A DNA stretch of 64,000 nucleotides from an uncultured Spirochaetaceae bacterium (lineage in GTDB: Bacteria > Spirochaetota > Spirochaetia > Sphaerochaetales > Sphaerochaetaceae), in NCBI GenBank assembly GCA_944389145.1, contig CALXLH010000010.1, forward strand, positions 1-64,000. Direction: 5' to 3'. The position numbers and the translations under genes were made by a program. Below the pieces are notes generated by a model, which was given only the letters and a program-made list of their open reading frames with translations, was not told the DNA's origin and did not search any database. Shown here one piece after another: positions 1 through 64,000 of this stretch. Position 1 is the stretch's first letter. Each line of letters opens with the position of its first letter.

Positions 1-297
1 AGGAACGGCATAAGGGTGGAGTTCGTCGATGCGCGCTACACGAGCCAGAAGTGCTCGGTATGCAAGACGATAGACAAGGCTTCGAGGAAAGGGAACAGAT
101 ACGTCTGCAGGCATTGCGGCAACAGCATGCATGCAGATGTGAATGCCGCCATCAACATCCGCGACAGCTACATTACCCGGGGCCAGAAATCCGGGCAGGC
201 TGCAGTCAATCAGCCGTATGGATGGAGTGCCACAGGCAAACCGGCAACGGAGCCTATGGGCAAGACGCTCACGTCCAAGCCTTCAGGCGTGTCCTGA
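1..297 (+). CDS. tnpB: TnpB (IS200/IS605 family), C-terminal part
   Basis: The reading frame is already open at base 1, so the gene begins upstream and only about 98 C-terminal codons are present. They contain a zinc ribbon of two cysteine pairs (CSVC and CRHC) followed by HADVNAAINI, the usual TnpB end that carries the third RuvC catalytic aspartate. TnpB is the RNA-guided nuclease of IS200/IS605 and IS607 elements. The GTG at 16 could be read as a start, but that would cut the zinc-ribbon region off from its domain and is unlikely. A perfect 8-bp hairpin overlaps the stop codon, as expected near the element's right end. Whether the rest of the gene is intact cannot be seen here. Confidence 0.9.
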   Translation, partial: RNGIRVEFVDARYTSQKCSVCKTIDKASRKGNRYVCRHCGNSMHADVNAAINIRDSYITRGQKSGQAAVNQPYGWSATGKPATEPMGKTLTSKPSGVS

Positions 298-300
298 AGG
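280..300 (+). repeat. Right-end hairpin of IS200/IS605 element
   Basis: CCTTCAGG (280-287) and CCTGAAGG (293-300) form a perfect 8-bp stem with a 5-nt loop that overlaps the tnpB stop codon. Subterminal hairpins at this position are the recognition structures of IS200/IS605 ends, and the guide RNA of TnpB usually covers the same stretch. The exact right cleavage site cannot be fixed without a second copy. Confidence 0.6.
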
Positions 301-437
301 TCGTTGACTCGGTGTATCTAATCGCCGGAGGAAAACAGCTTTTGCGCACGTACGCAGAATCAGCCTTCTGTTTTTGCAGAAACGATAAAATCCTTGATAT
401 GTTTTTTTATTATCACGTTAAGTGAAAGTGAAATGTT

Positions 438-466
438 TTGACAAAGGGGACCTATTGCCTAATACT
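438..466 (+). promoter_or_regulatory. Sigma70-type promoter of BMP transporter operon
   Basis: A perfect TTGACA (438-443) is followed after 17 bp by AATACT (461-466), which matches four of six -10 positions. Predicted transcription starts near 473, leaving a short leader with AAGGAG at 486-491. The preceding 301-437 holds only AT-rich sequence and a weak 5-bp hairpin followed by five T residues (355-375), which may end transcription from tnpB. Confidence 0.6.
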
Positions 467-498
467 GGAAGCACATACAAGCAAGAAGGAGAATGCGT

Positions 499-1527
499 AT
501 GAAGAGACTGTTGACCATCATCCTGGCGCTCCTGGCTGCCATGTCGCTATTCGCTTCCGGTTCCTCAGAGGCTGCTTCCGATTCGTCAGATGATACCATC
601 AAGATCGCGCTCATCATCGAGAACACCATCGACGACAAGGGCTGGTGCCAGGCAATGCATGACGGTATCACCCAGGCGATGGAGATGCTTCCGGGGAAGA
701 TCGAGTATAACTACGCCGAGAAGATGGCCGTAGTCGATGCTGGCTCGATGGCCAGGCAGTACGTCGCGGAAGGCTATGATCTAATCATCGCCCATGGCGC
801 GCAGTACAAGAACACCATCCTGGAGATGGCTGAGGAGTATCCTGATGTCTCCTTCGCCTTCGGTACCTCCTCAGAGATCGGTCCGGACAACGTATTCACA
901 TACATGCCGGAGTCAGAGGAGACGGGATATATCAACGGAATTATCGCAGGATCCCTTACTAAGGCTGATATCGTAGGACTCGTAGGCCCTGTCGACTCCG
1001 GAGACGCGGCTCGCTATAACCGCGGCTATGTCCTTGGAGTACAGTCAGTTAACCCAGATTGCAAGATTCTCGTGGCCCATACCGGATCATTCTCTGACTA
1101 CGTCAAGTCCGCTGAGGTCGCCACATCCCAGCTCGCAAGCGGAGCCGATATGATGACCGGTTCCTCGCAGCAGGCGATCGGAGCCCTGAGGGCGACTGCC
1201 GAGAGTCCGACGGCGATGTGGGTCGGACAGGATCTGGCGCAGCTTACCACTCCTGAGGGACAGGCTAAGTGCATAGCGGCCTCTTCCTATAACTATGCCG
1301 CCGTCATCGTGGGTCTTGTGGAGAAGCTTGAGGCTGGCATCAAGGGTGGCGAATGCATCCCGATGAACTTCAACAACGGTGGATTCGTATTCGAGTACAA
1401 CCCCGCGCTTGAGGCTGAGTGGGTATCTCCGGAACTCAAGGCTAAGGTGGACGAGCAGATCGCGGCCTTCAAGGCCTCTGCCGGTGTCCTTTCCGATTGG
1501 GCGAGCGTCGATTACTCGACTCTCTGA
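499..1527 (+). CDS. BMP family ABC transporter substrate-binding protein
   Basis: This 342-residue periplasmic binding protein belongs to the BMP/PnrA family, which binds purine nucleosides or, in treponemal RfuA, riboflavin. The start at 499 is preferred to the in-frame ATG at 493 because AAGGAG (486-491) lies 7 nt from 499 and only 1 nt from 493. A hydrophobic signal peptide (residues about 2-22) ends in LFASGSSEAA and has no lipobox cysteine. The family fold is visible in segments such as DDKGWCQAMHDG and PESEETGYINGIIAG. It heads a four-gene operon with an ATPase and two permeases, separated from them by a hairpin that would favour higher expression of the binding protein. The exact ligand is not decidable from sequence alone. 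Confidence 0.9.
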   Translation: MKRLLTIILALLAAMSLFASGSSEAASDSSDDTIKIALIIENTIDDKGWCQAMHDGITQAMEMLPGKIEYNYAEKMAVVDAGSMARQYVAEGYDLIIAHGAQYKNTILEMAEEYPDVSFAFGTSSEIGPDNVFTYMPESEETGYINGIIAGSLTKADIVGLVGPVDSGDAARYNRGYVLGVQSVNPDCKILVAHTGSFSDYVKSAEVATSQLASGADMMTGSSQQAIGALRATAESPTAMWVGQDLAQLTTPEGQAKCIAASSYNYAAVIVGLVEKLEAGIKGGECIPMNFNNGGFVFEYNPALEAEWVSPELKAKVDEQIAAFKASAGVLSDWASVDYSTL

Positions 1528-1544
1528 TATCCTAAGTCATCACA

Positions 1545-1571
1545 GGCAGGGCACGGGCCCTGCCTTTTCTT
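1545..1571 (+). terminator. Intercistronic attenuating terminator
   Basis: GGCAGGG (1545-1551) pairs with CCCTGCC (1558-1564), followed by TTTTCTT. It lies between the binding-protein gene and the ATPase gene of one operon, so it probably acts as a partial terminator or mRNA stabiliser rather than a full stop. Confidence 0.7.
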
Positions 1572-1587
1572 GTAAGGTGGTTTATCT

Positions 1588-3108
1588 ATGGAAGGTAGGA
1601 TCACGGAGCTGAGGATGGAGCATATAACCAAGCGCTTCCCGGGAGTGCTTGCCTCCGATGATATCTCGATCGAGGTAGGAGAGGGCGAGGTACTGGCGCT
1701 GGTTGGAGAGAACGGAGCGGGGAAGACTACGCTCATGAACATCCTTATGGGGCTCTATCAGCCTGATGAGGGGCGAATCCTCATCAACGGGGAGGAAGTA
1801 CGGTTCCGCGGACCGGAGGACGCGTTCCGCATGGGACTGGGAATGGTGCATCAGCAGTATATGCTCGTGCAGAACATGACGGTCACGGAGAATGTCGCGC
1901 TTGGCTACAAGGAGGCATGGAGCCCGTTCCGGCTCTCGCTTCCGGAGGTGCGCAGGCGTGTCATCGAGATCTCCGAGCGGTACTCCCTGGCGGTCAATCC
2001 GGATGCCTACATATGGCAGCTCTCGGTAGGAGAGCAGCAGAGGGTGGAGCTTGTGAAGACGCTCTGCCTCGGCGCGAGGTTCCTCATCCTCGATGAGCCT
2101 ACCAGCGCGCTGACTCCTCAGGAGACTGATGAGCTGATAGCGCTCCTGAGGAACATGACATCTGAGCTTTCGATCATCTTTATCTCACATAAGCTGCAGG
2201 AGGTGAAGGCTCTTTCGAATAAGGTCTCGATACTGCGGCACGGTCGCGTGGTCTTTTCCGGGAATACCGATGATCACTCATCGCAGGACATCGCAGCTAT
2301 GATGACTGGCCATAGCATAGACCTGCCGAAGAACGAGGAAGAGCGGAAGGCCGGAGAGACCGTGCTTTCCATCCGGGATCTCGTGGTATTGTCTGACCGC
2401 CGGACAACGGCCCTTGATCATCTGTCGCTGGATATAAAGGCTGGAGAGATCGTCGGGCTTGCCGGTGTCTCGGGCAATGGCCAGAGGGAGCTGAGCGAGG
2501 CTATAAACGGACTTAGGAAGGTGGAGTCTGGAACCATAACCTTCTTCGGTAAGGAGATACAGAACCTCTCTCCGCGCCAGGTCATAGATGCAGGCATGGG
2601 ATATATCCCGGAGGAGAGGAATGTCGAAGGCATCGTCCCTGCATTCTCGATACGTGAGAACTTCATCCTCAAGGATGCATCCAAGGCTCCTTTCGCCTCC
2701 CATGCCATCCTCAGCAGGAAGGATATCGATTCATACTCGGAGAAGCTGGTCAAGGACTTTGATGTCAGATGCCCAGGTATCACGACAGCCGCCGGCTCCC
2801 TTTCCGGAGGCAATATCCAGAAGGTCATACTTGCCCGTGAGATAGAGCGTAAGCCACGTTTCCTGATTGCCGTCTATCCGACGCGCGGCCTTGATCTTGG
2901 AGCCGTGGAGTTCATACACCAGCAGCTTCTCGCGATAAGGAGGGATGGCATAGGCGTGCTGCTGATATCCGAGGAGCTTGATGAGATAATGGATCTCTCT
3001 GACCGTATCGCGGTCATCTACAAGGGATCGATACAGAAGGTATTGATGCATGATGAGGCAACAAGGGCGCGCCTTGGAGTGCTGATGGCGGGGGTTAAGG
3101 AAGTATGA
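1588..3108 (+). CDS. ABC transporter ATPase, two nucleotide-binding domains
   Basis: The 506-residue protein is a tandem ATPase of the sugar/nucleoside class (NupO/YufO or RfuB type). The first half has an intact Walker A (GENGAGKTT, residues about 40-48), a signature LSVGEQQRVE and Walker B LILDEPTSAL. The second half has a degenerate Walker A (GVSGNGQRE) but a good signature (LSGGNIQK), and its Walker B aspartate is replaced (IAVYPTRGLD). This asymmetry is normal for the class. AAGGTGG sits 8 nt upstream of ATG 1588; ATG 1615 is an alternative. The stop overlaps the next gene as ATGA, which implies translational coupling with the permease pair downstream. Confidence 0.92.
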   Translation: MEGRITELRMEHITKRFPGVLASDDISIEVGEGEVLALVGENGAGKTTLMNILMGLYQPDEGRILINGEEVRFRGPEDAFRMGLGMVHQQYMLVQNMTVTENVALGYKEAWSPFRLSLPEVRRRVIEISERYSLAVNPDAYIWQLSVGEQQRVELVKTLCLGARFLILDEPTSALTPQETDELIALLRNMTSELSIIFISHKLQEVKALSNKVSILRHGRVVFSGNTDDHSSQDIAAMMTGHSIDLPKNEEERKAGETVLSIRDLVVLSDRRTTALDHLSLDIKAGEIVGLAGVSGNGQRELSEAINGLRKVESGTITFFGKEIQNLSPRQVIDAGMGYIPEERNVEGIVPAFSIRENFILKDASKAPFASHAILSRKDIDSYSEKLVKDFDVRCPGITTAAGSLSGGNIQKVILAREIERKPRFLIAVYPTRGLDLGAVEFIHQQLLAIRRDGIGVLLISEELDEIMDLSDRIAVIYKGSIQKVLMHDEATRARLGVLMAGVKEV

Positions 3109-4193
3109 CAAGGAGTTTCAGGATCGCCTTCAAGGTAGCGGTAATGCTCATCGCCGCCGTATCTGCCGTGCTGATCGCTTCGATTATCCTCTGGATGATC
3201 GGTGCTGACGTAGGTGCGACGTTCTATACGATATGCGTGGTCCCGCTGACCAATTCCCTCCATCTTACGGAGGTTCTGATCAGGGCCATACCGCTCTGTG
3301 TCATAGCCCTAGGCATAACGGTCGCATACAGGTCCGGGATAATCAACATTGGCGCAGAGGGACAGATGTCGATAGGAATACTCGCCTTTACCGGCGTGGC
3401 ACTTGCATTTCCGGACGTTCCCCGTCCGCTTCTCCTGCCCACGGCATTCATCGCTGCCGTGATAGGAGGAGGCCTCTGGGGATTCATTCCTGGAATCCTT
3501 AAGGCAAGGCTCAATGTCTCGGAGCTGCTTTCTACCGTGATGCTGAACTACATCGCGGCCCAGTTCTATTCCCTGTGCCTCCGCACTATCTATCTCGATC
3601 CGGCGGAGCAGGGGCTTGGCGCTGCGGGAACGCCGCAGTCGATGCGCCTTTCTGAGAACGTATGGCTGGATAGGATATCGGGCAGGCTGCATTATGGAAT
3701 CGTGATAGCCCTCGTCCTTGCCGTGCTCATCTACTTCCTCGTATGGAAGACCACGATTGGATTCCGCATGAGGGCCTCCGGCTCAGAGGCCAGGGCCGCA
3801 AGGTACGGCGGAATAAACGTCGCATTCTACGTCACCCTTGCCATGGTCATCTCAGGAGCGTTCTCCGGTCTTGCCGGCGGAATAGAGATCGCAGGCGTGC
3901 ATAGGAGGGCGATAGAGGGTGTCACGAACAACTATGGCTTCTCCGGTGTAGTCGTCGCGCTCTTCGGCGGTCTCCATCCATTCGGGATACTGCCTGCCTC
4001 GTTCTTCTTCGGACTCCTGATTTACGGGGCAACACTGGCTCCGTCCAGGGTAGGAGTTCCGGCGAATATCGTGCAGGTGATGCAGGGTGTGATAATCATC
4101 GTCATCGTCACGGCGCAGATGGTCCTTTCCAACGCCTACCTGCAGGACCGCCTCTGGAGGAAGCTTCAGGGAATGAGGAAGAAGGAGGCCTGA
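3105..4193 (+). CDS. ABC transporter permease (nucleoside/BMP class), first subunit
   Basis: The 362-residue protein has many hydrophobic segments and the BPD_transp_2 motif region (YRSGIINIGAEGQMSIG near residue 75) that marks permeases of the NupP/RfuC kind. It overlaps the ATPase gene by 4 nt and is followed 1 nt later by the second permease. It should form the membrane heterodimer through which the BMP-bound ligand passes. The C-terminus is basic (RKLQGMRKKEA), as is common on the cytoplasmic side. Confidence 0.92.
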   Translation: MTRSFRIAFKVAVMLIAAVSAVLIASIILWMIGADVGATFYTICVVPLTNSLHLTEVLIRAIPLCVIALGITVAYRSGIINIGAEGQMSIGILAFTGVALAFPDVPRPLLLPTAFIAAVIGGGLWGFIPGILKARLNVSELLSTVMLNYIAAQFYSLCLRTIYLDPAEQGLGAAGTPQSMRLSENVWLDRISGRLHYGIVIALVLAVLIYFLVWKTTIGFRMRASGSEARAARYGGINVAFYVTLAMVISGAFSGLAGGIEIAGVHRRAIEGVTNNYGFSGVVVALFGGLHPFGILPASFFFGLLIYGATLAPSRVGVPANIVQVMQGVIIIVIVTAQMVLSNAYLQDRLWRKLQGMRKKEA

Positions 4194-4194
4194 G

Positions 4195-5142
4195 ATGATA
4201 GAGATGCTTGTTAATATGCTTTCGATGTGCATACCGTTCTCCGTCGCCCTTCTCCTGGCGTCTCTTGGCGAGATGTTCAATCAGCGTGCCGGTGTCTTCA
4301 ATCTCGGCTGTGAGGGAATGATGGCCATGGGAGCGTTCATCGGTATGCTCATACCATTCTCCGCAGGAGGCGGAGGTGCCGTCTCACAGTGGTACAATGT
4401 CCTTGGCTTCATCGCAGCTGGCGTGCTTGGCGCGTTCCTAGGGCTCTTCTTCGGTGTCGTCACCGTCACATTCCGAGCTCCGCAGGGAATCGCGGGAATA
4501 GGACTGCAGATGTTCGGGGTAGGTACTGCCGGTACGCTCTTCCGTCATTTCGTAGGCGGTACGCAGTCGATACCCGGTATCCCTGATATCAGCATACCGT
4601 TCCTTTCCTCGATACCGTTCCTGGGTGATGTCTTCTTCTCCCATAATGGAGCCGTGTATCTCGCATACCTCTTCGTCCCATTGGCCTGGTACATACTCTT
4701 CAAGACGCCATGGGGCCTGAAGGTAAGGGCGGTAGGGACGAATCCGAGGGCTGCTGATTCCATGGGAATAAATGTCTCGCGCACGCGGTATGAGGCACTG
4801 ATGCTCGGAGGAGCGCTGGCAGGCCTTGCCGGAGCATACCTTTCCATCGCACAGGCCAAGATGTTCTCCGATACCCTGATATCAGGACGAGGATTCATCG
4901 CAGTCGCTCTCGTGTACTTCGGCCACTGGCACCCGTTGCAGATCATGGGCGGAGCGCTTCTCTTCACCTTTGCCCAGACGTTCCAGACGCAGATCCAATC
5001 GATGGGGATATCATTCCCATATGAGCTTGCGGTCATGCTTCCGTACATACTTGTCATCGTCGTGCTTTCGTTCACTTCCCGGAACCAGACGACGGCACCT
5101 ACGGCGCTCGGCAAGCCATTCAATAGGGAGATCCGTACCTGA
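4195..5142 (+). CDS. ABC transporter permease (nucleoside/BMP class), second subunit
   Basis: The 315-residue polytopic membrane protein has the family signature NQRAGVFNLGCEGMMAMGA near residues 27-45, parallel to the first permease. It starts 1 nt after the upstream stop. It is the last gene of the operon: a hairpin with a UUCG loop follows directly. Together with the gene before it, it would form the transmembrane channel of the nucleoside- or riboflavin-type importer. Confidence 0.92.
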   Translation: MIEMLVNMLSMCIPFSVALLLASLGEMFNQRAGVFNLGCEGMMAMGAFIGMLIPFSAGGGGAVSQWYNVLGFIAAGVLGAFLGLFFGVVTVTFRAPQGIAGIGLQMFGVGTAGTLFRHFVGGTQSIPGIPDISIPFLSSIPFLGDVFFSHNGAVYLAYLFVPLAWYILFKTPWGLKVRAVGTNPRAADSMGINVSRTRYEALMLGGALAGLAGAYLSIAQAKMFSDTLISGRGFIAVALVYFGHWHPLQIMGGALLFTFAQTFQTQIQSMGISFPYELAVMLPYILVIVVLSFTSRNQTTAPTALGKPFNREIRT

Positions 5143-5147
5143 TATGC

Positions 5148-5169
5148 GTCCCTTCCTTCGGGGAGGGAC
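5148..5169 (+). terminator. Hairpin terminator with UUCG loop
   Basis: GTCCC (5148-5152) pairs with GGGAC (5165-5169). Four further pairs (one G-U) close a TTCG tetraloop at 5157-5160, giving a 9-bp stem. The sequence after it is T-rich on the plus strand. It sits between convergent genes and may serve both. Confidence 0.7.
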
Positions 5170-5170
5170 C

Positions 5171-6184
5171 TTATTCTCTTTGCTTCTTATCTTCCAGAAG
5201 CGATATCAGGGAAGCTCCGGACCTCGCATATGCATTGATTTTCTGTAAGACGAGCTCATCCTCCAGAGAATAGCGACGTGGAACATTGTTTGCATCATTT
5301 ACCATCGCAGCTTCTTCAAGCCGGTTCCTGTATTCTCCTGGAGTCATGCCAAAGAATTTTCGAAACGCAGCATGAAGGGCCTTGGCATCCCCGAATCCAG
5401 AATCAATAGCAATGTCGGAAACTATGTCATCTGTAGTATTGAGCTTATATGCTGCGTATGCCGTCCTCTTCTTTGTCAGATAGTCATAGAACCCTATACC
5501 AACATGTGTCTTGAAGAATGTAGAGGCGTATGAAGGGTTCATGTTCAGGAGAGAGGCTATATCTGACAGAGAGATCCTTTCTCTGAATCTGCGGTTTACC
5601 ATCTTCATCATCGCATCAAGCATCTTGCTCTGCTTTCTTGTAAGGACTGTGGTTTTAGGGCTAAGTACTCCGTTAGAGCATTTTGAAAGCAAGACAGAAC
5701 AGAGGGAGAATATCTCTGCGAAGCATATCATTTTTGATGGATATTGCTCTGTGGCTAGTGAATAATAGAGTGTTGCGACGGAGGAACGGACGTAATCAGC
5801 TATCATATCTGTTTTGCCATCCATTGCATATAAGTCGAAATAAGGCAGAGAGACATTGCCTAGCAGCTTTTCAAGAAACTCTTTTGATATGTGAAGCACA
5901 AGCGTGACCGTGCCTTGTTCCTTAAGCATGCTGGCATGTCCTATGTTTGGATTAATGATAAGTACCCCATCTTCTTCCAGATCGAACATCCCACGTTCTG
6001 TACAGGTTTTCAGCCGTCCTCGCAATACGATCATGATTTCTAGTGATGAATGCCAGTTGAAGCGGAAGAAGTTATTTTCATATGCGTATGATTCCAGAAT
6101 AATCTTTCCGTTCTCGTCATAGAATGCCACGCACTTCTCGTCAATTTGGAATGGGCCTAGATCGAAGTTTCCCGATGTAATCAT
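5171..6184 (-). CDS. AraC family transcriptional regulator
   Basis: The 337-residue protein has an N-terminal cupin-like sensor part (FRFNWHSSLEIMIVLRG near residues 41-57) and a C-terminal pair of helix-turn-helix motifs ending in the AraC signature FRKFFGMTPGEYRNRL (about residues 275-290). It is divergent from the dehydratase/TRAP operon across an AT-rich 198-bp gap, so it probably activates that operon in response to a sugar acid. No Shine-Dalgarno precedes the ATG. A TATAAT at 6197-6192 would place transcription start about 1-2 nt before the start codon, suggesting a leaderless mRNA. Confidence 0.9.
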   Translation of the reverse strand: MITSGNFDLGPFQIDEKCVAFYDENGKIILESYAYENNFFRFNWHSSLEIMIVLRGRLKTCTERGMFDLEEDGVLIINPNIGHASMLKEQGTVTLVLHISKEFLEKLLGNVSLPYFDLYAMDGKTDMIADYVRSSVATLYYSLATEQYPSKMICFAEIFSLCSVLLSKCSNGVLSPKTTVLTRKQSKMLDAMMKMVNRRFRERISLSDIASLLNMNPSYASTFFKTHVGIGFYDYLTKKRTAYAAYKLNTTDDIVSDIAIDSGFGDAKALHAAFRKFFGMTPGEYRNRLEEAAMVNDANNVPRRYSLEDELVLQKINAYARSGASLISLLEDKKQRE

Positions 6185-6191
6185 ATTGCAT

Positions 6192-6382
6192 ATTATATCC
6201 TAAATTTTTTGGATTCAAAATTTATGAATTAAAAAAAATTTTTCCAGAAAAATAATTAGTTTTATTTAAAGAAATTATATATAAAATATTTATTTTGTTT
6301 TTGTAATTTAAATCCAAAGATGTGGAATTGTGGTTTTTTAGTTTGAGACAAATAATCTAAATAACATTAAGGAGGAGAGCTG
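6192..6382. promoter_or_regulatory. Divergent AT-rich promoter region (araC-type gene / dehydratase operon)
   Basis: On the minus strand TATAAT (6197-6192) lies 7 nt from the regulator's ATG. On the plus strand AATAAT (6351-6356) with a poor -35 (TTGTGG, 6328-6333, 17-bp spacing) could serve the dehydratase, whose Shine-Dalgarno AAGGAGG is at about 6368-6374. TTTGGATT (6208-6215) and its inverse AATCCAAA (6311-6318) flank the region and may be regulator half-sites. The base composition is sharply more AT-rich than the coding DNA. Confidence 0.5.
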
Positions 6383-7576
6383 ATGAAAATTACCGATGTA
6401 ACTACATTGTCAGCAAACAGATTCCTTTTCGTTAAGGTCGAGACTGATGAAGGAATCACGGGAATCGGAGAAAGTGGTACTTGGGCCTTTCAGGATGCGG
6501 CGAGGGAAGCTGTCAATTCCTTTAAGGAATATCTGATTGGCAAGAATCCACTTCAGATTGAGCACCATTGGCAATATATGTACCGAAGCTATCACTTCCG
6601 AGGAGCTGCGATCATGGGAGCTATATCTGCAATCGATATTGCCTTATGGGATATAGCCGGAAAATACTTTGGATGCCCTGTTTATCAGCTCCTTGGAGGG
6701 AAGGTCCGAAACAAGGCCCGCGTATATTACCATGTCGGCGGTGGCGAGATCGATACGATGGTAAAGAACCTGAAGGAGGCGAAGGCTAAAGGCTTTACGG
6801 CAGTAGGTCATCTTTCTCCGTTCCTTGATGAACCCAGGACCGAGCCATTTAGGGATATGATCTTTGCAAAGAAGATAAATGAAGCTGTCGAAAGAGTTGC
6901 TGCATACAGGGAAGCTGTCGGAAATGATGTCGATCTCTGCATTGAGATACACAGGCGCCTGAATATTCCTGAGGCTATCGCATTTGCCCGAGGAATTGAG
7001 GAGTACACTCCGTATTTCCTTGAGGATCCCACGAAGCCTGATAACTTTGACAACATGGAATTCATCGCGCATAAGGTGAATATACCTATTGCGACAGGTG
7101 AGAGATATCACACGCCTGAGGAGTTTGCCATGCTGATCAAGCATGATGGGGCGCAGTATGTCAGGACTGATATATGCCTTTGTGGAGGTATAACCGGAGG
7201 AAAGAAGATCGCATCCATGGCTGAAGCCAACGGTATCATGGTCGTCCCACATAATCCTCTGAGCCCCGTGTCGACAGCCGCCTGCATACAGATCGCTGCC
7301 TGTTCTCCTAATTTCGCCCTTCAGGAGTATCCTGGTGATGATCGTCCCAGCACGACGGACCGTTATATTTCCCATGAATTCAATAAGAGCCAGAACTCGT
7401 TCTGTCAGGGGGATGTGGTCAAGGAAACGATCAAGTGTGAGAACGGATATCTGATCATACCGGACAAGCCGGGCATCGGAGTAGAGCTTGTAGATGATGT
7501 CGATAAGAAGTTCCCGTATAAGAGGCGTCAGATTGTCACTAGGCTGGCAGAAGATGGATCAGTGATTGATCAGTAA
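6383..7576 (+). CDS. Enolase-superfamily sugar-acid dehydratase (DgoD/ManD-like)
   Basis: The 397-residue protein resembles galactonate/mannonate dehydratases of the mandelate-racemase group, which remove water from sugar acids to give 2-keto-3-deoxy acids. Metal ligands can be placed at E188, E214 (in EDP) and E240 (in TGER), with H190 and H290 as likely acid/base residues. CLCGGIT (265-271) and PHNPLSPVSTAA (289-300) are strongly family-like. The first ligand is Glu, not the Asp of classical DgoD, which is seen in a subgroup of less defined specificity. A strong AAGGAGG precedes the start. It is the first gene of an operon with a TRAP transporter, so the imported compound is presumably its substrate. 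Confidence 0.85.
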   Translation: MKITDVTTLSANRFLFVKVETDEGITGIGESGTWAFQDAAREAVNSFKEYLIGKNPLQIEHHWQYMYRSYHFRGAAIMGAISAIDIALWDIAGKYFGCPVYQLLGGKVRNKARVYYHVGGGEIDTMVKNLKEAKAKGFTAVGHLSPFLDEPRTEPFRDMIFAKKINEAVERVAAYREAVGNDVDLCIEIHRRLNIPEAIAFARGIEEYTPYFLEDPTKPDNFDNMEFIAHKVNIPIATGERYHTPEEFAMLIKHDGAQYVRTDICLCGGITGGKKIASMAEANGIMVVPHNPLSPVSTAACIQIAACSPNFALQEYPGDDRPSTTDRYISHEFNKSQNSFCQGDVVKETIKCENGYLIIPDKPGIGVELVDDVDKKFPYKRRQIVTRLAEDGSVIDQ

Positions 7577-7587
7577 GCGAGGAAAAA

Positions 7588-8622
7588 ATGAAGAAAAGAA
7601 CCTTATTAGTTGTATTGATGATAATTACGATAGTTCTTCTGGCTGGATGCTCTAAGGATGATTCATCATCAAGCGGATCAGCCTCACAGACAGCGGCCGC
7701 CGCTTCGGACGAAAGGAACTATACGCTTAAATTCCAGCATCTGGGCGTTGAAGGCGATGCCTATGATCTGGGAGCCAAGCGCTTCAAGGAGCTTGCGGAG
7801 GAATATTCTGGCGGATCATTGACAATCGAGCTTTACTCGAATGGAGAGCTTGCCTCGGGCGCTAATGCTGTGCAGAGCGTGCAGATGGGTACCTTGGATA
7901 TCGTGGCGGAGTCTTCAATGACCGAGGCGAACTTCATCCCTTCATTCGACGTGCTTAACCTGCCTTTCCTCTTTGATAACCTTGATCAGGTATGGACTGT
8001 GCTAGATGGTCAGGTAGGGGAGGAATTGAAGGCTGATGCAGAGGCTTCTGGATTCAAGGTTCTTTGTTTCTGGGATAACGGATTCAGGAATGTCTCAAAT
8101 AACACAAGGGCGATAAACTCTGTTGATGATGTTGCCGGCCTGAAGATAAGGGTTCCGGAGAACGGTGTTTTCGTTGACACTTGGGAGGCGCTTGGAGCCA
8201 TTCCGACACCTATGGCTTGGAGTGAGGTATATTCTGCCCTTCAGCTTGGAACGATTGATGGACAGGAAAACCCGAATGGCCATATGCAGAGTTATAACCT
8301 TACCGAGATCCAGAAGTATTTCGCTATCACCAATCATGTATATACTGCCGAGCCTGTAATCATGAACCTAAGCGTCTTCAATAAGCTGTCTGATAACCAG
8401 AAGGAAGCTCTGATGAAAGCTGCGGCAGAATCTGCGACATATGAAAGGGAGCAGAGGAGGATGATCAACGATGAGACCCTTCAGTGGATAAGTGATCAGG
8501 GCGTTGAGATCACATACCCAGATATAGAGAGTTTCCGTGATAAGGTGGCTCCGATCTATGAGGAGTATGGAGCTAAGTATAGCAACCTGCTCTCTGAGAT
8601 ACAGGAAGTCACTGGAAAATAG
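7588..8622 (+). CDS. dctP: TRAP transporter substrate-binding lipoprotein DctP
   Basis: The 344-residue protein has a true lipobox (LLAGC, Cys21) after a hydrophobic signal sequence and a Ser-rich linker, so it should be membrane-anchored. The DctP fold is marked by GLKIRVPENGVF and QLGTIDGQENP, regions that bind the carboxylate of sugar acids. It starts 11 nt after the dehydratase, and its mRNA ends in a long palindrome before dctQ. It is the only binding protein in this window with a lipobox cysteine. Confidence 0.93.
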   Translation: MKKRTLLVVLMIITIVLLAGCSKDDSSSSGSASQTAAAASDERNYTLKFQHLGVEGDAYDLGAKRFKELAEEYSGGSLTIELYSNGELASGANAVQSVQMGTLDIVAESSMTEANFIPSFDVLNLPFLFDNLDQVWTVLDGQVGEELKADAEASGFKVLCFWDNGFRNVSNNTRAINSVDDVAGLKIRVPENGVFVDTWEALGAIPTPMAWSEVYSALQLGTIDGQENPNGHMQSYNLTEIQKYFAITNHVYTAEPVIMNLSVFNKLSDNQKEALMKAAAESATYEREQRRMINDETLQWISDQGVEITYPDIESFRDKVAPIYEEYGAKYSNLLSEIQEVTGK

Positions 8623-8628
8623 ATGCTC

Positions 8629-8650
8629 TAAGGCGGCAATTGCCGCCTTA
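8629..8650 (+). terminator. 22-bp perfect palindrome between dctP and dctQ
   Basis: A perfect palindrome centred at 8639/8640 forms a GC-rich stem of about ten pairs whose last bases run into the Shine-Dalgarno AAGGAGG (8650-8656) of dctQ. There is a TTTT just after the Shine-Dalgarno. It may act as partial terminator, 3' stabiliser of dctP mRNA, or brake on dctQ translation. Confidence 0.65.
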
Positions 8651-8661
8651 AGGAGGTTTTG

Positions 8662-9141
8662 ATGGATTTTATCGATAAGATATGGAAATACATTGACAAG
8701 GGCATGGAGTATCTGATGGCCGTTTGCTTTGGTGGAATGACAATCGTCATCTTCCTTCAGGTAATTTTCAGGTATTGCCTTAGAAGTCCTCTTTCATGGT
8801 CAGAGGAGCTGGCGAGATATCTTTTTGTATATATCTCGTTCATCGGTAGCGTAATTGCGGCTCGTGGCGGGCAGCATATAGGCGTAGAGGTTCTTGTGAA
8901 GCGGCTTCCGAAAGGACTGGAAAAGATAGTTACCGCAATAGCAAACCTGCTTACTGGAATATTCTTCGTTATCATAACCGTTGCTTTTGTCCGCATGTTC
9001 CCGATGCTGACAAGACAGACTACATCGGCACTGGGAATCTCGATGGCCATACCGTATCTCGGCCTTGGGCTAGGAGCCATACTCATGGCGGTATTCTATA
9101 TCATCGAGGCAATTCGACCTTTTGTAGTAAAGAGGAGTTAG
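8662..9141 (+). CDS. dctQ: TRAP transporter small permease DctQ
   Basis: The 159-residue protein has four hydrophobic stretches and the DctQ motif region SPLSWSEELARYLFVY. ATG 8662 is chosen over the TTG at 8659 because AAGGAGG (8650-8656) then has a 5-nt spacer. It lies between dctP and dctM and forms the small membrane subunit of the sodium-dependent TRAP importer. Confidence 0.93.
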   Translation: MDFIDKIWKYIDKGMEYLMAVCFGGMTIVIFLQVIFRYCLRSPLSWSEELARYLFVYISFIGSVIAARGGQHIGVEVLVKRLPKGLEKIVTAIANLLTGIFFVIITVAFVRMFPMLTRQTTSALGISMAIPYLGLGLGAILMAVFYIIEAIRPFVVKRS

Positions 9142-9142
9142 T

Positions 9143-10417
9143 ATGGGAACGATCCTTTTCGTGATTTTCTTCATATGCTTATTCATAAACGTGCCAATAG
9201 CAGTATGCCTTGGAATTGCATCGGTGGCAGCCTTGATCTTTGGAGGGATATCCCTTATTGCCGTTCCTCAGGCAATGTTTACTGCGGTGAATTCGTTTTC
9301 ACTCATGGCTATACCGTTCTTTGTGCTTGCCGGTAATGTCATGGCTACCGGAGGAATCTCTAGGCGCCTGGTGAATTTCGCAAATCTCATCATTGGTGGA
9401 ATAAGAGGCGGCCTTGCCATAGCTTCTATCCTTGCTTCCATGATCTTCGCCGCGATCTCTGGTTCCTGTCCAGCGACGACGGCCGCGATCGGAAGCATCA
9501 TGGTTCCGGAGATGAAGAAGAATGGCTACAGCAATGATTTCGCTGCTGCAACGGTTGCTGCTGCGGGAACCGTTGGCCAGGTTATCCCTCCTAGCGTTCC
9601 AATGGTGTCGTATTGCGTTCTTGCCGGATGTTCTGTCGGTAAGCTTTTCCTTGCTGGTGTTGGCCCCGGGATCCTCATGGGATTGGTGATGATGGCAATC
9701 GCCTACAGATACGCGGTGAAGAATGGCATAGTCGCAAAGAAGGAAAAGAAATCCCTTAAGGAAGTGATGGCTGTATTCATTGATAGTATCTGGGCGATCC
9801 TGATGCCTGTTATAATCCTTGGGGGAATATATTCTGGTATCTTTACTCCGACTGAATCAGCAGCAGTTGCAGTCGTGTATGGAGTCATTGTGGGGAAATT
9901 CGTATACAAGGATCTGCACATGAAGGATCTTGTCTCGATATTCGCGAAGTCGGCTGCAGGTACTGCGGTAATCATGCTTATCATGGCAACCGCTGGCTCA
10001 TTCAGCTGGGTTCTTACGAGCGAGAGAATACCTCAGCTTATCGCAAACACCCTATTGTCATTGACGACGAATAAGATAGTCCTTCTTTTCCTGTTCAATA
10101 TAGTCCTTCTGATTGCGGGGTGTTTCCTAAATCCGTCAGCAGCAGTCATATTGTTGACTCCGATACTCCTTCCTGTGCTTACGCAGGTTGGCGTAAGTCC
10201 CTATCTAGTCGGAATCGTAATGATCGTCAACCTTGCCGTCGGGCAGATAACTCCTCCTGTAGGTGCCTGCCTATATGTCGCTTGCAATATCGCAAACGTG
10301 AAGCTGGAACCTCTTGTAAAGGCGATAATTGGATATATGATCGCTCTGATTGTTGTTATATTCGCAATAACTTATATAGAGCCTATTTCCTTGGCGCTTC
10401 CTGCGTTATTCGGTTGA
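9143..10417 (+). CDS. dctM: TRAP transporter large permease DctM
   Basis: The 424-residue protein has about 12 hydrophobic segments and the DctM signatures PFFVLAGNVMATGGI and SGSCPATTAAIGSIMVPEM. It starts 1 nt after dctQ. Being the translocating subunit of the TRAP system, it would carry the sugar acid that the dehydratase encoded first in the operon acts on. A hairpin terminator follows 6 nt after the stop. Confidence 0.94.
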   Translation: MGTILFVIFFICLFINVPIAVCLGIASVAALIFGGISLIAVPQAMFTAVNSFSLMAIPFFVLAGNVMATGGISRRLVNFANLIIGGIRGGLAIASILASMIFAAISGSCPATTAAIGSIMVPEMKKNGYSNDFAAATVAAAGTVGQVIPPSVPMVSYCVLAGCSVGKLFLAGVGPGILMGLVMMAIAYRYAVKNGIVAKKEKKSLKEVMAVFIDSIWAILMPVIILGGIYSGIFTPTESAAVAVVYGVIVGKFVYKDLHMKDLVSIFAKSAAGTAVIMLIMATAGSFSWVLTSERIPQLIANTLLSLTTNKIVLLFLFNIVLLIAGCFLNPSAAVILLTPILLPVLTQVGVSPYLVGIVMIVNLAVGQITPPVGACLYVACNIANVKLEPLVKAIIGYMIALIVVIFAITYIEPISLALPALFG

Positions 10418-10423
10418 ATATCT

Positions 10424-10451
10424 AGCCTGTCGCTATCAAGCGGCAGGCTTT
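10424..10451 (+). terminator. Terminator of dehydratase/TRAP operon
   Basis: AGCCTGTCGC (10424-10433) pairs with GCGGCAGGCT (10440-10449) around a 6-nt loop with one G-U pair. A short T run follows. Confidence 0.7.
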
Positions 10452-10524
10452 GCATGATTGCATTTCTTGCCTCTTATTCTCCATCATCGCCTCATATGCT
10501 ATCCTTCACCAGAGTAGATAAGCC

Positions 10525-10992
10525 ATGGGTGATGAGAGCTTCTACAAGGATCTATACGATAGATTCGAGAGGGGAGAGTTCCTCCCGTCGGATGATAAGG
10601 ACTTCCATGATCTTGCCGCTGCTATAAGCCGCTTCGTACCGGAGGAGAAGCTCGTGGAGAACTGGGATGGCTATGTGCCGTTCCTTATCGATGGATCGAT
10701 GGCTGATACGGCTCTCTCCACGCTGGAGAAGGCAGGGCCTAAGGAGGATTACTTCCTCTGGGATTATCTTTACTCGATGGCGCTTTACAGGAGCGCGGTG
10801 ATAGAGAACCGTTCGGATGATGTCGAGTACGATCCATCCTGCGGCGACATTCTCGGAACGCTGAGGAAGGCCCGTTCCTATGCCTCCAAGGCGAGGAGCC
10901 TTGCCCCGGAGCGCTTCCTTCCTGATCTTGACCGTCTTGACGCCGTCACATCCAGGGCGCTTATCGTCGCCCGCATGAAGGGGTTGAGATGA
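10525..10992 (+). CDS. Hypothetical protein, acidic alpha-helical
   Basis: This 155-residue protein is not recognised. It has no signal peptide or membrane segment, is rich in Asp, Glu, Leu and Arg, and looks all-helical. A segment near residues 115-140 (LRKARSYASKARSLAPERF) resembles a TPR-like helix pair, but a full repeat cannot be defined. It ends inside the next gene as GAGATGA, so it is probably co-translated with the rRNA methyltransferase and may have a related ribosome role. No clear Shine-Dalgarno precedes ATG 10525. Confidence 0.7.
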   Translation: MGDESFYKDLYDRFERGEFLPSDDKDFHDLAAAISRFVPEEKLVENWDGYVPFLIDGSMADTALSTLEKAGPKEDYFLWDYLYSMALYRSAVIENRSDDVEYDPSCGDILGTLRKARSYASKARSLAPERFLPDLDRLDAVTSRALIVARMKGLR

Positions 10993-12140
10993 GAAGGCAT
11001 TGCAATCTCTCCGGCCGCTGCGGCGGCTGTACCTTCGTCAACATACCATATGCCGATGAGCTGCTCGATAAGCGTGTTGCCGAGGAAAGGCAGCTCTCTC
11101 GCTTCTGCAGCGTCGCCCCGATACTCAGAAGCGACAGGATAACAGGATACAGGTGCAAGGTGCAGGCAGTCTGCGGTACCGAGGACGGACGTCTTGTCAC
11201 AGGCATATACCGCCGTGGTTCCCATAAGCTCATACCCGTGCGTTCCTGTCCGCTGGAGGATGAGAGGGCAGGGAGGATCCTGGAGACTATACGCTCGCTC
11301 TCGAATCGCTACGGGATAACTGCCTATGATGAGGATATGGGCTATGGCGAGCTGCGCCATGTCCTAATCAGGGTGGCCGCGCATGCCGATGAGGCGCTTG
11401 TCGTCCTGGTGACGGCAGTGGACAGCCTTTCTCATGAATCGGATCTTGCCGCTGCGATCCATCAGAAGCATCCCTTCGTCAAGGGTGTCGTTGCCGTGAA
11501 GAACAGGGAACGCACGAGCATGGTGCTGCCCGAGGATCCGGCTGTGAGGATCATCTATGGCAGGGGGTATATCACGGACAGGCTCTGTGGCCTGAGGTTC
11601 AGGATATCGCCGGCATCGTTCTATCAGGTGAATCCATACATGGCCGAAAGGCTCTATAAGATCGCGATGAACATGGCCATGCTGCGCCCCGATGATACCG
11701 TTATCGATGCCTATTCGGGAACCGGTACGATTGCCTGCATAGCGGCCTCTTGCGGAGCGGGCCGCGTCATCGGCATAGAGTCAAATCCGGCGGCAGTGCA
11801 CGATGCTGAGGAGAATGCGGGGATGAACGGGCTTGGAAATGTCTCATTCATCAATGCCGATGCATCTAAGTACATGAAGGAGGCGGCGAAGAGGGGAGAG
11901 CGGTGCGATGTGCTCTTCCTTGATCCGCCGCGCTCTGGCGCAAGCGAGGAGTTCCTTGCCGCGGCCAGCCGCATGGCCCCGGAAAGGATCGTATATATCT
12001 CATGCAATCCCGATTCATTGCAGCGCGATCTCAGATACGTCCGCCGCTTCATGCCTTATAGGATCGTAGGCATCCAGCCTGTGGACATGTTTCCTGCCTC
12101 CGAGCATATTGAGACGGCCGTGCTTCTTGTAAGACGCTGA
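10989..12140 (+). CDS. RlmD/RumA-like 23S rRNA (uracil-5-)-methyltransferase
   Basis: The 383-residue protein is a SAM-dependent 5-methyluridine methyltransferase. The N-terminus has the C-x5-C-x2-C pattern (C5, C11, C14) of the [4Fe-4S] site in RumA. The catalytic domain shows DAYSGTGTIACIA for SAM binding, FLDPPRSG, and the catalytic cysteine in ISCNP (about C339). There is no N-terminal TRAM domain, so the protein is shorter than E. coli RlmD. Its start overlaps the preceding stop by 4 nt. Whether it modifies one or two 23S positions (RlmD versus RlmCD type) cannot be told here. Confidence 0.88.
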   Translation: MRRHCNLSGRCGGCTFVNIPYADELLDKRVAEERQLSRFCSVAPILRSDRITGYRCKVQAVCGTEDGRLVTGIYRRGSHKLIPVRSCPLEDERAGRILETIRSLSNRYGITAYDEDMGYGELRHVLIRVAAHADEALVVLVTAVDSLSHESDLAAAIHQKHPFVKGVVAVKNRERTSMVLPEDPAVRIIYGRGYITDRLCGLRFRISPASFYQVNPYMAERLYKIAMNMAMLRPDDTVIDAYSGTGTIACIAASCGAGRVIGIESNPAAVHDAEENAGMNGLGNVSFINADASKYMKEAAKRGERCDVLFLDPPRSGASEEFLAAASRMAPERIVYISCNPDSLQRDLRYVRRFMPYRIVGIQPVDMFPASEHIETAVLLVRR

Positions 12141-12169
12141 AGAAAATCAGCGCATCACGCTTTCCATTG

Positions 12170-12178
12170 TGGTATAAT
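12170..12178 (+). promoter_or_regulatory. Extended -10 promoter of cytidylate-kinase-like gene
   Basis: TGG directly precedes a perfect TATAAT (12173-12178), an extended -10 element with no good -35. Predicted transcription starts near 12185, right at the AAAGGAG (12185-12191). Confidence 0.65.
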
Positions 12179-12198
12179 GGCAGGAAAGGAGATAGCCG

Positions 12199-12801
12199 TT
12201 GAATAAGGTCATAACAGTTGGAAGGCAGTTCGGAAGCGGGGGCAGGGAGCTTGGAAGGCGCCTTGCAGATTATCTTCAGATCGCCTATTACGACAAGGAG
12301 ATCGTGGAGGAGATCGCGAAGCGCACGTCGCTCTCGGAGGAGTATATCCATAATGTCGTCGAGCATCATCCGTATCCGCTTCTCCCCATCACGATAGGCC
12401 GCAGCTTCAATCCGATGGGCAATCCTATGTTCCAGATAACCCAGAGCGTCTATGCTGAGCAGACTAACATCATAAAGGAGATGGCGGAAAACTCCGATTG
12501 CGTCATTGTCGGGCGCTGTGCCGATTACATCCTGAGGGATATAAAGCCTTGGAGGCTCTTTGTCTATGCAGACATGGATTCGCGCATCAGGCGCTGCTAT
12601 GCCCGGGCTCCTGAGGGAGAGAATCTCTCTGACAAGGAGATGAGGCAGAAGATCCTCTCCGTGGACAAGGGCCGACAGAAGTACTATGAGTTCTATACCG
12701 GCAACAAATGGGGCGATATGACGAACTACGACTTCTGCATCAATACCTCGAATCTCATCATAAAGGATGCAATACCCCATATAGCGCACCTCTTCGACTG
12801 A
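12199..12801 (+). CDS. Cytidylate kinase-like family protein
   Basis: The 200-residue protein belongs to the cytidylate-kinase-like P-loop family. The P-loop region reads GRQFGSGGRELG (8-19), and a second conserved block is CVIVGRCADYIL. The family is common beside housekeeping genes, but its true substrate is not settled, so it need not be the main CMP kinase. The start codon is TTG 12199, supported by AAAGGAG 7 nt upstream; no in-frame ATG exists before the P-loop. It has its own extended -10 promoter and is followed by a GC-rich hairpin. Confidence 0.85.
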   Translation: MNKVITVGRQFGSGGRELGRRLADYLQIAYYDKEIVEEIAKRTSLSEEYIHNVVEHHPYPLLPITIGRSFNPMGNPMFQITQSVYAEQTNIIKEMAENSDCVIVGRCADYILRDIKPWRLFVYADMDSRIRRCYARAPEGENLSDKEMRQKILSVDKGRQKYYEFYTGNKWGDMTNYDFCINTSNLIIKDAIPHIAHLFD

Positions 12802-12813
12802 GATCGCATGATG

Positions 12814-12842
12814 GCGGGCCCGGGATTATCCCCTCGGCCCGC
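12814..12842 (+). terminator. GC-rich hairpin after cytidylate-kinase-like gene
   Basis: GCGGGCC (12814-12820) pairs with GGCCCGC (12836-12842), with a further GGG/CCC inside. There is no T tract, so termination would be weak or factor-dependent. Confidence 0.45.
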
Positions 12843-12855
12843 ATATCCGAGGGAG

Positions 12856-12885
12856 TTGAATAATCAGCTTGTTCTGGAGTAGAAT
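12856..12885 (+). promoter_or_regulatory. Promoter of rpoZ-miaA
   Basis: TTGAAT (12856-12861) and TAGAAT (12880-12885) are spaced by 18 bp. AAGGAG at 12898-12903 follows, 6 nt before the GTG start. Confidence 0.6.
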
Positions 12886-12909
12886 ACCAATTCTGATAAG
12901 GAGCTTGAT

Positions 12910-13104
12910 GTGATACCTCTCAATGAACTCATCGACAAGGAAACCAACGTTTACGAGATGACCTGCGTGGCTATCAAGGAGGCCGATATCTACGCCCAGA
13001 CCGATAAGGGGGCCGAGATCGAGGCGGCAGGCGAGAAGGTCGTATCCGTCGTCCTTGACCGTGCCCTTAACGACGAGATTGAGTATACCGAGCCGGAAGC
13101 CTAA
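12910..13104 (+). CDS. rpoZ: RNA polymerase omega subunit (short spirochaetal form)
   Basis: The 64-residue protein matches short omega subunits: the N-terminal IPLNELI..NVYEMTCVAIKEA leads into an acidic tail, and omega helps assemble the beta' subunit. The start is GTG 12910, with AAGGAG at 12898-12903; no ATG is in frame. The gene overlaps the start of miaA, a pairing also found in treponemes. The protein lacks the longer C-terminal part of E. coli omega. The assignment rests on short motifs and context. Confidence 0.8.
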   Translation: MIPLNELIDKETNVYEMTCVAIKEADIYAQTDKGAEIEAAGEKVVSVVLDRALNDEIEYTEPEA

Positions 13105-14026
13105 GGCGGTCCTCCTATTTGGACCGACTGCCGTCGGCAAGACGGCCCTGACCGAAAGGCTCTTCTCAAGGGGCTTCGAGATAATCAACGCCGATTCGGT
13201 ACAGGTCTATCGTGGCCTTGATATAGGATCGGCAAAGCCCTCAGAGGCGCTGCAGCATCTCATTCCGCATCATCTGATCGATATCCGTGATCCCTGGGAG
13301 GAGTACTCCGTAGGGGATTTTGTCATGGATGCCGATGCCGCGATAGCTGATATCTCATCGAGGGGACGCATCGCCCTCGTGACCGGCGGCACGGCATATT
13401 ACTTCCGCCACCTTCTCTATGGCGCGCCCAGGACGCCGAAGGCCGATCCGGCGATACGGAAGGAGGTTGAGGAGGAGATGGCGGAGAAAGGCATCAGATG
13501 GGCTCATGCCTATCTTGAGTCTATCGATCCGGTCTCTGCAGGGCGAATAAGCGAGAATGACTCCTACCGCATCTCCAGGGCGATCGAAGTCTATAGGATA
13601 TCTGGCTGTCCGCTCTCATCATTCGCGCTTTCGGAGAAGGAGAGGGATGACGTGGACTTCATCGTCATCGGCCTCGCGAGGGACAGGGCTGAGCTTGATG
13701 AGCGCATCAGGGCCCGCGTTGATATCATGTTCGAGGAAGGCCTCTATGATGAGGTAAGGCGCCTGATGAGGGATGGCGCGAAGGCTTCTTGGCCTGCGAT
13801 GGAAGGCATAGGCTACCGGGAGTTCTTCGATGCCGCGGAATCGGGGGAGCCGACGCTTTCCACCATCCGTGATGACATCATCAGATCATCGATACGCTAT
13901 GCAAAGCGGCAGATGACCTTCTTCTCCTCATTCAGCACCTGCCGCTTCTTCCATCCTGATGACATTGGGTCGATCGCCTCGTACCTGAGGTCAAGGGGCG
14001 TAGATCCCGACCTCCTCGACGCCTAG
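13079..14026 (+). CDS. miaA: tRNA dimethylallyltransferase MiaA
   Basis: MiaA adds an isopentenyl group to A37 of tRNAs that read UNN codons. The P-loop GPTAVGKT lies about 15 residues in, followed by INADSVQVYRGLDIGSAKP and later SYRISRAIEVYRISG, all typical. About 315 residues is the normal length. No ATG is available near the N-terminus; TTG 13079 gives a natural distance to the P-loop, while TTG 13055 and GTG 13061 are longer alternatives. All overlap the 3' end of rpoZ, so the two genes are co-transcribed. The 3' end overlaps the convergent membrane-protein gene by 36 nt. Confidence 0.93.
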   Translation: MSIPSRKPKAVLLFGPTAVGKTALTERLFSRGFEIINADSVQVYRGLDIGSAKPSEALQHLIPHHLIDIRDPWEEYSVGDFVMDADAAIADISSRGRIALVTGGTAYYFRHLLYGAPRTPKADPAIRKEVEEEMAEKGIRWAHAYLESIDPVSAGRISENDSYRISRAIEVYRISGCPLSSFALSEKERDDVDFIVIGLARDRAELDERIRARVDIMFEEGLYDEVRRLMRDGAKASWPAMEGIGYREFFDAAESGEPTLSTIRDDIIRSSIRYAKRQMTFFSSFSTCRFFHPDDIGSIASYLRSRGVDPDLLDA

Positions 14027-15445
14027 GTTCTCGTATCCGAGTATCTCCGAGCCAACGATGTTCCACCATCCACGGTCGTTCCATGCGAATGAGAAGCTCT
14101 GCCTCACGCGGTAGCGATAGACGGGCCTTGTTTCGAGGCTTTCCGTAATCTCTTCCTCTGCATCCTCCTCGTATGGGGCCGGAACGTACCATATTCCGGT
14201 GGCTTCATATTCGTTCTCTCCTGTCTGCTCGATCGATTCAAGCGCGACGCCATAGATGAATGAAGATGCGGGAATCGCAGGACAGCCATCGCTGAGCCAG
14301 TCATTGGCATTGATTATCGGCTCAACCGCCTCATATGCCATCCTCGTGCGTGATGTGACGTAGAGGTTTGTGACCTCCATGCTCTGCGGCAGCTCCGTGC
14401 CCTTTACGGGATCATCGAGAGCCTGCGGATCAAGCTCGTTCTGTGCCTGATAGACCGCCTCGATTATCTCTACAGGCTCCATATCCTTTGTGTATGGGGG
14501 CTCGAGGATTCCCGATATATAGCTTACAAGGAATGAGATGATGGCTACAGCAGCGATCACGGATACCGTTATGACAGTGCCCTTGACTCTCCAGAAAGCC
14601 CTTCTCTTGGCGATCTTGCCCGTCTTTTCGATGATTGCCCTGGCCTCAGCGGCTTCCTCTGCCTTGCGGACATCGGCCTGGCGCTCCTCCTCGCTCCTAT
14701 CCTCGAGGTCCCATTCAAGGCCCTTGCTTCGCTCCAGGAACCACGGCAGCACCTTCTCAGGACTCCTGTTACCCATGATATCCCTCATCTCACGGGACCT
14801 AGCATGGAGTATGAATGATATGAGACCCTCGGTCTTGGCGTCCATGGACTGATAGATCGACAGCGGAAGCTCCTTGTAGCCGGCCTCCCTTGATTCCTCT
14901 CTGATGAAGGGGAGGGTGCCTGCGGCTGCGTAGTACAGCAGCTGTGCCATCTCCGATACAAGCCGGAAGCCTGTCTCGGCGCTGCCCTGCACGAGCGCCG
15001 TGGATTCCATTCTCTTCGTATCCTCGTCGATCATTATTGAGAAGATATCCGCAAGGTCCGGAGGCAGCAGGAGGATATCATGGCCGTCGAGGATGAATAT
15101 CCTGTATAGGGGGAACACTCCGCTGGAGAGGTCAAGGAAGCGGCTCTCTGCCTGCGAAAGGGCGAATGCGAGCCTGTTCACGAGCTTGAGGGCATCCTTC
15201 CTGTGCACGGTCGCGATGGTATCGAAGGGCTCCAGGCTGCATCGCTCGAAGTAGACATAGCGCCATTCGTCGATGGTGGCGAATCCTTCCCAGTACCAGG
15301 GGCGGATGGAAGTGCCATCGGTGATGATTCCCTCCATCTTCTCTCCCTGCATCAGATGCTTAGGAACGCCGAATTCATCGCGCCCGATCCTGATCGCGGT
15401 CCAGGTCCTCCCGTCTCTCTCTATCTCCCTTATCTCTCTTTCCAC
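13991..15445 (-). CDS. Conserved hypothetical protein with one central membrane helix
   Basis: The 484-residue protein is not assigned to a known family. Residues about 1-250 form a soluble domain that begins like a small kinase-like or regulatory fold, followed by a charged, probably coiled stretch (EERQADVRKAEEAAEAR). One transmembrane helix (about residues 287-310, ITVSVIAAVAIISFLVSYI) precedes a C-terminal domain of about 170 residues rich in aromatic residues, which should lie outside the membrane. It starts with GTG just after the MEMO-like gene in the same operon. Its last 36 nt overlap miaA tail to tail. A role in envelope sensing is possible but unproven. Confidence 0.75.
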   Translation of the reverse strand: MEREIREIERDGRTWTAIRIGRDEFGVPKHLMQGEKMEGIITDGTSIRPWYWEGFATIDEWRYVYFERCSLEPFDTIATVHRKDALKLVNRLAFALSQAESRFLDLSSGVFPLYRIFILDGHDILLLPPDLADIFSIMIDEDTKRMESTALVQGSAETGFRLVSEMAQLLYYAAAGTLPFIREESREAGYKELPLSIYQSMDAKTEGLISFILHARSREMRDIMGNRSPEKVLPWFLERSKGLEWDLEDRSEEERQADVRKAEEAAEARAIIEKTGKIAKRRAFWRVKGTVITVSVIAAVAIISFLVSYISGILEPPYTKDMEPVEIIEAVYQAQNELDPQALDDPVKGTELPQSMEVTNLYVTSRTRMAYEAVEPIINANDWLSDGCPAIPASSFIYGVALESIEQTGENEYEATGIWYVPAPYEEDAEEEITESLETRPVYRYRVRQSFSFAWNDRGWWNIVGSEILGYENLGVEEVGIYAP

Positions 15446-15448
15446 TTC

Positions 15449-16168
15449 CTACCTCATGATGAACGCAGCGTGTCCGCTCGTCCTGTCATCGTCCTTGGCT
15501 CCTATCAGCTCCCAGCGGCCTCCGAGGATGGCCTGCACGCTCTCTATCAGCGGCGTGGCACAGGCGCCGAGCCGACCCTTCTGATATTGATCCATCAGGT
15601 GGCCTCCCTTGAGTATCTCATCTATGGAAGCCTTCGTTGCCTTGCCCACATCGTTCTCCGGAAGCCGTCCGGTCATGTTGGACGATATAAGGAATATAGT
15701 ATCATCATCGGACAAAGGCGAGAGGATGCGTGACAGTTCCTTGATCTGGGCTCCTCTTGTTATGCGAATGAAGAGGAAATGCACTAGGGACGAGGGATTG
15801 TGATAGGCGATATACGGCAGGAAGAGCTCCTTGGAGTACTCTTCCTTCTCATAGGGCGTTCCGTCAGGAAGTCCTAGCCCAGATATCCTCACCAGCCCAA
15901 GCGGCGTCTCCTCCGTGGCTTCCGGCGACTGGAAGATATGCATTCCTCTATCCTTCTCCAGCGTTTCCCGGTGCAATGGAAGGAGGATGATAAGGCGCTT
16001 CCCGTCGGGAATCGATGCGAACACCCTGCGATAGAACGGAGCGACTCCCTCCAGCCTCATGTGGGGGAGTATCGCGGCTCGGATGGGCTCCTCGTTTCCT
16101 ATCGGGGATACGAGCGGCATAAGCTCATCCCGTCCATCCGGATAGAAGACAGCGCTATGGTAGATCAT
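15449..16168 (-). CDS. Divergent MEMO-family (AmmeMemoRadiSam B-like) protein
   Basis: From ATG 16168 the product is 239 residues. Its plan follows MEMO proteins: AVFYPDG near the start (family AGFYP), ILPHM (family PHAG), LIILLPLHRE (family ILGPNH), TPLGLV, TIFLISSNMT (family SSDxxH) and a final SGHAAFI. Several histidines expected to bind metal in MEMO are replaced, for example after SSNMT, so it may not bind iron or copper as others do. It overlaps the RqcH-like gene by 4 nt (ATGA), with AAGGAG inside that gene. The open frame that continues upstream to 16435 is only the shadow of the RqcH-like gene and was left out. Confidence 0.7.
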   Translation of the reverse strand: MIYHSAVFYPDGRDELMPLVSPIGNEEPIRAAILPHMRLEGVAPFYRRVFASIPDGKRLIILLPLHRETLEKDRGMHIFQSPEATEETPLGLVRISGLGLPDGTPYEKEEYSKELFLPYIAYHNPSSLVHFLFIRITRGAQIKELSRILSPLSDDDTIFLISSNMTGRLPENDVGKATKASIDEILKGGHLMDQYQKGRLGACATPLIESVQAILGGRWELIGAKDDDRTSGHAAFIMR

Positions 16169-17553
16169 GACAGCAGCTCCTTGACCCTCTTCTCGTCGAG
16201 TACCACATGGAGATTCCTCTCCTGCGTCGGTATGACAAGCCCGGTCTTGCCGTCCTTCACCCGCCTGAGGTACTTCACCTCGGTGTAGTAGAGGTCGGCC
16301 TTGCCGTTCTTCTTGGCCTTGGAGTAGTGTATTGCAAGAGAGGCGGCATCGAGAAGCACCGGAAGCGGCACCGTCTTGCCTTTCTTCGACCTTATGATCA
16401 CATACGCGCCGCTTGTATCCCTCGTGTGCATCCATATGTCAGAGCCGCGTGTCTCATGGCGGAGGATGGCATCGTTCTCCTTGGCGTTGCGCCCTATGAT
16501 GATATCAAAGCCCTGTATGGTGAGGCGTACGCCCGGCCTGGGATCGTCCTGACGCCTTCTGTCGGAGGTCCGATCCGCCTCCTTCTGCATCCTGTCGCTG
16601 CGACGTTCGGAGAGCAGGGCATCATATTTCGCCTTAGTCTCCTCTATCTCCCTTCTTGTGGTCTCGGCCTCTTCCATGGCCATATCATGGGCCCTCTTGT
16701 CCTTGCGGTAGCGCTCATAGAGCCTCTCCAGGTTCTCGTTAGGGGAGAGCTGGGGCTGCAGCGGTATCGTGATGCGGCCTCCTGTACGCCAGTCGTCTAG
16801 GGTTATCGAGTCCATGCCCTTCCTGATAAGGAAGATGGAGCCTGAGAGGATGTCTGCAGCTTCCTTCTCCTCCTCATAGCCCTCCGTGGCCCTTATCCTC
16901 TCCTCCTGTCTCCTGAGCCTGTCAGAGAGGGCTGCTATCTCCTTGTCCCGCTTCTCCTCAAGCTTCCTGACAAGCTCCTCCGTATGCTCCTCGCGGGCCT
17001 TTGCCGTGCCTTCCCTGTCTATGAACGCATTAAAGGAATCTCCGCTCCACTCGCGTACCGTATAGCTTCTGTCGCCTTCGCTCTTGCGCTCCTCCAGCGC
17101 GAGCTTCTTACCCGCTTCCTCCCCGCGCTGGGGACGGCGGTACATCAGCTCGAGTATGGTCCGGTCCTCATCCGTGATGATGACATTCGCCCCGATTCCT
17201 GAGAACAGGCGCACGATGATGCTTATCCTGTCCTCGCTGTTCTCTGCATCCATGATGAAGGCCCTGTCGAAGGGAAGCTGCCTCACGGCTACGATTTTCC
17301 GTCCTACGAGGTGCGCCCTCATGTACTGCGTGAAGCGCTGGGCGTTCTTCGTCTTCGGTCTCATCGTCTCCGTTCTTACGACGCGCGCATCCGGCGTGGC
17401 GATCTCGAAGTACAGAAGCCAAGCCTTCTCCTCCTTCGAATACATCGACAGCGTGAAGGAGTGGATGGAGTGCTCTGTTACCTTCTGTATATAGCTTCCT
17501 TCCAATGGCAGCTCTGAGAGTATAAGCTCAAGCTCTCTCCAGTTAAGGCTCAT
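16165..17553 (-). CDS. rqcH: NFACT family protein (RqcH/FbpA-like)
   Basis: The 462-residue protein has an NFACT-N domain, a long charged coiled-coil region (about 205-345) and an NFACT-R domain with the block RNAKENDAILRHETRGSDIW and HTRDTSGAYVIIRS. RqcH recognises peptidyl-tRNA on stalled 50S subunits and directs alanine tailing. The Asp-Arg pair needed for this is present at D96-R97. It is shorter than the B. subtilis protein (about 570), mainly in the middle. ATG 17553 has AGGAGG 4-5 nt upstream and is preferred to the upstream ATG 17607. It leads a three-gene leftward operon. Confidence 0.85.
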   Translation of the reverse strand: MSLNWRELELILSELPLEGSYIQKVTEHSIHSFTLSMYSKEEKAWLLYFEIATPDARVVRTETMRPKTKNAQRFTQYMRAHLVGRKIVAVRQLPFDRAFIMDAENSEDRISIIVRLFSGIGANVIITDEDRTILELMYRRPQRGEEAGKKLALEERKSEGDRSYTVREWSGDSFNAFIDREGTAKAREEHTEELVRKLEEKRDKEIAALSDRLRRQEERIRATEGYEEEKEAADILSGSIFLIRKGMDSITLDDWRTGGRITIPLQPQLSPNENLERLYERYRKDKRAHDMAMEEAETTRREIEETKAKYDALLSERRSDRMQKEADRTSDRRRQDDPRPGVRLTIQGFDIIIGRNAKENDAILRHETRGSDIWMHTRDTSGAYVIIRSKKGKTVPLPVLLDAASLAIHYSKAKKNGKADLYYTEVKYLRRVKDGKTGLVIPTQERNLHVVLDEKRVKELLS

Positions 17554-17630
17554 CGTTCCTCCTGCCCTGATGATAACCGAATGCGGTGAGGAAGATAAGG
17601 ACCTCATATGAACAGTAAGACATGGTTGGT

Positions 17631-17659
17631 TTGACTTTCTGCCGATTCATGGCAATAAT
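17631..17659 (+). promoter_or_regulatory. Plus-strand promoter at left end of inverted-repeat locus
   Basis: TTGACT (17631-17636), 17 bp, then AATAAT (17654-17659): five of six matches in each box. Transcription would start near 17666, entering the left inverted-repeat arm and running antisense to the 3' end of the small ORF. Confidence 0.55.
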
Positions 17660-17665
17660 ATAGAT

Positions 17666-17746
17666 GAAGAGTCGCCAGCAAGACGGCGGCCTCAAGTTAA
17701 AGCAGTGCCCCGCTCACCTTTTGGCTTTTGGACGGCGGGGCTGTTT
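17666..17746 (+). ncRNA. Putative antisense RNA to small hydrophobic ORF
   Basis: This is an inferred transcript, not seen directly. It would run from the promoter at 17631-17659 to a GC-rich hairpin (GCCCCGC 17707-17713 with GCGGGGC 17735-17741) followed by TGTTTC. It would be about 80 nt and fully complementary to the end of the small ORF (17714 onward) and to the 3' arm of its mRNA. The layout matches antitoxin RNAs of type I systems such as RatA or SR4. Confidence 0.35.
17707..17741. terminator. GC-rich hairpin overlapping 3' end of small ORF
   Basis: GCCCCGC (17707-17713) and GCGGGGC (17735-17741) form a 7-8 bp stem over a T-rich loop. It contains the stop codon of the leftward small ORF. 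A TGTTTC follows on the plus strand. Confidence 0.5.
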
Positions 17747-17824
17747 CATATCCTGAATCAGGCCGAAGATCTCTCGGAGGATCCTCAGAAGCAGGAGAAC
17801 AAGCTCCAATGCTGATTTGAACAT
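17714..17824 (-). CDS. Small hydrophobic basic-tailed peptide, candidate type I toxin
   Basis: The predicted peptide is 36 residues. It has a short N-terminus, a leucine/isoleucine-rich helix (ALELVLLLLRILREIFGLI) and a strongly basic tail (KQPRRPKAKR). This is the composition of small membrane-active toxins of type I toxin-antitoxin systems, though no named family is recognised. A perfect Shine-Dalgarno AAGGAGG (17839-17833) lies 8 nt before ATG 17824; an in-frame ATG at 17830 is only 2 nt from it. The frame stays open upstream to an ATG at 17899, which has no ribosome site. ACCTCC at 17862-17857 is complementary to the Shine-Dalgarno and could mask it. The gene has its own promoter and lies inside the inverted repeat. 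Confidence 0.6.
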   Translation of the reverse strand: MFKSALELVLLLLRILREIFGLIQDMKQPRRPKAKR

Positions 17825-17914
17825 AACCATCACCTCCTTCTTCCCGCTTGGGATTGGGAGGTATCCTCCCACGGGATGCAGGAGGCCACCGTCTGTCATT
17901 GCTGGCGACAATCC

Positions 17915-17944
17915 ATTATAAATGATATGTATCGTGTTTATTAA
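17915..17944 (-). promoter_or_regulatory. Promoter of small hydrophobic ORF
   Basis: On the minus strand TTAATA (17944-17939), 18 bp, then a perfect TATAAT (17920-17915). The predicted start is G17909 or the next base, which is exactly the first base of the right inverted-repeat arm. Confidence 0.65.
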
Positions 17945-18143
17945 CTGTATCAGATATAGTTTATCATGGATTTACGCCAAGGATGGCGCCTACTGTCATG
18001 CCTATTCCTTGTATATGGCAGAGCATCGCTTCCTATATCTTCAAGATGGTATGTGAGGACTGCCTCATCCTGCCGTATCCCATGAGGATAATCTCTGATG
18101 CGGATATATGAATAGTGTGCTAGGGCAGTATCAAGGAGTGGTT

Positions 18144-19655
18144 ATGAAGCGGCTTATCCTCATTCTGACTTTGATATCAGGGCTATCTGCACTATATGCG
18201 CAGACATCGGGGATATTCGAATATGAGGAATATCATTCTATGGCTATCATTACCTCATGTGATTCGAATGCTGATATCATGACGATACCAGAAGAGATTG
18301 ACTCATTATCCGTGAGCGCAATCAGCGAGGGATTCCTGACTTCCGATCGTGTCAGGGAAGTGCGGATTCCATCATCGGTGGTAGTCATAACCCCAGGAGC
18401 TTTCTCTGCCGCCGATGGCCTTGAGGCCGTGACCGTCCATCCTGATAATCAACGCTACGCCTCTATCAATGGTATTCTCTACGATAAGCGTTCCCGCTCT
18501 CTCATGTGCTATCCACCTGCTAGGGAAGAGGCCTCATTCGAGGTCCCGAAGGGAGTGTGGGAGATAGCGCCATATGCTTTCAGCGATACCGTGAATCTCC
18601 AGAGCGTTGCGCTTCCGGCAAGCGTGAGGTTGATAGGCCAGCAGGCATTCGAGGATTCCTGCATTGCCTCTATCGATTTGCCCGAGGGCCTTCGGATAAT
18701 AGAAGACGAGGCATTCTTCAACTGTAATTCCCTAAGGAGCCTGTCATTGCCTTCGACGCTTATCTTCATAGGCGATGATGCAGTCATCTGCAGCAGTCTT
18801 GAATCGATAAACGTAGCCTCGGGTAATCCTATATATGAAAGTATTGATGGCGTGCTTTTCTTCAGGGGTGCAAGCGAATTGATTGCATATCCGGCGGCAA
18901 GGGAGACCAAGGGCATATATAGGATACCTGCCTCTGTCAGGCATATAGGCGAAGCCGCATTCTGCTATGCAGTGAACCTTGATCGCATACTGCTGACTGA
19001 CGGTATTGAGAGCATCGGATATGGTGCTTTCTGGGGGTCTGGAATCAAGGAGATATCGCTTCCGGATTCAATCTTGGATATCAATCCAGATGCGTTTGCC
19101 AGATGCGACGAACTGCGTATAATCAGGGCGACAGAGGGCAGCTATGCCTATGATATGATTTCCCGTAGCGAGTGGGCGAGGTACCTTGTATATGAGCCTT
19201 CGTGGCTTACCGTCTATCCGTCGTTCCCGACGCTCGATGCTGTATGGGAGGAATATGGTGCTATGCCCGAGGCTACGGAGAATGGCCCATCATATACCCC
19301 TGATGAGCTTCTTGAGGAGCTTGCGGTGTTCGATACGGCTCTCGGAGATTATGAGTATTCCTCTGAGTTCTCCCGGTATGTTGAGTATGAATCCGTATTT
19401 GATCCAGAGAGCTATTACATGATTCCAGATGGTACATTCGGGATAAAGGGAAATGATGAGACGTTTTCCTGCGTACTCTGCGGCCTTGCGCCTGGTAATG
19501 GCAGAAGATACTGGGGTACGATAGATTCGGGGTCAGGCCTCGTGGATATAGCAGTTGCGGATGAAGGCGGAGGCGTGACCCGGATCCTTGCTTATCTTAA
19601 TGAGGATTTCGAGCTTATGTATATGTCCATCAATGGCGGAGAAAGCCTTGTCTAG
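18144..19655 (+). CDS. BspA-like leucine-rich repeat surface protein
   Basis: The 503-residue protein has a cleavable signal peptide ending in ALYAQ and then repeated LRR_5/BspA-type units, for example IPSSVVVITPGAFS, LPASVRLIGQQAFE, LPSTLIFIGDDAV and IPASVRHIGEAAF at about 23-residue intervals up to residue 330. The rest is a non-repeat acidic domain. Such proteins are exported or surface-bound and often act in adhesion. ATG 18144 follows AAGGAG (18133-18138); the upstream ATG 18108 has no ribosome site. The gene ends 4 nt inside folC, tail to tail. Between 17945 and 18143 I see no gene. Confidence 0.85.
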   Translation: MKRLILILTLISGLSALYAQTSGIFEYEEYHSMAIITSCDSNADIMTIPEEIDSLSVSAISEGFLTSDRVREVRIPSSVVVITPGAFSAADGLEAVTVHPDNQRYASINGILYDKRSRSLMCYPPAREEASFEVPKGVWEIAPYAFSDTVNLQSVALPASVRLIGQQAFEDSCIASIDLPEGLRIIEDEAFFNCNSLRSLSLPSTLIFIGDDAVICSSLESINVASGNPIYESIDGVLFFRGASELIAYPAARETKGIYRIPASVRHIGEAAFCYAVNLDRILLTDGIESIGYGAFWGSGIKEISLPDSILDINPDAFARCDELRIIRATEGSYAYDMISRSEWARYLVYEPSWLTVYPSFPTLDAVWEEYGAMPEATENGPSYTPDELLEELAVFDTALGDYEYSSEFSRYVEYESVFDPESYYMIPDGTFGIKGNDETFSCVLCGLAPGNGRRYWGTIDSGSGLVDIAVADEGGGVTRILAYLNEDFELMYMSINGGESLV

Positions 19656-20947
19656 GTCCTCAGCCTCCTCATCCCTGATGCAAGGTAGAACGAGCCTGTG
19701 ATGAGGATGGAATCCGAGCATTCCAGCGCTTCATCAAGCGCCCTGTCCCTGTCCTTCTCGATCGTTATTGGCAGATTTGGGAACAGGGAGTGTCCGATTG
19801 AGGCGATGCGCTCGGGGTCGCTTCTCTTCCATTCTCCTGTGGTTGAGACTATCACGCGGTCGAATGAGGGGAAGAGCTCTCTGATGATATGCTCTATGTC
19901 CTTGCCCTCCACCGAGGAGTAGATAAGTGTCTTCCTTCCTTCTGCTATGGCGTTGAATGCTTCTTTCACGGAACAGGCGGAGTTGACGGTATGGGCACTG
20001 TCTACTACCACGAGGCGACCATCGATACTCCTTTTTTCGAAGCGTCCGGGAAGCGTGGTCTGCTCAAGCCTCCTGATGCCCTCACCCGTCAGTAGCGATA
20101 GCCTTCCTGCACCCAGGATTGCAAGCGCGGCGTTCTCTGCCATCGCCTCCGTACTCATGGAGAGCATCAGATCATAGCGCCTTCCGTCTATGGTGAATGA
20201 GGTTCTTTCCCCATCGCGCAGCGTCTCTGACTCGAATGATGATATCTCGTCATCGAGGAAGGCTATCGGTGAATGCATATGCGCGGCTTCCGCCTCGAAC
20301 ACCTTCCTTGCTGCAGCTGGCTCCCTGGAGACGAATACGGGCCTTCCTTCCGCTATTATCTTCGATTTCTCAATGGCAATCTGCTCGATCGTGCTCCCCA
20401 GTATTGCGGTATGCTCAAGCTCGATGGGCGTGAGGAATACGGCCTCTGGATCGATCGTATTGGTGGCGTCTAGCCTTCCTCCGAGGCCCGTCTCTATGAC
20501 GGCATCGGTGCATCCGGCCCTCTGGAAGAGAAGGTACCCATAGGCAGTGTACATCTCGAACGTGGTGGGCCTTTCTGGGCCGAGGGAGGAGGGGAGCCTG
20601 AGATCATCGGTCATTCCCAGCAGCTCGTTTGCCGTATTTATGTAAAGATCATCGCTGAAGAAATCCGTGGAGAGCGTGAAGCGTTCGCGCACGGTATACA
20701 TATGAGGAGACATATAGAGGCCGCACCTTCTGCCTGTGCCGGAGATGAGCGCGGCCAGGTATGCGCTTGTCGTTCCCTTTCCCTTTGATCCTGCTGTGTG
20801 ATATGTCCTGTAGCTCCGCTCCGGATTGCCTATATGCCGAAGGATTATCCTCATCCTTTCAAGCCGTTCTTCCCGAACCTTGATGTCGGAAGATGAGGGT
20901 GCATAGCCATCGAAGAGATCCTCAAGCTCGCTGGTCGTGCTTATCAT
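19652..20947 (-). CDS. folC: Folylpolyglutamate/dihydrofolate synthase FolC
   Basis: The 431-residue protein is a Mur-ligase-type enzyme that adds glutamate to folates. The P-loop reads HTAGSKGKGTTSAYLA (about 50-65), followed by SPHMYTVRERF and VIETGLGGRLDATN, which are hallmarks of FolC. Near the end VVDSAHT replaces the more usual DGAHN-like motif. No Shine-Dalgarno precedes ATG 20947, and TATAGA at 20961-20956 would start transcription about 2 nt before it, so the mRNA may be leaderless. It overlaps the LRR gene by 4 nt at the 3' end. Confidence 0.93.
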   Translation of the reverse strand: MISTTSELEDLFDGYAPSSSDIKVREERLERMRIILRHIGNPERSYRTYHTAGSKGKGTTSAYLAALISGTGRRCGLYMSPHMYTVRERFTLSTDFFSDDLYINTANELLGMTDDLRLPSSLGPERPTTFEMYTAYGYLLFQRAGCTDAVIETGLGGRLDATNTIDPEAVFLTPIELEHTAILGSTIEQIAIEKSKIIAEGRPVFVSREPAAARKVFEAEAAHMHSPIAFLDDEISSFESETLRDGERTSFTIDGRRYDLMLSMSTEAMAENAALAILGAGRLSLLTGEGIRRLEQTTLPGRFEKRSIDGRLVVVDSAHTVNSACSVKEAFNAIAEGRKTLIYSSVEGKDIEHIIRELFPSFDRVIVSTTGEWKRSDPERIASIGHSLFPNLPITIEKDRDRALDEALECSDSILITGSFYLASGMRRLRT

Positions 20948-20991
20948 GCCGACAGTCTATAGCATTTCAGCCGGGCGTAAAAGACTGCTTG

Positions 20992-21009
20992 ATGTTATTA
21001 TAATAACAT
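20992..21009. promoter_or_regulatory. 18-bp palindromic operator upstream of amino-acid importer
   Basis: ATGTTATTATAATAACAT is a perfect palindrome. A half-copy (TTGATAATAACAC) follows at 21016-21028 and overlaps the likely -35 (TTGATA, 21016-21021). This looks like a repressor site, but I cannot name the regulator. Confidence 0.6.
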
Positions 21010-21092
21010 AAAGTTTTGATAATAACACCTTGATTAAATAATAACTAATAAGTATCATCGGGCTATCGTTAATGAAGATTTGGAGGAATCCT

Positions 21093-21947
21093 ATGAGAAT
21101 AAGAAGGTTCATGGTGCTTCTCATGGCGCTTGCAGCAGCTGCGTCGCTTGTCTTTGCCGGCGGCAGCAAGGAGAGTGCGGCTGCTTCTGATTCAGGCCGT
21201 CCGGTGCTTCGCGTCGCGATGGAGTGCGGTTATGCTCCTTATAACTGGACGCAGACGACAGATGCCAACGGTGCCGTGCAGATTTCCGGCTCGACCGATT
21301 ATGCCTATGGCTACGATGTCATGATGGCAAAGCTCATCGCGGAGCGCCTCGGATATGATCTCGAGATCGTCAAGCTCGACTGGGATTCCCTTGTTCCCGC
21401 AGTGCTTTCCAATACCGTTGACTGCGTCATCGCTGGACAGTCCATCACGACCGAGAGGCTGCAGATGGTCGATTTCACCGAGCCGTATTACTATGCTTCC
21501 ATCATCTGCCTTGTCGACAAGGACAGCGAATATGTGAATGCGAAGGGCGTGCAGGATCTTGCTGGCGCGACCTGCACCAGCCAGATGAATACCGTATGGT
21601 ATGATGTCTGCCTGCCTCAGATTCCTGATGCCAATATCCTTCCGGCCCAGGATAGCGCTCCTGCGATGCTCGTGGCTCTCAACAGCGGACGCGTGGATCT
21701 CATCTGCACGGACATGCCTACCGGGCAGGCTGCCCTCGTTGCCTATCCTGACATGAGGCTCCTTGACTTCTCCGGCAGCGATGATGATTTCCAGGTGAGC
21801 CAGGAGGAGATCAACATCGGCATTTCCCTGAACAAGAAGAATACCGAGCTGAAGGATGCCATCAACAGCGTGCTTGAGACACTCACCGTTGATGACTTCA
21901 ACAGGATGATGGATGAGGCTATCTCAGTCCAGCCGCTGGCGAACTGA
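21093..21947 (+). CDS. Polar amino-acid ABC transporter substrate-binding protein
   Basis: The 284-residue protein belongs to SBP family 3, which binds glutamine, histidine, cystine and similar compounds. Features include RVAMECGYAPYNWTQ near the mature N-terminus, YGYDVMMAKLIAERLGYDLE and DCVIAGQSITTERLQMVDF. The signal peptide ends in LVFAGGSKESAA with no lipobox cysteine. ATG 21093 is preferred to 21072 because GGAGGA (21082-21087) lies 5 nt before it. Unlike other binding-protein genes in this window, it is followed by the permease after only 14 nt with no hairpin. Confidence 0.92.
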   Translation: MRIRRFMVLLMALAAAASLVFAGGSKESAAASDSGRPVLRVAMECGYAPYNWTQTTDANGAVQISGSTDYAYGYDVMMAKLIAERLGYDLEIVKLDWDSLVPAVLSNTVDCVIAGQSITTERLQMVDFTEPYYYASIICLVDKDSEYVNAKGVQDLAGATCTSQMNTVWYDVCLPQIPDANILPAQDSAPAMLVALNSGRVDLICTDMPTGQAALVAYPDMRLLDFSGSDDDFQVSQEEINIGISLNKKNTELKDAINSVLETLTVDDFNRMMDEAISVQPLAN

Positions 21948-21961
21948 TCAGGTCCTTAGCG

Positions 21962-22762
21962 ATGTCTATCTCTGAGATGAACTTCCTGCAGAGGATGCTC
22001 TTCATCCTCCAGGACTATGGCGGTTCCCTTGCAAAGGGAGCCGCTACCACGATGGCGATCGCCATAATCTGTACTCTCCTTGGCTGCATCATCGGCTTTG
22101 CCGTGGGACTGCTTCAGACTACGGAGCCTCATAAGAAGGATGGAGCCTTCAAGCGCGGCATGCTCCGTGTGATCAAGCTGATCCTCACCGCCTATGTAGA
22201 GGTGTTCCGAGGTACCCCGATGATGCTTCAGGCCGCCTTCATCTACTATGGCATGAGCTCTGTATTCGGCATAAACCTCGGCATGTGGAGCGCTGCCATA
22301 ATCATCGTGTCAATCAATACCGGAGCGTATATGGCTGAGACCGTGAGGGGAGGCATCCTCTCTGTCGATCCAGGGCAGAGGGAAGGCGCGATGGCCATCG
22401 GCATGAGCCATATGCAGACGATGGTATACATAGTGCTGCCGCAGGCCCTTAGGAACATCATGCCGCAGATCGGCAATAACCTCATCATCAATATCAAGGA
22501 TACATGCGTCCTGTCGATCATCGGTACCGTGGAGCTGTTCTTCACGTTCCGCAGCATATCCGGAGCGCTATATACATACTTCGAGGCAGCTACGGTGACT
22601 ATGATCATCTACTTCGTCCTCACATTCACATGCTCCCGGATCCTCAGGGCAATCGAATCGAAGATGGATGGTCCGGCGAACTTCGACCTTGCGACCAGTG
22701 ATACCCTTGCCTTCACCAGCGGCATGAACAGGTACAATGAAAGGACAGGAGGTACCCACTGA
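21962..22762 (+). CDS. Polar amino-acid ABC transporter permease
   Basis: The 266-residue membrane protein has the HisM/GlnP-type signature: [19 protein letters not shown] and the EAA-like loop [23 protein letters not shown]. It has four to five membrane segments. A single permease gene suggests a homodimer. Its stop overlaps the ATPase start by 1 nt (TGATG). Confidence 0.93.
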
Positions 22763-23499
22763 TGAGCGAGATCATCAAGGTAGAGCATCTTGCCAAGACA
22801 TTCGGTACCAATGAGGTACTGAAGGATATCGACTTCACAGTCCATGGCGGTGATGTCATAAGCATCATCGGAGCTTCCGGATCAGGAAAGTCAACGCTGC
22901 TGAGGTGCATAAACATGCTTGAGGAGGCAACCTCCGGACGCATACTGTTCCATGGGCAGGATGTCCTTTCCGGCGGTGTTGATGAGGATACGTATCGAAC
23001 CAAGGTTGGCATGGTCTTCCAGTCCTTCAATCTCTTCAACAACCTCTCCGTGATCGATAACTGCATGATCGGGCAGGTCAAGGTGCTTAAGAGGGACAAG
23101 GAAGAGGCTAGGAAGAATGCCATGGAGTACCTGTCGAAGGTAGGCATGTCCCTCTATATCAATGCGAAGCCCAGGCAGCTTTCCGGCGGACAGAAGCAGC
23201 GCGTTGCCATCGCAAGGGCCCTTGCGATGAATCCTGAGGTGCTTCTCTTCGATGAGCCGACATCCGCGCTGGATCCTGAGATGGTGGGCGAGGTGCTTGA
23301 TGTCATGAAGGTCCTGGCCGAGAGCGGCATGACGATGCTTGTCGTCACCCATGAGATGGCCTTTGCCCGCGATGTCTCATCCCGCGTGATATACATGGCG
23401 GACGGAAGGATAGAGGAGGAGGGCCCTCCTCATGATATCTTCTCATCACCGAAGAGCCCTAAGACAAAGGAATTCCTCTCCCGCTTCATGGGAGAGTGA
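22762..23499 (+). CDS. Polar amino-acid ABC transporter ATPase (GlnQ-like)
   Basis: The 245-residue ATPase has Walker [10 protein letters not shown] (37-45), signature [15 protein letters not shown] and Walker [14 protein letters not shown], all intact. It ends a three-gene operon with a binding protein and one permease. Tandem hairpins at 23509-23548 follow. Confidence 0.95.
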
Positions 23500-23508
23500 C
23501 GGCTGCCG

Positions 23509-23548
23509 CTGCCGTGCCTCATGCACGGCAGGGCTGTCCCTGCAGCCC
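23509..23548 (+). terminator. Tandem hairpins after amino-acid importer operon
   Basis: CTGCCGTGC (23509-23517) pairs with GCACGGCAG (23523-23531). A second stem GGGCTG/CAGCCC (23531-23536 with 23543-23548) overlaps it. There is no T run, so termination may be factor-dependent. Confidence 0.5.
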
Positions 23549-23682
23549 TTGCAGATGCCTGCTGGCGGATCGAGGCTGTCTGGCCTGCTCCGTAGGATTG
23601 GACGCTTACTTTCATATATAATCGCAAGATACTATATATATTATTTGCTTTTGCAGCTTTTTTCTCATGTCATGCCGAGAGT

Positions 23683-23700
23683 AGTCAAATCGTTTTGATA
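23683..23700. promoter_or_regulatory. LacI-type operator, imperfect copy
   Basis: The 18 bases match the perfect operator at 27894-27911 at 15 positions, sharing the core CGTTTTGATA. It lies 58 bp upstream of the sugar-binding protein gene. A TATAAT at 23617-23622 is a possible upstream -10, but the exact promoter is unclear. Confidence 0.65.
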
Positions 23701-23757
23701 AATTTTCTTGCACGCTCTCATGTTCGATGTTAACCTTTAATAAAAAGGAGATTCGTA

Positions 23758-25005
23758 ATGAAGAGAACATTAGCTGTCTTATTCTGTGTCCTTGCAGCAT
23801 TCATGCCGCTCTTTGCGGGCGGAAGCTCTGAATCAGCTGCCGATGAGGATGTCACGCTTACGGTCCTTTGGTTCAATGATGCCAATGAGTCCGAGGTATT
23901 TGAGGAGTGCATCCAGGATTTTCTTGCCGAGAATCCGAACGTTAAGGTAGATGTCCAGGTAGTCGCGTTCGGCGATTACCAGCAGAGGCTCAAGATGATG
24001 ATCAGCGGAGGAAACCCGCCTGACCTTGCAAGGCTCACGACCAGCGATGTCACCGTGCTTGCCTCTTCCCTGGCTCCTGTCGATCCGTATCTTGCTGATC
24101 CGGCAGCCACGAAGGCCGAGTTCATGCCTTCAATGCTTGCGTTCGTCCTTAACAAGGATGGAGAGATGATAGGATATCCCACGGAGGCTACTGCCAATGG
24201 AATGCTTGTGAACCTTACTGCATGGGAGAATGCCGGAATAGATGTTCGCGAACTGTCCAAGACCTGGACATGGCCAGAGTGGGAAGAGGCCGTCAAGAAG
24301 GTCATCGCAGCCAATGAGGGAATGGAGTATGGGCTTGCCGTCGATTACACGATGCACAGGTTCGCCACGCTCCTTTACCAGTTCGGAGGCAGCTTCATGA
24401 ATGAGGATCAGACCGCATTCGATATGGTAAAGCCAGAGAACATCGCCACGATTGAGTATTTCAAGCATCTCCATGACGAGGGCCTTGTCCCTGAGAGCGT
24501 ATGGCTCGGATCAGAGAATCCTGCGGAACTCTTCCAGGCCGGGCTTGTCGCCTGCCATATCGGCGGAAGCTGGAACATCAATACATACAATACGAATGTC
24601 AAGGATTTCGAATGGTGCGCGGTCAATTCCCCGAAGGGTGAGATCGTTTCCTCTGTCCCTGGCGGAAAGTTCATCGCGGCATTCAAGGATAGCGATCATC
24701 TTGAGGAGGCGATGGCCCTCATGGCCTCATTCTCGGACAAGCAGCACAATGAGCAGTACTGCCTTGGCACGTTCAACATCTCCTCCCGTACCGATGCGGA
24801 GATCGATTATCCTACCAATTCCGAGGATTTCGCCGTATTCCAGCAGGATCTCATGGCTACCCCTGCATTCACCGCTATCGAGTGGAGCAGCCCTGAGGTG
24901 ACCCAGAACTCAACGTTCATGCTTGAGCAGGTCGTACAGGCCCTCATGGGCAACATCACGGCTGAGCAGGCCTGCCAGAATATCCAGGACAGGATCGGAG
25001 GCTGA
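23758..25005 (+). CDS. Sugar ABC transporter substrate-binding protein
   Basis: The 415-residue protein belongs to SBP family 1 (MalE/UgpB type). The signal peptide ends in LFAGGSSESAAD with no lipobox cysteine, and the mature part begins with LTVLWFNDANESEVFEECI, typical of the family. AAGGAG lies just upstream of ATG 23758. It heads an operon with two permeases and a LacI gene and has an operator upstream. A hairpin follows the stop. Its ligand is unknown; the linked catabolic genes suggest an alpha-glycoside of glycerol. Confidence 0.92.
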   Translation: MKRTLAVLFCVLAAFMPLFAGGSSESAADEDVTLTVLWFNDANESEVFEECIQDFLAENPNVKVDVQVVAFGDYQQRLKMMISGGNPPDLARLTTSDVTVLASSLAPVDPYLADPAATKAEFMPSMLAFVLNKDGEMIGYPTEATANGMLVNLTAWENAGIDVRELSKTWTWPEWEEAVKKVIAANEGMEYGLAVDYTMHRFATLLYQFGGSFMNEDQTAFDMVKPENIATIEYFKHLHDEGLVPESVWLGSENPAELFQAGLVACHIGGSWNINTYNTNVKDFEWCAVNSPKGEIVSSVPGGKFIAAFKDSDHLEEAMALMASFSDKQHNEQYCLGTFNISSRTDAEIDYPTNSEDFAVFQQDLMATPAFTAIEWSSPEVTQNSTFMLEQVVQALMGNITAEQACQNIQDRIGG

Positions 25006-25023
25006 TAGCCGATGCCTCGCCTT

Positions 25024-25049
25024 CAGTGCCGGGGTGATTCCCGGCACTG
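25024..25049 (+). terminator. Hairpin between binding-protein and permease genes
   Basis: CAGTGCCGGG (25024-25033) pairs perfectly with CCCGGCACTG (25040-25049) over a 6-nt loop. There is no T run; it probably stabilises the upstream mRNA or attenuates transcription. Confidence 0.6.
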
Positions 25050-25077
25050 ATGCATTTATGAAGAAAAAGGAGTCCAG

Positions 25078-25998
25078 ATGAAAGCCAAGAAAGATGGTAG
25101 CGATGTCCGCATCAGGACGAAGGGTAATTTCAACCAGACCCTTGCTCCGATGCTCTTCCTGCTGCCGAATATGATCATATTCCTGCTGTTCATCATCATT
25201 CCCCTTTTCCAGGGGCTGAGGATGGCATTCATGGACTGGGGGATATTCGTGGAGCCTCAGTTCATCGGACTGGAGAACTTCAAGGACCTCTTCCATGACG
25301 AGGTCTTCCTCATAACGGTCAAGAACACGATCGTCTATTCATTCCTGACAGTCGTTCTGCTGACGGTGGTATCGCTATGCCTGGCGCTGATGCTCAGCCG
25401 CAATTCGATGAAGGGCGAGCGTGTCTTCCGCGCTGTCTTCTATATCCCATCGCTACTGTCGATGATCGCCGTAGGTATCGCATGGCGATTCATCCTTGGC
25501 GACGAGCTTGGAATCATAAACTATGTCATACGCAGCATCACGGGAGGACCGGGCGTCCAATGGCTCACTAACGGCACTCTTGCGATGATGTGCGTGATAA
25601 TCGTCTCGGTCTGGGCCAGTTCCGGTTATTACATGATAATGTTCATCAGCGGTCTCCAGGCCATACCAGGAGAGCTGTATGAGGCTGCGAGGATCGATGG
25701 ATCCTCTGCCTGGAGCACGTTCTGGCGCATCACGCTGCCCCTTCTCAAGAGTACCGTGCTCGTGGTGCTCGTCCTTGCGACGATCGCTTCCTTCAAGGCC
25801 TATGAGCTTATCGTGACCATGACGAAGGGCGGTCCTGGCTATGCGACGAAGTTCATCGTTCAGCAGGTATATCAGGTCGCGTTCCAGGAGGACAGGATGG
25901 GCTATGCCTCTGCGATGTCCATGATCCTTATGCTTATTATCGGCATCTTTACCCTTGTCCAGTTCAAGGTTGCCGGAAAGGATGGCCAGTATGACTAA
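25078..25998 (+). CDS. Sugar ABC transporter permease (MalF-type)
   Basis: The 306-residue protein has six hydrophobic segments after a basic cytoplasmic N-terminus. The EAA loop reads YEAARIDGSSAWSTFWRITL. AAAAAGGAG precedes ATG 25078. The last 8 nt overlap the second permease. No ATPase gene is in the operon. Confidence 0.93.
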   Translation: MKAKKDGSDVRIRTKGNFNQTLAPMLFLLPNMIIFLLFIIIPLFQGLRMAFMDWGIFVEPQFIGLENFKDLFHDEVFLITVKNTIVYSFLTVVLLTVVSLCLALMLSRNSMKGERVFRAVFYIPSLLSMIAVGIAWRFILGDELGIINYVIRSITGGPGVQWLTNGTLAMMCVIIVSVWASSGYYMIMFISGLQAIPGELYEAARIDGSSAWSTFWRITLPLLKSTVLVVLVLATIASFKAYELIVTMTKGGPGYATKFIVQQVYQVAFQEDRMGYASAMSMILMLIIGIFTLVQFKVAGKDGQYD

Positions 25999-26824
25999 TG
26001 TGAATTCACGCAAGGTTACGAACAATATCTTCCTGGTTATCCTGATCGTGCTTGCGGTCCTGTCGCTTTTCCCCGTGCTGTGGGTCGCTCTGTCATCATT
26101 CAAGCCGCAGAGCGAGCTGTTCCGTGTTCCGATGACGTTCCTTCCTGAGAGGTGGACGCTGGAGAACTACGCATCGGCCGTAAGCCAGGGTAATTTCGTC
26201 CGCTACTTCCTCAATACCGTCTTCGTGGCATGTACATCGACCGTGCTGTCGGTTCTTGTGAACATCATGGCTGGATACGCGCTTGCGAAATATATCTTCC
26301 CCGGGCGCAATATCATATTCGGCATAATGATCGCGACGCTTATGGTTCCGCTTCAGGTCATAATGATTCCTATCTTCATCCAGCTGAGGAACCTGGGGCT
26401 GCTGAACAACCTCTGGGGAATCATCATACCTCCAGCGGCTACGCCGACCGGAATCTTCCTTGCACGCCAGTATATGGTAAATCTCTCCAACTCGATGATC
26501 GAATCGGCGCGCATAGACGGTGCGAAGGAGCTGAGGATATTCGTGCAGCTCATCCTTCCGCTTTCCCAGCCTATCATCGCGACGATCACGATATTCTCAT
26601 TCATGTGGAGATGGAACGACTACCTCTGGCCGTTGATCGTCATAACCGATAATGATCTGATGACGATGCAGCAGGCGCTCGCGAACTTCGTCGGACAGCT
26701 GCAGATCAACTGGTCGAACCTTCTTGCTATGACCACGATATCGATAATCCCGGTCATGGTGGTGTTCTTTGCCTTCCAGCGCTTCTTCATGACTGGAATC
26801 ACGGCAGGATCTGTCAAAGGTTGA
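25991..26824 (+). CDS. Sugar ABC transporter permease (MalG-type)
   Basis: The 277-residue protein shows the EAA loop ESARIDGAKELRIFVQLILP and the MalG-type C-terminus FFMTGITAGSVKG. The start at 25991 (AAGGATGG just upstream) overlaps the first permease by 8 nt; a longer reading from 25955 is less likely. It is followed 15 nt later by the LacI gene. Confidence 0.92.
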   Translation: MTNVNSRKVTNNIFLVILIVLAVLSLFPVLWVALSSFKPQSELFRVPMTFLPERWTLENYASAVSQGNFVRYFLNTVFVACTSTVLSVLVNIMAGYALAKYIFPGRNIIFGIMIATLMVPLQVIMIPIFIQLRNLGLLNNLWGIIIPPAATPTGIFLARQYMVNLSNSMIESARIDGAKELRIFVQLILPLSQPIIATITIFSFMWRWNDYLWPLIVITDNDLMTMQQALANFVGQLQINWSNLLAMTTISIIPVMVVFFAFQRFFMTGITAGSVKG

Positions 26825-26839
26825 TGCAGGACCAGCCGT

Positions 26840-27844
26840 ATGCGTGATGGCAGGAACAGCGTTACTATCCTTGATGTCGCAAGCATGGCGGGAGTCTCTC
26901 CGTCAACCGTCACCCATGCCCTCAATGGCAAGAGGCCGGTGAAGGAGGAGACGAAGAAGCGCATCAAGATGGCTATTGATGCTCTGGGATACGTTCCGTC
27001 ATGGAACGCATCCCGGCTCAAGGGCCGCTTCAGCGGAGTCATCGGATGCATTGCCTCTGATATCAGCGATTCATTCGTGAATCAGATCGTCAAGGGGATA
27101 GAGCATGGACTCATCAGGGGAGAGGAGACGCTTATCTTCGTCTCGCTCTTCGAGTTCGATGGTGATTTCGAGGCTGCCTTCCGCTTTCTTCTCAGCCATG
27201 ACATCGATGGCCTCCTCATCTGCTATCATATCCCGCCTGATAAGGTGATGGCAATGAGAGGAGGCATTCCGGTGGTATCGCTGAACATGGAACTCAGCGA
27301 CCATGTCTCTGTCATCGTGAACAGCGAGAGCGGAGGAAGGCGTGCGGCAGACCATCTGTATGACGTTGGCGTGCGGCATCCGGCCGTCATCTGCGGTCCG
27401 GAGGACAGGGCAAGCGCCCAGACGAGGCTCGATGCCTTCCTCCGGAGGATAGGGCAGCTCGGGCTTCAGAGACCTGAAGATGTATATTTCGGCGAATATG
27501 ACGTATCCCACGGCTATGAGGCATGCCAGGCAATCCTGAGATCGGGATACCGCTTTGACGGTCTTTTTGCAGAGAACGATTATATCGCGGCGGGTGCGAT
27601 CACGGCGCTTTCCGAGCATGGCATCAGGGTTCCTGAGGATGTCAAGGTGGTTGGTTTCGATAACAGGGAGTTCTCCTCATTCTGGAATCCTCCCATCACG
27701 ACGTTCAATATACCGCTGCAGGATATAGGGATGATCGGGATAGGACTGCTGAGGAGCCTTATCGCATCATCGACGACGAGCATACGCAGGCGCTGCGTTA
27801 TGGAGCCTGATCTGATCGTGCGGCGCAGCACCTTTGCAGGATGA
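26840..27844 (+). CDS. LacI family transcriptional regulator
   Basis: The 334-residue repressor has an N-terminal helix-turn-helix (TILDVASMAGVSPSTVTHAL, about residues 9-28), a hinge helix and a periplasmic-binding-protein-like sensor domain. It lies between the importer and the glycosidase operon, and both flanking promoters carry matching operators (23683-23700 and 27894-27911). It very likely represses both until the imported sugar is present. The operator at 27894 sits at the predicted transcription start, which fits steric repression. Confidence 0.93.
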   Translation: MRDGRNSVTILDVASMAGVSPSTVTHALNGKRPVKEETKKRIKMAIDALGYVPSWNASRLKGRFSGVIGCIASDISDSFVNQIVKGIEHGLIRGEETLIFVSLFEFDGDFEAAFRFLLSHDIDGLLICYHIPPDKVMAMRGGIPVVSLNMELSDHVSVIVNSESGGRRAADHLYDVGVRHPAVICGPEDRASAQTRLDAFLRRIGQLGLQRPEDVYFGEYDVSHGYEACQAILRSGYRFDGLFAENDYIAAGAITALSEHGIRVPEDVKVVGFDNREFSSFWNPPITTFNIPLQDIGMIGIGLLRSLIASSTTSIRRRCVMEPDLIVRRSTFAG

Positions 27845-27863
27845 GATATGGCAAATGTCTTCG

Positions 27864-27891
27864 TTGACATCTGGCCATAGTGGGATATAAT
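27864..27891 (+). promoter_or_regulatory. Consensus promoter of GH31/glycerol operon
   Basis: Perfect TTGACA (27864-27869) and perfect TATAAT (27886-27891) are separated by 16 bp. Transcription should start near 27898, inside the operator. Confidence 0.85.
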
Positions 27892-27893
27892 TT

Positions 27894-27911
27894 TATCAAA
27901 ACGTTTTGATA
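27894..27911. promoter_or_regulatory. Perfect LacI-type operator
   Basis: TATCAAAACGTTTTGATA is a perfect 18-bp palindrome with the central CG typical of LacI-family sites. It covers the predicted transcription start of the operon that begins with the GH31 gene. Confidence 0.88.
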
Positions 27912-27928
27912 TCATTTGCGGAGAGCAT

Positions 27929-30241
27929 ATGAAGTACCAGATACTGAATCTAAGAAGCGTAGAGGAAAAGGAGGGGAGATATCTCTTCCACGGAGATGAT
28001 GGCAGTATAGCTATCTCATTCATAAACAATAAGATAGTCAAGATTGAGTATCTTTTCGGCAAGTTAGCCCCATCTCCTGATATGAGCCTTGCCGAGCATG
28101 TCATGACCCCATCCCTTCCGGATCCTGCCAAGGCAGTGGTCATGGATGAGGGTGGAGCATACCGGCTTTCCTGCGGGGATCTCTCGGTTACGCTGGAGCG
28201 TGGCAACGCCTGCTTCGCCGTCTATTACAAGGGCGTGCTGCAGCATGGCGGCAATATCGGTAATTCGGATACCGTCGTTCCTTCGTCGCAGGTCAGGGGC
28301 TTTGCCAGGGATGGACGCAATCTCTATGCCCGATTCAACTTCCCTGTAGGCAGGGAGGATGAGTTCTACGGGCTGGGAGACAAGACCGGCCGTCCTGACA
28401 GGAGAGGGAGGCGCTTCATGATGTTCAACAGGGATTCCCTGGGCTATGATGCATCCCGTACCGATCCGATGTACAAGTCGGTCCCGTTCTTCATCCGCAT
28501 GAACAGGAAGATGGGGGTCCTTGCCGGCATCTTCATTCCCGCCTCGCTTATCGACTACGTGGATTTCGCCCGCGAGAGCGAATTCTATTATAGCTGGCAG
28601 GTCGAGGATGGCCCATATTCCTACTACGTCATCGCTGGGGACGGATACAAGGATATTGTGAGCGGCTATATGTCGCTCACGGGGCTTCCGTACCTTCCTC
28701 CGCTCTATAGCTTCGGATTCTTTGCCTCCTCGATGAACTATGCAGATCCCGATGACTCTGCAGAGAGGATCACGCGCTACTTCTCGCGTGTCGAGGAGCA
28801 TGGGATACCATGCGAAGGGCTCTACTTCTCAAGCGGTTATCTCCGTGCCGATGACGGCAAGCGCTATGCCTTCGTATGGAACAGGCGCAAGTTCCCTGAT
28901 CCGAAGGCCTTTGTCGAGTCATTCAAGAAGAGAGGGTATCACTTCTGCATGAATCTCAAGCCTGGCATTCTCAAGACTCATCCATGGTATGACGAGCTTG
29001 CAAGGAAGGGCTACTTCATCAAGGGTGAGGACGGCAAGCCCTATGTGGACTTCTTCTGGGGAGGGCCTGCGTCCCTTGTCGATTTCGCCAATCCTGAGGC
29101 GGCAGCCTGGTGGAAGGGAGAGCTGAAGAAGCAGTATATCGATAATGGATGCTCAGGCATCTGGAACGACAATAACGAGTTCGAGATGGAAGACACCGAG
29201 ATAGACAGCTACCGCATACGTACGGTGCTTCCTGTGCTCATGTGCCGCCTCTCTGCGGAGGCGTTCGAGGAGACGACCCCCGGAAAGCGCGGCTGGATAT
29301 ACTCACGGAGCGGCTATGCAGGCATCCAGCGCTATGCCCGTACCTGGTCCGGCGATAACTGCAGCGACTGGGTGTCATATAAGAATAACCAGTACATGAG
29401 CGTAGGCTTCGGCCTCTCTGGAATGCCGTACTATGGCCATGACCTCGGCGGCTTCTATGGCGACCCGCCTTCTGAGGAGCTGCTGATCAGAAGCTGCCAG
29501 AGCGCAGTCTTCCAGCCCCGGTTCGTCATACACTCATGGCGTGAGGATGGCAATCCCACAGAGCCCTGGACATATCCTGATGCGCTCGACCCGATCCGCT
29601 CGTTGATAAAGGAGCATTACCGCTTCATGCCTTATATCTATTCGGAGGCTATACATACGGCTCTTAGCGGCATCCCGATGGACCGCAGCCTCCATCTTGA
29701 GTTCCCCGATGATGAGGCTATCAGGGATGATGATATCCCCTCGCTCTTCGGTGATAGCGTCATAAAGGTACCGGTCGTCGATGAGGGAGCAGAGAGCGTG
29801 AGCGTCAGCCTGCCGTCGTCCGCGTCATGGTACGACGGACGTACGGGTAAGAGGACGGAAGGCGGCACCATCACTGTCGATGCGCCTCTCGATGGACACG
29901 CTATCTGGTTTGCCCGCGAAGGCTCTGCGATAGCCACATCGCCTGAGGCCGGCAGGCTGGACGGGCCATTCCGCCGCACGCGCTTCCTTGTCTTCCCCGG
30001 CGGATGTGAACGTACTACGGATTACTATGAGGATGATGGCGAGACGGTGCTGGACAGGGGGGCATATAACCACTGGAGGATAACGGTAGGTTCCGGATAT
30101 GTCACATTCGCCCTCGTAAGGAAGGGACTGAAGGCATCGGGACGCTTGTTCGAGGTCGGTGATGAGTCATTCGATCCTGACAGCCTCATGGAAGGTGAGA
30201 GCAGGGAGATCGCAGTATCGATGGGGGAGGTGCTGCTGTGA
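27929..30241 (+). CDS. GH31 family glycosidase
   Basis: The 770-residue retaining glycosidase has an N-terminal beta-sandwich, a TIM barrel and C-terminal beta domains. The nucleophile is D414 in IWNDNNEF, the GH31 WxDxNE motif, and the likely acid/base is D476 in RTWSGDN. There is no signal peptide, so it acts in the cytoplasm on imported sugar. GH31 includes alpha-glucosidases, alpha-galactosidases, alpha-xylosidases and sulfoquinovosidases; the motif here lacks the DFGE form I associate with sulfoquinovosidase. It is the first gene of an operon with two dehydrogenases and glycerol catabolism genes. Its stop overlaps the next GTG start. Confidence 0.9.
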   Translation: MKYQILNLRSVEEKEGRYLFHGDDGSIAISFINNKIVKIEYLFGKLAPSPDMSLAEHVMTPSLPDPAKAVVMDEGGAYRLSCGDLSVTLERGNACFAVYYKGVLQHGGNIGNSDTVVPSSQVRGFARDGRNLYARFNFPVGREDEFYGLGDKTGRPDRRGRRFMMFNRDSLGYDASRTDPMYKSVPFFIRMNRKMGVLAGIFIPASLIDYVDFARESEFYYSWQVEDGPYSYYVIAGDGYKDIVSGYMSLTGLPYLPPLYSFGFFASSMNYADPDDSAERITRYFSRVEEHGIPCEGLYFSSGYLRADDGKRYAFVWNRRKFPDPKAFVESFKKRGYHFCMNLKPGILKTHPWYDELARKGYFIKGEDGKPYVDFFWGGPASLVDFANPEAAAWWKGELKKQYIDNGCSGIWNDNNEFEMEDTEIDSYRIRTVLPVLMCRLSAEAFEETTPGKRGWIYSRSGYAGIQRYARTWSGDNCSDWVSYKNNQYMSVGFGLSGMPYYGHDLGGFYGDPPSEELLIRSCQSAVFQPRFVIHSWREDGNPTEPWTYPDALDPIRSLIKEHYRFMPYIYSEAIHTALSGIPMDRSLHLEFPDDEAIRDDDIPSLFGDSVIKVPVVDEGAESVSVSLPSSASWYDGRTGKRTEGGTITVDAPLDGHAIWFAREGSAIATSPEAGRLDGPFRRTRFLVFPGGCERTTDYYEDDGETVLDRGAYNHWRITVGSGYVTFALVRKGLKASGRLFEVGDESFDPDSLMEGESREIAVSMGEVLL

Positions 30242-31389
30242 GACAGCTTGGCGTAGCGATAATCGGCACGGGGAATATCGCACCGAGCCATGTAGAGGGG
30301 TATCTTGCCTTCCCTGACAGGTGCAGGATCGTAGCCCTCTGCGACATATTCGAGGACAAGGCGAAGGCCTTTGCCGCGAGGTTCGGGCTCGCTGGCTGCC
30401 TTATAACCGCGGATTACAAGGAGCTTCTGGATCGTGATGACATCGATCTGGTGTCGGTATGCCTGCCTCCCTCGCTCCATGCCGAGGTAAGCATAGCCTT
30501 CATGGAGAATGGCAAGGACGTGCTGTGCGAGAAGCCGATGGCGTCATCGCTGGAGGAGGCTGACCTGATGAATGAGGCACAGAAGCGCACCGGGCGCATC
30601 CTTTCGATAATCTCGCAGAACAGGTATCGCAACAGCCTTCATAAGGTAAAGAGGCTCCTTGATTCAGGCATCCTCGGCCGTGTGCTCTATACGAAGGTCA
30701 ACTCCTTCTGGTTCAGGGGTACGAATTACTATACGCTCTGGTGGAGGGGAACCTGGGCGAACGAGGGGGGCGGCTGCACGCTTAATCACGCGGTGCATCA
30801 GATCGATCTCCTGAACTATCTCGTAGGCAAGCCGGAGTCGATCATATCGGTCATGGGAAACGTGGCCCATGATAACTCAGAGGTAGAGGATATCTCTATG
30901 TCCCTCCTTCGCTATCCTGGGGCATTCGGAGAGATCAACGTATCGCTGTTCAACCATGATGAGCGGCAGGAGTTCGAGATCGTTACCGAGAGGGCTACTG
31001 TCACCGTACCCTGGTCAGTTCATTCGGTGAAGCAGCTTCCCAATGGATTCTTCGAGCCCGATCCTGATACGGAGCAGGAGCTGCAGGAGGCTTATGATGG
31101 CATCCCTGATCTGGAGCATGAGGGGCATGCTGCCCAGATCGGCAATGTGCTGAGGACCATTGCAGGCGAGGATTCGCTGCTTATCGATGGAAACGCGGGA
31201 CGCGATGCGCTTGACGTGATCTATGGCATATACCAGAGCGCTGTCGAGAGGAGCGAGGTAGCGCTTCCTGTGGGCAGGGAATCGTCATTCTATACGAAGG
31301 ATGGCGTGCTGAAGGCTGCTCCGAGATTCTATGAGAAATCCGCATCGGTAGATAATATCGACGGCGATATAACGCTGGGGAGGAACTAG
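30238..31389 (+). CDS. Gfo/Idh/MocA family oxidoreductase (first)
   Basis: The 383-residue NAD(P)-dependent oxidoreductase has a Rossmann start (VAIIGTGNIAPSHVEGY) and the CEKPMASSLEEA motif, whose lysine (in EKP) takes part in catalysis. The start is GTG, overlapping the GH31 stop as GTGA. The family oxidises sugar hydroxyls or keto-reduces them, and some members work together with glycosidases through 3-keto sugars. Its exact substrate is unknown. Confidence 0.9.
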   Translation: MRQLGVAIIGTGNIAPSHVEGYLAFPDRCRIVALCDIFEDKAKAFAARFGLAGCLITADYKELLDRDDIDLVSVCLPPSLHAEVSIAFMENGKDVLCEKPMASSLEEADLMNEAQKRTGRILSIISQNRYRNSLHKVKRLLDSGILGRVLYTKVNSFWFRGTNYYTLWWRGTWANEGGGCTLNHAVHQIDLLNYLVGKPESIISVMGNVAHDNSEVEDISMSLLRYPGAFGEINVSLFNHDERQEFEIVTERATVTVPWSVHSVKQLPNGFFEPDPDTEQELQEAYDGIPDLEHEGHAAQIGNVLRTIAGEDSLLIDGNAGRDALDVIYGIYQSAVERSEVALPVGRESSFYTKDGVLKAAPRFYEKSASVDNIDGDITLGRN

Positions 31390-31390
31390 G

Positions 31391-32464
31391 ATGGATAACA
31401 GGGAGAACGGGATGAACTATGCCCCGGAGGGTAAGTCACGCCCTGTGGTAAGGCCAGGGGAGTTCAAGGTCGGTGTGATCGGACTTGATCATGGCCATAT
31501 ATTCGGGATGACGAAGGGACTGAGGGAGGCCGGTGCTGATATCGTGGCAGCCTATGATCCGGATCCGGCCAAGGTCGAGGCTTTCCGGAAGGAGTTTCCT
31601 GAGGCCCGGGCCGCGGCAGGAGAGGAAGAGATCCTCTCTGATCCGTCGATCGCCCTTGTATCATGCGCATCGATCGCCTCTGACAGGGCTGCCGTGGGCA
31701 TGAAGGTGCTTGCCGCCGGTAAGGACTTCTTCTCCGATAAGCCCCCATTCGTGCGTCAGGAACAGGTCGATGCTGCCCGTGAGATGGTGAGGAAGACGGG
31801 TCGTAGATGGTTCGTCTACTATAGCGAGCGCCTTCATGTGGAGGCTGCGGTCTATGCCGAGCGCCTCATCAATGAGGGTGCGATAGGAGATGTCGTGGAG
31901 ATAAGGGGCTGGGGGCCGCACAGGATAGGGCTCTTCCCTCGTCCTGACTGGTTCTACGTCAAGGAGCAGTATGGCGGCATCCTTACGGATATAGGATCGC
32001 ACCAGCTTGAGCAGATGCTGACATACGCCCATGCCAAGGATGCCCGGCTAATATCAAGCAGGGTCGGCAATCTGCATCATCACGATCACCCGGGACTTGA
32101 GGATTTCGGAGATGCGACCTTCGTTACCGATAACGGCATCCCCTGCTATGTCAACGTAGACTGGTTCACGCCCCTTGGGCTCGGCACCTGGGGAGATGGA
32201 AGGATCATAGTCATCGGCAGCAAGGGGTATCTTGAGCTGCGCAAGTATATAGACGTGGCTGCGGAGAACACCCCTGACCATGTGATCCTCGTGGATGATA
32301 AGGGCGAGCATCATTTCAGGGTACATGGGCAGGTCGGCTATCCGTACTTCGGCGCGATGATACTCGACTGCATCAACAGGACGGAGCATGCGATAAGCCA
32401 GGAGCATATCTTCAGAGCCATCGAGCTCGCGATAGAGGCAGAGACCAAGGCCATACGCATCTGA
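31391..32464 (+). CDS. Gfo/Idh/MocA family oxidoreductase (second)
   Basis: The 357-residue protein has a Rossmann segment FKVGVIGLDHGHIFGMTKGL after a 27-residue N-terminal extension. The catalytic lysine motif is altered: SDKPPFV replaces the usual EKP(L/M)A. It starts 1 nt after the first dehydrogenase with a good ribosome site. Paired genes of this family often act in sequence on one sugar. Confidence 0.88.
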   Translation: MDNRENGMNYAPEGKSRPVVRPGEFKVGVIGLDHGHIFGMTKGLREAGADIVAAYDPDPAKVEAFRKEFPEARAAAGEEEILSDPSIALVSCASIASDRAAVGMKVLAAGKDFFSDKPPFVRQEQVDAAREMVRKTGRRWFVYYSERLHVEAAVYAERLINEGAIGDVVEIRGWGPHRIGLFPRPDWFYVKEQYGGILTDIGSHQLEQMLTYAHAKDARLISSRVGNLHHHDHPGLEDFGDATFVTDNGIPCYVNVDWFTPLGLGTWGDGRIIVIGSKGYLELRKYIDVAAENTPDHVILVDDKGEHHFRVHGQVGYPYFGAMILDCINRTEHAISQEHIFRAIELAIEAETKAIRI

Positions 32465-32473
32465 GGGAGGAAT

Positions 32474-33973
32474 ATGTATCTAGGAGCAATCGATCAGGGA
32501 ACGACAAGCACGAGGTTCATCCTCTTCACCAGTACGGGCGAGATCGTTGCAAGCCATCAGCTTGAGCATAGGCAGCACTTTCCCAAGCCGGGCTGGGTCG
32601 AGCATGATTCGGCTGAGATCTGGGAAAATACCCAGACCGTCATCAGGGAGACGCTTGCCAAGTCAGGCATCATGCCTTCAGAGATAGGCGGCATCGGCAT
32701 CACCAACCAGAGGGAGACGGTGATCGCATGGAACCGCGAGACCGGCCGGCCGTATCATAATGCCATCGTCTGGCAGGATCTGCGTGGTTCGGATCTGATC
32801 AACCGCATCAAGGAGGAGAATTCGGAGAAGGCTATCCAGGAGAAGACCGGACTCCTTCTCAATCCGTACTTCGCCGCATCGAAGATCAGGTGGCTTCTGG
32901 ATAATGTCCCGTCCTTGCGGGAGGATGCGGAGAGGGGCAAGGCTGTCTTCGGTACCATCGATACCTTCCTCATCTGGAAGCTTACGGGGGGAAAGGCCTT
33001 CATCACCGACGTAACCAACGCATCACGCTATCTGCTGATGAACCTCTCGACGCTGCAGTGGGATCCTGACATGCTCTCGCTGTTCGGCATTCCTGAGTGT
33101 TCCCTGCCCCAGATCGTCCCGTCCATAGGCCGTGTCTACGGCTATACGGAGGAGAATGGACCTTTCGGGGCCTCCCTTCCTCTCTGCGGGATCCTCGGAG
33201 ACCAGCAGTCCGCGCTCTTTGGCCAGGCCTGCTTCAATCCAGGCATGGGCAAGTGCACATATGGCACAGGATGCTTCCTCCTCGTCAATCTCGGAGAGGA
33301 TGTCCATTTCTCCAAGAATGGCCTCCTTACGACAGTGGCGTACCAGATGGAGGGGCAGAAGCCCTCATACGCGTTCGAAGGTTCCGTTGCGGTCGCAGGG
33401 TCGCTCGTGCAGTGGGCCAGGGATAATCTGATGATCATCAAGACGCCGCAGGAGCTTGACCAGCTTGCCGATGAGGTTGCGGATTCAGGCGGCGTCTATG
33501 TCGTTCCAGCATTCAGCGGTCTTTTCGCTCCGTACTGGAGGAGTGACGCAAGGGGCGTCTTCGCAGGCCTTACGGGGTATACCGACCGCAGGCATATCTG
33601 CCGTGCCATACTTGAGGCCACGGCATTCCAGCTCTTCGATATCGTCAAGGTCCTTGAGATGGATTCCGGTGTCAGCCTCAGCTGCCTGAAGGTCGATGGC
33701 GGCCTTACGAACAGCCGTCCTCTGATGGCCTTCCAGGCCGATATCCTCGGAATACCGATCATCAAGCCGCGCATCACGGAGACTACCGCGCTCGGTGCGG
33801 CATTCGCTGCCGGCCTTACTTCCGGTGTCTACAAGGATCTTGATGAGCTCTCAGGACTGTGGAAGGAGAAGGAGAGGTTCGAGAGCTGCATGGAAGAGGA
33901 TGTGAGGGAGCAGAAGGTTGCCTTCTGGCATAAGGCTGTGTCGAGGACTCTCGGCTGGACGAAGAGGGACTGA
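32474..33973 (+). CDS. glpK: Glycerol kinase
   Basis: The 499-residue protein has the FGGY kinase features of GlpK: GAIDQGTTSTRFILF at the start, GITNQRETVIAWNRETGRP, and DGGLTNSRPLMAFQADI near the C-terminus. It phosphorylates glycerol to glycerol-3-phosphate. Its place after a glycosidase and two dehydrogenases, with no GlpF gene, suggests that glycerol is released inside the cell from an imported compound. Confidence 0.95.
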   Translation: MYLGAIDQGTTSTRFILFTSTGEIVASHQLEHRQHFPKPGWVEHDSAEIWENTQTVIRETLAKSGIMPSEIGGIGITNQRETVIAWNRETGRPYHNAIVWQDLRGSDLINRIKEENSEKAIQEKTGLLLNPYFAASKIRWLLDNVPSLREDAERGKAVFGTIDTFLIWKLTGGKAFITDVTNASRYLLMNLSTLQWDPDMLSLFGIPECSLPQIVPSIGRVYGYTEENGPFGASLPLCGILGDQQSALFGQACFNPGMGKCTYGTGCFLLVNLGEDVHFSKNGLLTTVAYQMEGQKPSYAFEGSVAVAGSLVQWARDNLMIIKTPQELDQLADEVADSGGVYVVPAFSGLFAPYWRSDARGVFAGLTGYTDRRHICRAILEATAFQLFDIVKVLEMDSGVSLSCLKVDGGLTNSRPLMAFQADILGIPIIKPRITETTALGAAFAAGLTSGVYKDLDELSGLWKEKERFESCMEEDVREQKVAFWHKAVSRTLGWTKRD

Positions 33974-33974
33974 T

Positions 33975-35381
33975 ATGGATTATGATGTGATAATCATCGG
34001 CGGTGGCGTGACCGGCACTGCTTCGGCCTGGTATCTTGCCCGGTATGATCTCAGGGTCCTCCTCCTGGAGAAGGGCAGCGATTTCTGCGAAGGGACCTCC
34101 AAGGCGAACAGCGGCATCGTCCATGCCGGCTATGATCCGCTTCCGCACACGCTCAAGGCTCAGCTCAACGTGAGGGGAAATGCCCTTATCAGAGAGCTTC
34201 ATGACATGCTCGGACTCGATTTCGTCCAGAACGGAGCGATGGTGGTCGCATTCAACGAGAAAGAGGTTAAGGAACTGGAGCATCTCAGGGCCCAGGGCAT
34301 CTATAACGGAGTCACGGGGCAGGAGATACTCACGCGTGACGAGGTCCTGCGGCGCGAACCCAATCTCAGCCATGATATAGCTGCAGCCCTGTATCTTCCG
34401 ACCAGCGGCATCATCTGCCCGTTCTCCCTGAACTACGCCTTTGCTGAGAATGCCATGACCAACGGCATGAGGCCTGTCTTCGGCGCGGAGGCGACGGCCA
34501 TCGAGAGGATAGGCGGAGGCTACCGCGTGGAGAGCAGCAAGGGAACGTTCACCGCCCGTGCCGTGATAAATGCAGCAGGTGTCTATGCAGATAGGGTGAA
34601 TGATATGGTTGCCGAAAGGCATTTCACGATAACCGCGCGCCGTGGTGAGTACATGCTCCTTGACAAGACGGAGCGAGGCTTCATCTCATCGACGATCTTC
34701 CAGATGCCGACAGAGGCAGGGAAGGGCGTGCTTGTCACTTCGACGGCTCATGGCAACATCCTCATCGGGCCGGACAGCAAGGATATCGAGGATAAGGAGA
34801 ACACCTCCACCGATGCGGAAGGGCTGGACTATGTCATGCGCCTTGCCCGTAAGAGCGCTCCTGGGGTGAACACGAGGAAGGTCATAACGAGCTTCGCCGG
34901 TCTCAGGGCACATCCTGATGGCAATGACTTCATCATCGAGATGCCGGTTCCTGGATTCGTCAATGCGGCCGGCATAGAGTCTCCCGGACTCACGGCATCT
35001 CCTGCGATCGGGGAGATGGTAGGCACGATGGTCGCTGAGTATCTCGGCGCCAGGCGCAAGGAGCGGTACATCGAGGAACGCAAGGCTATCGTCAAGGCAT
35101 CACAGCTTCCTCTTGATGAGAGGAAGAGGCTTATCGCGAAGGATCCTCTCTATGGCAGGATCGTCTGCAGATGCGAGGAGATCTCCGAGGGAGAGATCGT
35201 GGAGGCGATAAGGCGCGGAGCCACGACGCTCGATGGGGTGAAGCGGCGGGTACGTGCAGGAATGGGCCGCTGCCAGGCTGGCTTCTGCACTCCGCGCGTG
35301 ATGGAGATCCTTTCTAGGGAGCTGGGTATCCCGATGGAGGAGATCAGGAAGAATGACGAAGGCTCAGAGGTGCTTGTATGA
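33975..35381 (+). CDS. FAD-dependent glycerol-3-phosphate dehydrogenase with BFD-like [2Fe-2S] domain
   Basis: The 468-residue flavoprotein has an N-terminal FAD-binding motif (DVIIIGGGVTGTASAWYLAR) and a DAO/GlpA-like fold. A C-terminal BFD-like cluster domain carries CRCEE and GMGRCQAGFC. This is the GlpA-like catalytic subunit of anaerobic-type glycerol-3-phosphate dehydrogenase. It starts 1 nt after glpK and overlaps the next gene as ATGA. The following flavoprotein and CxxC protein would pass electrons onward. Confidence 0.9.
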   Translation: MDYDVIIIGGGVTGTASAWYLARYDLRVLLLEKGSDFCEGTSKANSGIVHAGYDPLPHTLKAQLNVRGNALIRELHDMLGLDFVQNGAMVVAFNEKEVKELEHLRAQGIYNGVTGQEILTRDEVLRREPNLSHDIAAALYLPTSGIICPFSLNYAFAENAMTNGMRPVFGAEATAIERIGGGYRVESSKGTFTARAVINAAGVYADRVNDMVAERHFTITARRGEYMLLDKTERGFISSTIFQMPTEAGKGVLVTSTAHGNILIGPDSKDIEDKENTSTDAEGLDYVMRLARKSAPGVNTRKVITSFAGLRAHPDGNDFIIEMPVPGFVNAAGIESPGLTASPAIGEMVGTMVAEYLGARRKERYIEERKAIVKASQLPLDERKRLIAKDPLYGRIVCRCEEISEGEIVEAIRRGATTLDGVKRRVRAGMGRCQAGFCTPRVMEILSRELGIPMEEIRKNDEGSEVLV

Positions 35382-36601
35382 GGGAGTTGGTCATAATAGG
35401 CGGCGGGGCTGCCGGACTATCAGCCGCGGTCTCGGCATACGATAGCGGCATAAGGGACATCCTGATCGTGGAGCGTGCCCCGGAGCTTGGGGGTATACTC
35501 AACCAGTGCATCCACAACGGCTTCGGACTGCATACGTTCAATGAGGAGCTTACAGGACCGGAGTACGCGGGAAGGTTCATCACGGAGGTCCTGGAGCGGA
35601 AGATAGAGTACAGGCTCAACGCCATGGTCATCGATGTCCAGCCCCATCTCGTTACCTACGTCTCATCTGAAGGGATCGTCACGGAGGAGACCAAGGCGAT
35701 CATCCTCGCGATGGGATGCAGGGAGAGGCCGCGAGGGGCTCTCAATACCCCTGGCTACAGGCCTGCCGGCATCTTCAGCGCAGGTACTGCGCAGCGGCTG
35801 ATGAATATCGAGGGATATAAGGTAGGAAGCCGCGTGGTCATACTCGGCAGCGGTGATATAGGCCTGATAATGGCCCGACGGCTCACTCTTGAGGGGGCGA
35901 AGGTGCTGGCTGTCGCTGAGATAATGCCGTATTCCGGAGGCCTCAAGAGGAATATCGTGCAATGCCTCGATGATTATTCCATTCCTCTCTATCTTTCCCA
36001 TACAGTGACGGAAATCAGGGGAAAGAGAAGGGTGGAAGGCGTGACGATCGCCAAGGTCGATGAACGCCGCCGTCCGATTCCCGGAACCGAGATGGACTTC
36101 GATTGCGATACGCTTCTTCTTTCAGTAGGGCTTCTGCCGGAGAATGAGCTGTCGCTGAAGGCTGGTGCTGCGCTTTCGCCTGTGACAGGAGGCCCTGTCG
36201 TCGACGATACCCTTTCCACGGATATCGATGGAGTCTTTGCTGCGGGAAACGTGCTGCACGTGCATGATCTTGTCGATTATGTCTCAGAAGAGGCTGCGAT
36301 AGCAGGAAGGAACGCTGCCTCGTACATCCTCTCCGGCAGCCATTCCGAGGATAAGGTGAAGGTCATTCCTGGAAACGGCGTGAGATACACGGTTCCCCAG
36401 TACATAAAGCGGAATGCCGGCTCTGTGACGATACGGTTCCGCGTCTCCGATGTCTTCTCCAACGCCACGATAGCAGTCAGGGAAGGGGAGAATGTCCTTA
36501 AGCGTATCAAGAAGCGCGTGCTTGCTCCAGGAGAGATGGAGAAGGTGGCGCTTCCCGGACCTCAGTACAACGAGGAGATAGGAATAGAGGTTGAAGTATG
36601 A
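35378..36601 (+). CDS. FAD-dependent NAD(P)-disulfide-type oxidoreductase
   Basis: The 407-residue protein has an FAD motif (LVIIGGGAAGLSAAVSAYDS), an NAD-binding motif (VVILGSGDIGLIMARRL) and a final FAD site (DIDGVFAAGNVL). It is the usual partner of GlpA-like dehydrogenases outside enterobacteria, probably linking the electrons to NAD or another carrier. It overlaps both neighbours by 4 nt. Confidence 0.9.
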   Translation: MRELVIIGGGAAGLSAAVSAYDSGIRDILIVERAPELGGILNQCIHNGFGLHTFNEELTGPEYAGRFITEVLERKIEYRLNAMVIDVQPHLVTYVSSEGIVTEETKAIILAMGCRERPRGALNTPGYRPAGIFSAGTAQRLMNIEGYKVGSRVVILGSGDIGLIMARRLTLEGAKVLAVAEIMPYSGGLKRNIVQCLDDYSIPLYLSHTVTEIRGKRRVEGVTIAKVDERRRPIPGTEMDFDCDTLLLSVGLLPENELSLKAGAALSPVTGGPVVDDTLSTDIDGVFAAGNVLHVHDLVDYVSEEAAIAGRNAASYILSGSHSEDKVKVIPGNGVRYTVPQYIKRNAGSVTIRFRVSDVFSNATIAVREGENVLKRIKKRVLAPGEMEKVALPGPQYNEEIGIEVEV

Positions 36602-36960
36602 TGAAGAGAGAGCTGACCTGCATAAGCTGCCCGCTAGGCTGTCAGATAAGCGTTGAGATGGAGGATGGGAATATCATATCGGTCACGGGCAACACATGCC
36701 CGAGGGGCGAGCGATATGCCAGGCAGGAAGTGCTGGATCCCAGACGTACCGTCACATCCACCGTCGAGACGGAGGACAGCATCCATCGCCGGCTTCCTGT
36801 GAAGACCGTGCCAGAGATTCCGAAGGATTCCATCTTCCCTGTCATGAACGAGATAAGGAAGCAATGCGTCACTCCGCCTGTTTCAATAGGCGATGTGATA
36901 GTACATGACATAGCTGGGACGGGATCCGACCTTGTAGCTACGGGAAACCTTACCGAATAA
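36598..36960 (+). CDS. DUF1667 CxxC-type protein, third subunit of G3P dehydrogenase system
   Basis: The 120-residue protein starts with CISCPLGC and continues with GNTCPRGERYARQE, which gives two cysteine pairs able to hold an Fe-S cluster or zinc. DUF1667 proteins almost always lie after the two flavoproteins seen here. Either ATG 36598 or ATG 36601 may be used. A rho-independent terminator follows. Confidence 0.9.
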   Translation: MMKRELTCISCPLGCQISVEMEDGNIISVTGNTCPRGERYARQEVLDPRRTVTSTVETEDSIHRRLPVKTVPEIPKDSIFPVMNEIRKQCVTPPVSIGDVIVHDIAGTGSDLVATGNLTE

Positions 36961-36995
36961 GTGTGATTATTACGAGGGGGGAGCTCGCATGATCC

Positions 36996-37026
36996 AGAGG
37001 CCAGGAGAGATATCTTGGCCTCTTTT
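36996..37026 (+). terminator. Rho-independent terminator of GH31/glycerol operon
   Basis: AGAGGCCA (36996-37003) pairs with TGGCCTCT (37016-37023), followed by TTTTG. Confidence 0.85.
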
Positions 37027-37055
37027 GCCGTGCATTGTTCTTGATTGAATATTAA

Positions 37056-37076
37056 GGGAGCTCGCATGGAGCTCCC
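37056..37076 (-). terminator. Terminator of lipoprotein gene
   Basis: GGGAGCTC (37056-37063) and GAGCTCCC (37069-37076) form a perfect 8-bp stem with a 5-nt loop, 19 nt past the leftward lipoprotein stop. AT-rich DNA follows on that strand. A partial copy of the left arm plus loop (13 nt, GGGAGCTCGCATG) recurs at 36979-36991. Confidence 0.7.
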
Positions 37077-37095
37077 AAAGGATTCAGAGATTATC

Positions 37096-38652
37096 TTATT
37101 CGATCTTCTCGCCTACGTTCAGCTGCAGATAGCCCTCTGTTTCTGCTGCGACCCAGCTGGTAATATATTCACTAGCATAGTCAGTAGCAGAAACATTAAT
37201 GCTGTTCTGATATCCTTCTGGAATAATCAGGTGGGCATTATCTCTGAATGTTTCCTCCGTATCTGCTGTATGAGCATATTCTACAGATCCGTCAATCGAA
37301 ACCGTAGAATCCTTTATTGTAACAGATACTCCAGAAACATAAGTGGAACTTAGAACGTAGTAAACGTCAAACGCAACGCCTTCAGTCTTTGCAATGATTG
37401 ATGTTGTTCCTGAGTAAGTGGAGTCGCCATAGTTGTTTGATATCGTATAACTACCAGTCCCTATTAGATTAGTACCATCAACAACAACATCTTCAAGAGT
37501 CAGATTGGAATAATTCTGGATGACCATCTTGAAGATACCATTTTCTCCTGTAGTTTCAGCGATATTCAAGGTCCCATTCTTGATGGTTACGGTATTGTCC
37601 TTGAGAATCTGGAACCCCTGTGTCTCTGTTCCTGTGTTTCCTACAGAATTGTCATAGAAGGTATAAGTATTGCCTCTCAGGTCGATAGTCACATTGAAGC
37701 TTCCAGTAGCGAACGAATATCCGTCTCCATTTGTCACATCACGTAACAGCTCAACCGTTGCAGGAGAGGTTCCCGCATCTTTCACTGCATCCAAAGCCGC
37801 TGTAAGCGTTTCATATTCCGTACCATTGAACCTTGCATAGACAGTATCACCGACAAGATTTGCCGTGAATGTCATATCAGAGCTTGCCGTGATTGTGCTG
37901 CCTACAAGATATTCCGTATCTTTTGCATCCGACCATGAGATAAACGCCTTTCCTCCAGGCACAAGATCATCGGAAGGAGCAGAGAATGTGTACGTGCTTC
38001 CCTTAACAACGGAAGCATTGGTGCTTTCATCGGCAATCGTCAGCGTGATTGTGACATAGCTTACATCTGGCTCTTCTGGTTCTGGCTTGGAGGGGATGCT
38101 CTCTGTCACATCATTTCCTCCTACCGTTACCTCTGCGCCGGAAGATGGAAGTGAGATCGATACCCTTGTCATTTCGACTTCCACTTTTCCTTCTGCGTCA
38201 GTTGTTACCCTTGCTGTGACCGAGCTTCCTGTTGAGGCAGTGGTTGTCTCTGGTATCTCGATCGTAACAGGGACTGCAGACTCATCAACGACGCTAAGCT
38301 CCTGCTCTGTCGTGATACGGTACGATGAGGCCCTGAAGTATCCAGAATCCGAAAGCTCGCCATTGAATGTGTAGCTCAGGCGGCCTGTTGAGATGGTAAG
38401 GCCATTGTATGTGGCGTTATCAAACTCAACGGTAGCGATGAATGTCGCTGCCGCCTTAGCCTGGCTGAACGTTACCGTAGCTCTGTCGATCTTTCCTTCG
38501 AGCGCATCGTTGATGAGCTGTACGGGATCGATCTTCGTCGCAATCGCTCCTGCTTCCTCATCGGGAAGCCTTGAGGAGCTGTCATTCGTGCATGATGCGA
38601 AGGCTAGGAGCATCAGTGCGATGCTTAGTATCGCAACTAGTTTCTTTCTCAT
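37096..38652 (-). CDS. Predicted surface lipoprotein with beta-rich repeats
   Basis: The 518-residue protein has a lipobox signal peptide (LLAFASC, cysteine 21) and is rich in Thr, Ser and Val. After an N-terminal domain there is a Pro/Glu linker (PSKPEPEEPDV), then a beta-repeat-like part (SWSDAKDTEYLVG) and a long segment resembling right-handed beta-helix adhesins (TVTIKNGTLNI, NLTLEDVVVDGT, VTIKDSTVSID). It is likely exposed on the cell surface. No named family is recognised. GGGGG lies a few bases before the ATG as a ribosome site. A G8 tract in the upstream promoter region may make expression variable. Confidence 0.75.
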   Translation of the reverse strand: MRKKLVAILSIALMLLAFASCTNDSSSRLPDEEAGAIATKIDPVQLINDALEGKIDRATVTFSQAKAAATFIATVEFDNATYNGLTISTGRLSYTFNGELSDSGYFRASSYRITTEQELSVVDESAVPVTIEIPETTTASTGSSVTARVTTDAEGKVEVEMTRVSISLPSSGAEVTVGGNDVTESIPSKPEPEEPDVSYVTITLTIADESTNASVVKGSTYTFSAPSDDLVPGGKAFISWSDAKDTEYLVGSTITASSDMTFTANLVGDTVYARFNGTEYETLTAALDAVKDAGTSPATVELLRDVTNGDGYSFATGSFNVTIDLRGNTYTFYDNSVGNTGTETQGFQILKDNTVTIKNGTLNIAETTGENGIFKMVIQNYSNLTLEDVVVDGTNLIGTGSYTISNNYGDSTYSGTTSIIAKTEGVAFDVYYVLSSTYVSGVSVTIKDSTVSIDGSVEYAHTADTEETFRDNAHLIIPEGYQNSINVSATDYASEYITSWVAAETEGYLQLNVGEKIE

Positions 38653-38683
38653 TTGAAACCCCCATAGTAATATATCTAGTAAG

Positions 38684-38716
38684 ATGTTACCCCCCCCTCC
38701 CGTACAGAATAGTCAA
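38684..38716 (-). promoter_or_regulatory. Candidate phase-variable promoter with G8 tract
   Basis: On the minus strand TTGACT (38716-38711) and TAACAT (38689-38684) are separated by 21 bp that include eight consecutive G residues (38697-38690). Loss of three or four G residues would give near-ideal spacing. An alternative -10, TATATT, lies at 38674-38669. Confidence 0.4.
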
Positions 38717-38776
38717 CCAAGCAAGGGGGAGGGAAAAGAGAATCTGGAAGTGAAATTCCTGTGGGGATCTTGTGCC

Positions 38777-39480
38777 TTAGGCCTTGATATCATAGAGATC
38801 TTCGCCGTTATCTGCTCTGCATCTGGAAGCGCTGATTCGAATCCTGATGCGGAGATGAAGCCTATTCTTCCTACTGCGATTCTCTCTATTGCCTTTATCT
38901 TCGTTATCTCTCTTCATTCATTGTCCTGAAGCAGATCCTGTCCCTTAGGTATTTGATAGATGTCGTAGGAATTCCTGCGTCTTATCACGCAATCGAATTC
39001 ACCGTTCTTCCATTACTTCCTATCATCATGCCAGTAAGTGCCTATATCAAGCACATCCATGGCTTATCCTGCCGAGCCTTCCTTATGAAATAGGAACGTG
39101 CGATGGCCTCTGCCCGATAGCTGATGAATGTTCTGATGCCCGGTGCTATGTACATCCTGTAGAACGTATCTGGTCCGAGACGCCACATCTCATCCTTGTG
39201 TAAGAATTATGTATGCCTGATAGAAACGCACGTGATTATTTGCGATCGTATAGAAGATCTTGCGCTTATCATCCTTGGAATTTATCGGCAATACCTTCTC
39301 CTCAGCTTCCATGTCCATCAGGATCCGTAGCTGCCGGTTGATGTTCTTCACTCCTTCTCCTCCTTGATCTAGCTGAACCTGAGCTTGGTGTTTCCAAGCA
39401 CATCCATCACTGCATTGGCGGTCTGTGCTTTCCTGAGTTCCATGAATATGATGTATTCAATATAAAAGCGTAGCGGGTCA
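38777..39480 (-). pseudogene. Decayed AAA-type ATPase with DUF234-like C-terminus
   Basis: No long frame exists here, but pieces in changing frames on the minus strand read in order like the C-terminal half of an archaeal-type ATPase: NTKLRFS, KRKIFYTIANNHVRFYQAYI, RLGPDTFYRMYIAPGIRTF, DIGTYWHDDR, NGEFDCVIRR, VGRIGFISASGF and a last GEDLYDIKA before a stop at 38777. Several frameshifts and stops break it. The N-terminal Walker A region is absent. Such ATPases are numerous in treponemes. From 39480 to about 39600 only faint similarity remains. Confidence 0.65.
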
Positions 39481-39665
39481 CTTTCTATGAACAATATGCA
39501 GGAATGCAGGATCATCGATAGTCCATTGAAAGGATTGATTATCAATGAGTTCTTCCTGACTCATTAGATTTTCATGGCTTTCATCTCTGAAAATGGCCAT
39601 AAATTATGAATTCAACGTTAAGTTAATTTGTATTGTCTTCTAATATAAGAAATTACTGCTATCTG

Positions 39666-39707
39666 TTAATAAAGTGTTAAATCGTCGTATTTAACGCAGG
39701 CTTAACA
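39666..39707 (+). promoter_or_regulatory. Pho-box-like direct repeats upstream of pstS
   Basis: TTAAT (39666), TTAAAT (39677), TTAACG (39691) and TTAACA (39702) make two pairs, each with 11-bp spacing. This resembles PhoP/PhoB boxes, which are repeats of about 11 bp. A likely -10 (TACTTA or CTTAAT) lies at about 39719-39727. Confidence 0.65.
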
Positions 39708-39788
39708 TTGCTGAGCTTACTACTTAATCCCCGCTCATTAATATGCCGGTAGAAACTGATTAAGGGCTTAGCCCTATAGGAGTTTGAA

Positions 39789-40598
39789 ATGAAGAAGATT
39801 CTGGCAATCATGCTCGTCGCGGTTCTTTCCATGGCCGCTGTCTTCGCAAACGGTGCTTCTGAGAGTGCTACTGTTTCTACCGATGGCTCTACATCGATGG
39901 AGAAGGTCATCCTCTCGCTCGCCGAGCAGTATATGGCCGATAATCCCAACGTTAATGTTACATACAATCCGACCGGAAGCGGTACTGGCATCACCGCGGC
40001 TCTTGAGGGCAGGTGCGATATCGGACTTTCCTCACGCGCCCTCAAGGATGATGAGGTTGCTTCTGGACTGACTCAGACGATCGTTGCCCTTGATGGCATC
40101 TGCGTCATAGTCAATGCTGACAATCCTGTCTCTGATCTCTCTATTGAGCAGATTGCCGGCCTCTTCAACGGAACGATCACCAACTGGAGCGAGGTTGGCG
40201 GAAACGATGCTCCTGTCGTAGCCATCGGCCGTGAGGCTGGAAGCGGCACGAGGGACGGCTTCGAGTCCATCACCGGAACAGAGGATGCCTGCGTATACAG
40301 CCAGGAGCTCACATCCACTGGAGCTGTCATCACGGCTGTCTCCCAGAACCCTGGTGCCATCGGATATGCTTCCCTTGCTTCCAACCTTGAGTCTGTGAAG
40401 GCCCTTACCGTCGAGGGTGTCGAGGCTACCGAGGAGACTGTCAAGAGCGGCGAGTATCAGATCCAGAGGCCATTCGTCTTCGCGACCCTTTCTTCCACTC
40501 CGCTCTCCGCTGAGGCTCAGGCGTTCTTCGACTACGCTGTCAGCGCTGAGGCTGCTCCGATCATCGCCGCTGCCGGCGCTGTCCCTGTGGCTGAGTGA
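39789..40598 (+). CDS. pstS: Phosphate-binding protein PstS
   Basis: The 269-residue protein binds phosphate for the Pst importer. Typical motifs are GSTSMEKV, YNPTGSGTGITAAL, FNGTITNWSEVGG and GREAGSGTRDGFES. The signal peptide ends in AVFANGASESATV with no lipobox cysteine. It is preceded by Pho-box-like repeats and followed directly by pstC, pstA, pstB, phoU and a PhoB/PhoR pair, so the whole phosphate-starvation module is in one run. Confidence 0.95.
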   Translation: MKKILAIMLVAVLSMAAVFANGASESATVSTDGSTSMEKVILSLAEQYMADNPNVNVTYNPTGSGTGITAALEGRCDIGLSSRALKDDEVASGLTQTIVALDGICVIVNADNPVSDLSIEQIAGLFNGTITNWSEVGGNDAPVVAIGREAGSGTRDGFESITGTEDACVYSQELTSTGAVITAVSQNPGAIGYASLASNLESVKALTVEGVEATEETVKSGEYQIQRPFVFATLSSTPLSAEAQAFFDYAVSAEAAPIIAAAGAVPVAE

Positions 40599-40615
40599 TA
40601 GGCAGGGATCCAGGA

Positions 40616-41521
40616 ATGAATCTCAAGGATTTCATCGCCCAGAAGGGATATAAGGATAATCCCCGCAGGCTGATGGAGGATGTGATCCACCTGGTATTCC
40701 TCGTCCTAGGACTTGTTGCGGTCGGCTCTGTCCTGGTCATCACGATCTACCTCGTGATCTCAGGCCTGCCGGCCATCTTCAAGATCGGGCCCATCGAGTT
40801 CCTCTTCGGGACGCGGTGGGCATCGACGGCTGCAGAGCCGGCTTTCGGAATACTACCTTTCATCCTCACATCGATCTATGGCACTGCCGGGGCGATCATC
40901 ATAGGCGTTCCAATTGGATTCTTCGCCGCCGTCTTCCTTGCTAAGATGGCGCCTAGGAGAATCAGGGAGTTCATGGAACTCTGCATAGGCGTGCTTGCGG
41001 GAATCCCCTCAGTCGTATATGGCCTGGTCGGCATGACGATTCTTGTTCCAGGCATAAGGATACTCTTCGGAGTTCCTGATGGGGCGACGCTCTTCGCTGC
41101 CATCATCGTGCTTGCCGTGATGATCCTGCCTTCGGTGATCAATGTGTCGCTTACGGCGCTCCAGGCGGTTCCCCAGGAGTATGAGGAGGCATCGCTTGCG
41201 CTTGGCGCAACCAGCACGGAGACATATTTCCGCGTTACCGTCCCAGCGGCCAAGAGCGGTATCTTCACGGCTATAGTGCTTGGCATCGGAAGGGCGATCG
41301 GCGAGGCAATGGCTATCATGATGGTGGCGGGCAACGTGGCGAACATGCCGTCTCTCTTCAAGTCGGTACGCTTCCTTACGACAGCTGTCGCTTCGGAGAT
41401 GTCCTATTCATCGGGACTGCAGCGTGAGGCTCTGTTCTCGATCGCGCTGGTGCTGTTCCTGTTCATCATGATCATCAATGCGATACTCAACGTCCTCAAG
41501 ACAGGAGGAAAGAAGGAATGA
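40616..41521 (+). CDS. pstC: Phosphate ABC transporter permease PstC
   Basis: The 301-residue membrane protein has the PstC loop EASLALGATSTETYFRVTVP and FGTRWAST near the N-terminus. ATG 40616 is preferred because GCAGGGA lies 8 nt upstream; GTG 40595 has no ribosome site. It ends in an ATGA overlap with pstA. Confidence 0.94.
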   Translation: MNLKDFIAQKGYKDNPRRLMEDVIHLVFLVLGLVAVGSVLVITIYLVISGLPAIFKIGPIEFLFGTRWASTAAEPAFGILPFILTSIYGTAGAIIIGVPIGFFAAVFLAKMAPRRIREFMELCIGVLAGIPSVVYGLVGMTILVPGIRILFGVPDGATLFAAIIVLAVMILPSVINVSLTALQAVPQEYEEASLALGATSTETYFRVTVPAAKSGIFTAIVLGIGRAIGEAMAIMMVAGNVANMPSLFKSVRFLTTAVASEMSYSSGLQREALFSIALVLFLFIMIINAILNVLKTGGKKE

Positions 41522-42378
41522 TAGAGAGAATATCCGGAAGCAGGAAGGCGTGGTGCGGCGTCATGAAGACGCTATGCTGGATCTCGCTTGCGATCGTTAC
41601 CGCGCTGACTGCCTTCATGCTGCTTTATGTGCTTTTCCGCGGTGTTCCTAATGTCACGCCGCAGCTTCTTTTCACGAAGCCAAGCACGCTGCGCAATACC
41701 ATCGGCATCCTGCCGGACATCCTGAACACGGTCTACATCGTCATAGCGACGCTGGTGATCGTGCTTCCTATAGGCGTCGGCGCTGCGATATATCTCAACG
41801 AATACGCGACGAACAAGAGGGTCGTTGAGATAATCGAGTTTGCGGCGGAAACGCTCTCAGGCATTCCATCGATCATCTACGGCCTTGTCGGCATGCTCGT
41901 GTTCTGCCAGTTCTGCTCGCTCGGAACGACGCTGCTTGCAGGTGCGCTGACCCTCGTCATCATGAACCTTCCTACCATCATGAGGACGACTCAGGAGAGC
42001 CTCAAGACCGTGCCGGAGAGCTACAGGGAAGGTGCGTTCGCGCTTGGTGCCGGAAAGTGGAGGGTAATCAGGACCGTTGTCCTGCCTACCTGCATCAACG
42101 GCATAATCACAGGATGCATCCTTTCGATCGGAAGGATACTCAGCGAGTCCGCGGCATTGCTATTCACCGCAGGATTCGCACATAACGTCAATGGATTCAT
42201 CAGCGGCCTCGGCAGTGCCGGAGCGACGCTTACCGTCGCCCTGTATATGTATGCCAGCGAGCGCGGCGAGTTTGATGTCGCATTCGCGATCGCGGCCATC
42301 CTCATGGTCCTGACGGTTATCATCAACCTGCTCACGACATACATGGGACGGCTGATGAAGAGGAGAAACGGACAGTGA
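41518..42378 (+). CDS. pstA: Phosphate ABC transporter permease PstA
   Basis: The 286-residue protein has [20 protein letters not shown] and the loop [21 protein letters not shown], both typical for PstA. It overlaps pstC and pstB by 4 nt each, implying coupled translation. Confidence 0.94.
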
Positions 42379-43127
42379 CAATAATAGAGACTAAGGATCT
42401 GGATCTCTGGTATGGATCCATGCAGGCCTTGAAGAAGATAAACCTGAAGATGGAAGAGAAGTCCATCACTGCGCTTATCGGTCCTTCAGGATGCGGCAAG
42501 TCCACGTTCCTCCGCACGCTCAACAGGATGAATGATCTCGTTCAGGGCGTGAGGATCGAGGGCGAGGTGCTTTACAACGGGGAGAACATCTTTTCTCCCA
42601 AGGTGGACGTGAACGGCCTCAGGTATGAGGTGGGCATGGTCTTCCAGAAGCCGAATCCGTTCATGATGAGCATATATGACAATATCGCATACGGGCCTCG
42701 TACCCATGGGATAAAGAGCAAGGTGAAGCTTGACGAGATCGTTGAGAAGGCACTTGTTGACGCATCGCTCTTCGATGAGGTCAAGGACAGGCTCAGGAAG
42801 AGTGCCCTGGGGCTTTCCGGAGGACAGCAGCAGAGGCTATGCATCGCCCGTGCCCTTGCCGTACAGCCGAAGGTGCTGCTGATGGATGAGCCCACATCTG
42901 CCCTCGATCCTATCTCGACAGCCAAGATCGAGGAGCTTGCGATGAGCCTCTGTGACAGGTACACGATCATCATCGTCACCCATAACATGCAGCAGGCTCT
43001 GCGCATTGCGCATAAGACGGCTTTCTTCCTGCTAGGGGAAGTTATAGAATATGATGATACTGAAAAGATATTCTCCAATCCTTCTGACCCAAGGACTGAG
43101 GATTATGTGACGGGAAGGTTCGGTTGA
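42375..43127 (+). CDS. pstB: Phosphate ABC transporter ATPase PstB
   Basis: The 250-residue ATPase has Walker [10 protein letters not shown] (36-44), followed by [11 protein letters not shown], a PstB mark, plus [15 protein letters not shown] and [13 protein letters not shown]. The start is GTG, overlapping the pstA stop. Confidence 0.96.
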
Positions 43128-43128
43128 T

Positions 43129-43794
43129 ATGAGGACTAGATTCGACAGTGAGCTTGAGACGCTCTACGTAAGCATGATAAAGATGGGCTCCCTTACGGAG
43201 GATACCCTGAACGCGCTTAAGGCAGCGCTTTCCGGCGAGGGGCGTGACCGCCTTGCTGGAATCGCGGATATCTCGAGGGCGATAGATGAGAAGGACAGGG
43301 AGATAGAGGCGCTGTGCCTCCGCCTGCTGCTTCGCCGCCAGCCTGTCGCGAGGGACCTGAGGACGATCTCATCGGCGATGAAGATGATCTATGATATCGA
43401 GAGGATCGGGGACAATGCGGTGGATATCGCTGAGATAATTCCCTTCATATCCTCCGAGGATCTTACGATGCGCGTGGGGCTGGATAGCATGATCGGCACC
43501 GTGATAGAGATGGTCACCGGCGCTATCGATGCATTTGTCCACTACGACGCAGGCAAGGCCAATGCGGTAATTGCGGAGGACGATGTTGCTGACAGGGCGT
43601 TTGACCATGCCAAGCAGATGGTTACCGATATGATCCGCCATGGGGACAAGGATGCCCAGGAGGCGCCCGACCTGCTTATGATCGCCAAGTATCTGGAGAG
43701 GATGGGGGACCATGCGGCTTCCCTGGCCCGCTGGGTACTCAATGCGCTGGATGTGAGCGGAGACTGGATCAACAACCCGGTTAAGGTGGAATAG
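43129..43794 (+). CDS. phoU: Phosphate signalling protein PhoU
   Basis: The 221-residue all-helical protein has two PhoU repeats with the metal-binding motif (E/D)RIGDNAVDIAE in the first and ERMGDHAASLARW in the second. PhoU links the Pst importer to the PhoR kinase. It starts 1 nt after pstB. Confidence 0.95.
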   Translation: MRTRFDSELETLYVSMIKMGSLTEDTLNALKAALSGEGRDRLAGIADISRAIDEKDREIEALCLRLLLRRQPVARDLRTISSAMKMIYDIERIGDNAVDIAEIIPFISSEDLTMRVGLDSMIGTVIEMVTGAIDAFVHYDAGKANAVIAEDDVADRAFDHAKQMVTDMIRHGDKDAQEAPDLLMIAKYLERMGDHAASLARWVLNALDVSGDWINNPVKVE

Positions 43795-43795
43795 G

Positions 43796-44473
43796 ATGAT
43801 CTATCTCGTTGAGGACGATCCATCGATAAGGAAGCTGGTGAGCTACGCGCTCAAGGGCAACGGGTTCGAGGTGCGTGCCTTTGAGTCCGGAGAGGAGATG
43901 TGGGCAGCTCGCGGCAATGAGAAGCCTGAGCTGTTCCTGCTGGATATAATGCTTCCAGGACAGTCAGGCCTTGAGATACTCCAGGCAATCCGCAGCGATT
44001 CATCGCTCCGTCTCGTCCCTGTGATAATGGTCACGGCACGCGGAAGCGAGTATGACAAGGTGCTTGGGCTGGACAGCGGGGCCGACGATTACATCTCCAA
44101 GCCATTCGGAATGATGGAGCTGCTTTCACGCGTGCGTGCCGTCCTCAGGCGCTGCGACACGCATAAGGAGAACGAGGATCTCCGCTATGGCGATATCGTG
44201 ATATCCTCCGTCTCCCATCAGGTGAGGGTAGGAGGCTCGAAGGTAGAGCTGACCCTCAAGGAGTTCAATCTGCTCCTGTATCTGATGGAGAATGAGGGAA
44301 TCGTCCTTGACCGTGATAGCATACTCAATACCGTCTGGGGATATTCCTTCGACGGTGAGAACAGGACAGTTGACGTCCATATCCGGCACCTCAGGGAGAA
44401 GCTCGGGACAGAAGGCAGCCGCATAGAGACGGTGAAGGGTGTCGGATACAGATTCAGGGGACACGATGAATAA
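43796..44473 (+). CDS. phoB: PhoB-like response regulator
   Basis: The 225-residue protein has a receiver domain with phospho-acceptor Asp in LFLLDIMLPGQSGLE and an OmpR/PhoB winged helix ending in TVDVHIRHLREKLG and VKGVGYRF. It is the expected binder of the repeats upstream of pstS. It starts 1 nt after phoU and overlaps the kinase gene by 8 nt. Confidence 0.93.
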   Translation: MIYLVEDDPSIRKLVSYALKGNGFEVRAFESGEEMWAARGNEKPELFLLDIMLPGQSGLEILQAIRSDSSLRLVPVIMVTARGSEYDKVLGLDSGADDYISKPFGMMELLSRVRAVLRRCDTHKENEDLRYGDIVISSVSHQVRVGGSKVELTLKEFNLLLYLMENEGIVLDRDSILNTVWGYSFDGENRTVDVHIRHLREKLGTEGSRIETVKGVGYRFRGHDE

Positions 44474-46127
44474 GAAGATATTTCAGACCGTTTTCATCTC
44501 GATAACGATGACGCTTGTCCTTGCGCTTGCCGTATCGATAGCGGTATTCCATGCTGAGTATGAGAATAGGATCGAATCAGACCTTCATGCGGAGGTAAGG
44601 CTCCTCTCTGCCGTTGCAGCCAACGGTATCGTGGATATAGGCAATGGCATAGTGCCTGGCCACAGGATTACCCTGATAGCCAGCGATGGCACAGTCCTCT
44701 ATGAGAGCGAGCGAAGCCCTGATGGGATGGAGAATCATCTTGAAAGGCCTGAGGTGCAGGATGCCCTGCAGTATGGCTATGGGGAGGATACGAGAAGAAG
44801 CGATACGCTTCTCCAGGACTACCACTATGCCGCGATGCGTCTTCAGGACGGCAACGTCCTGCGCGTGGCGGTTCCCGCTGATACGCTGCTATCGTTCGTC
44901 ATCGACATGATCCTTCCGATGCTTCTGATCCTGATCGTGCTGATGATATTCTTCGCCTGGTATTCCTTCAAGGCTGCCAAGCGCATCACGGATCCCCTGA
45001 ACTCGATCGATCTTGAGCATCCTGAGGAGAATGAGGATTACGAGGAGCTGTCGCCTCTGCTGTACAGGATTGCCAAGCAGCAGGCTACCATCCGCAGCCA
45101 GATAGAGAGCGCGGAGCGTACCAGGCGCGAGTTCTCGATCATAACGGGGAATATGTCGGAAGGCCTTGCCGTAGTCGATCCGGAGGCGAGGATCCTCTCG
45201 ATAAACCGGGCTTTCTATGAGCTGTTCGATGCCCAGAAGGCAGATGCCGGAGAGAGCGTTCTGGCGATAGATCGCTCGGATCAGTTCTCCGATGTGCTCT
45301 TTGCGGCTCTTGGAGGCAGGCGTGCAGAGACCGTCATAGAGCGTCCTGGCAGGACGCTGCAGGTCATCTCTTCCCCCGTCGCGGATGATGGCAGCAAGAC
45401 CCGTGGGGCGGTGGTGATCGTCATAGATATAACGGAGAAGGCCGAGAGGGAGAACCTAAGGCGTGAGTTCACGGCCAATGTCAGCCATGAGCTGCGTACG
45501 CCGCTTACATCGATATCCGGATTCGCGGAGCTGCTGATGAACGGCAGCGTGCCTCAGGATGAGGTCAGGAATTTCGCCAAGGATATCTATGATGAGGTCC
45601 AGCGTCTGATAGCCCTCGTCCATGACATCATGAGGCTTTCCCGGCTCGATGAGGGTAGCGAGGCTGAGGTGATGGAAAAGGTGGATCTGTCACAGATAGC
45701 CGATGAGGTGATCATGCGTCTCCGCGCTAAGGCGCAGAACGCCGACGTGACTCTCTCTTTCTCGCATGAGGGACGGACTGAGCTGATGGGTTCCGAGTCG
45801 CTTCTGGATGAGATGGTCTACAACCTGGTCGAGAATGCGATTAAGTACAACAAGGAGAAAGGCTCTGTATGCGTCTCCGTCACCGGTGCCGAGGATAAGG
45901 TCATCCTTACCGTCGCTGATACGGGCATAGGCATTCCCGATGAGGATAAGGACAGGGTCTTCGAGCGATTCTACCGCGTGGATAAGTCACGCTCACGCAG
46001 CTCTGGTGGCACAGGGCTGGGGCTGTCGATCGTCCGCCATGCCGTGATGTTCCACAATGGTACGATAACGCTGAATTCGAAGATAGGGGAGGGAACCACG
46101 ATAAGTGCCTCGTTCCCGGCTGTCTGA
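44466..46127 (+). CDS. phoR: PhoR-like sensor histidine kinase
   Basis: The 553-residue kinase has two membrane helices flanking an extracytoplasmic region of about 115 residues, a PAS-like domain, a HisKA domain with FTANVSHELRTPLTS, and an ATPase domain with VENAIKYN, DTGIGIPDED and GGTGLGLSIV. ATG 44466 with AGGGG upstream is preferred to 44439. With phoU and pst genes before it, it is the phosphate sensor. A terminator follows. Confidence 0.93.
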   Translation: MNKKIFQTVFISITMTLVLALAVSIAVFHAEYENRIESDLHAEVRLLSAVAANGIVDIGNGIVPGHRITLIASDGTVLYESERSPDGMENHLERPEVQDALQYGYGEDTRRSDTLLQDYHYAAMRLQDGNVLRVAVPADTLLSFVIDMILPMLLILIVLMIFFAWYSFKAAKRITDPLNSIDLEHPEENEDYEELSPLLYRIAKQQATIRSQIESAERTRREFSIITGNMSEGLAVVDPEARILSINRAFYELFDAQKADAGESVLAIDRSDQFSDVLFAALGGRRAETVIERPGRTLQVISSPVADDGSKTRGAVVIVIDITEKAERENLRREFTANVSHELRTPLTSISGFAELLMNGSVPQDEVRNFAKDIYDEVQRLIALVHDIMRLSRLDEGSEAEVMEKVDLSQIADEVIMRLRAKAQNADVTLSFSHEGRTELMGSESLLDEMVYNLVENAIKYNKEKGSVCVSVTGAEDKVILTVADTGIGIPDEDKDRVFERFYRVDKSRSRSSGGTGLGLSIVRHAVMFHNGTITLNSKIGEGTTISASFPAV

Positions 46128-46157
46128 TGAGATAGGATGATGCAATGAAGGATATGG

Positions 46158-46181
46158 AGGGCAGGTGTCAAAGCCTGCCCT
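46158..46181. terminator. Terminator between phoR and convergent aminotransferase
   Basis: AGGGCAGG (46158-46165) pairs with CCTGCCCT (46174-46181) over an 8-nt loop, followed by TCGCTT. It may serve both directions. Confidence 0.7.
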
Positions 46182-46189
46182 TCGCTTGC

Positions 46190-47311
46190 CTAGAGCCTTT
46201 CTGCAAGGCTGGTTATCGCCCTCAGCCCTTCCTTGAGCGTCTCCGTGTCGCTGCCGTAGCCGATACGGAAGCTCCCTGGCTCCTCGAAGCAGTCGCCTGG
46301 CGTGACGAATGAGCCTGTCTCATCGTAGAGCCTCCTGCAGAAGTCATAGGATGGGATATCGAAGTCGTAGTAGATGAGGGCCGTGGTCCCTGCCTGCGGC
46401 CTGGTGTAGCGGAAATGCCCGTTCTCTCCGATCCATTTATCGAGTATGGCCAGATTCCTCCTTACGATGCCTCTGTTGCGCTCAAGGAGGGCTTCCTTAT
46501 GCCTCAAGGCAATGGATGCTATCGCGTCATCGAACATGCCGCAGCTGATGAGATCATAATCACGATGTGACATGAATGCCCTCCGTGCCTTCTCATCATG
46601 GGTGAAGATCCAGCCCATGCGGATTCCGGCAAGCGAGAAGACCTTTGACATGCTGCCGACGGAGATTCCCTTCTCATAGAGGTCTGCGACGGACTCGCAC
46701 CATGAATCCTCCTGAGTCAGGTGGCGGTATACCTCGTCCGAAAGGATATAGGCATCCGCGTCCCGGGCGATCCTTATGATCTCAGATAGCAGCTCCTTCG
46801 ACATCAGCGCACCGGTCGGGTTGTTCGGGTTGTTGATGCAGATGAGCCTCGTGTCATCAGTGACGAGGCCCTCAAGCTCCCTGAGGTCTGGAAGATAGCC
46901 GTTCTCCTGCCTGAGATGCATTATATCGACCTTTGCCCCGATGGACATGGGAATGGAGTATAGCTGCTGGTAGGTCGGCATGATGCTCACCACATGGTCG
47001 CCGCTGGAGACGAGCGAGCAGAATACGTGGTGGTTTGCCCCTGCTGCTCCGTGCGTCGTGACTATCTCTTCCGGGCGTGCGCTCCTGTAGAGCGAGGCAA
47101 TGCCGCTTCTTAGCTCATCGCTCCCTTCTATGTCTCCATATGTGAGGCGCCTGGCGCAGAATTCCGACAGGAATGCTTCCTTATCCTCGTCAGAAAGCTC
47201 GAAAAGCTCATCGACAGAGACTGAGTCGACGCAGGTTTCCGCTATATTGTAGCGCGCTCCAGTCTCATACGCGTTCATCCATTCCTCTACGGCGAAGGGC
47301 TTGATATCCAT
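46190..47311 (-). CDS. Class I/II PLP-dependent aminotransferase
   Basis: The 373-residue protein has the aspartate-aminotransferase fold: NPNNPTG (161-167), SDEVYR (191-196) and the PLP lysine K223 in SMSKVFSLAGIRMGW, followed by R231. The overall pattern is closer to the aspartate/tyrosine aminotransferase and capreomycidine-synthase-like groups than to any well-known enzyme, so the substrate is open. It is transcribed alone, towards phoR. Confidence 0.9.
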   Translation of the reverse strand: MDIKPFAVEEWMNAYETGARYNIAETCVDSVSVDELFELSDEDKEAFLSEFCARRLTYGDIEGSDELRSGIASLYRSARPEEIVTTHGAAGANHHVFCSLVSSGDHVVSIMPTYQQLYSIPMSIGAKVDIMHLRQENGYLPDLRELEGLVTDDTRLICINNPNNPTGALMSKELLSEIIRIARDADAYILSDEVYRHLTQEDSWCESVADLYEKGISVGSMSKVFSLAGIRMGWIFTHDEKARRAFMSHRDYDLISCGMFDDAIASIALRHKEALLERNRGIVRRNLAILDKWIGENGHFRYTRPQAGTTALIYYDFDIPSYDFCRRLYDETGSFVTPGDCFEEPGSFRIGYGSDTETLKEGLRAITSLAERL

Positions 47312-47439
47312 TCCGATCCTCCTATCTATCTACTGTCTTGTAGGGCTGACAGGGTCAGTAAGTCAAGATTCGCATGGATTTCCGGGGCATGGTTATTTCA
47401 TACTATGCCATTTACCCCCTCTACTAGGGGTTTTCTTCA

Positions 47440-47468
47440 TTGACAACAGCCTGTCAGGATGCAACGAT
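47440..47468 (+). promoter_or_regulatory. Possible promoter of first AMP-forming ligase
   Basis: A perfect TTGACA (47440-47445) is followed after 17 bp by the poor -10 AACGAT (47463-47468). A short CCCCT/AGGGG hairpin with TTTTCTT lies just before it (47416-47436). Confidence 0.35.
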
Positions 47469-47517
47469 AGCACAGGACTACGACAGTTTTTCGGAATATG
47501 TCGAAAACGGAGGATGC

Positions 47518-49242
47518 ATGAAGACGATAGATTATGTGAATACATGGTCCTTCCTCGACGAGTATAGAGGAAAGGAGTTCCAGGGAAGTTGGCCTAATGT
47601 CAAGGAGATGTTCCATATCTCCGTGCTGCGATACCCGGACAACCACTGCCTGCGTGCCTTCTCTCCCAAGGAGGAGCGCTTCACATACAGGGAGGCCGAG
47701 GAGAGGATCAAGGCCGTCGCAGCCGCGCTGATGGAGAGCGGCGTGAAGAAGGGCGACAAGATCGGCGTTTCCGGAAAGAACAGCCCAGAGTGGGCGATCG
47801 CGTATTTCGGCATCATCTATGCAGGGGCTATAGTTGTTCCTCTCGATTATCTTCTCAAGGACGCTGAGATGGAGCATCTCATGGCGTTCGGAGGCGTATC
47901 CAGACTCTTCATAGATGCAGAGCGCATCGATTCCATCGACAAGGACGGGACCCTCGGCATCACGAAGTATTCCCTTGAGCCTGGCTCATCCTATCCCTTC
48001 GTGCTGGATATGGACGGGCATTACGCTGAGCCGGAAAGGGCTGAAGGCTCTGACATAGCGGCGATCCTCTTCACGTCCGGAACCACGGGAACGCCGAAGG
48101 GTGTCATGCTTACCCATGATAACCTCGTATCGGACAACTACCTTGCCCAGTCGAACATGAGGATCTATCCGACGGATGTCTTCTATGCCATCCTGCCGAT
48201 CCATCATGCCTATACGATGCTTGCGGTGCTGTATGAGGCGATGGGCGTCGGTGCGGAGGTCGTCTTCGGCAAGAAGCTCGTCGTGTCGCAGATACTCAGG
48301 GAGCTGAAGGAGGGGCAGGTCACGATGTTCCTTGCCGTGCCGATGCTCTTCAACAAGATGATCGCGGCGCTTATGAACGGCGTGAGGAAGAAGGGCATCG
48401 CCGTCTATGGGCTCATACGTGCACTCATGGGTCTGTCAGGACTGCTCAAGAAGATCTTTGGCATCAATGTCGGCAAGAGGATGTTCGGCTTCCTGCTCAG
48501 GAAGCTCTCCCTCGAGAGCAACCGCATCTGCATCTGCGGCGGCGGACCGCTTCCCGCGTCCACCTTCAAGATGTTCAATGAGCTGGGAATCGATTTCGTG
48601 CAGGGATATGGCCTGACGGAGACCAGCCCTATCACCCATCTCAATCCGGTGGAGGCGTACCGTGAGACGTCGGTAGGAAAGAAGATCAAGGAATGCGAGG
48701 TCCGGATAGTCGATCCTGATAGCGATGGAAACGGCACGATATACATCAAGGGACCGATGGTGATGAAGGGCTATTACAACAATCCTGAGGCTACTGCCGA
48801 GGTGCTTTCCGATGATGGATGGCTCAATACCGGCGATGTCGGGCACGAGGATGGCGATGGATACCTCTACCTCACGGGCCGCGCGAAGAACGTCATCGTC
48901 ACCGAGGGAGGCAAGAACGTCTTTCCTGAGGAGATCGAGGATCACTTCCAGCTCTACGATGAGATCGATCAGGTCTGCATAATAGGCTATGAGCTTGACA
49001 AGTCCATGAAGAGCGAGGGCATCCGTCTGATAGCCTATCCTGCCGATTCGCTGAGAAAGAGCCTCAATGGCGACGCGGCCGCGATCGAGAAGAGGATCAA
49101 CGAGATCGTCTCCGAGGTCAACAAGGAGCTTCAGTCCTATAAGAAGATCACCAAGGTCACTATAGCTGACGAGCCTCTTCCGATGACCAGCACGAAGAAG
49201 GTCAAGCGCTTTGAGGTCAAGGCCAAGTTCGACAAGGTTTGA
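47518..49242 (+). CDS. Long-chain acyl-CoA synthetase-like AMP-forming ligase (first copy)
   Basis: The 574-residue protein has the adenylate-forming motifs FTSGTTGTPKGVMLTHDNL (AMP binding), QGYGLTETSPITHLNP, and DGWLNTGDVG, with the final lysine region TSTKKVKR. Such enzymes activate fatty acids to acyl-CoA. ATG 47518 has GGAGGA 4 nt upstream; the frame extends to 47440 without a start signal. A close paralogue follows directly, and a third starts at 63399. Having two in tandem suggests different chain-length or acyl-ACP preferences. Confidence 0.92.
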   Translation: MKTIDYVNTWSFLDEYRGKEFQGSWPNVKEMFHISVLRYPDNHCLRAFSPKEERFTYREAEERIKAVAAALMESGVKKGDKIGVSGKNSPEWAIAYFGIIYAGAIVVPLDYLLKDAEMEHLMAFGGVSRLFIDAERIDSIDKDGTLGITKYSLEPGSSYPFVLDMDGHYAEPERAEGSDIAAILFTSGTTGTPKGVMLTHDNLVSDNYLAQSNMRIYPTDVFYAILPIHHAYTMLAVLYEAMGVGAEVVFGKKLVVSQILRELKEGQVTMFLAVPMLFNKMIAALMNGVRKKGIAVYGLIRALMGLSGLLKKIFGINVGKRMFGFLLRKLSLESNRICICGGGPLPASTFKMFNELGIDFVQGYGLTETSPITHLNPVEAYRETSVGKKIKECEVRIVDPDSDGNGTIYIKGPMVMKGYYNNPEATAEVLSDDGWLNTGDVGHEDGDGYLYLTGRAKNVIVTEGGKNVFPEEIEDHFQLYDEIDQVCIIGYELDKSMKSEGIRLIAYPADSLRKSLNGDAAAIEKRINEIVSEVNKELQSYKKITKVTIADEPLPMTSTKKVKRFEVKAKFDKV

Positions 49243-49281
49243 GAATCTGTCAGATAAGGCTTCTTTCTCCATGCCTTTATA

Positions 49282-49315
49282 TGGTAGAATCCAGCATCCG
49301 TTCGCGCGGATGCTG
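49282..49315 (+). promoter_or_regulatory. Extended -10 promoter and 5' leader hairpin of second ligase
   Basis: TGG directly precedes TAGAAT (49285-49290). CAGCATCCG (49292-49300) and CGGATGCTG (49307-49315) form a perfect 9-bp stem near the predicted 5' end. It could instead be the terminator of the first ligase gene, although no T run follows. Confidence 0.5.
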
Positions 49316-49338
49316 TATCTGATGGTGGGGTTTGTTCG

Positions 49339-51051
49339 ATGAAGAATGTTGAGTATCGCAATGCATGGGCCTTCCTTGATGAGTTCAGGGGAAGGGAGTT
49401 CGAGGGAATGTGGCCAGGGGTCACGGAACTCTTCCGTATAACCACGATGCGCTTTCCTGATAACGTCTGCTTCCGCTCATTCGAGCCTGACAGGAGCCTG
49501 ACATATACGGAGGCATGGCGCCGTGTCGAGGCGATAGCCGCATATCTTGAGAAGGATGGCGTCAGGAGCGGCGATAAGATCGCAGTGATGGGACATAACT
49601 CCTCAGAGTGGGCGCTGGCATACTTCGCTGTCATCCGTGCAGGCGCGATAATCGTTCCGCTCGATAATCAGCTTAAGGATTCCGAGGCTGAGCATTTCAT
49701 GGAGTTCGGCGGGGTAACGAGGATATTCGCGGAGCCGGAGCGCCTTGATGCTCTCTCTGATTCCCTCGTGAAGTATTCCCTTGAGGCTTCCGAGCGCTAC
49801 CCGTTCATCATGGAGATGGAAGGAGGAGTGCCTGCCGTGAAGGCCGGAAGGGGCCAGGAAGTCGCGGCGATCCTCTTCACCTCCGGTACCACGGGAACGC
49901 CGAAGGGCGTCATGCTTACCCATGACAATCTCGTCTCCGACTGCCTCCTGACGCAGGCAAATCTCGATTTCCGCAGCACTGACAGGATCTATGCGATCCT
50001 TCCTGTCAGCCATGCCTATACGATGGAGGCCGTGGTCTACTCAGCCATAAGCACGGGCGGAGCCGTCATCTTCGGCAGGAAGCTCGCGATGACTCGCATC
50101 ATGAGCGAGCTGAAGGAAGGCGAAGTCACGATCCTGATGGCTGTGCCGATGCTTTACAACAAGATGATCGCGGCGCTTATGAACGGCGTGAGGAAGAAGG
50201 GCATCGTCGTCTACGGCCTTATACGCGCCATGATGAAGATCTCCGGATTCCTGAAGATCGTCACCGGGCGGAATGTCGGTAAGAAGCTCTTTCATTCGCT
50301 TTCCTCAAAGCTCTCCCTCGATAATGTGCGTACATGCATATCCGGAGGAGGACCTCTTCCGACCTCCACCTTCAAGATGTTCAATGAGCTGGGAATCGAT
50401 TTCGTGCAGGGCTATGGCCTGACAGAAGCCAGCCCGATAACGCATGTCAATCCTGTCGAGGCATACAGGCTTGAGTCCGTTGGCAAGAAGTTCCCGATGG
50501 AGGAGGTAAAGATCATCAATCCTGACAGCGAGGGCAATGGCGTCATCTGCATCAAGGGGCCGATGGTTATGAAAGGCTACTACAACAATCCGGAGGCTAC
50601 TGCAGAGGTGCTTTCCGAGGACGGCTGGCTCAATACGGGGGATGTCGGGCATCAGGATGAGGATGGCTATCTCTACCTGACGGGACGGGCGAAGAACGTC
50701 ATCGTCACGGAAGGCGGCAAGAATGTCTTTCCGGAGGAGATCGAGGATCGATTCCAGCTTTGCAGCGAGATAGAGCAGTGCTGCGTCATAGGCTATGAGA
50801 AGGATGCCGCAAGGAAGGCAGAGGGCATCGCGATGATCGTCGTGCCATCGGAGGAGCTCATGAAGCTCGCTGGCTCTGATAAGTCGCTTGCCGAGAAGCG
50901 CATCAATGAGATCGTTGATGCCGTCAATCACGATATCCAGCAGTACAAGAGGATAGATAAGGTCATCGTTTCATATGAGCCTCTGCCGATGACAAGCACG
51001 AAGAAGGTCAGGCGCAATGATGTGAAGGTGCGCTTCGGGAGTATGCTATGA
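49339..51051 (+). CDS. Long-chain acyl-CoA synthetase-like AMP-forming ligase (second copy)
   Basis: The 570-residue protein is a close paralogue of the gene before it, with identical stretches such as FTSGTTGTPKGVMLTHDNL and ASPITHVNPVEAYR against SPITHLNPVEAYR. Walker-like and hinge motifs are intact. It overlaps yhbY by 4 nt. The tandem pair probably arose by local duplication and then diverged mainly in the N-terminal substrate pocket. Confidence 0.92.
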   Translation: MKNVEYRNAWAFLDEFRGREFEGMWPGVTELFRITTMRFPDNVCFRSFEPDRSLTYTEAWRRVEAIAAYLEKDGVRSGDKIAVMGHNSSEWALAYFAVIRAGAIIVPLDNQLKDSEAEHFMEFGGVTRIFAEPERLDALSDSLVKYSLEASERYPFIMEMEGGVPAVKAGRGQEVAAILFTSGTTGTPKGVMLTHDNLVSDCLLTQANLDFRSTDRIYAILPVSHAYTMEAVVYSAISTGGAVIFGRKLAMTRIMSELKEGEVTILMAVPMLYNKMIAALMNGVRKKGIVVYGLIRAMMKISGFLKIVTGRNVGKKLFHSLSSKLSLDNVRTCISGGGPLPTSTFKMFNELGIDFVQGYGLTEASPITHVNPVEAYRLESVGKKFPMEEVKIINPDSEGNGVICIKGPMVMKGYYNNPEATAEVLSEDGWLNTGDVGHQDEDGYLYLTGRAKNVIVTEGGKNVFPEEIEDRFQLCSEIEQCCVIGYEKDAARKAEGIAMIVVPSEELMKLAGSDKSLAEKRINEIVDAVNHDIQQYKRIDKVIVSYEPLPMTSTKKVRRNDVKVRFGSML

Positions 51052-51344
51052 TCGTGATGAAGAGCAAGGACAGGGCCTTCCTGCGTTCTGAGGCTCAGAC
51101 GCTGAGCCCTGTGGTATATGTCGGAAAGAGCGGCCTTACGGAGGCCGTCATAGCTGCGCTCGATCAGGCGCTTACGGCACATGAGCTGGTGAAGGTGCGC
51201 TTCCAGGCCTCTAAGGATGAGGTGGAAGGTATATCCCGCTCGCTGGAGGGATCGACCGATTCGACGCTTGTCGCGGTGACCGGCTTCACTGCGGTGTTCT
51301 ATCGCCGCTCTCCTGATCCAGATAAGAGGCGCTATCGGATCTGA
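51048..51344 (+). CDS. yhbY: CRS1-YhbY domain RNA-binding protein
   Basis: The 98-residue protein is a single CRM domain: LRSEAQTLSPVVYVGKSGLTEAVIAALDQALTAHELVKVRF is spread over residues 12-52, with the GxxG loop as VGKSG. YhbY proteins bind pre-50S ribosomal RNA. ATG 51048 overlaps the ligase stop; ATG 51057 is an alternative. Its last 59 nt overlap the convergent AraC gene. Confidence 0.9.
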   Translation: MIVMKSKDRAFLRSEAQTLSPVVYVGKSGLTEAVIAALDQALTAHELVKVRFQASKDEVEGISRSLEGSTDSTLVAVTGFTAVFYRRSPDPDKRRYRI

Positions 51345-52221
51345 TGGCCCGCTGCTGTCTCTTCCTCCTGTACTCACGGGGGCTCTCTCCCTCATATGAG
51401 GAGAAGGAAGAGGAGAATAGGGTCGGGGAGGAGTACCCGACAGATTCCGCGATATCCACGATGCTGCTACTGCTGCTTGAGAGCATCTGCTTTGCCCTCT
51501 CCATCCTCATCTCCCTTATCTTCCATCCGGGGGAGACTCCGTATATCTCATGGCATATGCGCGTAAGCTGCGACCTTGAGCAGTTCATCGCTGAGCAGAG
51601 CCTTGCCACGGTCCATTCCTGATCAAGCGAGCCTGATATCTCGTTCCATAGGCTCTCCATCCTTGATCTTATCCTTGCCTTCTCCTCAGACTCCCCTGAG
51701 CTGAATAGCCTTCTCAGCAGCAGCAATAGCAGCCTCTCCGCAAGCTCTATCGTCTCGGAGCTCTCATTCGTGCAATGGAGATCTTCCCGGAGGATGCAGG
51801 AGGCAAGCTCGCGATACAGCGATACCTCCGATATGCGGTATACCTTCCAGTCGAAGTCCTCGCTGGAAAGGATCGGCGATGAGGCATAGAACGTGAGCCA
51901 CAGATGCTCCCAAGGCTCTGGCCCGACAGTCTCCTCCCTGTGGCCCTGCCCATTGGGAGACGAGATGAATATCTCTCCTTCCTCCACCTCAAAGACCGTT
52001 CCGTCCTCGAGGATGAAGCGCCCTTTTCCCGATAGCGTGGCCACGATGACGGAGAAGCCTCTCCTCTTCGGCCGCTCTACCCAGAATCCTACATCATGGT
52101 GTCCATAGCCTCCCTGTTTCAGAAGCGCCTGCGAGAACGGATATGCCTCTGCTATGCGCGTGGAGAGATGCCATTTCTCCAGGCTTGTGACGCTATGGAT
52201 CACCTCCTTGCGAAACTGCAT
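51286..52221 (-). CDS. AraC family transcriptional regulator
   Basis: The 311-residue regulator has a cupin sensor part (ILEDGTVFEVEEGEIFISSPNG is split over about 74-95) and C-terminal AraC helices with WTVARLCSAMNCSRSQLTRI and SFSSYEGESPREYRRKR. The last 23 residues lie beyond the domain and are read from DNA shared with yhbY. A TATCAT at 52233-52228 would start transcription at the first base of the ATG, so the mRNA may be leaderless. It is divergent from the RarA-C/transporter operon, with 21-bp spaced direct repeats between. Confidence 0.9.
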   Translation of the reverse strand: MQFRKEVIHSVTSLEKWHLSTRIAEAYPFSQALLKQGGYGHHDVGFWVERPKRRGFSVIVATLSGKGRFILEDGTVFEVEEGEIFISSPNGQGHREETVGPEPWEHLWLTFYASSPILSSEDFDWKVYRISEVSLYRELASCILREDLHCTNESSETIELAERLLLLLLRRLFSSGESEEKARIRSRMESLWNEISGSLDQEWTVARLCSAMNCSRSQLTRICHEIYGVSPGWKIREMRMERAKQMLSSSSSSIVDIAESVGYSSPTLFSSSFSSYEGESPREYRRKRQQRAIRSDSASYLDQESGDRTPQ

Positions 52222-52227
52222 GCTTTC

Positions 52228-52256
52228 ATGATATCACAGCTGTAAAGATGCTACAA
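52228..52256 (-). promoter_or_regulatory. Promoter of AraC gene (leaderless)
   Basis: On the minus strand TTGTAG (52256-52251), 17 bp, TATCAT (52233-52228), then six bases to the ATG. The -35 overlaps one of the TACAAAT repeats, which fits autoregulation. Confidence 0.5.
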
Positions 52257-52279
52257 ATCATGAAGTTTTCGTTACAAAT
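52252..52279 (+). promoter_or_regulatory. AraC-type direct-repeat operator
   Basis: TACAAAT occurs at 52252-52258 and 52273-52279, spaced 21 bp start to start, or two helical turns. This is the spacing of AraC half-sites. They lie between the divergent regulator and the transporter operon. Confidence 0.6.
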
Positions 52280-52303
52280 AGGTAAGGAATATCCAATGTG
52301 ATT

Positions 52304-52312
52304 TGGTATCAT
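52304..52312 (+). promoter_or_regulatory. Extended -10 promoter of RarA-C/transporter operon
   Basis: TGG precedes TATCAT (52307-52312) with no good -35, as expected for an activator-dependent promoter. CGGAGG (52324-52329) lies 5 nt before the ATG at 52335. Confidence 0.5.
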
Positions 52313-52334
52313 CAGATGTATTTCGGAGGCTTTG

Positions 52335-52913
52335 ATGGAAAATTTCCCATATGATCCATGGCAGAAGTGCAAGACCGTAAGCGGACTTGCAGCGGACCTC
52401 GTCATCTCGGCCCTGCAGAAGGAGATCAGGAGAGGACATGAGGAGAACGCGGCTACGCTGGCGTATGAGATGCTGATCACCAGCGAGGATATGGAGAACT
52501 ATCTCTGGTACCGCCTGCGCACGATAAGCGTGGAGGATGTAGGATTCGGCGATACGTTCGCTCCCGTGCTGATCGGGCAGCTTGACGGGATGAGAAGGCT
52601 CGTGCCGACCCATGATGGAGACAGGTATCTTCTTGCGATACATGCGGTACGCTATCTCTGCAAGGCTCGCAAGGACCGCTCCAGCGATGAGATGCTCAAC
52701 TGGATCATGAAGGAGTACAAGGCTGGGAACCTGAGGCCTCAGATTCCTGACTACGCCATCGACAAGCACACCCTCCAGGGCCAGATGGAAGGGCGTACCG
52801 AGGATGATTTCTATGCTGAAGGGTCTAAGGTCTACCCGGAATGGGAAGGCCGCGACAAGACATACAGGGAGAGGATACTGAAGATCCTGGAGTCCCAGAA
52901 GAAACAGGGTTGA
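52335..52913 (+). CDS. Stand-alone RarA/MgsA C-terminal-domain protein (first copy)
   Basis: The 192-residue protein resembles the C-terminal clamp-loader-like domain of RarA/MgsA ATPases: ISALQKEIRRGHEENAATLA corresponds to the family's LHKSIRGSDPDAAL region, and ISVEDVGFGD to IASEDVGNAD. The N-terminal AAA+ domain is missing altogether: no Walker motifs are present. In RarA this domain makes the tetramer and contacts partner proteins. ATG 52335, not TTG 52332, fits the Shine-Dalgarno. It is the first gene of a sugar-importer operon; a second copy stands at 56009. Its role there is unknown. Confidence 0.75.
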   Translation: MENFPYDPWQKCKTVSGLAADLVISALQKEIRRGHEENAATLAYEMLITSEDMENYLWYRLRTISVEDVGFGDTFAPVLIGQLDGMRRLVPTHDGDRYLLAIHAVRYLCKARKDRSSDEMLNWIMKEYKAGNLRPQIPDYAIDKHTLQGQMEGRTEDDFYAEGSKVYPEWEGRDKTYRERILKILESQKKQG

Positions 52914-52924
52914 GGAGGAGAAAG

Positions 52925-54238
52925 ATGAGAAGATCAGCTCTTACCGTACTCGTTGCGCTTCTTGCGATTTCGATGGCTTTTGCCGGTGGAAGCAGTGAGA
53001 AGAACGCTGAGTCCGACCAGAGGGTCGTTACCACAGTCTGCAGGGCATCCTATGCCAATGAGGTGTGGTATAACGAGATGAACAAGGCCTTCGAGGAGGA
53101 GACCGGTATCCATGTCGTCGTCCAGCCGACGCCGGGTAACGACGCGGACCATGACGCGAAGGTGAATATCGACCTGACGGCCGGAAGCACCATCGATGTC
53201 ATCCCGTCGCTTGGACCAAGGTACTATGCTGCCAGGGTCGAGGCAGGCTTCTTCGTTCCGCTCAGGGAACTGGTCGAGGGCGAGGGGATCAACGCCGAGG
53301 AGAAGTTCGGCGCCAACCTTCCCGTGGAGGAGGATGGAGACTACTACTCGCTTCCTTCGAAGATCGAGGCTTACTGCGTGTTCTATAACAAGGACCTCTT
53401 CGATAAGGCCGGACTGCCGTATCCTTCGACGACCGAGCCCTGGACCTGGGAGGACTATCAGGAGATCGCCATTGCCCTTTCCGATGCTGATGCCGGCGTA
53501 TATGGCTCATTCATGAACGCCGAGAACCCATGGATCATCATCTCCTCCGTGCAGAAGGAGGATCCGTTCTATACGGAGGATGGAACCTGCAATTTCGATA
53601 CTCCTGTCCGCCGCGAGGCTATCGAGTGGTTCTATGATATGACCCACGAGCTTGGCTGCCAGATGCCGGTTTCGGAGATCATGAACGAGAACGTCTCCTG
53701 GAACTACTATGCGATGGCCGGAGATCATCTCGCGATGTTCTCTCAGGGCAACTGGTTCACCAGGCTCCTCAACAGCCAGGCTGACTATCCTAGGGACTGG
53801 AAGTACGGCATCGCCAGGACTCCGGCTCCTGAGGGCTATGACAACAACATCGTCAGCGCTGCGTACAACTCGATCAACGTCAACGCGGAGCATCCAGAGG
53901 AAGCTCTTGAGTACGTCATCTGGCTCTCCGAGAACCAGTGGAAGTTCGAGGGCGGAATCCCTGCATACGCAGAGATGACGGAAGAGGACCGGGAGATCGC
54001 GTTCGGATCGATCGCAGAGGCCTCTGACGGGCAGATCACCGTAGATGATCTCTACAACTGCCTTGTCAACAACGGCATGGGCGCCGTCCAGTCCGATATC
54101 ATCGGAGTCGCCGCTGATGAGTACAACAGGATCGCCAACGAGGAGCTTCAGGCATACTTCCTTGACCTGCAGGACCTCGATACCGCGATGGCGAACATCA
54201 CAAGGCGCGTTAACGAAGCTATAGCGAGCTATATGTGA
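52925..54238 (+). CDS. Sugar ABC transporter substrate-binding protein
   Basis: The 437-residue family 1 binding protein has a signal peptide ending in MAFAGGSSEKNAE with no lipobox cysteine. The mature part shows the usual GLPYPSTTEPWTWEDYQEIA region. ATG 52925 has GAGGAGG about 6 nt upstream. It lies between two stretches encoding RarA-C proteins and before two permeases. A strong hairpin follows the stop. Confidence 0.92.
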   Translation: MRRSALTVLVALLAISMAFAGGSSEKNAESDQRVVTTVCRASYANEVWYNEMNKAFEEETGIHVVVQPTPGNDADHDAKVNIDLTAGSTIDVIPSLGPRYYAARVEAGFFVPLRELVEGEGINAEEKFGANLPVEEDGDYYSLPSKIEAYCVFYNKDLFDKAGLPYPSTTEPWTWEDYQEIAIALSDADAGVYGSFMNAENPWIIISSVQKEDPFYTEDGTCNFDTPVRREAIEWFYDMTHELGCQMPVSEIMNENVSWNYYAMAGDHLAMFSQGNWFTRLLNSQADYPRDWKYGIARTPAPEGYDNNIVSAAYNSINVNAEHPEEALEYVIWLSENQWKFEGGIPAYAEMTEEDREIAFGSIAEASDGQITVDDLYNCLVNNGMGAVQSDIIGVAADEYNRIANEELQAYFLDLQDLDTAMANITRRVNEAIASYM

Positions 54239-54245
54239 TTATGAC

Positions 54246-54273
54246 CGGCCTCCACTCTGTGGGGGCCGCTTTG
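54246..54273 (+). terminator. Hairpin after binding-protein gene
   Basis: CGGCCTCCA (54246-54254) pairs with TGGGGGCCG (54260-54268) with one G-U pair, followed by CTTTGATTT. It is inside the operon, so partial termination or mRNA stabilisation is likely. Confidence 0.7.
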
Positions 54274-54289
54274 ATTTCCCATTAGATAG

Positions 54290-55192
54290 ATGAGTAAAAG
54301 CAGACTTTCTAAGAGCGGAAGGAGAGATGAGAGGACCGGTTATCTGATGGTCCTTCCTTTCGTTATCATGTTTGCCGTCTTCAAGCTCTATCCGATGCTC
54401 TATGGCATCCTGGTGAGCTTCTGGAAGCGCAATTCGCTCCGTACCCGCGCCTCCACGGACTTCGCGGGTCTCGATAACTACATCACGGCCATACAGACCT
54501 CGACGGTCTGGAAATCGTTCCTCCATTCGATCATCTTCTCGGTGATATACGTCATCCTGGTGATGATCCTCGGCTTCATCATAGCCGTGCTGTTCAACAA
54601 GCGCTTTGCCGGCCGTACCGCCGTCAGGACGATGTTCTACATGCCATATGTCACGAACATGATTGCCGTAGGTATCGTGTTCAAGTATATGCTCAATCCG
54701 ACGCATGGTCCTGTCAACGCGCTATGGCGCCTCTTCGGGAGCGCAGGGCCCCAGTGGTTCAACAGCCCGTATCTCGCGCTTCCCACCGCCACGGTGGTCG
54801 CTGTCTGGGCGGCCCTTGCCTTCGTCATCATCACGATACTCGCCGCGCTCCAGGATGTCCCTGAGGAGCTCTTCGAGGTCGCTGAGATCGAGGGTGCAGG
54901 AAGGCTGCAGAGGATCCGCTATGTCATCCTGCCGATGATAGCGCCGACATTGTTCATGCTCCTGACGATCTGCATCATCAACTCGTTCCGCAACTACACC
55001 ACGATCGTCGCCCTGACGAACGGCGGTCCGGGAACGGCATCGAGGGTGCTGTCGCTGCAGATCTACGAGGACGCGTTCACATACGCCAAGTACGGGGTGG
55101 CATCCGCGGAGGGCGTGCTGTTCGCCGCGTTCATAATCGCGATCAACGCGATCGTCTCGAAAGTGAGGTCAAGATGCCTGGAAAGACTTTAG
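54290..55192 (+). CDS. Sugar ABC transporter permease (MalF-type)
   Basis: The 300-residue protein has six membrane segments and the EAA loop ELFEVAEIEGAGRLQRIRYV. The Shine-Dalgarno is weak. It overlaps the next permease by 19 nt. No ATPase gene is present in the operon. Confidence 0.92.
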   Translation: MSKSRLSKSGRRDERTGYLMVLPFVIMFAVFKLYPMLYGILVSFWKRNSLRTRASTDFAGLDNYITAIQTSTVWKSFLHSIIFSVIYVILVMILGFIIAVLFNKRFAGRTAVRTMFYMPYVTNMIAVGIVFKYMLNPTHGPVNALWRLFGSAGPQWFNSPYLALPTATVVAVWAALAFVIITILAALQDVPEELFEVAEIEGAGRLQRIRYVILPMIAPTLFMLLTICIINSFRNYTTIVALTNGGPGTASRVLSLQIYEDAFTYAKYGVASAEGVLFAAFIIAINAIVSKVRSRCLERL

Positions 55193-56004
55193 AGAGCAAG
55201 GGAAGAAACGCTGCCTTCGCCATTGTCATGTGGATCCTTGCCATACTGATGGTCATGCCATTCGTGATGATGGTGATCATATCATTCCGCACGCAGGGCG
55301 AGGCGTATGAGCCTATCTTCGCGCCATTCACCCCGATACTCCGCAACTACGAGCAGGTGTTAGGGCATGAGAACTTCATCGACTGGTATACCAATACCTT
55401 CGAGACGGTGCTGATAACGATAGCGATACGCCTTCTGGTGACGCTTCCGGCGGCCTATTCGTTCAGCAGGATACGCTTCCGCGGCTCCAGGCTGATCATG
55501 GCCGTGCTGATGGCAACGCTGATGGTGCCGGGAGAGACGACGATGGTGCCGAGGTACCTCTACTTCAGCAACATCCATCTCCTAGACAGCATGTGGGTCA
55601 TAATCCTCCCTGAGATAAGCGAGGTGTTCTATCTGATGCTCATGTCCGAGTTCTTCCGCTCTATCCCGGAGGATCTCTCGGAGGCTGCGAAGATCGATGG
55701 GCTTGGGCACTGGAAGATACTCCTGACGATCTTCATACCGCTTTCCGGGCCGGCGATAGCGACGACGGTGCTTTTCAGCTTCATAAACATATGGAACAAC
55801 TTCCTTGATCCATATCTCTTCATCAGCACGATCGACCATCAGCTGATAACCCCGGCCCTGCGCTTCTTCCAGGGAAGGGGAGGCGCGGACGTGCCGGTCC
55901 AGCTTGCCGGAGCATCGGTTGCGACGATACCTATTATCGTGCTATTCATATTTACCCAGAAGTACTTCGTCGCAGGAGTATCATCTTCTGGAATCAAGGG
56001 GTGA
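55174..56004 (+). CDS. Sugar ABC transporter permease (MalG-type)
   Basis: The 276-residue protein has the EAA loop DLSEAAKIDGLGHWKILLTI and the MalG-like end KYFVAGVSSSGIKG. It overlaps the first permease by 19 nt and is followed 4 nt later by the second RarA-C gene. Confidence 0.92.
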   Translation: MPGKTLESKGRNAAFAIVMWILAILMVMPFVMMVIISFRTQGEAYEPIFAPFTPILRNYEQVLGHENFIDWYTNTFETVLITIAIRLLVTLPAAYSFSRIRFRGSRLIMAVLMATLMVPGETTMVPRYLYFSNIHLLDSMWVIILPEISEVFYLMLMSEFFRSIPEDLSEAAKIDGLGHWKILLTIFIPLSGPAIATTVLFSFINIWNNFLDPYLFISTIDHQLITPALRFFQGRGGADVPVQLAGASVATIPIIVLFIFTQKYFVAGVSSSGIKG

Positions 56005-56008
56005 TGGA

Positions 56009-56635
56009 ATGAGTGAGTTCATGTCATATGATCCGTGGGCGAAGGTTACCACGAGGAACGGAATCGCAGGCGATGAGATCATCAGCATGCTGCAGAAGTC
56101 GATACGGCGCGGCCTTGAGCATAATGCCCTTGCCGCTGCCTATGAGATGTATATAACCAGCCCTCAGTTCGAGGATAAGATGTGGAGGCGCCTTCTCGCG
56201 ATAAGCGTCGAGGACATCGGATTCGGGGACGTGCATGCTCCAGAGCTGATCTATACGCTCTACAACATGCGCAAGGAATTCCTCTATCAGGATGGAGACC
56301 GCCCGATGTTCTTCGTCCATGCGATCCGCTATCTCTGCCGCCAGAAGAAGGAGAGGTCCAGCGATAACGTTAAGAACATGCTGATCAAGGATTTCGCCCA
56401 TGGCCGCGTTGCCGAGGTGCCTGACTACGCCTATGACCTTCATACCGCGAAGGGAAGGGAGATGGGTCGCGATGAGGTCCACTTCCTTACGGAGGCGAGC
56501 AAGGTGATCCCGCAGCTTGAGGGCGAGGACATCAAGAAGATATATCAGGAGTATCTTGAGTACTGCGAGCATGAGAAGGAGGATACGGGAAAGCCTGAGG
56601 TCGCTCCTTTCGAGTACAACAGCTGGCAGTATTGA
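56009..56635 (+). CDS. Stand-alone RarA/MgsA C-terminal-domain protein (second copy)
   Basis: The 208-residue protein is a paralogue of the product of 52335, with matching blocks YDPWAK, LQKSIRRG, ISVEDIGFGD, AIRYLCR and KERSSDN. The end of the RarA family domain is visible as VPDYAYDLHTAKGREMGRD. As in the first copy, no AAA+ ATPase part is present. The start at 56009 has AAGGGGTGA upstream, and the open frame back to 55904 is a shadow. The two copies bracket the importer, and the stop overlaps the phosphodiesterase start. Confidence 0.78.
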   Translation: MSEFMSYDPWAKVTTRNGIAGDEIISMLQKSIRRGLEHNALAAAYEMYITSPQFEDKMWRRLLAISVEDIGFGDVHAPELIYTLYNMRKEFLYQDGDRPMFFVHAIRYLCRQKKERSSDNVKNMLIKDFAHGRVAEVPDYAYDLHTAKGREMGRDEVHFLTEASKVIPQLEGEDIKKIYQEYLEYCEHEKEDTGKPEVAPFEYNSWQY

Positions 56636-57741
56636 TGAAGGCCGCGCTGATATCCATAGATGGGCTTGATCATGAGGACCTCCCGGTGTTCTCCCGAACG
56701 GAGAGCCTTGGGAGGCTCATTGCATCTGCCCAGATCGCAAGGAGCATGGCGATAACACCGGCCCAGACCTATCCGTGCCATGCGTCGGTACTGTCTGGCT
56801 GCTATCCTGAGCATACGGGAGTCATCGATAACCTCTCGCATCCGGACCTCTCCTGGCAGTGGTGGCGGAGCGCGATAAGGACGCCCATACTCACAGACTG
56901 GGCCAGGAATGCGGGACTCTCCACCGCCGCGGTCTGCTTTCCGATGACAGCGGGGGCGGATATCGACTTCCTAGTTCCTGAGATATGGACGGAGAATGCA
57001 GGCGATGATACCGATCCTGTGTTCAGGGCCTCTTGTTCCGAGAAGGGCTACAGGTATTATCTACGGCATAAGGACAGGCTTGACTGGATGAGGACTCCCG
57101 GAATGGATCTATTCGCGGCTGCCGTCTTCGAGGATATCATCAGGGAGGAGCAGCCTGACCTTGCGCTGCTGCATCTTTCATACCTGGATCATCAGAAGCA
57201 CCTTCATGGCCCATCTGCCGCATCGGTTCCGCATGCAGTGGCCTTTATCGATGGCCTGATGAATGGCGTGCTGGATGCTCTCGGTGACGACTATATGGTA
57301 TTCATCATCGGAGACCATGGCCACAGGCCGCAGGCAAGGTCCCTTTCGATCCCTGCCGAAGGCATGGTCGTGCATCCGACAGGAATGAGTGCCGAGATCT
57401 ATCTTGATGGGATGGGCGAGGATGAGGCTGTCTCATATCTTCGCGGTGTCGATGGGGTAGGAAGGGTATATGGCAAGGATGAGCTTTCCTGCCTGCATCT
57501 GCCTGCCTCTTTCGATATCTTCGTCGTCGCAGACGATGGCTGCGCGTTCAGCGCCACGGGAAAGGTGACCCCGTCAGGCCATGGCTATGCCGGGGATGAT
57601 GGACCTTATCCGCCGTTCATAGCATATGGGCTTCCTCAGGCCTTCAGAAGCACAGCCTGCTCCTTGGTGGATGAGGCTCCGACTGTCCTCAAGGCTCTCG
57701 GCATCGATATGCCAGGCACGGATGGCCGTCCATTGATATGA
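56635..57741 (+). CDS. Type I phosphodiesterase/nucleotide pyrophosphatase family protein
   Basis: The 368-residue protein belongs to the alkaline-phosphatase superfamily (PF01663 type). Metal and catalytic residues can be seen: D9 in ISIDG, nucleophile T45 in PAQTYPCHAS, the Asp-His of LDHQKH, and GDHGH. There is no signal peptide, so it works in the cytoplasm on a phosphodiester or phosphate monoester, perhaps a product of the imported compound. It is the last gene of the operon. Confidence 0.88.
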   Translation: MKAALISIDGLDHEDLPVFSRTESLGRLIASAQIARSMAITPAQTYPCHASVLSGCYPEHTGVIDNLSHPDLSWQWWRSAIRTPILTDWARNAGLSTAAVCFPMTAGADIDFLVPEIWTENAGDDTDPVFRASCSEKGYRYYLRHKDRLDWMRTPGMDLFAAAVFEDIIREEQPDLALLHLSYLDHQKHLHGPSAASVPHAVAFIDGLMNGVLDALGDDYMVFIIGDHGHRPQARSLSIPAEGMVVHPTGMSAEIYLDGMGEDEAVSYLRGVDGVGRVYGKDELSCLHLPASFDIFVVADDGCAFSATGKVTPSGHGYAGDDGPYPPFIAYGLPQAFRSTACSLVDEAPTVLKALGIDMPGTDGRPLI

Positions 57742-57806
57742 CTGCCTGACGCTGCAGCGGGTGATTCCGGTTTTGAAGCTTCTGTCCAATCACATAACCT
57801 AAGAAT

Positions 57807-57835
57807 GGAGGGATGCCGTGCTGCAGCATCCCTCC
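57807..57835. terminator. Terminator between convergent operons
   Basis: GGAGGGATGC (57807-57816) pairs perfectly with GCATCCCTCC (57826-57835) over a 9-nt loop. Both sides are fairly T-rich in their direction. Confidence 0.75.
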
Positions 57836-57844
57836 TCATTCTCG

Positions 57845-59503
57845 TCATTCTTCCGCTTCGAGCCTTAGCGTGATCGTTGTCGCATCGCAGAGCTCTGCCG
57901 GGCCGAAGTACTGGATCGCGCCAGGGTAGTGGTAGCATGTCTCCGCTGCCCACTTGGCGCGCCTCCTGGCGAATTCCTTGAATGGCTTCCCGTTCAGATC
58001 GACAAGTGCCTTCTTGATTACCGGCTTGTCCTTTCCTCCGCGTCTCTCTATGTCCATCATCTTCGTAAGCGGCATGCCTCCTGCCGTCCATTCATCCGGA
58101 CTCTTCGAGAGGTTCTTCACCGAGGACATGTATCCGGTGCATCCGCATTGTATCAGCAGGAATGCCGTATAGCCGAGGGAATAGCAGTAATCGGCATCGA
58201 AGTTGGATGGGAAAGCGGCCCTTCCCTCATAGCCGAAGAAGTGATGCATCGGGCTGAACTTTCCGTTGTACTTTCCTTCCTGCTTCAGCTCCTGGAGCCT
58301 TCCTGCGACGATCTTGGACAGAAGCTTCTCCGTCTCTATCCTGGATACCTGCACGTTTCCATGCGGATCGCGATCCATCAGCAGCTGTTCCTGTATGTCC
58401 AGCGGAAGCATGTTGAAGACCCTCATCGATTCCACAGAGAGCGATGCGGTCAGGAAGCCAAGCCTCTCATCCCAGGAGGGAAGGCGGGCGAACCTGTCTC
58501 CATTCTTAGCCAGCGTCTCATTTATCTCGGATATAAGCTGGCGTACCTCCGGCACGAACTCGATAAGTCCCTCTGGAACGATGACTATGCCGAAGTTGAA
58601 GCCCTGCGTAGCTCTCTTAACCACGCTATCGGCTATCGTGTCAGCAATCGTTGCAAGATCCGTTCCGTCCCTCTCCACCTCCTCGGAGATCAGGCAGATA
58701 TTCGGATGTGTCTGCAGCGCGCACTCAAGCGCGATATGGGAAGCCGAACGGCCCATGAGCTTGATGAAGTGCCAGTACTTCTTGGCGCTGTTGGCATCCC
58801 TCATGATATTCCCGATCAGCTCGGAGTATGTCTTCGTGGCCGTATCGAAGCCGAATGATGCCTCGATATCATCATTGCGGAGATCACCATCGATGGTCTT
58901 GGGACATCCTATGACCTGGCAGCCTATCTCATGCTCTGCGAAGTATTCCGCGAGCATGGCGGCATTCGTATTGGAGTCATCGCCTCCGATGATGACGATC
59001 GCGGTCATGCCATGCTTCTTAGCGACTTCGCCGACGATCATGAACTGCTCCTCCGTCTCCAGCTTCGTGCGTCCGGAGCCGATCATATCGAAGCCGCCCG
59101 TATTGCGGTACTTGGCGATCGTATCTGCGGTGAGGGTGATGTAGTTGTCCTCCAGAAGCCCGCTCGGGCCTCCCTTGAATCCAAGGAGTATGTTGTCTTC
59201 GTCTCCTTCCTTCAATGCATCATAGAGACCTGCGATGACATTGTGGCCTCCCGGAGCCTGACCGCCTGAGAGGATCACTCCCACCACATGCTTCTTCGCC
59301 CTTGGCTTCTTTCCCTTTGCTCCGAAGTATAGCTCCTTCTGCCCATAAAGCTTAGGGAAGAGCTCCCTTATCTTCTCCTCATCGCCGCTTGCTGTCGTGG
59401 CATCGCCCTCTGTCACGGCTATTCCCTTGATGCCCCCCCTGAGCATCTTCGGCAGCTTCGGCTGGTATGAGTATCTTACGGATTGCAGCGTCGAGTATTC
59501 CAT
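57845..59503 (-). CDS. pfp: PPi-dependent 6-phosphofructokinase (long form)
   Basis: The 552-residue enzyme phosphorylates fructose-6-phosphate with pyrophosphate. GGDDS (173-177) and PKTIDGDL (201-208) are the residues that mark PPi rather than ATP use. The length matches the long spirochaetal and plant-type enzymes. AGGAGG lies just upstream of ATG 59503. It is a single gene, convergent with the phosphodiesterase. Confidence 0.95.
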
Positions 59504-59546
59504 CTGAACCTCCTATCCACTCTATAGTAATTCAGAGGAAAAAGTA

Positions 59547-59575
59547 TTTCCACATCAATACCTCTCTGCTACCAT
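59547..59575 (+). promoter_or_regulatory. Possible leaderless promoter of DUF188 gene
   Basis: TTTCCA (59547-59552), 17 bp, TACCAT (59570-59575), then six bases to ATG 59582. Each box matches four of six, so this is tentative. No Shine-Dalgarno precedes the gene. Confidence 0.35.
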
Positions 59576-59581
59576 CGAAAC

Positions 59582-60127
59582 ATGGCAAGGATATATATAG
59601 ACGCAGACTCCATTCCGGAACGCCACCGCTCGATAGTGCTGAGGCGCATCATCGGCAAGGCACATAGCGCATGGTTCGTCGCTGACCGCCGCCTGCAGGA
59701 TGTGGAGAGGGCGATAGAGGAGGACAAGCGGCTGCGCCGCGCACCATTCCGGGATACCCTTACGCGTGAGGAGGCAAGGAAGATCGGCTCCGAGATCCAT
59801 ATGGTCGTCGTGGATAGCGGCGCAGATAGCGCTGATGATGAGATCGTCAGGATTGCCGAGGTTCCGGCGCTGGCCATCACTCATGACATCCCTCTGGCAG
59901 CCAGGCTTCTGGATAAGGGCCTTGCCGTCATAGATGACCGAGGCGGCCGCTACGATGCAGGGAGCATCAGGGAGCGCCTTTCCGAACGTGGGAACAACAG
60001 GATATTCAGGGAGATGGGGCTTTTCGATCAGCCGTCAAAGCGTTTCGATGAGCGCACGATACAGCGCTTTGCCGCAGCCTTTGATCATGCAGTCATAGAG
60101 TTAGATAATAATAATATTCCAGAATAG
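59582..60127 (+). CDS. DUF188 (YaiI/YqxD) family protein
   Basis: The 181-residue protein has the family blocks IYIDADSIP at the start and VVVDSGADSADDEIV, with ITHDIPLAARLLDKG. DUF188 is a PIN-like nuclease-fold family of unknown substrate. It is divergent from pfp and may be leaderless. Confidence 0.88.
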   Translation: MARIYIDADSIPERHRSIVLRRIIGKAHSAWFVADRRLQDVERAIEEDKRLRRAPFRDTLTREEARKIGSEIHMVVVDSGADSADDEIVRIAEVPALAITHDIPLAARLLDKGLAVIDDRGGRYDAGSIRERLSERGNNRIFREMGLFDQPSKRFDERTIQRFAAAFDHAVIELDNNNIPE

Positions 60128-60179
60128 GAATATAATAATAAATATTGGCATAAATACAGGGGCATGGCGTATATATGGC

Positions 60180-60713
60180 ATGTACGTAATGCTTAGAAAA
60201 GAAATGCCGGAGCTTCGTGGATTCCTGGAAGGAAGGGGATATAAGACATCGGTGATGCCTGGTCTCTCCCTGCAGGGCTTTCCGCAGGCACTGCTCCTTG
60301 TAAATCCGTCGATCGTCGATATCTCGTCAGAGCTGGCCGCGATATCTCAGGCGGAGAGGGCCGTGAGGCTCGTCGTGATCGTGGAGGAGGGAGAGGCCTT
60401 CCTCGTTTCCACGCTCTTTCCAGATGCGACGGTACTGATCCGCACATCCAGGACGCTTCGCGATGATATCATCAGGGGATTGTCTGGACGTCGGGCGATA
60501 AAGGACAAGGCGCCCCTCCTTACAGATCCGGAGAAGCGCCTCCTTCATATGCTGAGCTTCGGCGTCTCGAACAAGGAGCTTGCCAGGCGCCTGGAACGGA
60601 GCGAGAGGACTGTCCGCCGCATCAAGGAATCGCTCTATGAGAAGACAGGGCTTGTTTCCTCCGAGCAGCTGATGCTCTACTCGCTCTTCCGGCTCAATAC
60701 TCGCAGCTCTTGA
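60180..60713 (+). CDS. LuxR-type helix-turn-helix regulator
   Basis: The 177-residue protein has a C-terminal LuxR/GerE-like helix-turn-helix ([23 protein letters not shown] spans about 124-147). The N-terminal 110 residues resemble a degenerate receiver-like fold but lack a clear phospho-acceptor Asp. No good ribosome site is seen before ATG 60180 or 60192, so the start is uncertain. The last 20 nt overlap asnS tail to tail. The 60114-60133 AT-rich hairpin upstream has no clear role. Confidence 0.75.
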
Positions 60714-62076
60714 CGTAGCGGGGATAAGGGATGACGTCACGGATGTTCGCCACTCCCGTGACATACTGCACGGCGCGCTCGAATCCCAGGCCGAATCCGG
60801 AATGAGGGACGCTGCCGTACCTGCGTAGGTCGAGGTACCACCAGTAGGCGCTCTCGTCGAGGCCAAGCTCCTTCATCCTCTCCTTCAGCACGTCGAGCCT
60901 GTACTCCCTTTCAGATCCACCTATGATCTCTCCGAGCCTCGGAGCCAGCACGTCCATCGCCCTTACCGTCTTTCCGTCGTCGTTCATCTTCATGTAGAAC
61001 GCCTTGATGTCCTTCGGGTAGTCGGTAACGATGACAGGACGCCTCGCGATCTCCTCCGTCAGGAACCGCTCATGCTCGCTCTGGATCTCGACGCCCCATC
61101 TGACAGGGAATTCAAAGCGGTCGTTATGCCTTTCGAGTATCTTTACGGCATCCGTATAGGTCATATGCTCGAACGGACTCTCGATCACATGCTCAAGCGT
61201 TTCCCTGACGCCTGCGAGCACGAATCTGGAGAAGAACTCCATGTCCTCTGCGTTCTTGTCCAGCACTGCGGAAAAGATGTACTTGAGGAATCTTTCCGCG
61301 ATGTCCATATCCCCCTCGAGGGTGCAGAACGCCATCTCCGGCTCGATCATCCAGAATTCGGCAAGGTGGCGGGCGGTGTTGGAGTTCTCCGCGCGGAAGG
61401 TCGGGCCGAACGTGTATATGTCCTTCATCGCAAGGGCATATGTCTCTCCCTCAAGCTGCCCGGAGACAGTGAGGTTGGCGAGCTTGCCGAAGAAGTCCTT
61501 GGAGTAGTCTACCTTCCCGTCCTCGCCCTTCGGAATGTTCTCCAGGTCGAGCGTCGTCACCTGGAACTGAGCTCCGGCGCCCTCGCAGTCCGATGCGGAG
61601 ATCAGCGGAGTGTTCACATATACGAAGCCGTTTTCCTGGAAGAACGAATGTACGGCATAGGCCATCGTATTCCTGACCCTCGTCACGGCTCCGAAGAGGT
61701 TGGTGCGAGGCCTCAGGTATGCCTTCTCCCTCAGGAACTCCACCGTGTGCTTCTTCTTCTGCAGCGGATAGTCCTGGGGACATGTGCCGATGACGGTAAG
61801 GCTCTCTGCCTGCAGCTCAACGCTCTGGCTTGAGCCCTGGGAGCTGACGAGGCATCCTTCGACGACGACCGAGGAGCCAGTCGTCACATCTTCCAGGTCC
61901 TTGTCTGAGAAGCGTGACCTGTCGAGCACGGCCTGAAGCCCCTTCAGGCATGATCCGTCGCTTATCTCGATGAAAGAGACGTTCTTGCTGTCTCTCCTTG
62001 TCCTGACCCAGCCTTCGGCCTTGATAGGCTCTGAGGAGGGTGTCATATGCAGTATTTCCTTGATTCTCGTATCCAT
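60694..62076 (-). CDS. asnS: Asparaginyl-tRNA synthetase
   Basis: The 460-residue class II synthetase has an OB-fold domain ([18 protein letters not shown]) and motif 2/3 regions such as [22 protein letters not shown] and [15 protein letters not shown]. The C-terminal DVIPYPRY is also typical. ATG 62076 is preferred to the ATG at 62109 because a GATAAT at 62095-62090 would start transcription near 62083, leaving a leader of about six bases and no Shine-Dalgarno. Confidence 0.94.
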
Positions 62077-62089
62077 AGTCGTTGGCGGG

Positions 62090-62119
62090 ATTATCTCACT
62101 GCGGCGCATATACGGTCAA
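62090..62119 (-). promoter_or_regulatory. Promoter of asnS
   Basis: On the minus strand TTGACC (62119-62114), 18 bp, GATAAT (62095-62090); each box matches five of six. The leader is only about six to seven bases. Confidence 0.65.
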
Positions 62120-62174
62120 GCTTCGCCTGGTAATGATTAGCTATGATAGGCGGCCTCATAGTTATTTCGCCTTA

Positions 62175-62202
62175 TTGACAGCATCTCCCTCACAGGTAGA
62201 AT
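62175..62202 (+). promoter_or_regulatory. Promoter of ArsC-like gene (leaderless)
   Basis: Perfect TTGACA (62175-62180), 16 bp, TAGAAT (62197-62202). Transcription should start near 62209, two bases before ATG 62211. Confidence 0.75.
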
Positions 62203-62210
62203 CATTGGAT

Positions 62211-62543
62211 ATGCTAGAAGTGATCGGCTCGATGAAATCCCGGGACACGCAGAAGGCCTTGCGATATCTGAAGGAGCGGAGGATACCGTTCCAGTTCGTG
62301 GATATCGCGAAGGCGGAGCTGGGGGAGAAGGTGTGGAATAGCATATTCTCCTCTGTCGACAGCCCTGACGTGCTCGTTGACAGGGATTCGAGATATTATA
62401 AGGACAATGGCTGTGCATACATGGAGTATGACGCCAGGGAGCTTCTGATAGGGCATCCGGAGGCTATGGTGCTTCCCGTGCTGAGGAATCGAGGAAAGGC
62501 GAGGGCAGGCTGGGATGAAGGCTTCGTTGAGGAGCTTTCATGA
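62211..62543 (+). CDS. ArsC/Spx-like thioredoxin-fold protein
   Basis: The 110-residue protein has the ArsC/YffB/Spx pattern: EVIGSMKSRDTQKALRYL, then RRIPFQFVDIAKAEL, and a C-terminal VLPVLRNRGKARAGWDE. The usual CxxxxCR or CxxC motif is missing; the position where a cysteine would stand reads GSMKSRD. It is therefore unlikely to be an arsenate reductase. The start at 62211 gives a natural family length and a leaderless mRNA. It overlaps the next gene by 4 nt. Confidence 0.8.
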   Translation: MLEVIGSMKSRDTQKALRYLKERRIPFQFVDIAKAELGEKVWNSIFSSVDSPDVLVDRDSRYYKDNGCAYMEYDARELLIGHPEAMVLPVLRNRGKARAGWDEGFVEELS

Positions 62544-63388
62544 TCCATTATCTTGCGCTTACGACTGGCAGCTGCGGCAACTGCTACGTCTTTAATGATG
62601 GACAGGATACGATCGTCATCGACGCGGGTGTGACCTACTCAAAGCTCTCCCGCTCGCTCTGCGACCATGGGATAGATCCTGGCTCGATACGTGCGATCTT
62701 CCTGACCCATCTCCATCCTGATCACTCCAGAGGCGTCGGCGTCTCTCAGCGCAAGCTCGGCATCCCCGCGTATATCTCTTCCGTCTCGCTTGCCGAGAAT
62801 GCCGTCGTGATAGAGCGCCAGCGCATCGAGCGCACGCTTCTCCGCACGTTCGAGTATGGTGAGACGATAGCCGTCGGAGCGTTCCGCCTCATGCCGTTCA
62901 GGACGAGCCATGACAGCCCGGGCTCCGCGGGCTATGCGATTCTCTGCAATGGCTTCCGCTTCTTCCTAATGACCGATACCGGCGTGATACCGGAGGAGGC
63001 GGAGCGCCTTGCCTCGATCGCAGACGTTGAGTTCATAGAGGCGAACTATGATGATGATATGCTTGAGAAGGGGAGCTATCCATACCCCCTCAAGAGACGG
63101 ATACGTGGAAGCTATGGACACCTGTCGAACAGGGAGGCCGTAGCGTTCGCATCCCGCACCGCCCGCAGAGGGGACAGCGTATACTTTGTCCATCTTAGCA
63201 GGAACAACAATGATCCGGGACTGGTGCGGGACGAGGTGGTGCGTTCCATCCCTTCCGGGATATTCTGCAAGGTATGCGAGCGCGGAGAGGCATTCGAAGG
63301 ATTCTTGTATGACGAAGAAAGCTGGTGGAAAGAAGAAGGAAAGGAATATCCAGAGGCTGAAGGACTGCCGCAGGGTACGTCGCGCTGA
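62540..63388 (+). CDS. MBL-fold metallohydrolase (YycJ-like)
   Basis: The 282-residue protein has the metallo-beta-lactamase fold of the YycJ/WalJ group: TTGSCGNCYVF near the start (family SGSSGNCY), IVIDAG, and the metal motif THLHPDH (67-73). A later HDS (family H(S/T)D region) and FIEANYDDDML are also typical. YycJ-like proteins are exonuclease-like. It overlaps the ArsC-like gene as ATGA. Confidence 0.88.
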   Translation: MIHYLALTTGSCGNCYVFNDGQDTIVIDAGVTYSKLSRSLCDHGIDPGSIRAIFLTHLHPDHSRGVGVSQRKLGIPAYISSVSLAENAVVIERQRIERTLLRTFEYGETIAVGAFRLMPFRTSHDSPGSAGYAILCNGFRFFLMTDTGVIPEEAERLASIADVEFIEANYDDDMLEKGSYPYPLKRRIRGSYGHLSNREAVAFASRTARRGDSVYFVHLSRNNNDPGLVRDEVVRSIPSGIFCKVCERGEAFEGFLYDEESWWKEEGKEYPEAEGLPQGTSR

Positions 63389-63398
63389 TGGATTGAGG

Positions 63399-64000
63399 AT
63401 GAAGACGGTCCGGGGATACACGTTCCCTGACTTCGTCGATGCGGTCGCGGCACGTTACGGAAAGAGGACGTGCTATCGCGTGTTCCGTACCGGAGAGGAG
63501 AATGATATGACATATCTCCAGCTCTCCTGGTACTCCCGTGCTGTCTCATCCTACCTGCTGTCCCTTGGCGTGGATAGGGGCGACCGCATCGCGATCCTTG
63601 GAGAGAGCAGCCCCATGTGGATGGTGATGTATCTCGGCATCGTCTCCATAGGAGCAGTCGCCGTCCCGATACTCCCGGACTTCCCTGAGCGTGATGTCCG
63701 ATCGATCCTGGAGCAGAGCGGCGCCCGTGGCGTGGCCGTGAATGTCAAGCAGCAGGTCAAGGTTAAGGATGCAGAGGGCCTTCTTCTCTTCCGCCTGGAT
63801 GATCTTGTCCATGTCCCATCCATTCCTGATGGTTCCTCATTCGCTTCGGCTCCAGGCTACGCGATGCGTACCCATAAGATCGAGAAGGCTGCGCTGGATA
63901 GCCGCAGGGCCGCGGAAGGCGATCTTGCCTCCATCATCTTCACATCCGGTACCACTGGGGCCTCAAAGGGGGTCATGCTCACGCATATGAACATACTCAG
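63399..64000 (+). CDS. AMP-forming acyl-CoA synthetase-like ligase (third copy, 3' end outside window)
   Basis: The frame is open to the end of the window, giving about 200 N-terminal codons. The ATP-binding motif FTSGTTGASKGVMLTHMNI is present at the right end, and DRIAILGESSPMWMVMYLGI is family-like. It differs more from the two ligases at 47518 and 49339 than they do from each other. ATG 63399 gives a normal N-terminus (MKTVRGYTFPDFVDAVAARY), but only GAGG directly precedes it. An in-frame ATG at 63309 has AAGGA 7 nt upstream and would add 30 basic residues encoded inside the MBL gene. Confidence 0.88.
   Translation, partial: MKTVRGYTFPDFVDAVAARYGKRTCYRVFRTGEENDMTYLQLSWYSRAVSSYLLSLGVDRGDRIAILGESSPMWMVMYLGIVSIGAVAVPILPDFPERDVRSILEQSGARGVAVNVKQQVKVKDAEGLLLFRLDDLVHVPSIPDGSSFASAPGYAMRTHKIEKAALDSRRAAEGDLASIIFTSGTTGASKGVMLTHMNIL

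Follow-up and report, generated by a model that had tools for sequence, protein, structure and literature searches.

A candidate type I toxin-antitoxin module scattered through gut spirochaetes, with an RNA layout that recurs in clostridia

A unit of about 250 bases lying between folC and rqcH of an uncultured Spirochaetaceae bacterium is very probably a type I toxin-antitoxin module, scattered over chromosomes and associated with mobile elements, that acts by the mechanism proposed below. The first-pass annotation of this DNA had put the type I reading forward as a candidate, and the conservation of the reading frame, the coevolution of the paired arms and the position of the antisense promoter all came out in its favour, leaving this reading well supported at the level of sequence. 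Comparison between copies shows the ORF, the arms, the hairpins and the antisense promoter to be conserved, together with a strand asymmetry of pairing, the spread of the unit and a link to integrases.

Known type I systems come from Proteobacteria, Firmicutes and Tenericutes, to which a paper of 2025 adds Cyanobacteria, ascribing the narrow range to search bias (PMC12390103). If the reading is true, Spirochaetota would gain their first type I system; none of a spirochaete appeared among the titles and abstracts listed, which does not prove priority. The family in gut spirochaetes and clostridia is apparently large and uncatalogued. Being multicopy, seated in another phylum and findable through its RNA chassis, it would offer a search route independent of peptide similarity, as well as a testable case both of toxins being exchanged while the RNA regulator stays fixed and of a toxin tail serving also as antitoxin terminator, and it would tie type I-like units to the tRNA-Val integrative elements of gut spirochaetes.

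Layout of the locus

The genome from which the window (the whole stretch of 64,000 nucleotides that was analysed) derives contains one copy of the module. The promoter, arms, Shine-Dalgarno (SD) sequence, ORF and opposing promoter described earlier from the letters are all present in the sequence (Table 1). That this layout is more than chance is indicated by the promoter-like matches in 900 bp (four, with 1.6 expected, two of the four being exactly the toxin and antisense promoters), by the fold of the minus-strand RNA (-111.5 kcal/mol, z = -6.0, with 0 of 200 shuffles as stable) and, above all, by the conservation of the unit in relatives. The -35 element of the window toxin promoter (TTAATA) is weak, and relatives carry another promoter sequence (TTGAAG...TAAGAT) at the same position; relatives also have a better U-run in the antisense terminator than the window copy, where it is poor (TGTTTCAT). 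The ORF-end hairpin, the TCCCG/CGGGA hairpin and the splitting of a folC-rqcH operon had escaped the earlier annotation.

In related genomes, folC abuts or overlaps the start of rqcH, whereas in the window the module and an opposite-strand BspA-type LRR gene split the pair, suggesting that the module arrived with, or beside, an insertion of ~2.1 kb. Conservation places the start of rqcH at 17553, so that the annotated ORF start, 17607, lies too far upstream. Neither an integrase nor a tRNA adjoins the window module, which points to a separated copy.

Table 1. Elements of the candidate module and its surroundings in the window
Feature	Positions	Strand	Details
Candidate toxin promoter	17915..17944	-	-35 TTAATA 17944-17939, spacer 18 nt, -10 TATAAT 17920-17915
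Predicted toxin mRNA start	near 17909	-	follows TATAAT; the 5' arm forms the first bases
Toxin mRNA 5' arm	17882..17909	-	GTCGCCAGCA, bulge ATGAC, AGACGGTGGCCTC
Pre-SD hairpin	17842..17876	-	outer TCCCG 17876-17872 with CGGGA 17846-17842
Pre-SD hairpin, inner helix		-	GGGAGG 17870-17865 with CCTCCC 17861-17856
Shine-Dalgarno AGGAGG	17833..17838	-	8 nt 5' of ATG
Candidate toxin ORF	17714..17824	-	36 aa, MFKSALELVLLLLRILREIFGLIQDMKQPRRPKAKR; amphipathic helix and basic tail
ORF-end hairpin GCCCCGC / GCGGGGC	17707..17741		halves 17741-17735 with 17713-17707
ORF-end hairpin in plus-strand RNA			predicted antisense RNA terminator; covers the last ORF codons (RRPKAKR)
Toxin mRNA 3' arm	17671..17693	-	GAGGCCGCCGTCTTGCTGGCGAC; partner is the 5' arm
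Candidate antisense (antitoxin) promoter	17631..17659	+	TTGACT-17-AATAAT, directed into the 3' arm
Predicted antisense RNA	17666..17748	+	~83 nt, antisense to the 3' arm and to the 3' end of the ORF; ends predicted
Insertion between folC and rqcH	17554..19652		module and BspA-type LRR gene 18108-19655; boundaries approximate

Conservation of the peptide, the paired arms and the antisense gene

A search of spirochaete genomes with a covariance model, as the first-pass annotation had advised, revealed a recurrent family. The 261-bp unit had a BLASTN match in 20 of 100 related genomes, and the model R1, built from 13 full-length spirochaete copies and giving rough E-values, found 83 places in 40 of the 139 genomes of the window's spirochaete family, spanning four genera and often multicopy or tandem within a genome; the sequences are nearly all metagenome assemblies and the copies are related, so these counts do not represent independent events. 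Among 393 sampled genomes of the phylum, R1 gave nothing credible beyond that family. Near-identical DNA was absent from plasmids and phages, the strict arm pattern was absent from viral contigs, and the Rfam 15 covariance models did not match the module region at gathering score.

The reading frame is intact in 27 copies of subfamily A, with the consensus MKxVLELALVLLRILRExLGLxRDIKxxRRPKAKR. As the earlier proposal of a conserved peptide frame presupposed, pN/pS was 0.44 in the ORF frame against 0.78 and 1.41 in the other two, figures that are descriptive because sequence pairs are not independent, and the 36-aa ORF is judged from them to be under purifying selection. The spirochaete peptides have a mean hydrophobicity of 0.48, a moment of 0.47 and 3.8 charged residues per 18, whereas the clostridial set described below has 0.81, 0.23 and 0.6, respectively; by prediction, the former are of amphipathic type, not transmembrane as in the clostridial set. 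The gene thus has the make-up expected of a type I toxin, namely a short ORF (<60 aa), apparently selected, for a peptide of hydrophobic or membrane-active type with a charged C-terminus. The window peptide and region matched no family in Rfam, Pfam, NCBIfam, PADLOC or PHROGs; the Hol_Tox profile (PF16935) left the window peptide and the spirochaete amphipathic peptides unmatched, and across the genomes of the spirochaete family it gave no hit above cut-off.

The two arms in the window form 23 bp flanking a 5-nt bulge, and their single difference is, as had been noted, a G-U pair in minus-strand RNA. Variation in the arms of subfamily A is mostly one-sided, to G-U pairs, and one copy (L014) has lost one base from each arm. 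In alignment A2, 94.8% of cells pair and 16 pairs are changed on both sides, a number reached by 0 of 500 shuffles, and the covariation is lost once the partners are slid by 1-3 columns; changes on both sides affect 7 of 9 pairs of the pre-SD hairpin and 5 of 7 of the ORF-end hairpin. Correlated change of the arms, which the earlier proposal required, was also found in their outer parts, which lay outside the search pattern: over 109 distinct copies these are predicted to bind their own partner at -11.5 kcal/mol against -6.0 kcal/mol for non-cognate partners (0 of 2000 permutations), and the 5' and 3' arms clearly coevolve across the wider family. Moreover, the arms form a stabler helix in the toxin-sense RNA than in its complement, which holds for 45 of 48 spirochaete copies and for 115 of 117 of the clostridial type. 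A DNA-level inverted repeat would not be expected to show this asymmetry.

The translational side of the earlier model is weaker. A switch had been suggested in which the segment upstream of the SD pairs alternatively with its hairpin partner or with the SD; the hairpin half of this idea agrees with the covariation of the pre-SD stem, whereas the alternative pairing with the SD shows no covariation, the SD region being invariant (core GGNGGTG in A2). Hok-like masking of the SD through 5'-3' pairing gained no support, since the SD is mostly paired in predicted folds both with and without the 3' arm. Its predicted accessibility in subfamily A is low (0.22-0.35) in nascent, truncated and full-length RNA, pointing to local masking rather than masking by the 5'-3' helix, and a translational role of the 5'-3' pairing is therefore not supported by folding. 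A U-rich stretch (CTCTTTCTAT) is conserved directly after the 3' arm in all copies (window 17670-17659, minus strand); the 5'-3' helix might on its own end the toxin mRNA as an intrinsic terminator acting at long range, or the stretch may simply be where the antisense gene starts.

The position of the opposing promoter, TTGACT-17-AATAAT in the window, proved to be conserved as well. A promoter-like pair that matches the consensus at 9 or more of 12 bases lies in the 85 bases past the 3' arm of 43 of 45 spirochaete copies and of 118 of 120 copies of the clostridial type (shuffled mean 7.0). Its -10 box is nearly always 12-24 nt from the arm, the distance in spirochaete copies being mostly 12-20 nt. 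After the ORF-end hairpin the T content is 6.35 per 10 in the antisense direction against 3.9 in the sense direction, and the antisense U-run of clostridial copies is supplied by the successive lysine codons of the toxin tail, suggesting that the toxin tail and the antitoxin terminator share one DNA. The promoter and terminator of the predicted antisense RNA are thus conserved in position.

From these features we infer the transcript ends, the displacement step, the part of RNase III, the toxicity and the addiction role in the following scheme. The minus-strand transcript would begin at the 5' arm and encode the 36-aa amphipathic, membrane-active peptide. During synthesis, the SD would be kept in local structure, and once the 3' end emerges, pairing of the 5' and 3' arms would lock the mRNA in a stable, inert hairpin. 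An RNA of ~83 nt, convergent with it, would start just outside the 3' arm and end on the ORF's own end hairpin; it would be perfectly complementary to the 3' arm, and its 5' segment, which resembles the mRNA 5' arm, would pair without G-U wobbles. It could thereby break up the pairing in cis and give a duplex for RNase III to degrade. Were the short-lived antisense RNA lost, through loss of the element or transcription stress, the stable mRNA would be translated, followed by membrane damage.

Mobile elements and rival explanations

In ten loci the module is preceded on its own strand by a 414-aa tyrosine recombinase (PF00589), intact or decayed, whose end lies 28-34 bp away. A tRNA-Val(GAC) lies beyond the other side of the integrase in L088, L106, L108 and L120 and further off in L087 and L082, and L105 has a 3' tRNA remnant on that side. 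As an observation in its own right, the recombinase and the TA module are part of a tRNA-Val(GAC) integrative element at L088 3518-9413 (also in L087, L106, L108 and L120), which in L088 continues beyond the module with genes for an unknown 308-aa protein, HTH_17, AAA_25 ATPase, Toprim primase and RHH and resembles a satellite or IME. Separately, mobile DNA seems to have inserted repeatedly within the ORF-end hairpin of the module, as if this were a target (L106 about 5625-14289, L107 5001-5301, L103 1-321, L119 1773-2004, L135 41-279); an IS starting TATGCTCCCCTTAAG is found in three of these, an insertion of ~8.4 kb in L106 and other DNA in L135.

The fixed spacing of 28-34 bp from the integrase stop codon would suit a recombination site of the neighbouring tyrosine recombinase, whether an att site, an invertible switch or a folded attC-like site. 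Such a reading has hardly any probability left once it is considered that most copies have no integrase, that on its other side the integrase faces the usual attachment site, a tRNA-Val, that an invertible segment would retain identical arms, and that the conserved ORF and antisense promoter would go unexplained; the inverton and att-site readings were rejected on the strand-asymmetric pairing and the selected ORF. Scarcely more probable is a MITE or other non-autonomous transposable repeat, in which the inverted repeats would be DNA ends and the ORF and promoters incidental. A short, multicopy unit with inverted repeats at both ends and copies at contig ends is what a MITE would look like, but the two promoters are external to the arms, the arms show no homogenisation and have systematic differences in pairs that persist only in toxin-sense RNA, the ORF appears to be under purifying selection, and the internal hairpins covary. 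The MITE reading was rejected, near-identical terminal repeats without a selected ORF not being what the copies present.

The least improbable rival, though still an unlikely one, accepts the gene pair and disputes its purpose: a gene for a small membrane peptide, regulated by an antisense RNA, would serve a non-toxic function, e.g., as a modulator of the envelope, of a phage or of the integrative element. The peptide is of a new sequence type and the integrase linkage would fit such a role, yet the multicopy, patchy and tandem spread and a chassis common to Hol_Tox peptides suit addiction modules better, so the type I toxin-antitoxin reading is preferred.

Clostridial relatives and known type I systems

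Distant spirochaete copies have the arm form GGTAGGCGGTT.../...CCGTCTATCGG, and a scan with the arm-motif pattern returned at least 119 stretches in genome contigs, mostly from Lachnospiraceae, Oscillospiraceae and other Clostridia, plus Spirochaetaceae. The peptides at these loci measure ~21-39 aa and several match Pfam Hol_Tox (best E 2e-7). R1, although trained on spirochaetes, scores many of the clostridial loci (best E 5e-14), scores that are not independent because the pattern that pulled these loci shares motifs with R1; it also found three further copies in two clostridial genomes, absent from the pattern-scan matches, all with the same layout. The features of this chassis, namely paired arms, a pre-SD hairpin, an ORF-end hairpin and an antisense promoter just outside the 3' arm, are those of the spirochaete module. 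Eight pattern-found loci had no match in Rfam 15, and no description of an antisense RNA for the clostridial chassis loci was apparent in the literature searched. Loci L140-L258 form a very large Hol_Tox-like set with strongly coevolving arms and antisense promoter, the tested ones having no Rfam family.

The clostridial Hol_Tox (PF16935) loci, with the chassis GGTAGGCGG ... CCGTCTATCGG, are thus like the spirochaete module in the 5'-3' paired mRNA, the pre-SD hairpin, the ORF-end hairpin as antisense terminator, the short basic-tailed peptide and the distance of the antisense promoter; they differ in that their peptide is a hydrophobic transmembrane helix, that of the spirochaetes being amphipathic. 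In L133/L146, a unit of amphipathic type adjoins a Hol_Tox-like unit (MTDFELLSLVVSIISLVVIVRKK), the 5' arms of the two being nearly identical. It looks as though one RNA chassis carries different toxins, the chassis being conserved and the toxin type varying, a homology of spirochaete and clostridial units based on RNA layout and short motifs. A broader proposal, for and against which the balance is about even, is a cross-phylum type I family with a conserved RNA chassis and an exchangeable toxin, in which spirochaetes would carry amphipathic or, in tandem at the same locus, Hol_Tox-like peptides, the basic tail would be the antitoxin terminator, and G-U wobbles in cis would allow the antitoxin RNA to prevail through its perfect complementarity.

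By the searches and the layout, the module is neither Hok nor AapA nor BsrG, and it belongs to no named family of Rfam, Pfam or NCBIfam. The hok/Sok logic of a stable mRNA with paired ends and a metastable 5' hairpin is common to the module, which differs in having no mok leader peptide and in placing its antisense RNA at the 3' end instead of the leader. The aapA/IsoA systems of H. pylori resemble the module in a 5'-3' long-distance interaction, a cis antisense RNA and multicopy occurrence, and differ in that the long-distance pairing there masks the SD (PMC6733600), for which the folding of the module, a thermodynamic prediction only, gives no support.

Direct homology to bsrG was not found: R1 made no credible match to bsrG (L297), and the window peptide had no match in Pfam. 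The bsrG mRNA shares with the module mRNA a 5'-3' helix (in bsrG of -30 kcal/mol), but bsrG has its own terminator further downstream and its peptide is unrelated. In bsrG/SR4, txpA/RatA and bsrE/SR5 of B. subtilis, a convergent antisense RNA overlaps the 3' end of the toxin mRNA, and this 3'-overlapping type I logic combines a stable, folded toxin mRNA with an unstable convergent antisense RNA, the duplex being cut by RNase III (PMC6562991). The likeness of the module to TxpA and BsrG lies here, its predicted antisense RNA likewise overlapping the 3' end of the toxin mRNA.
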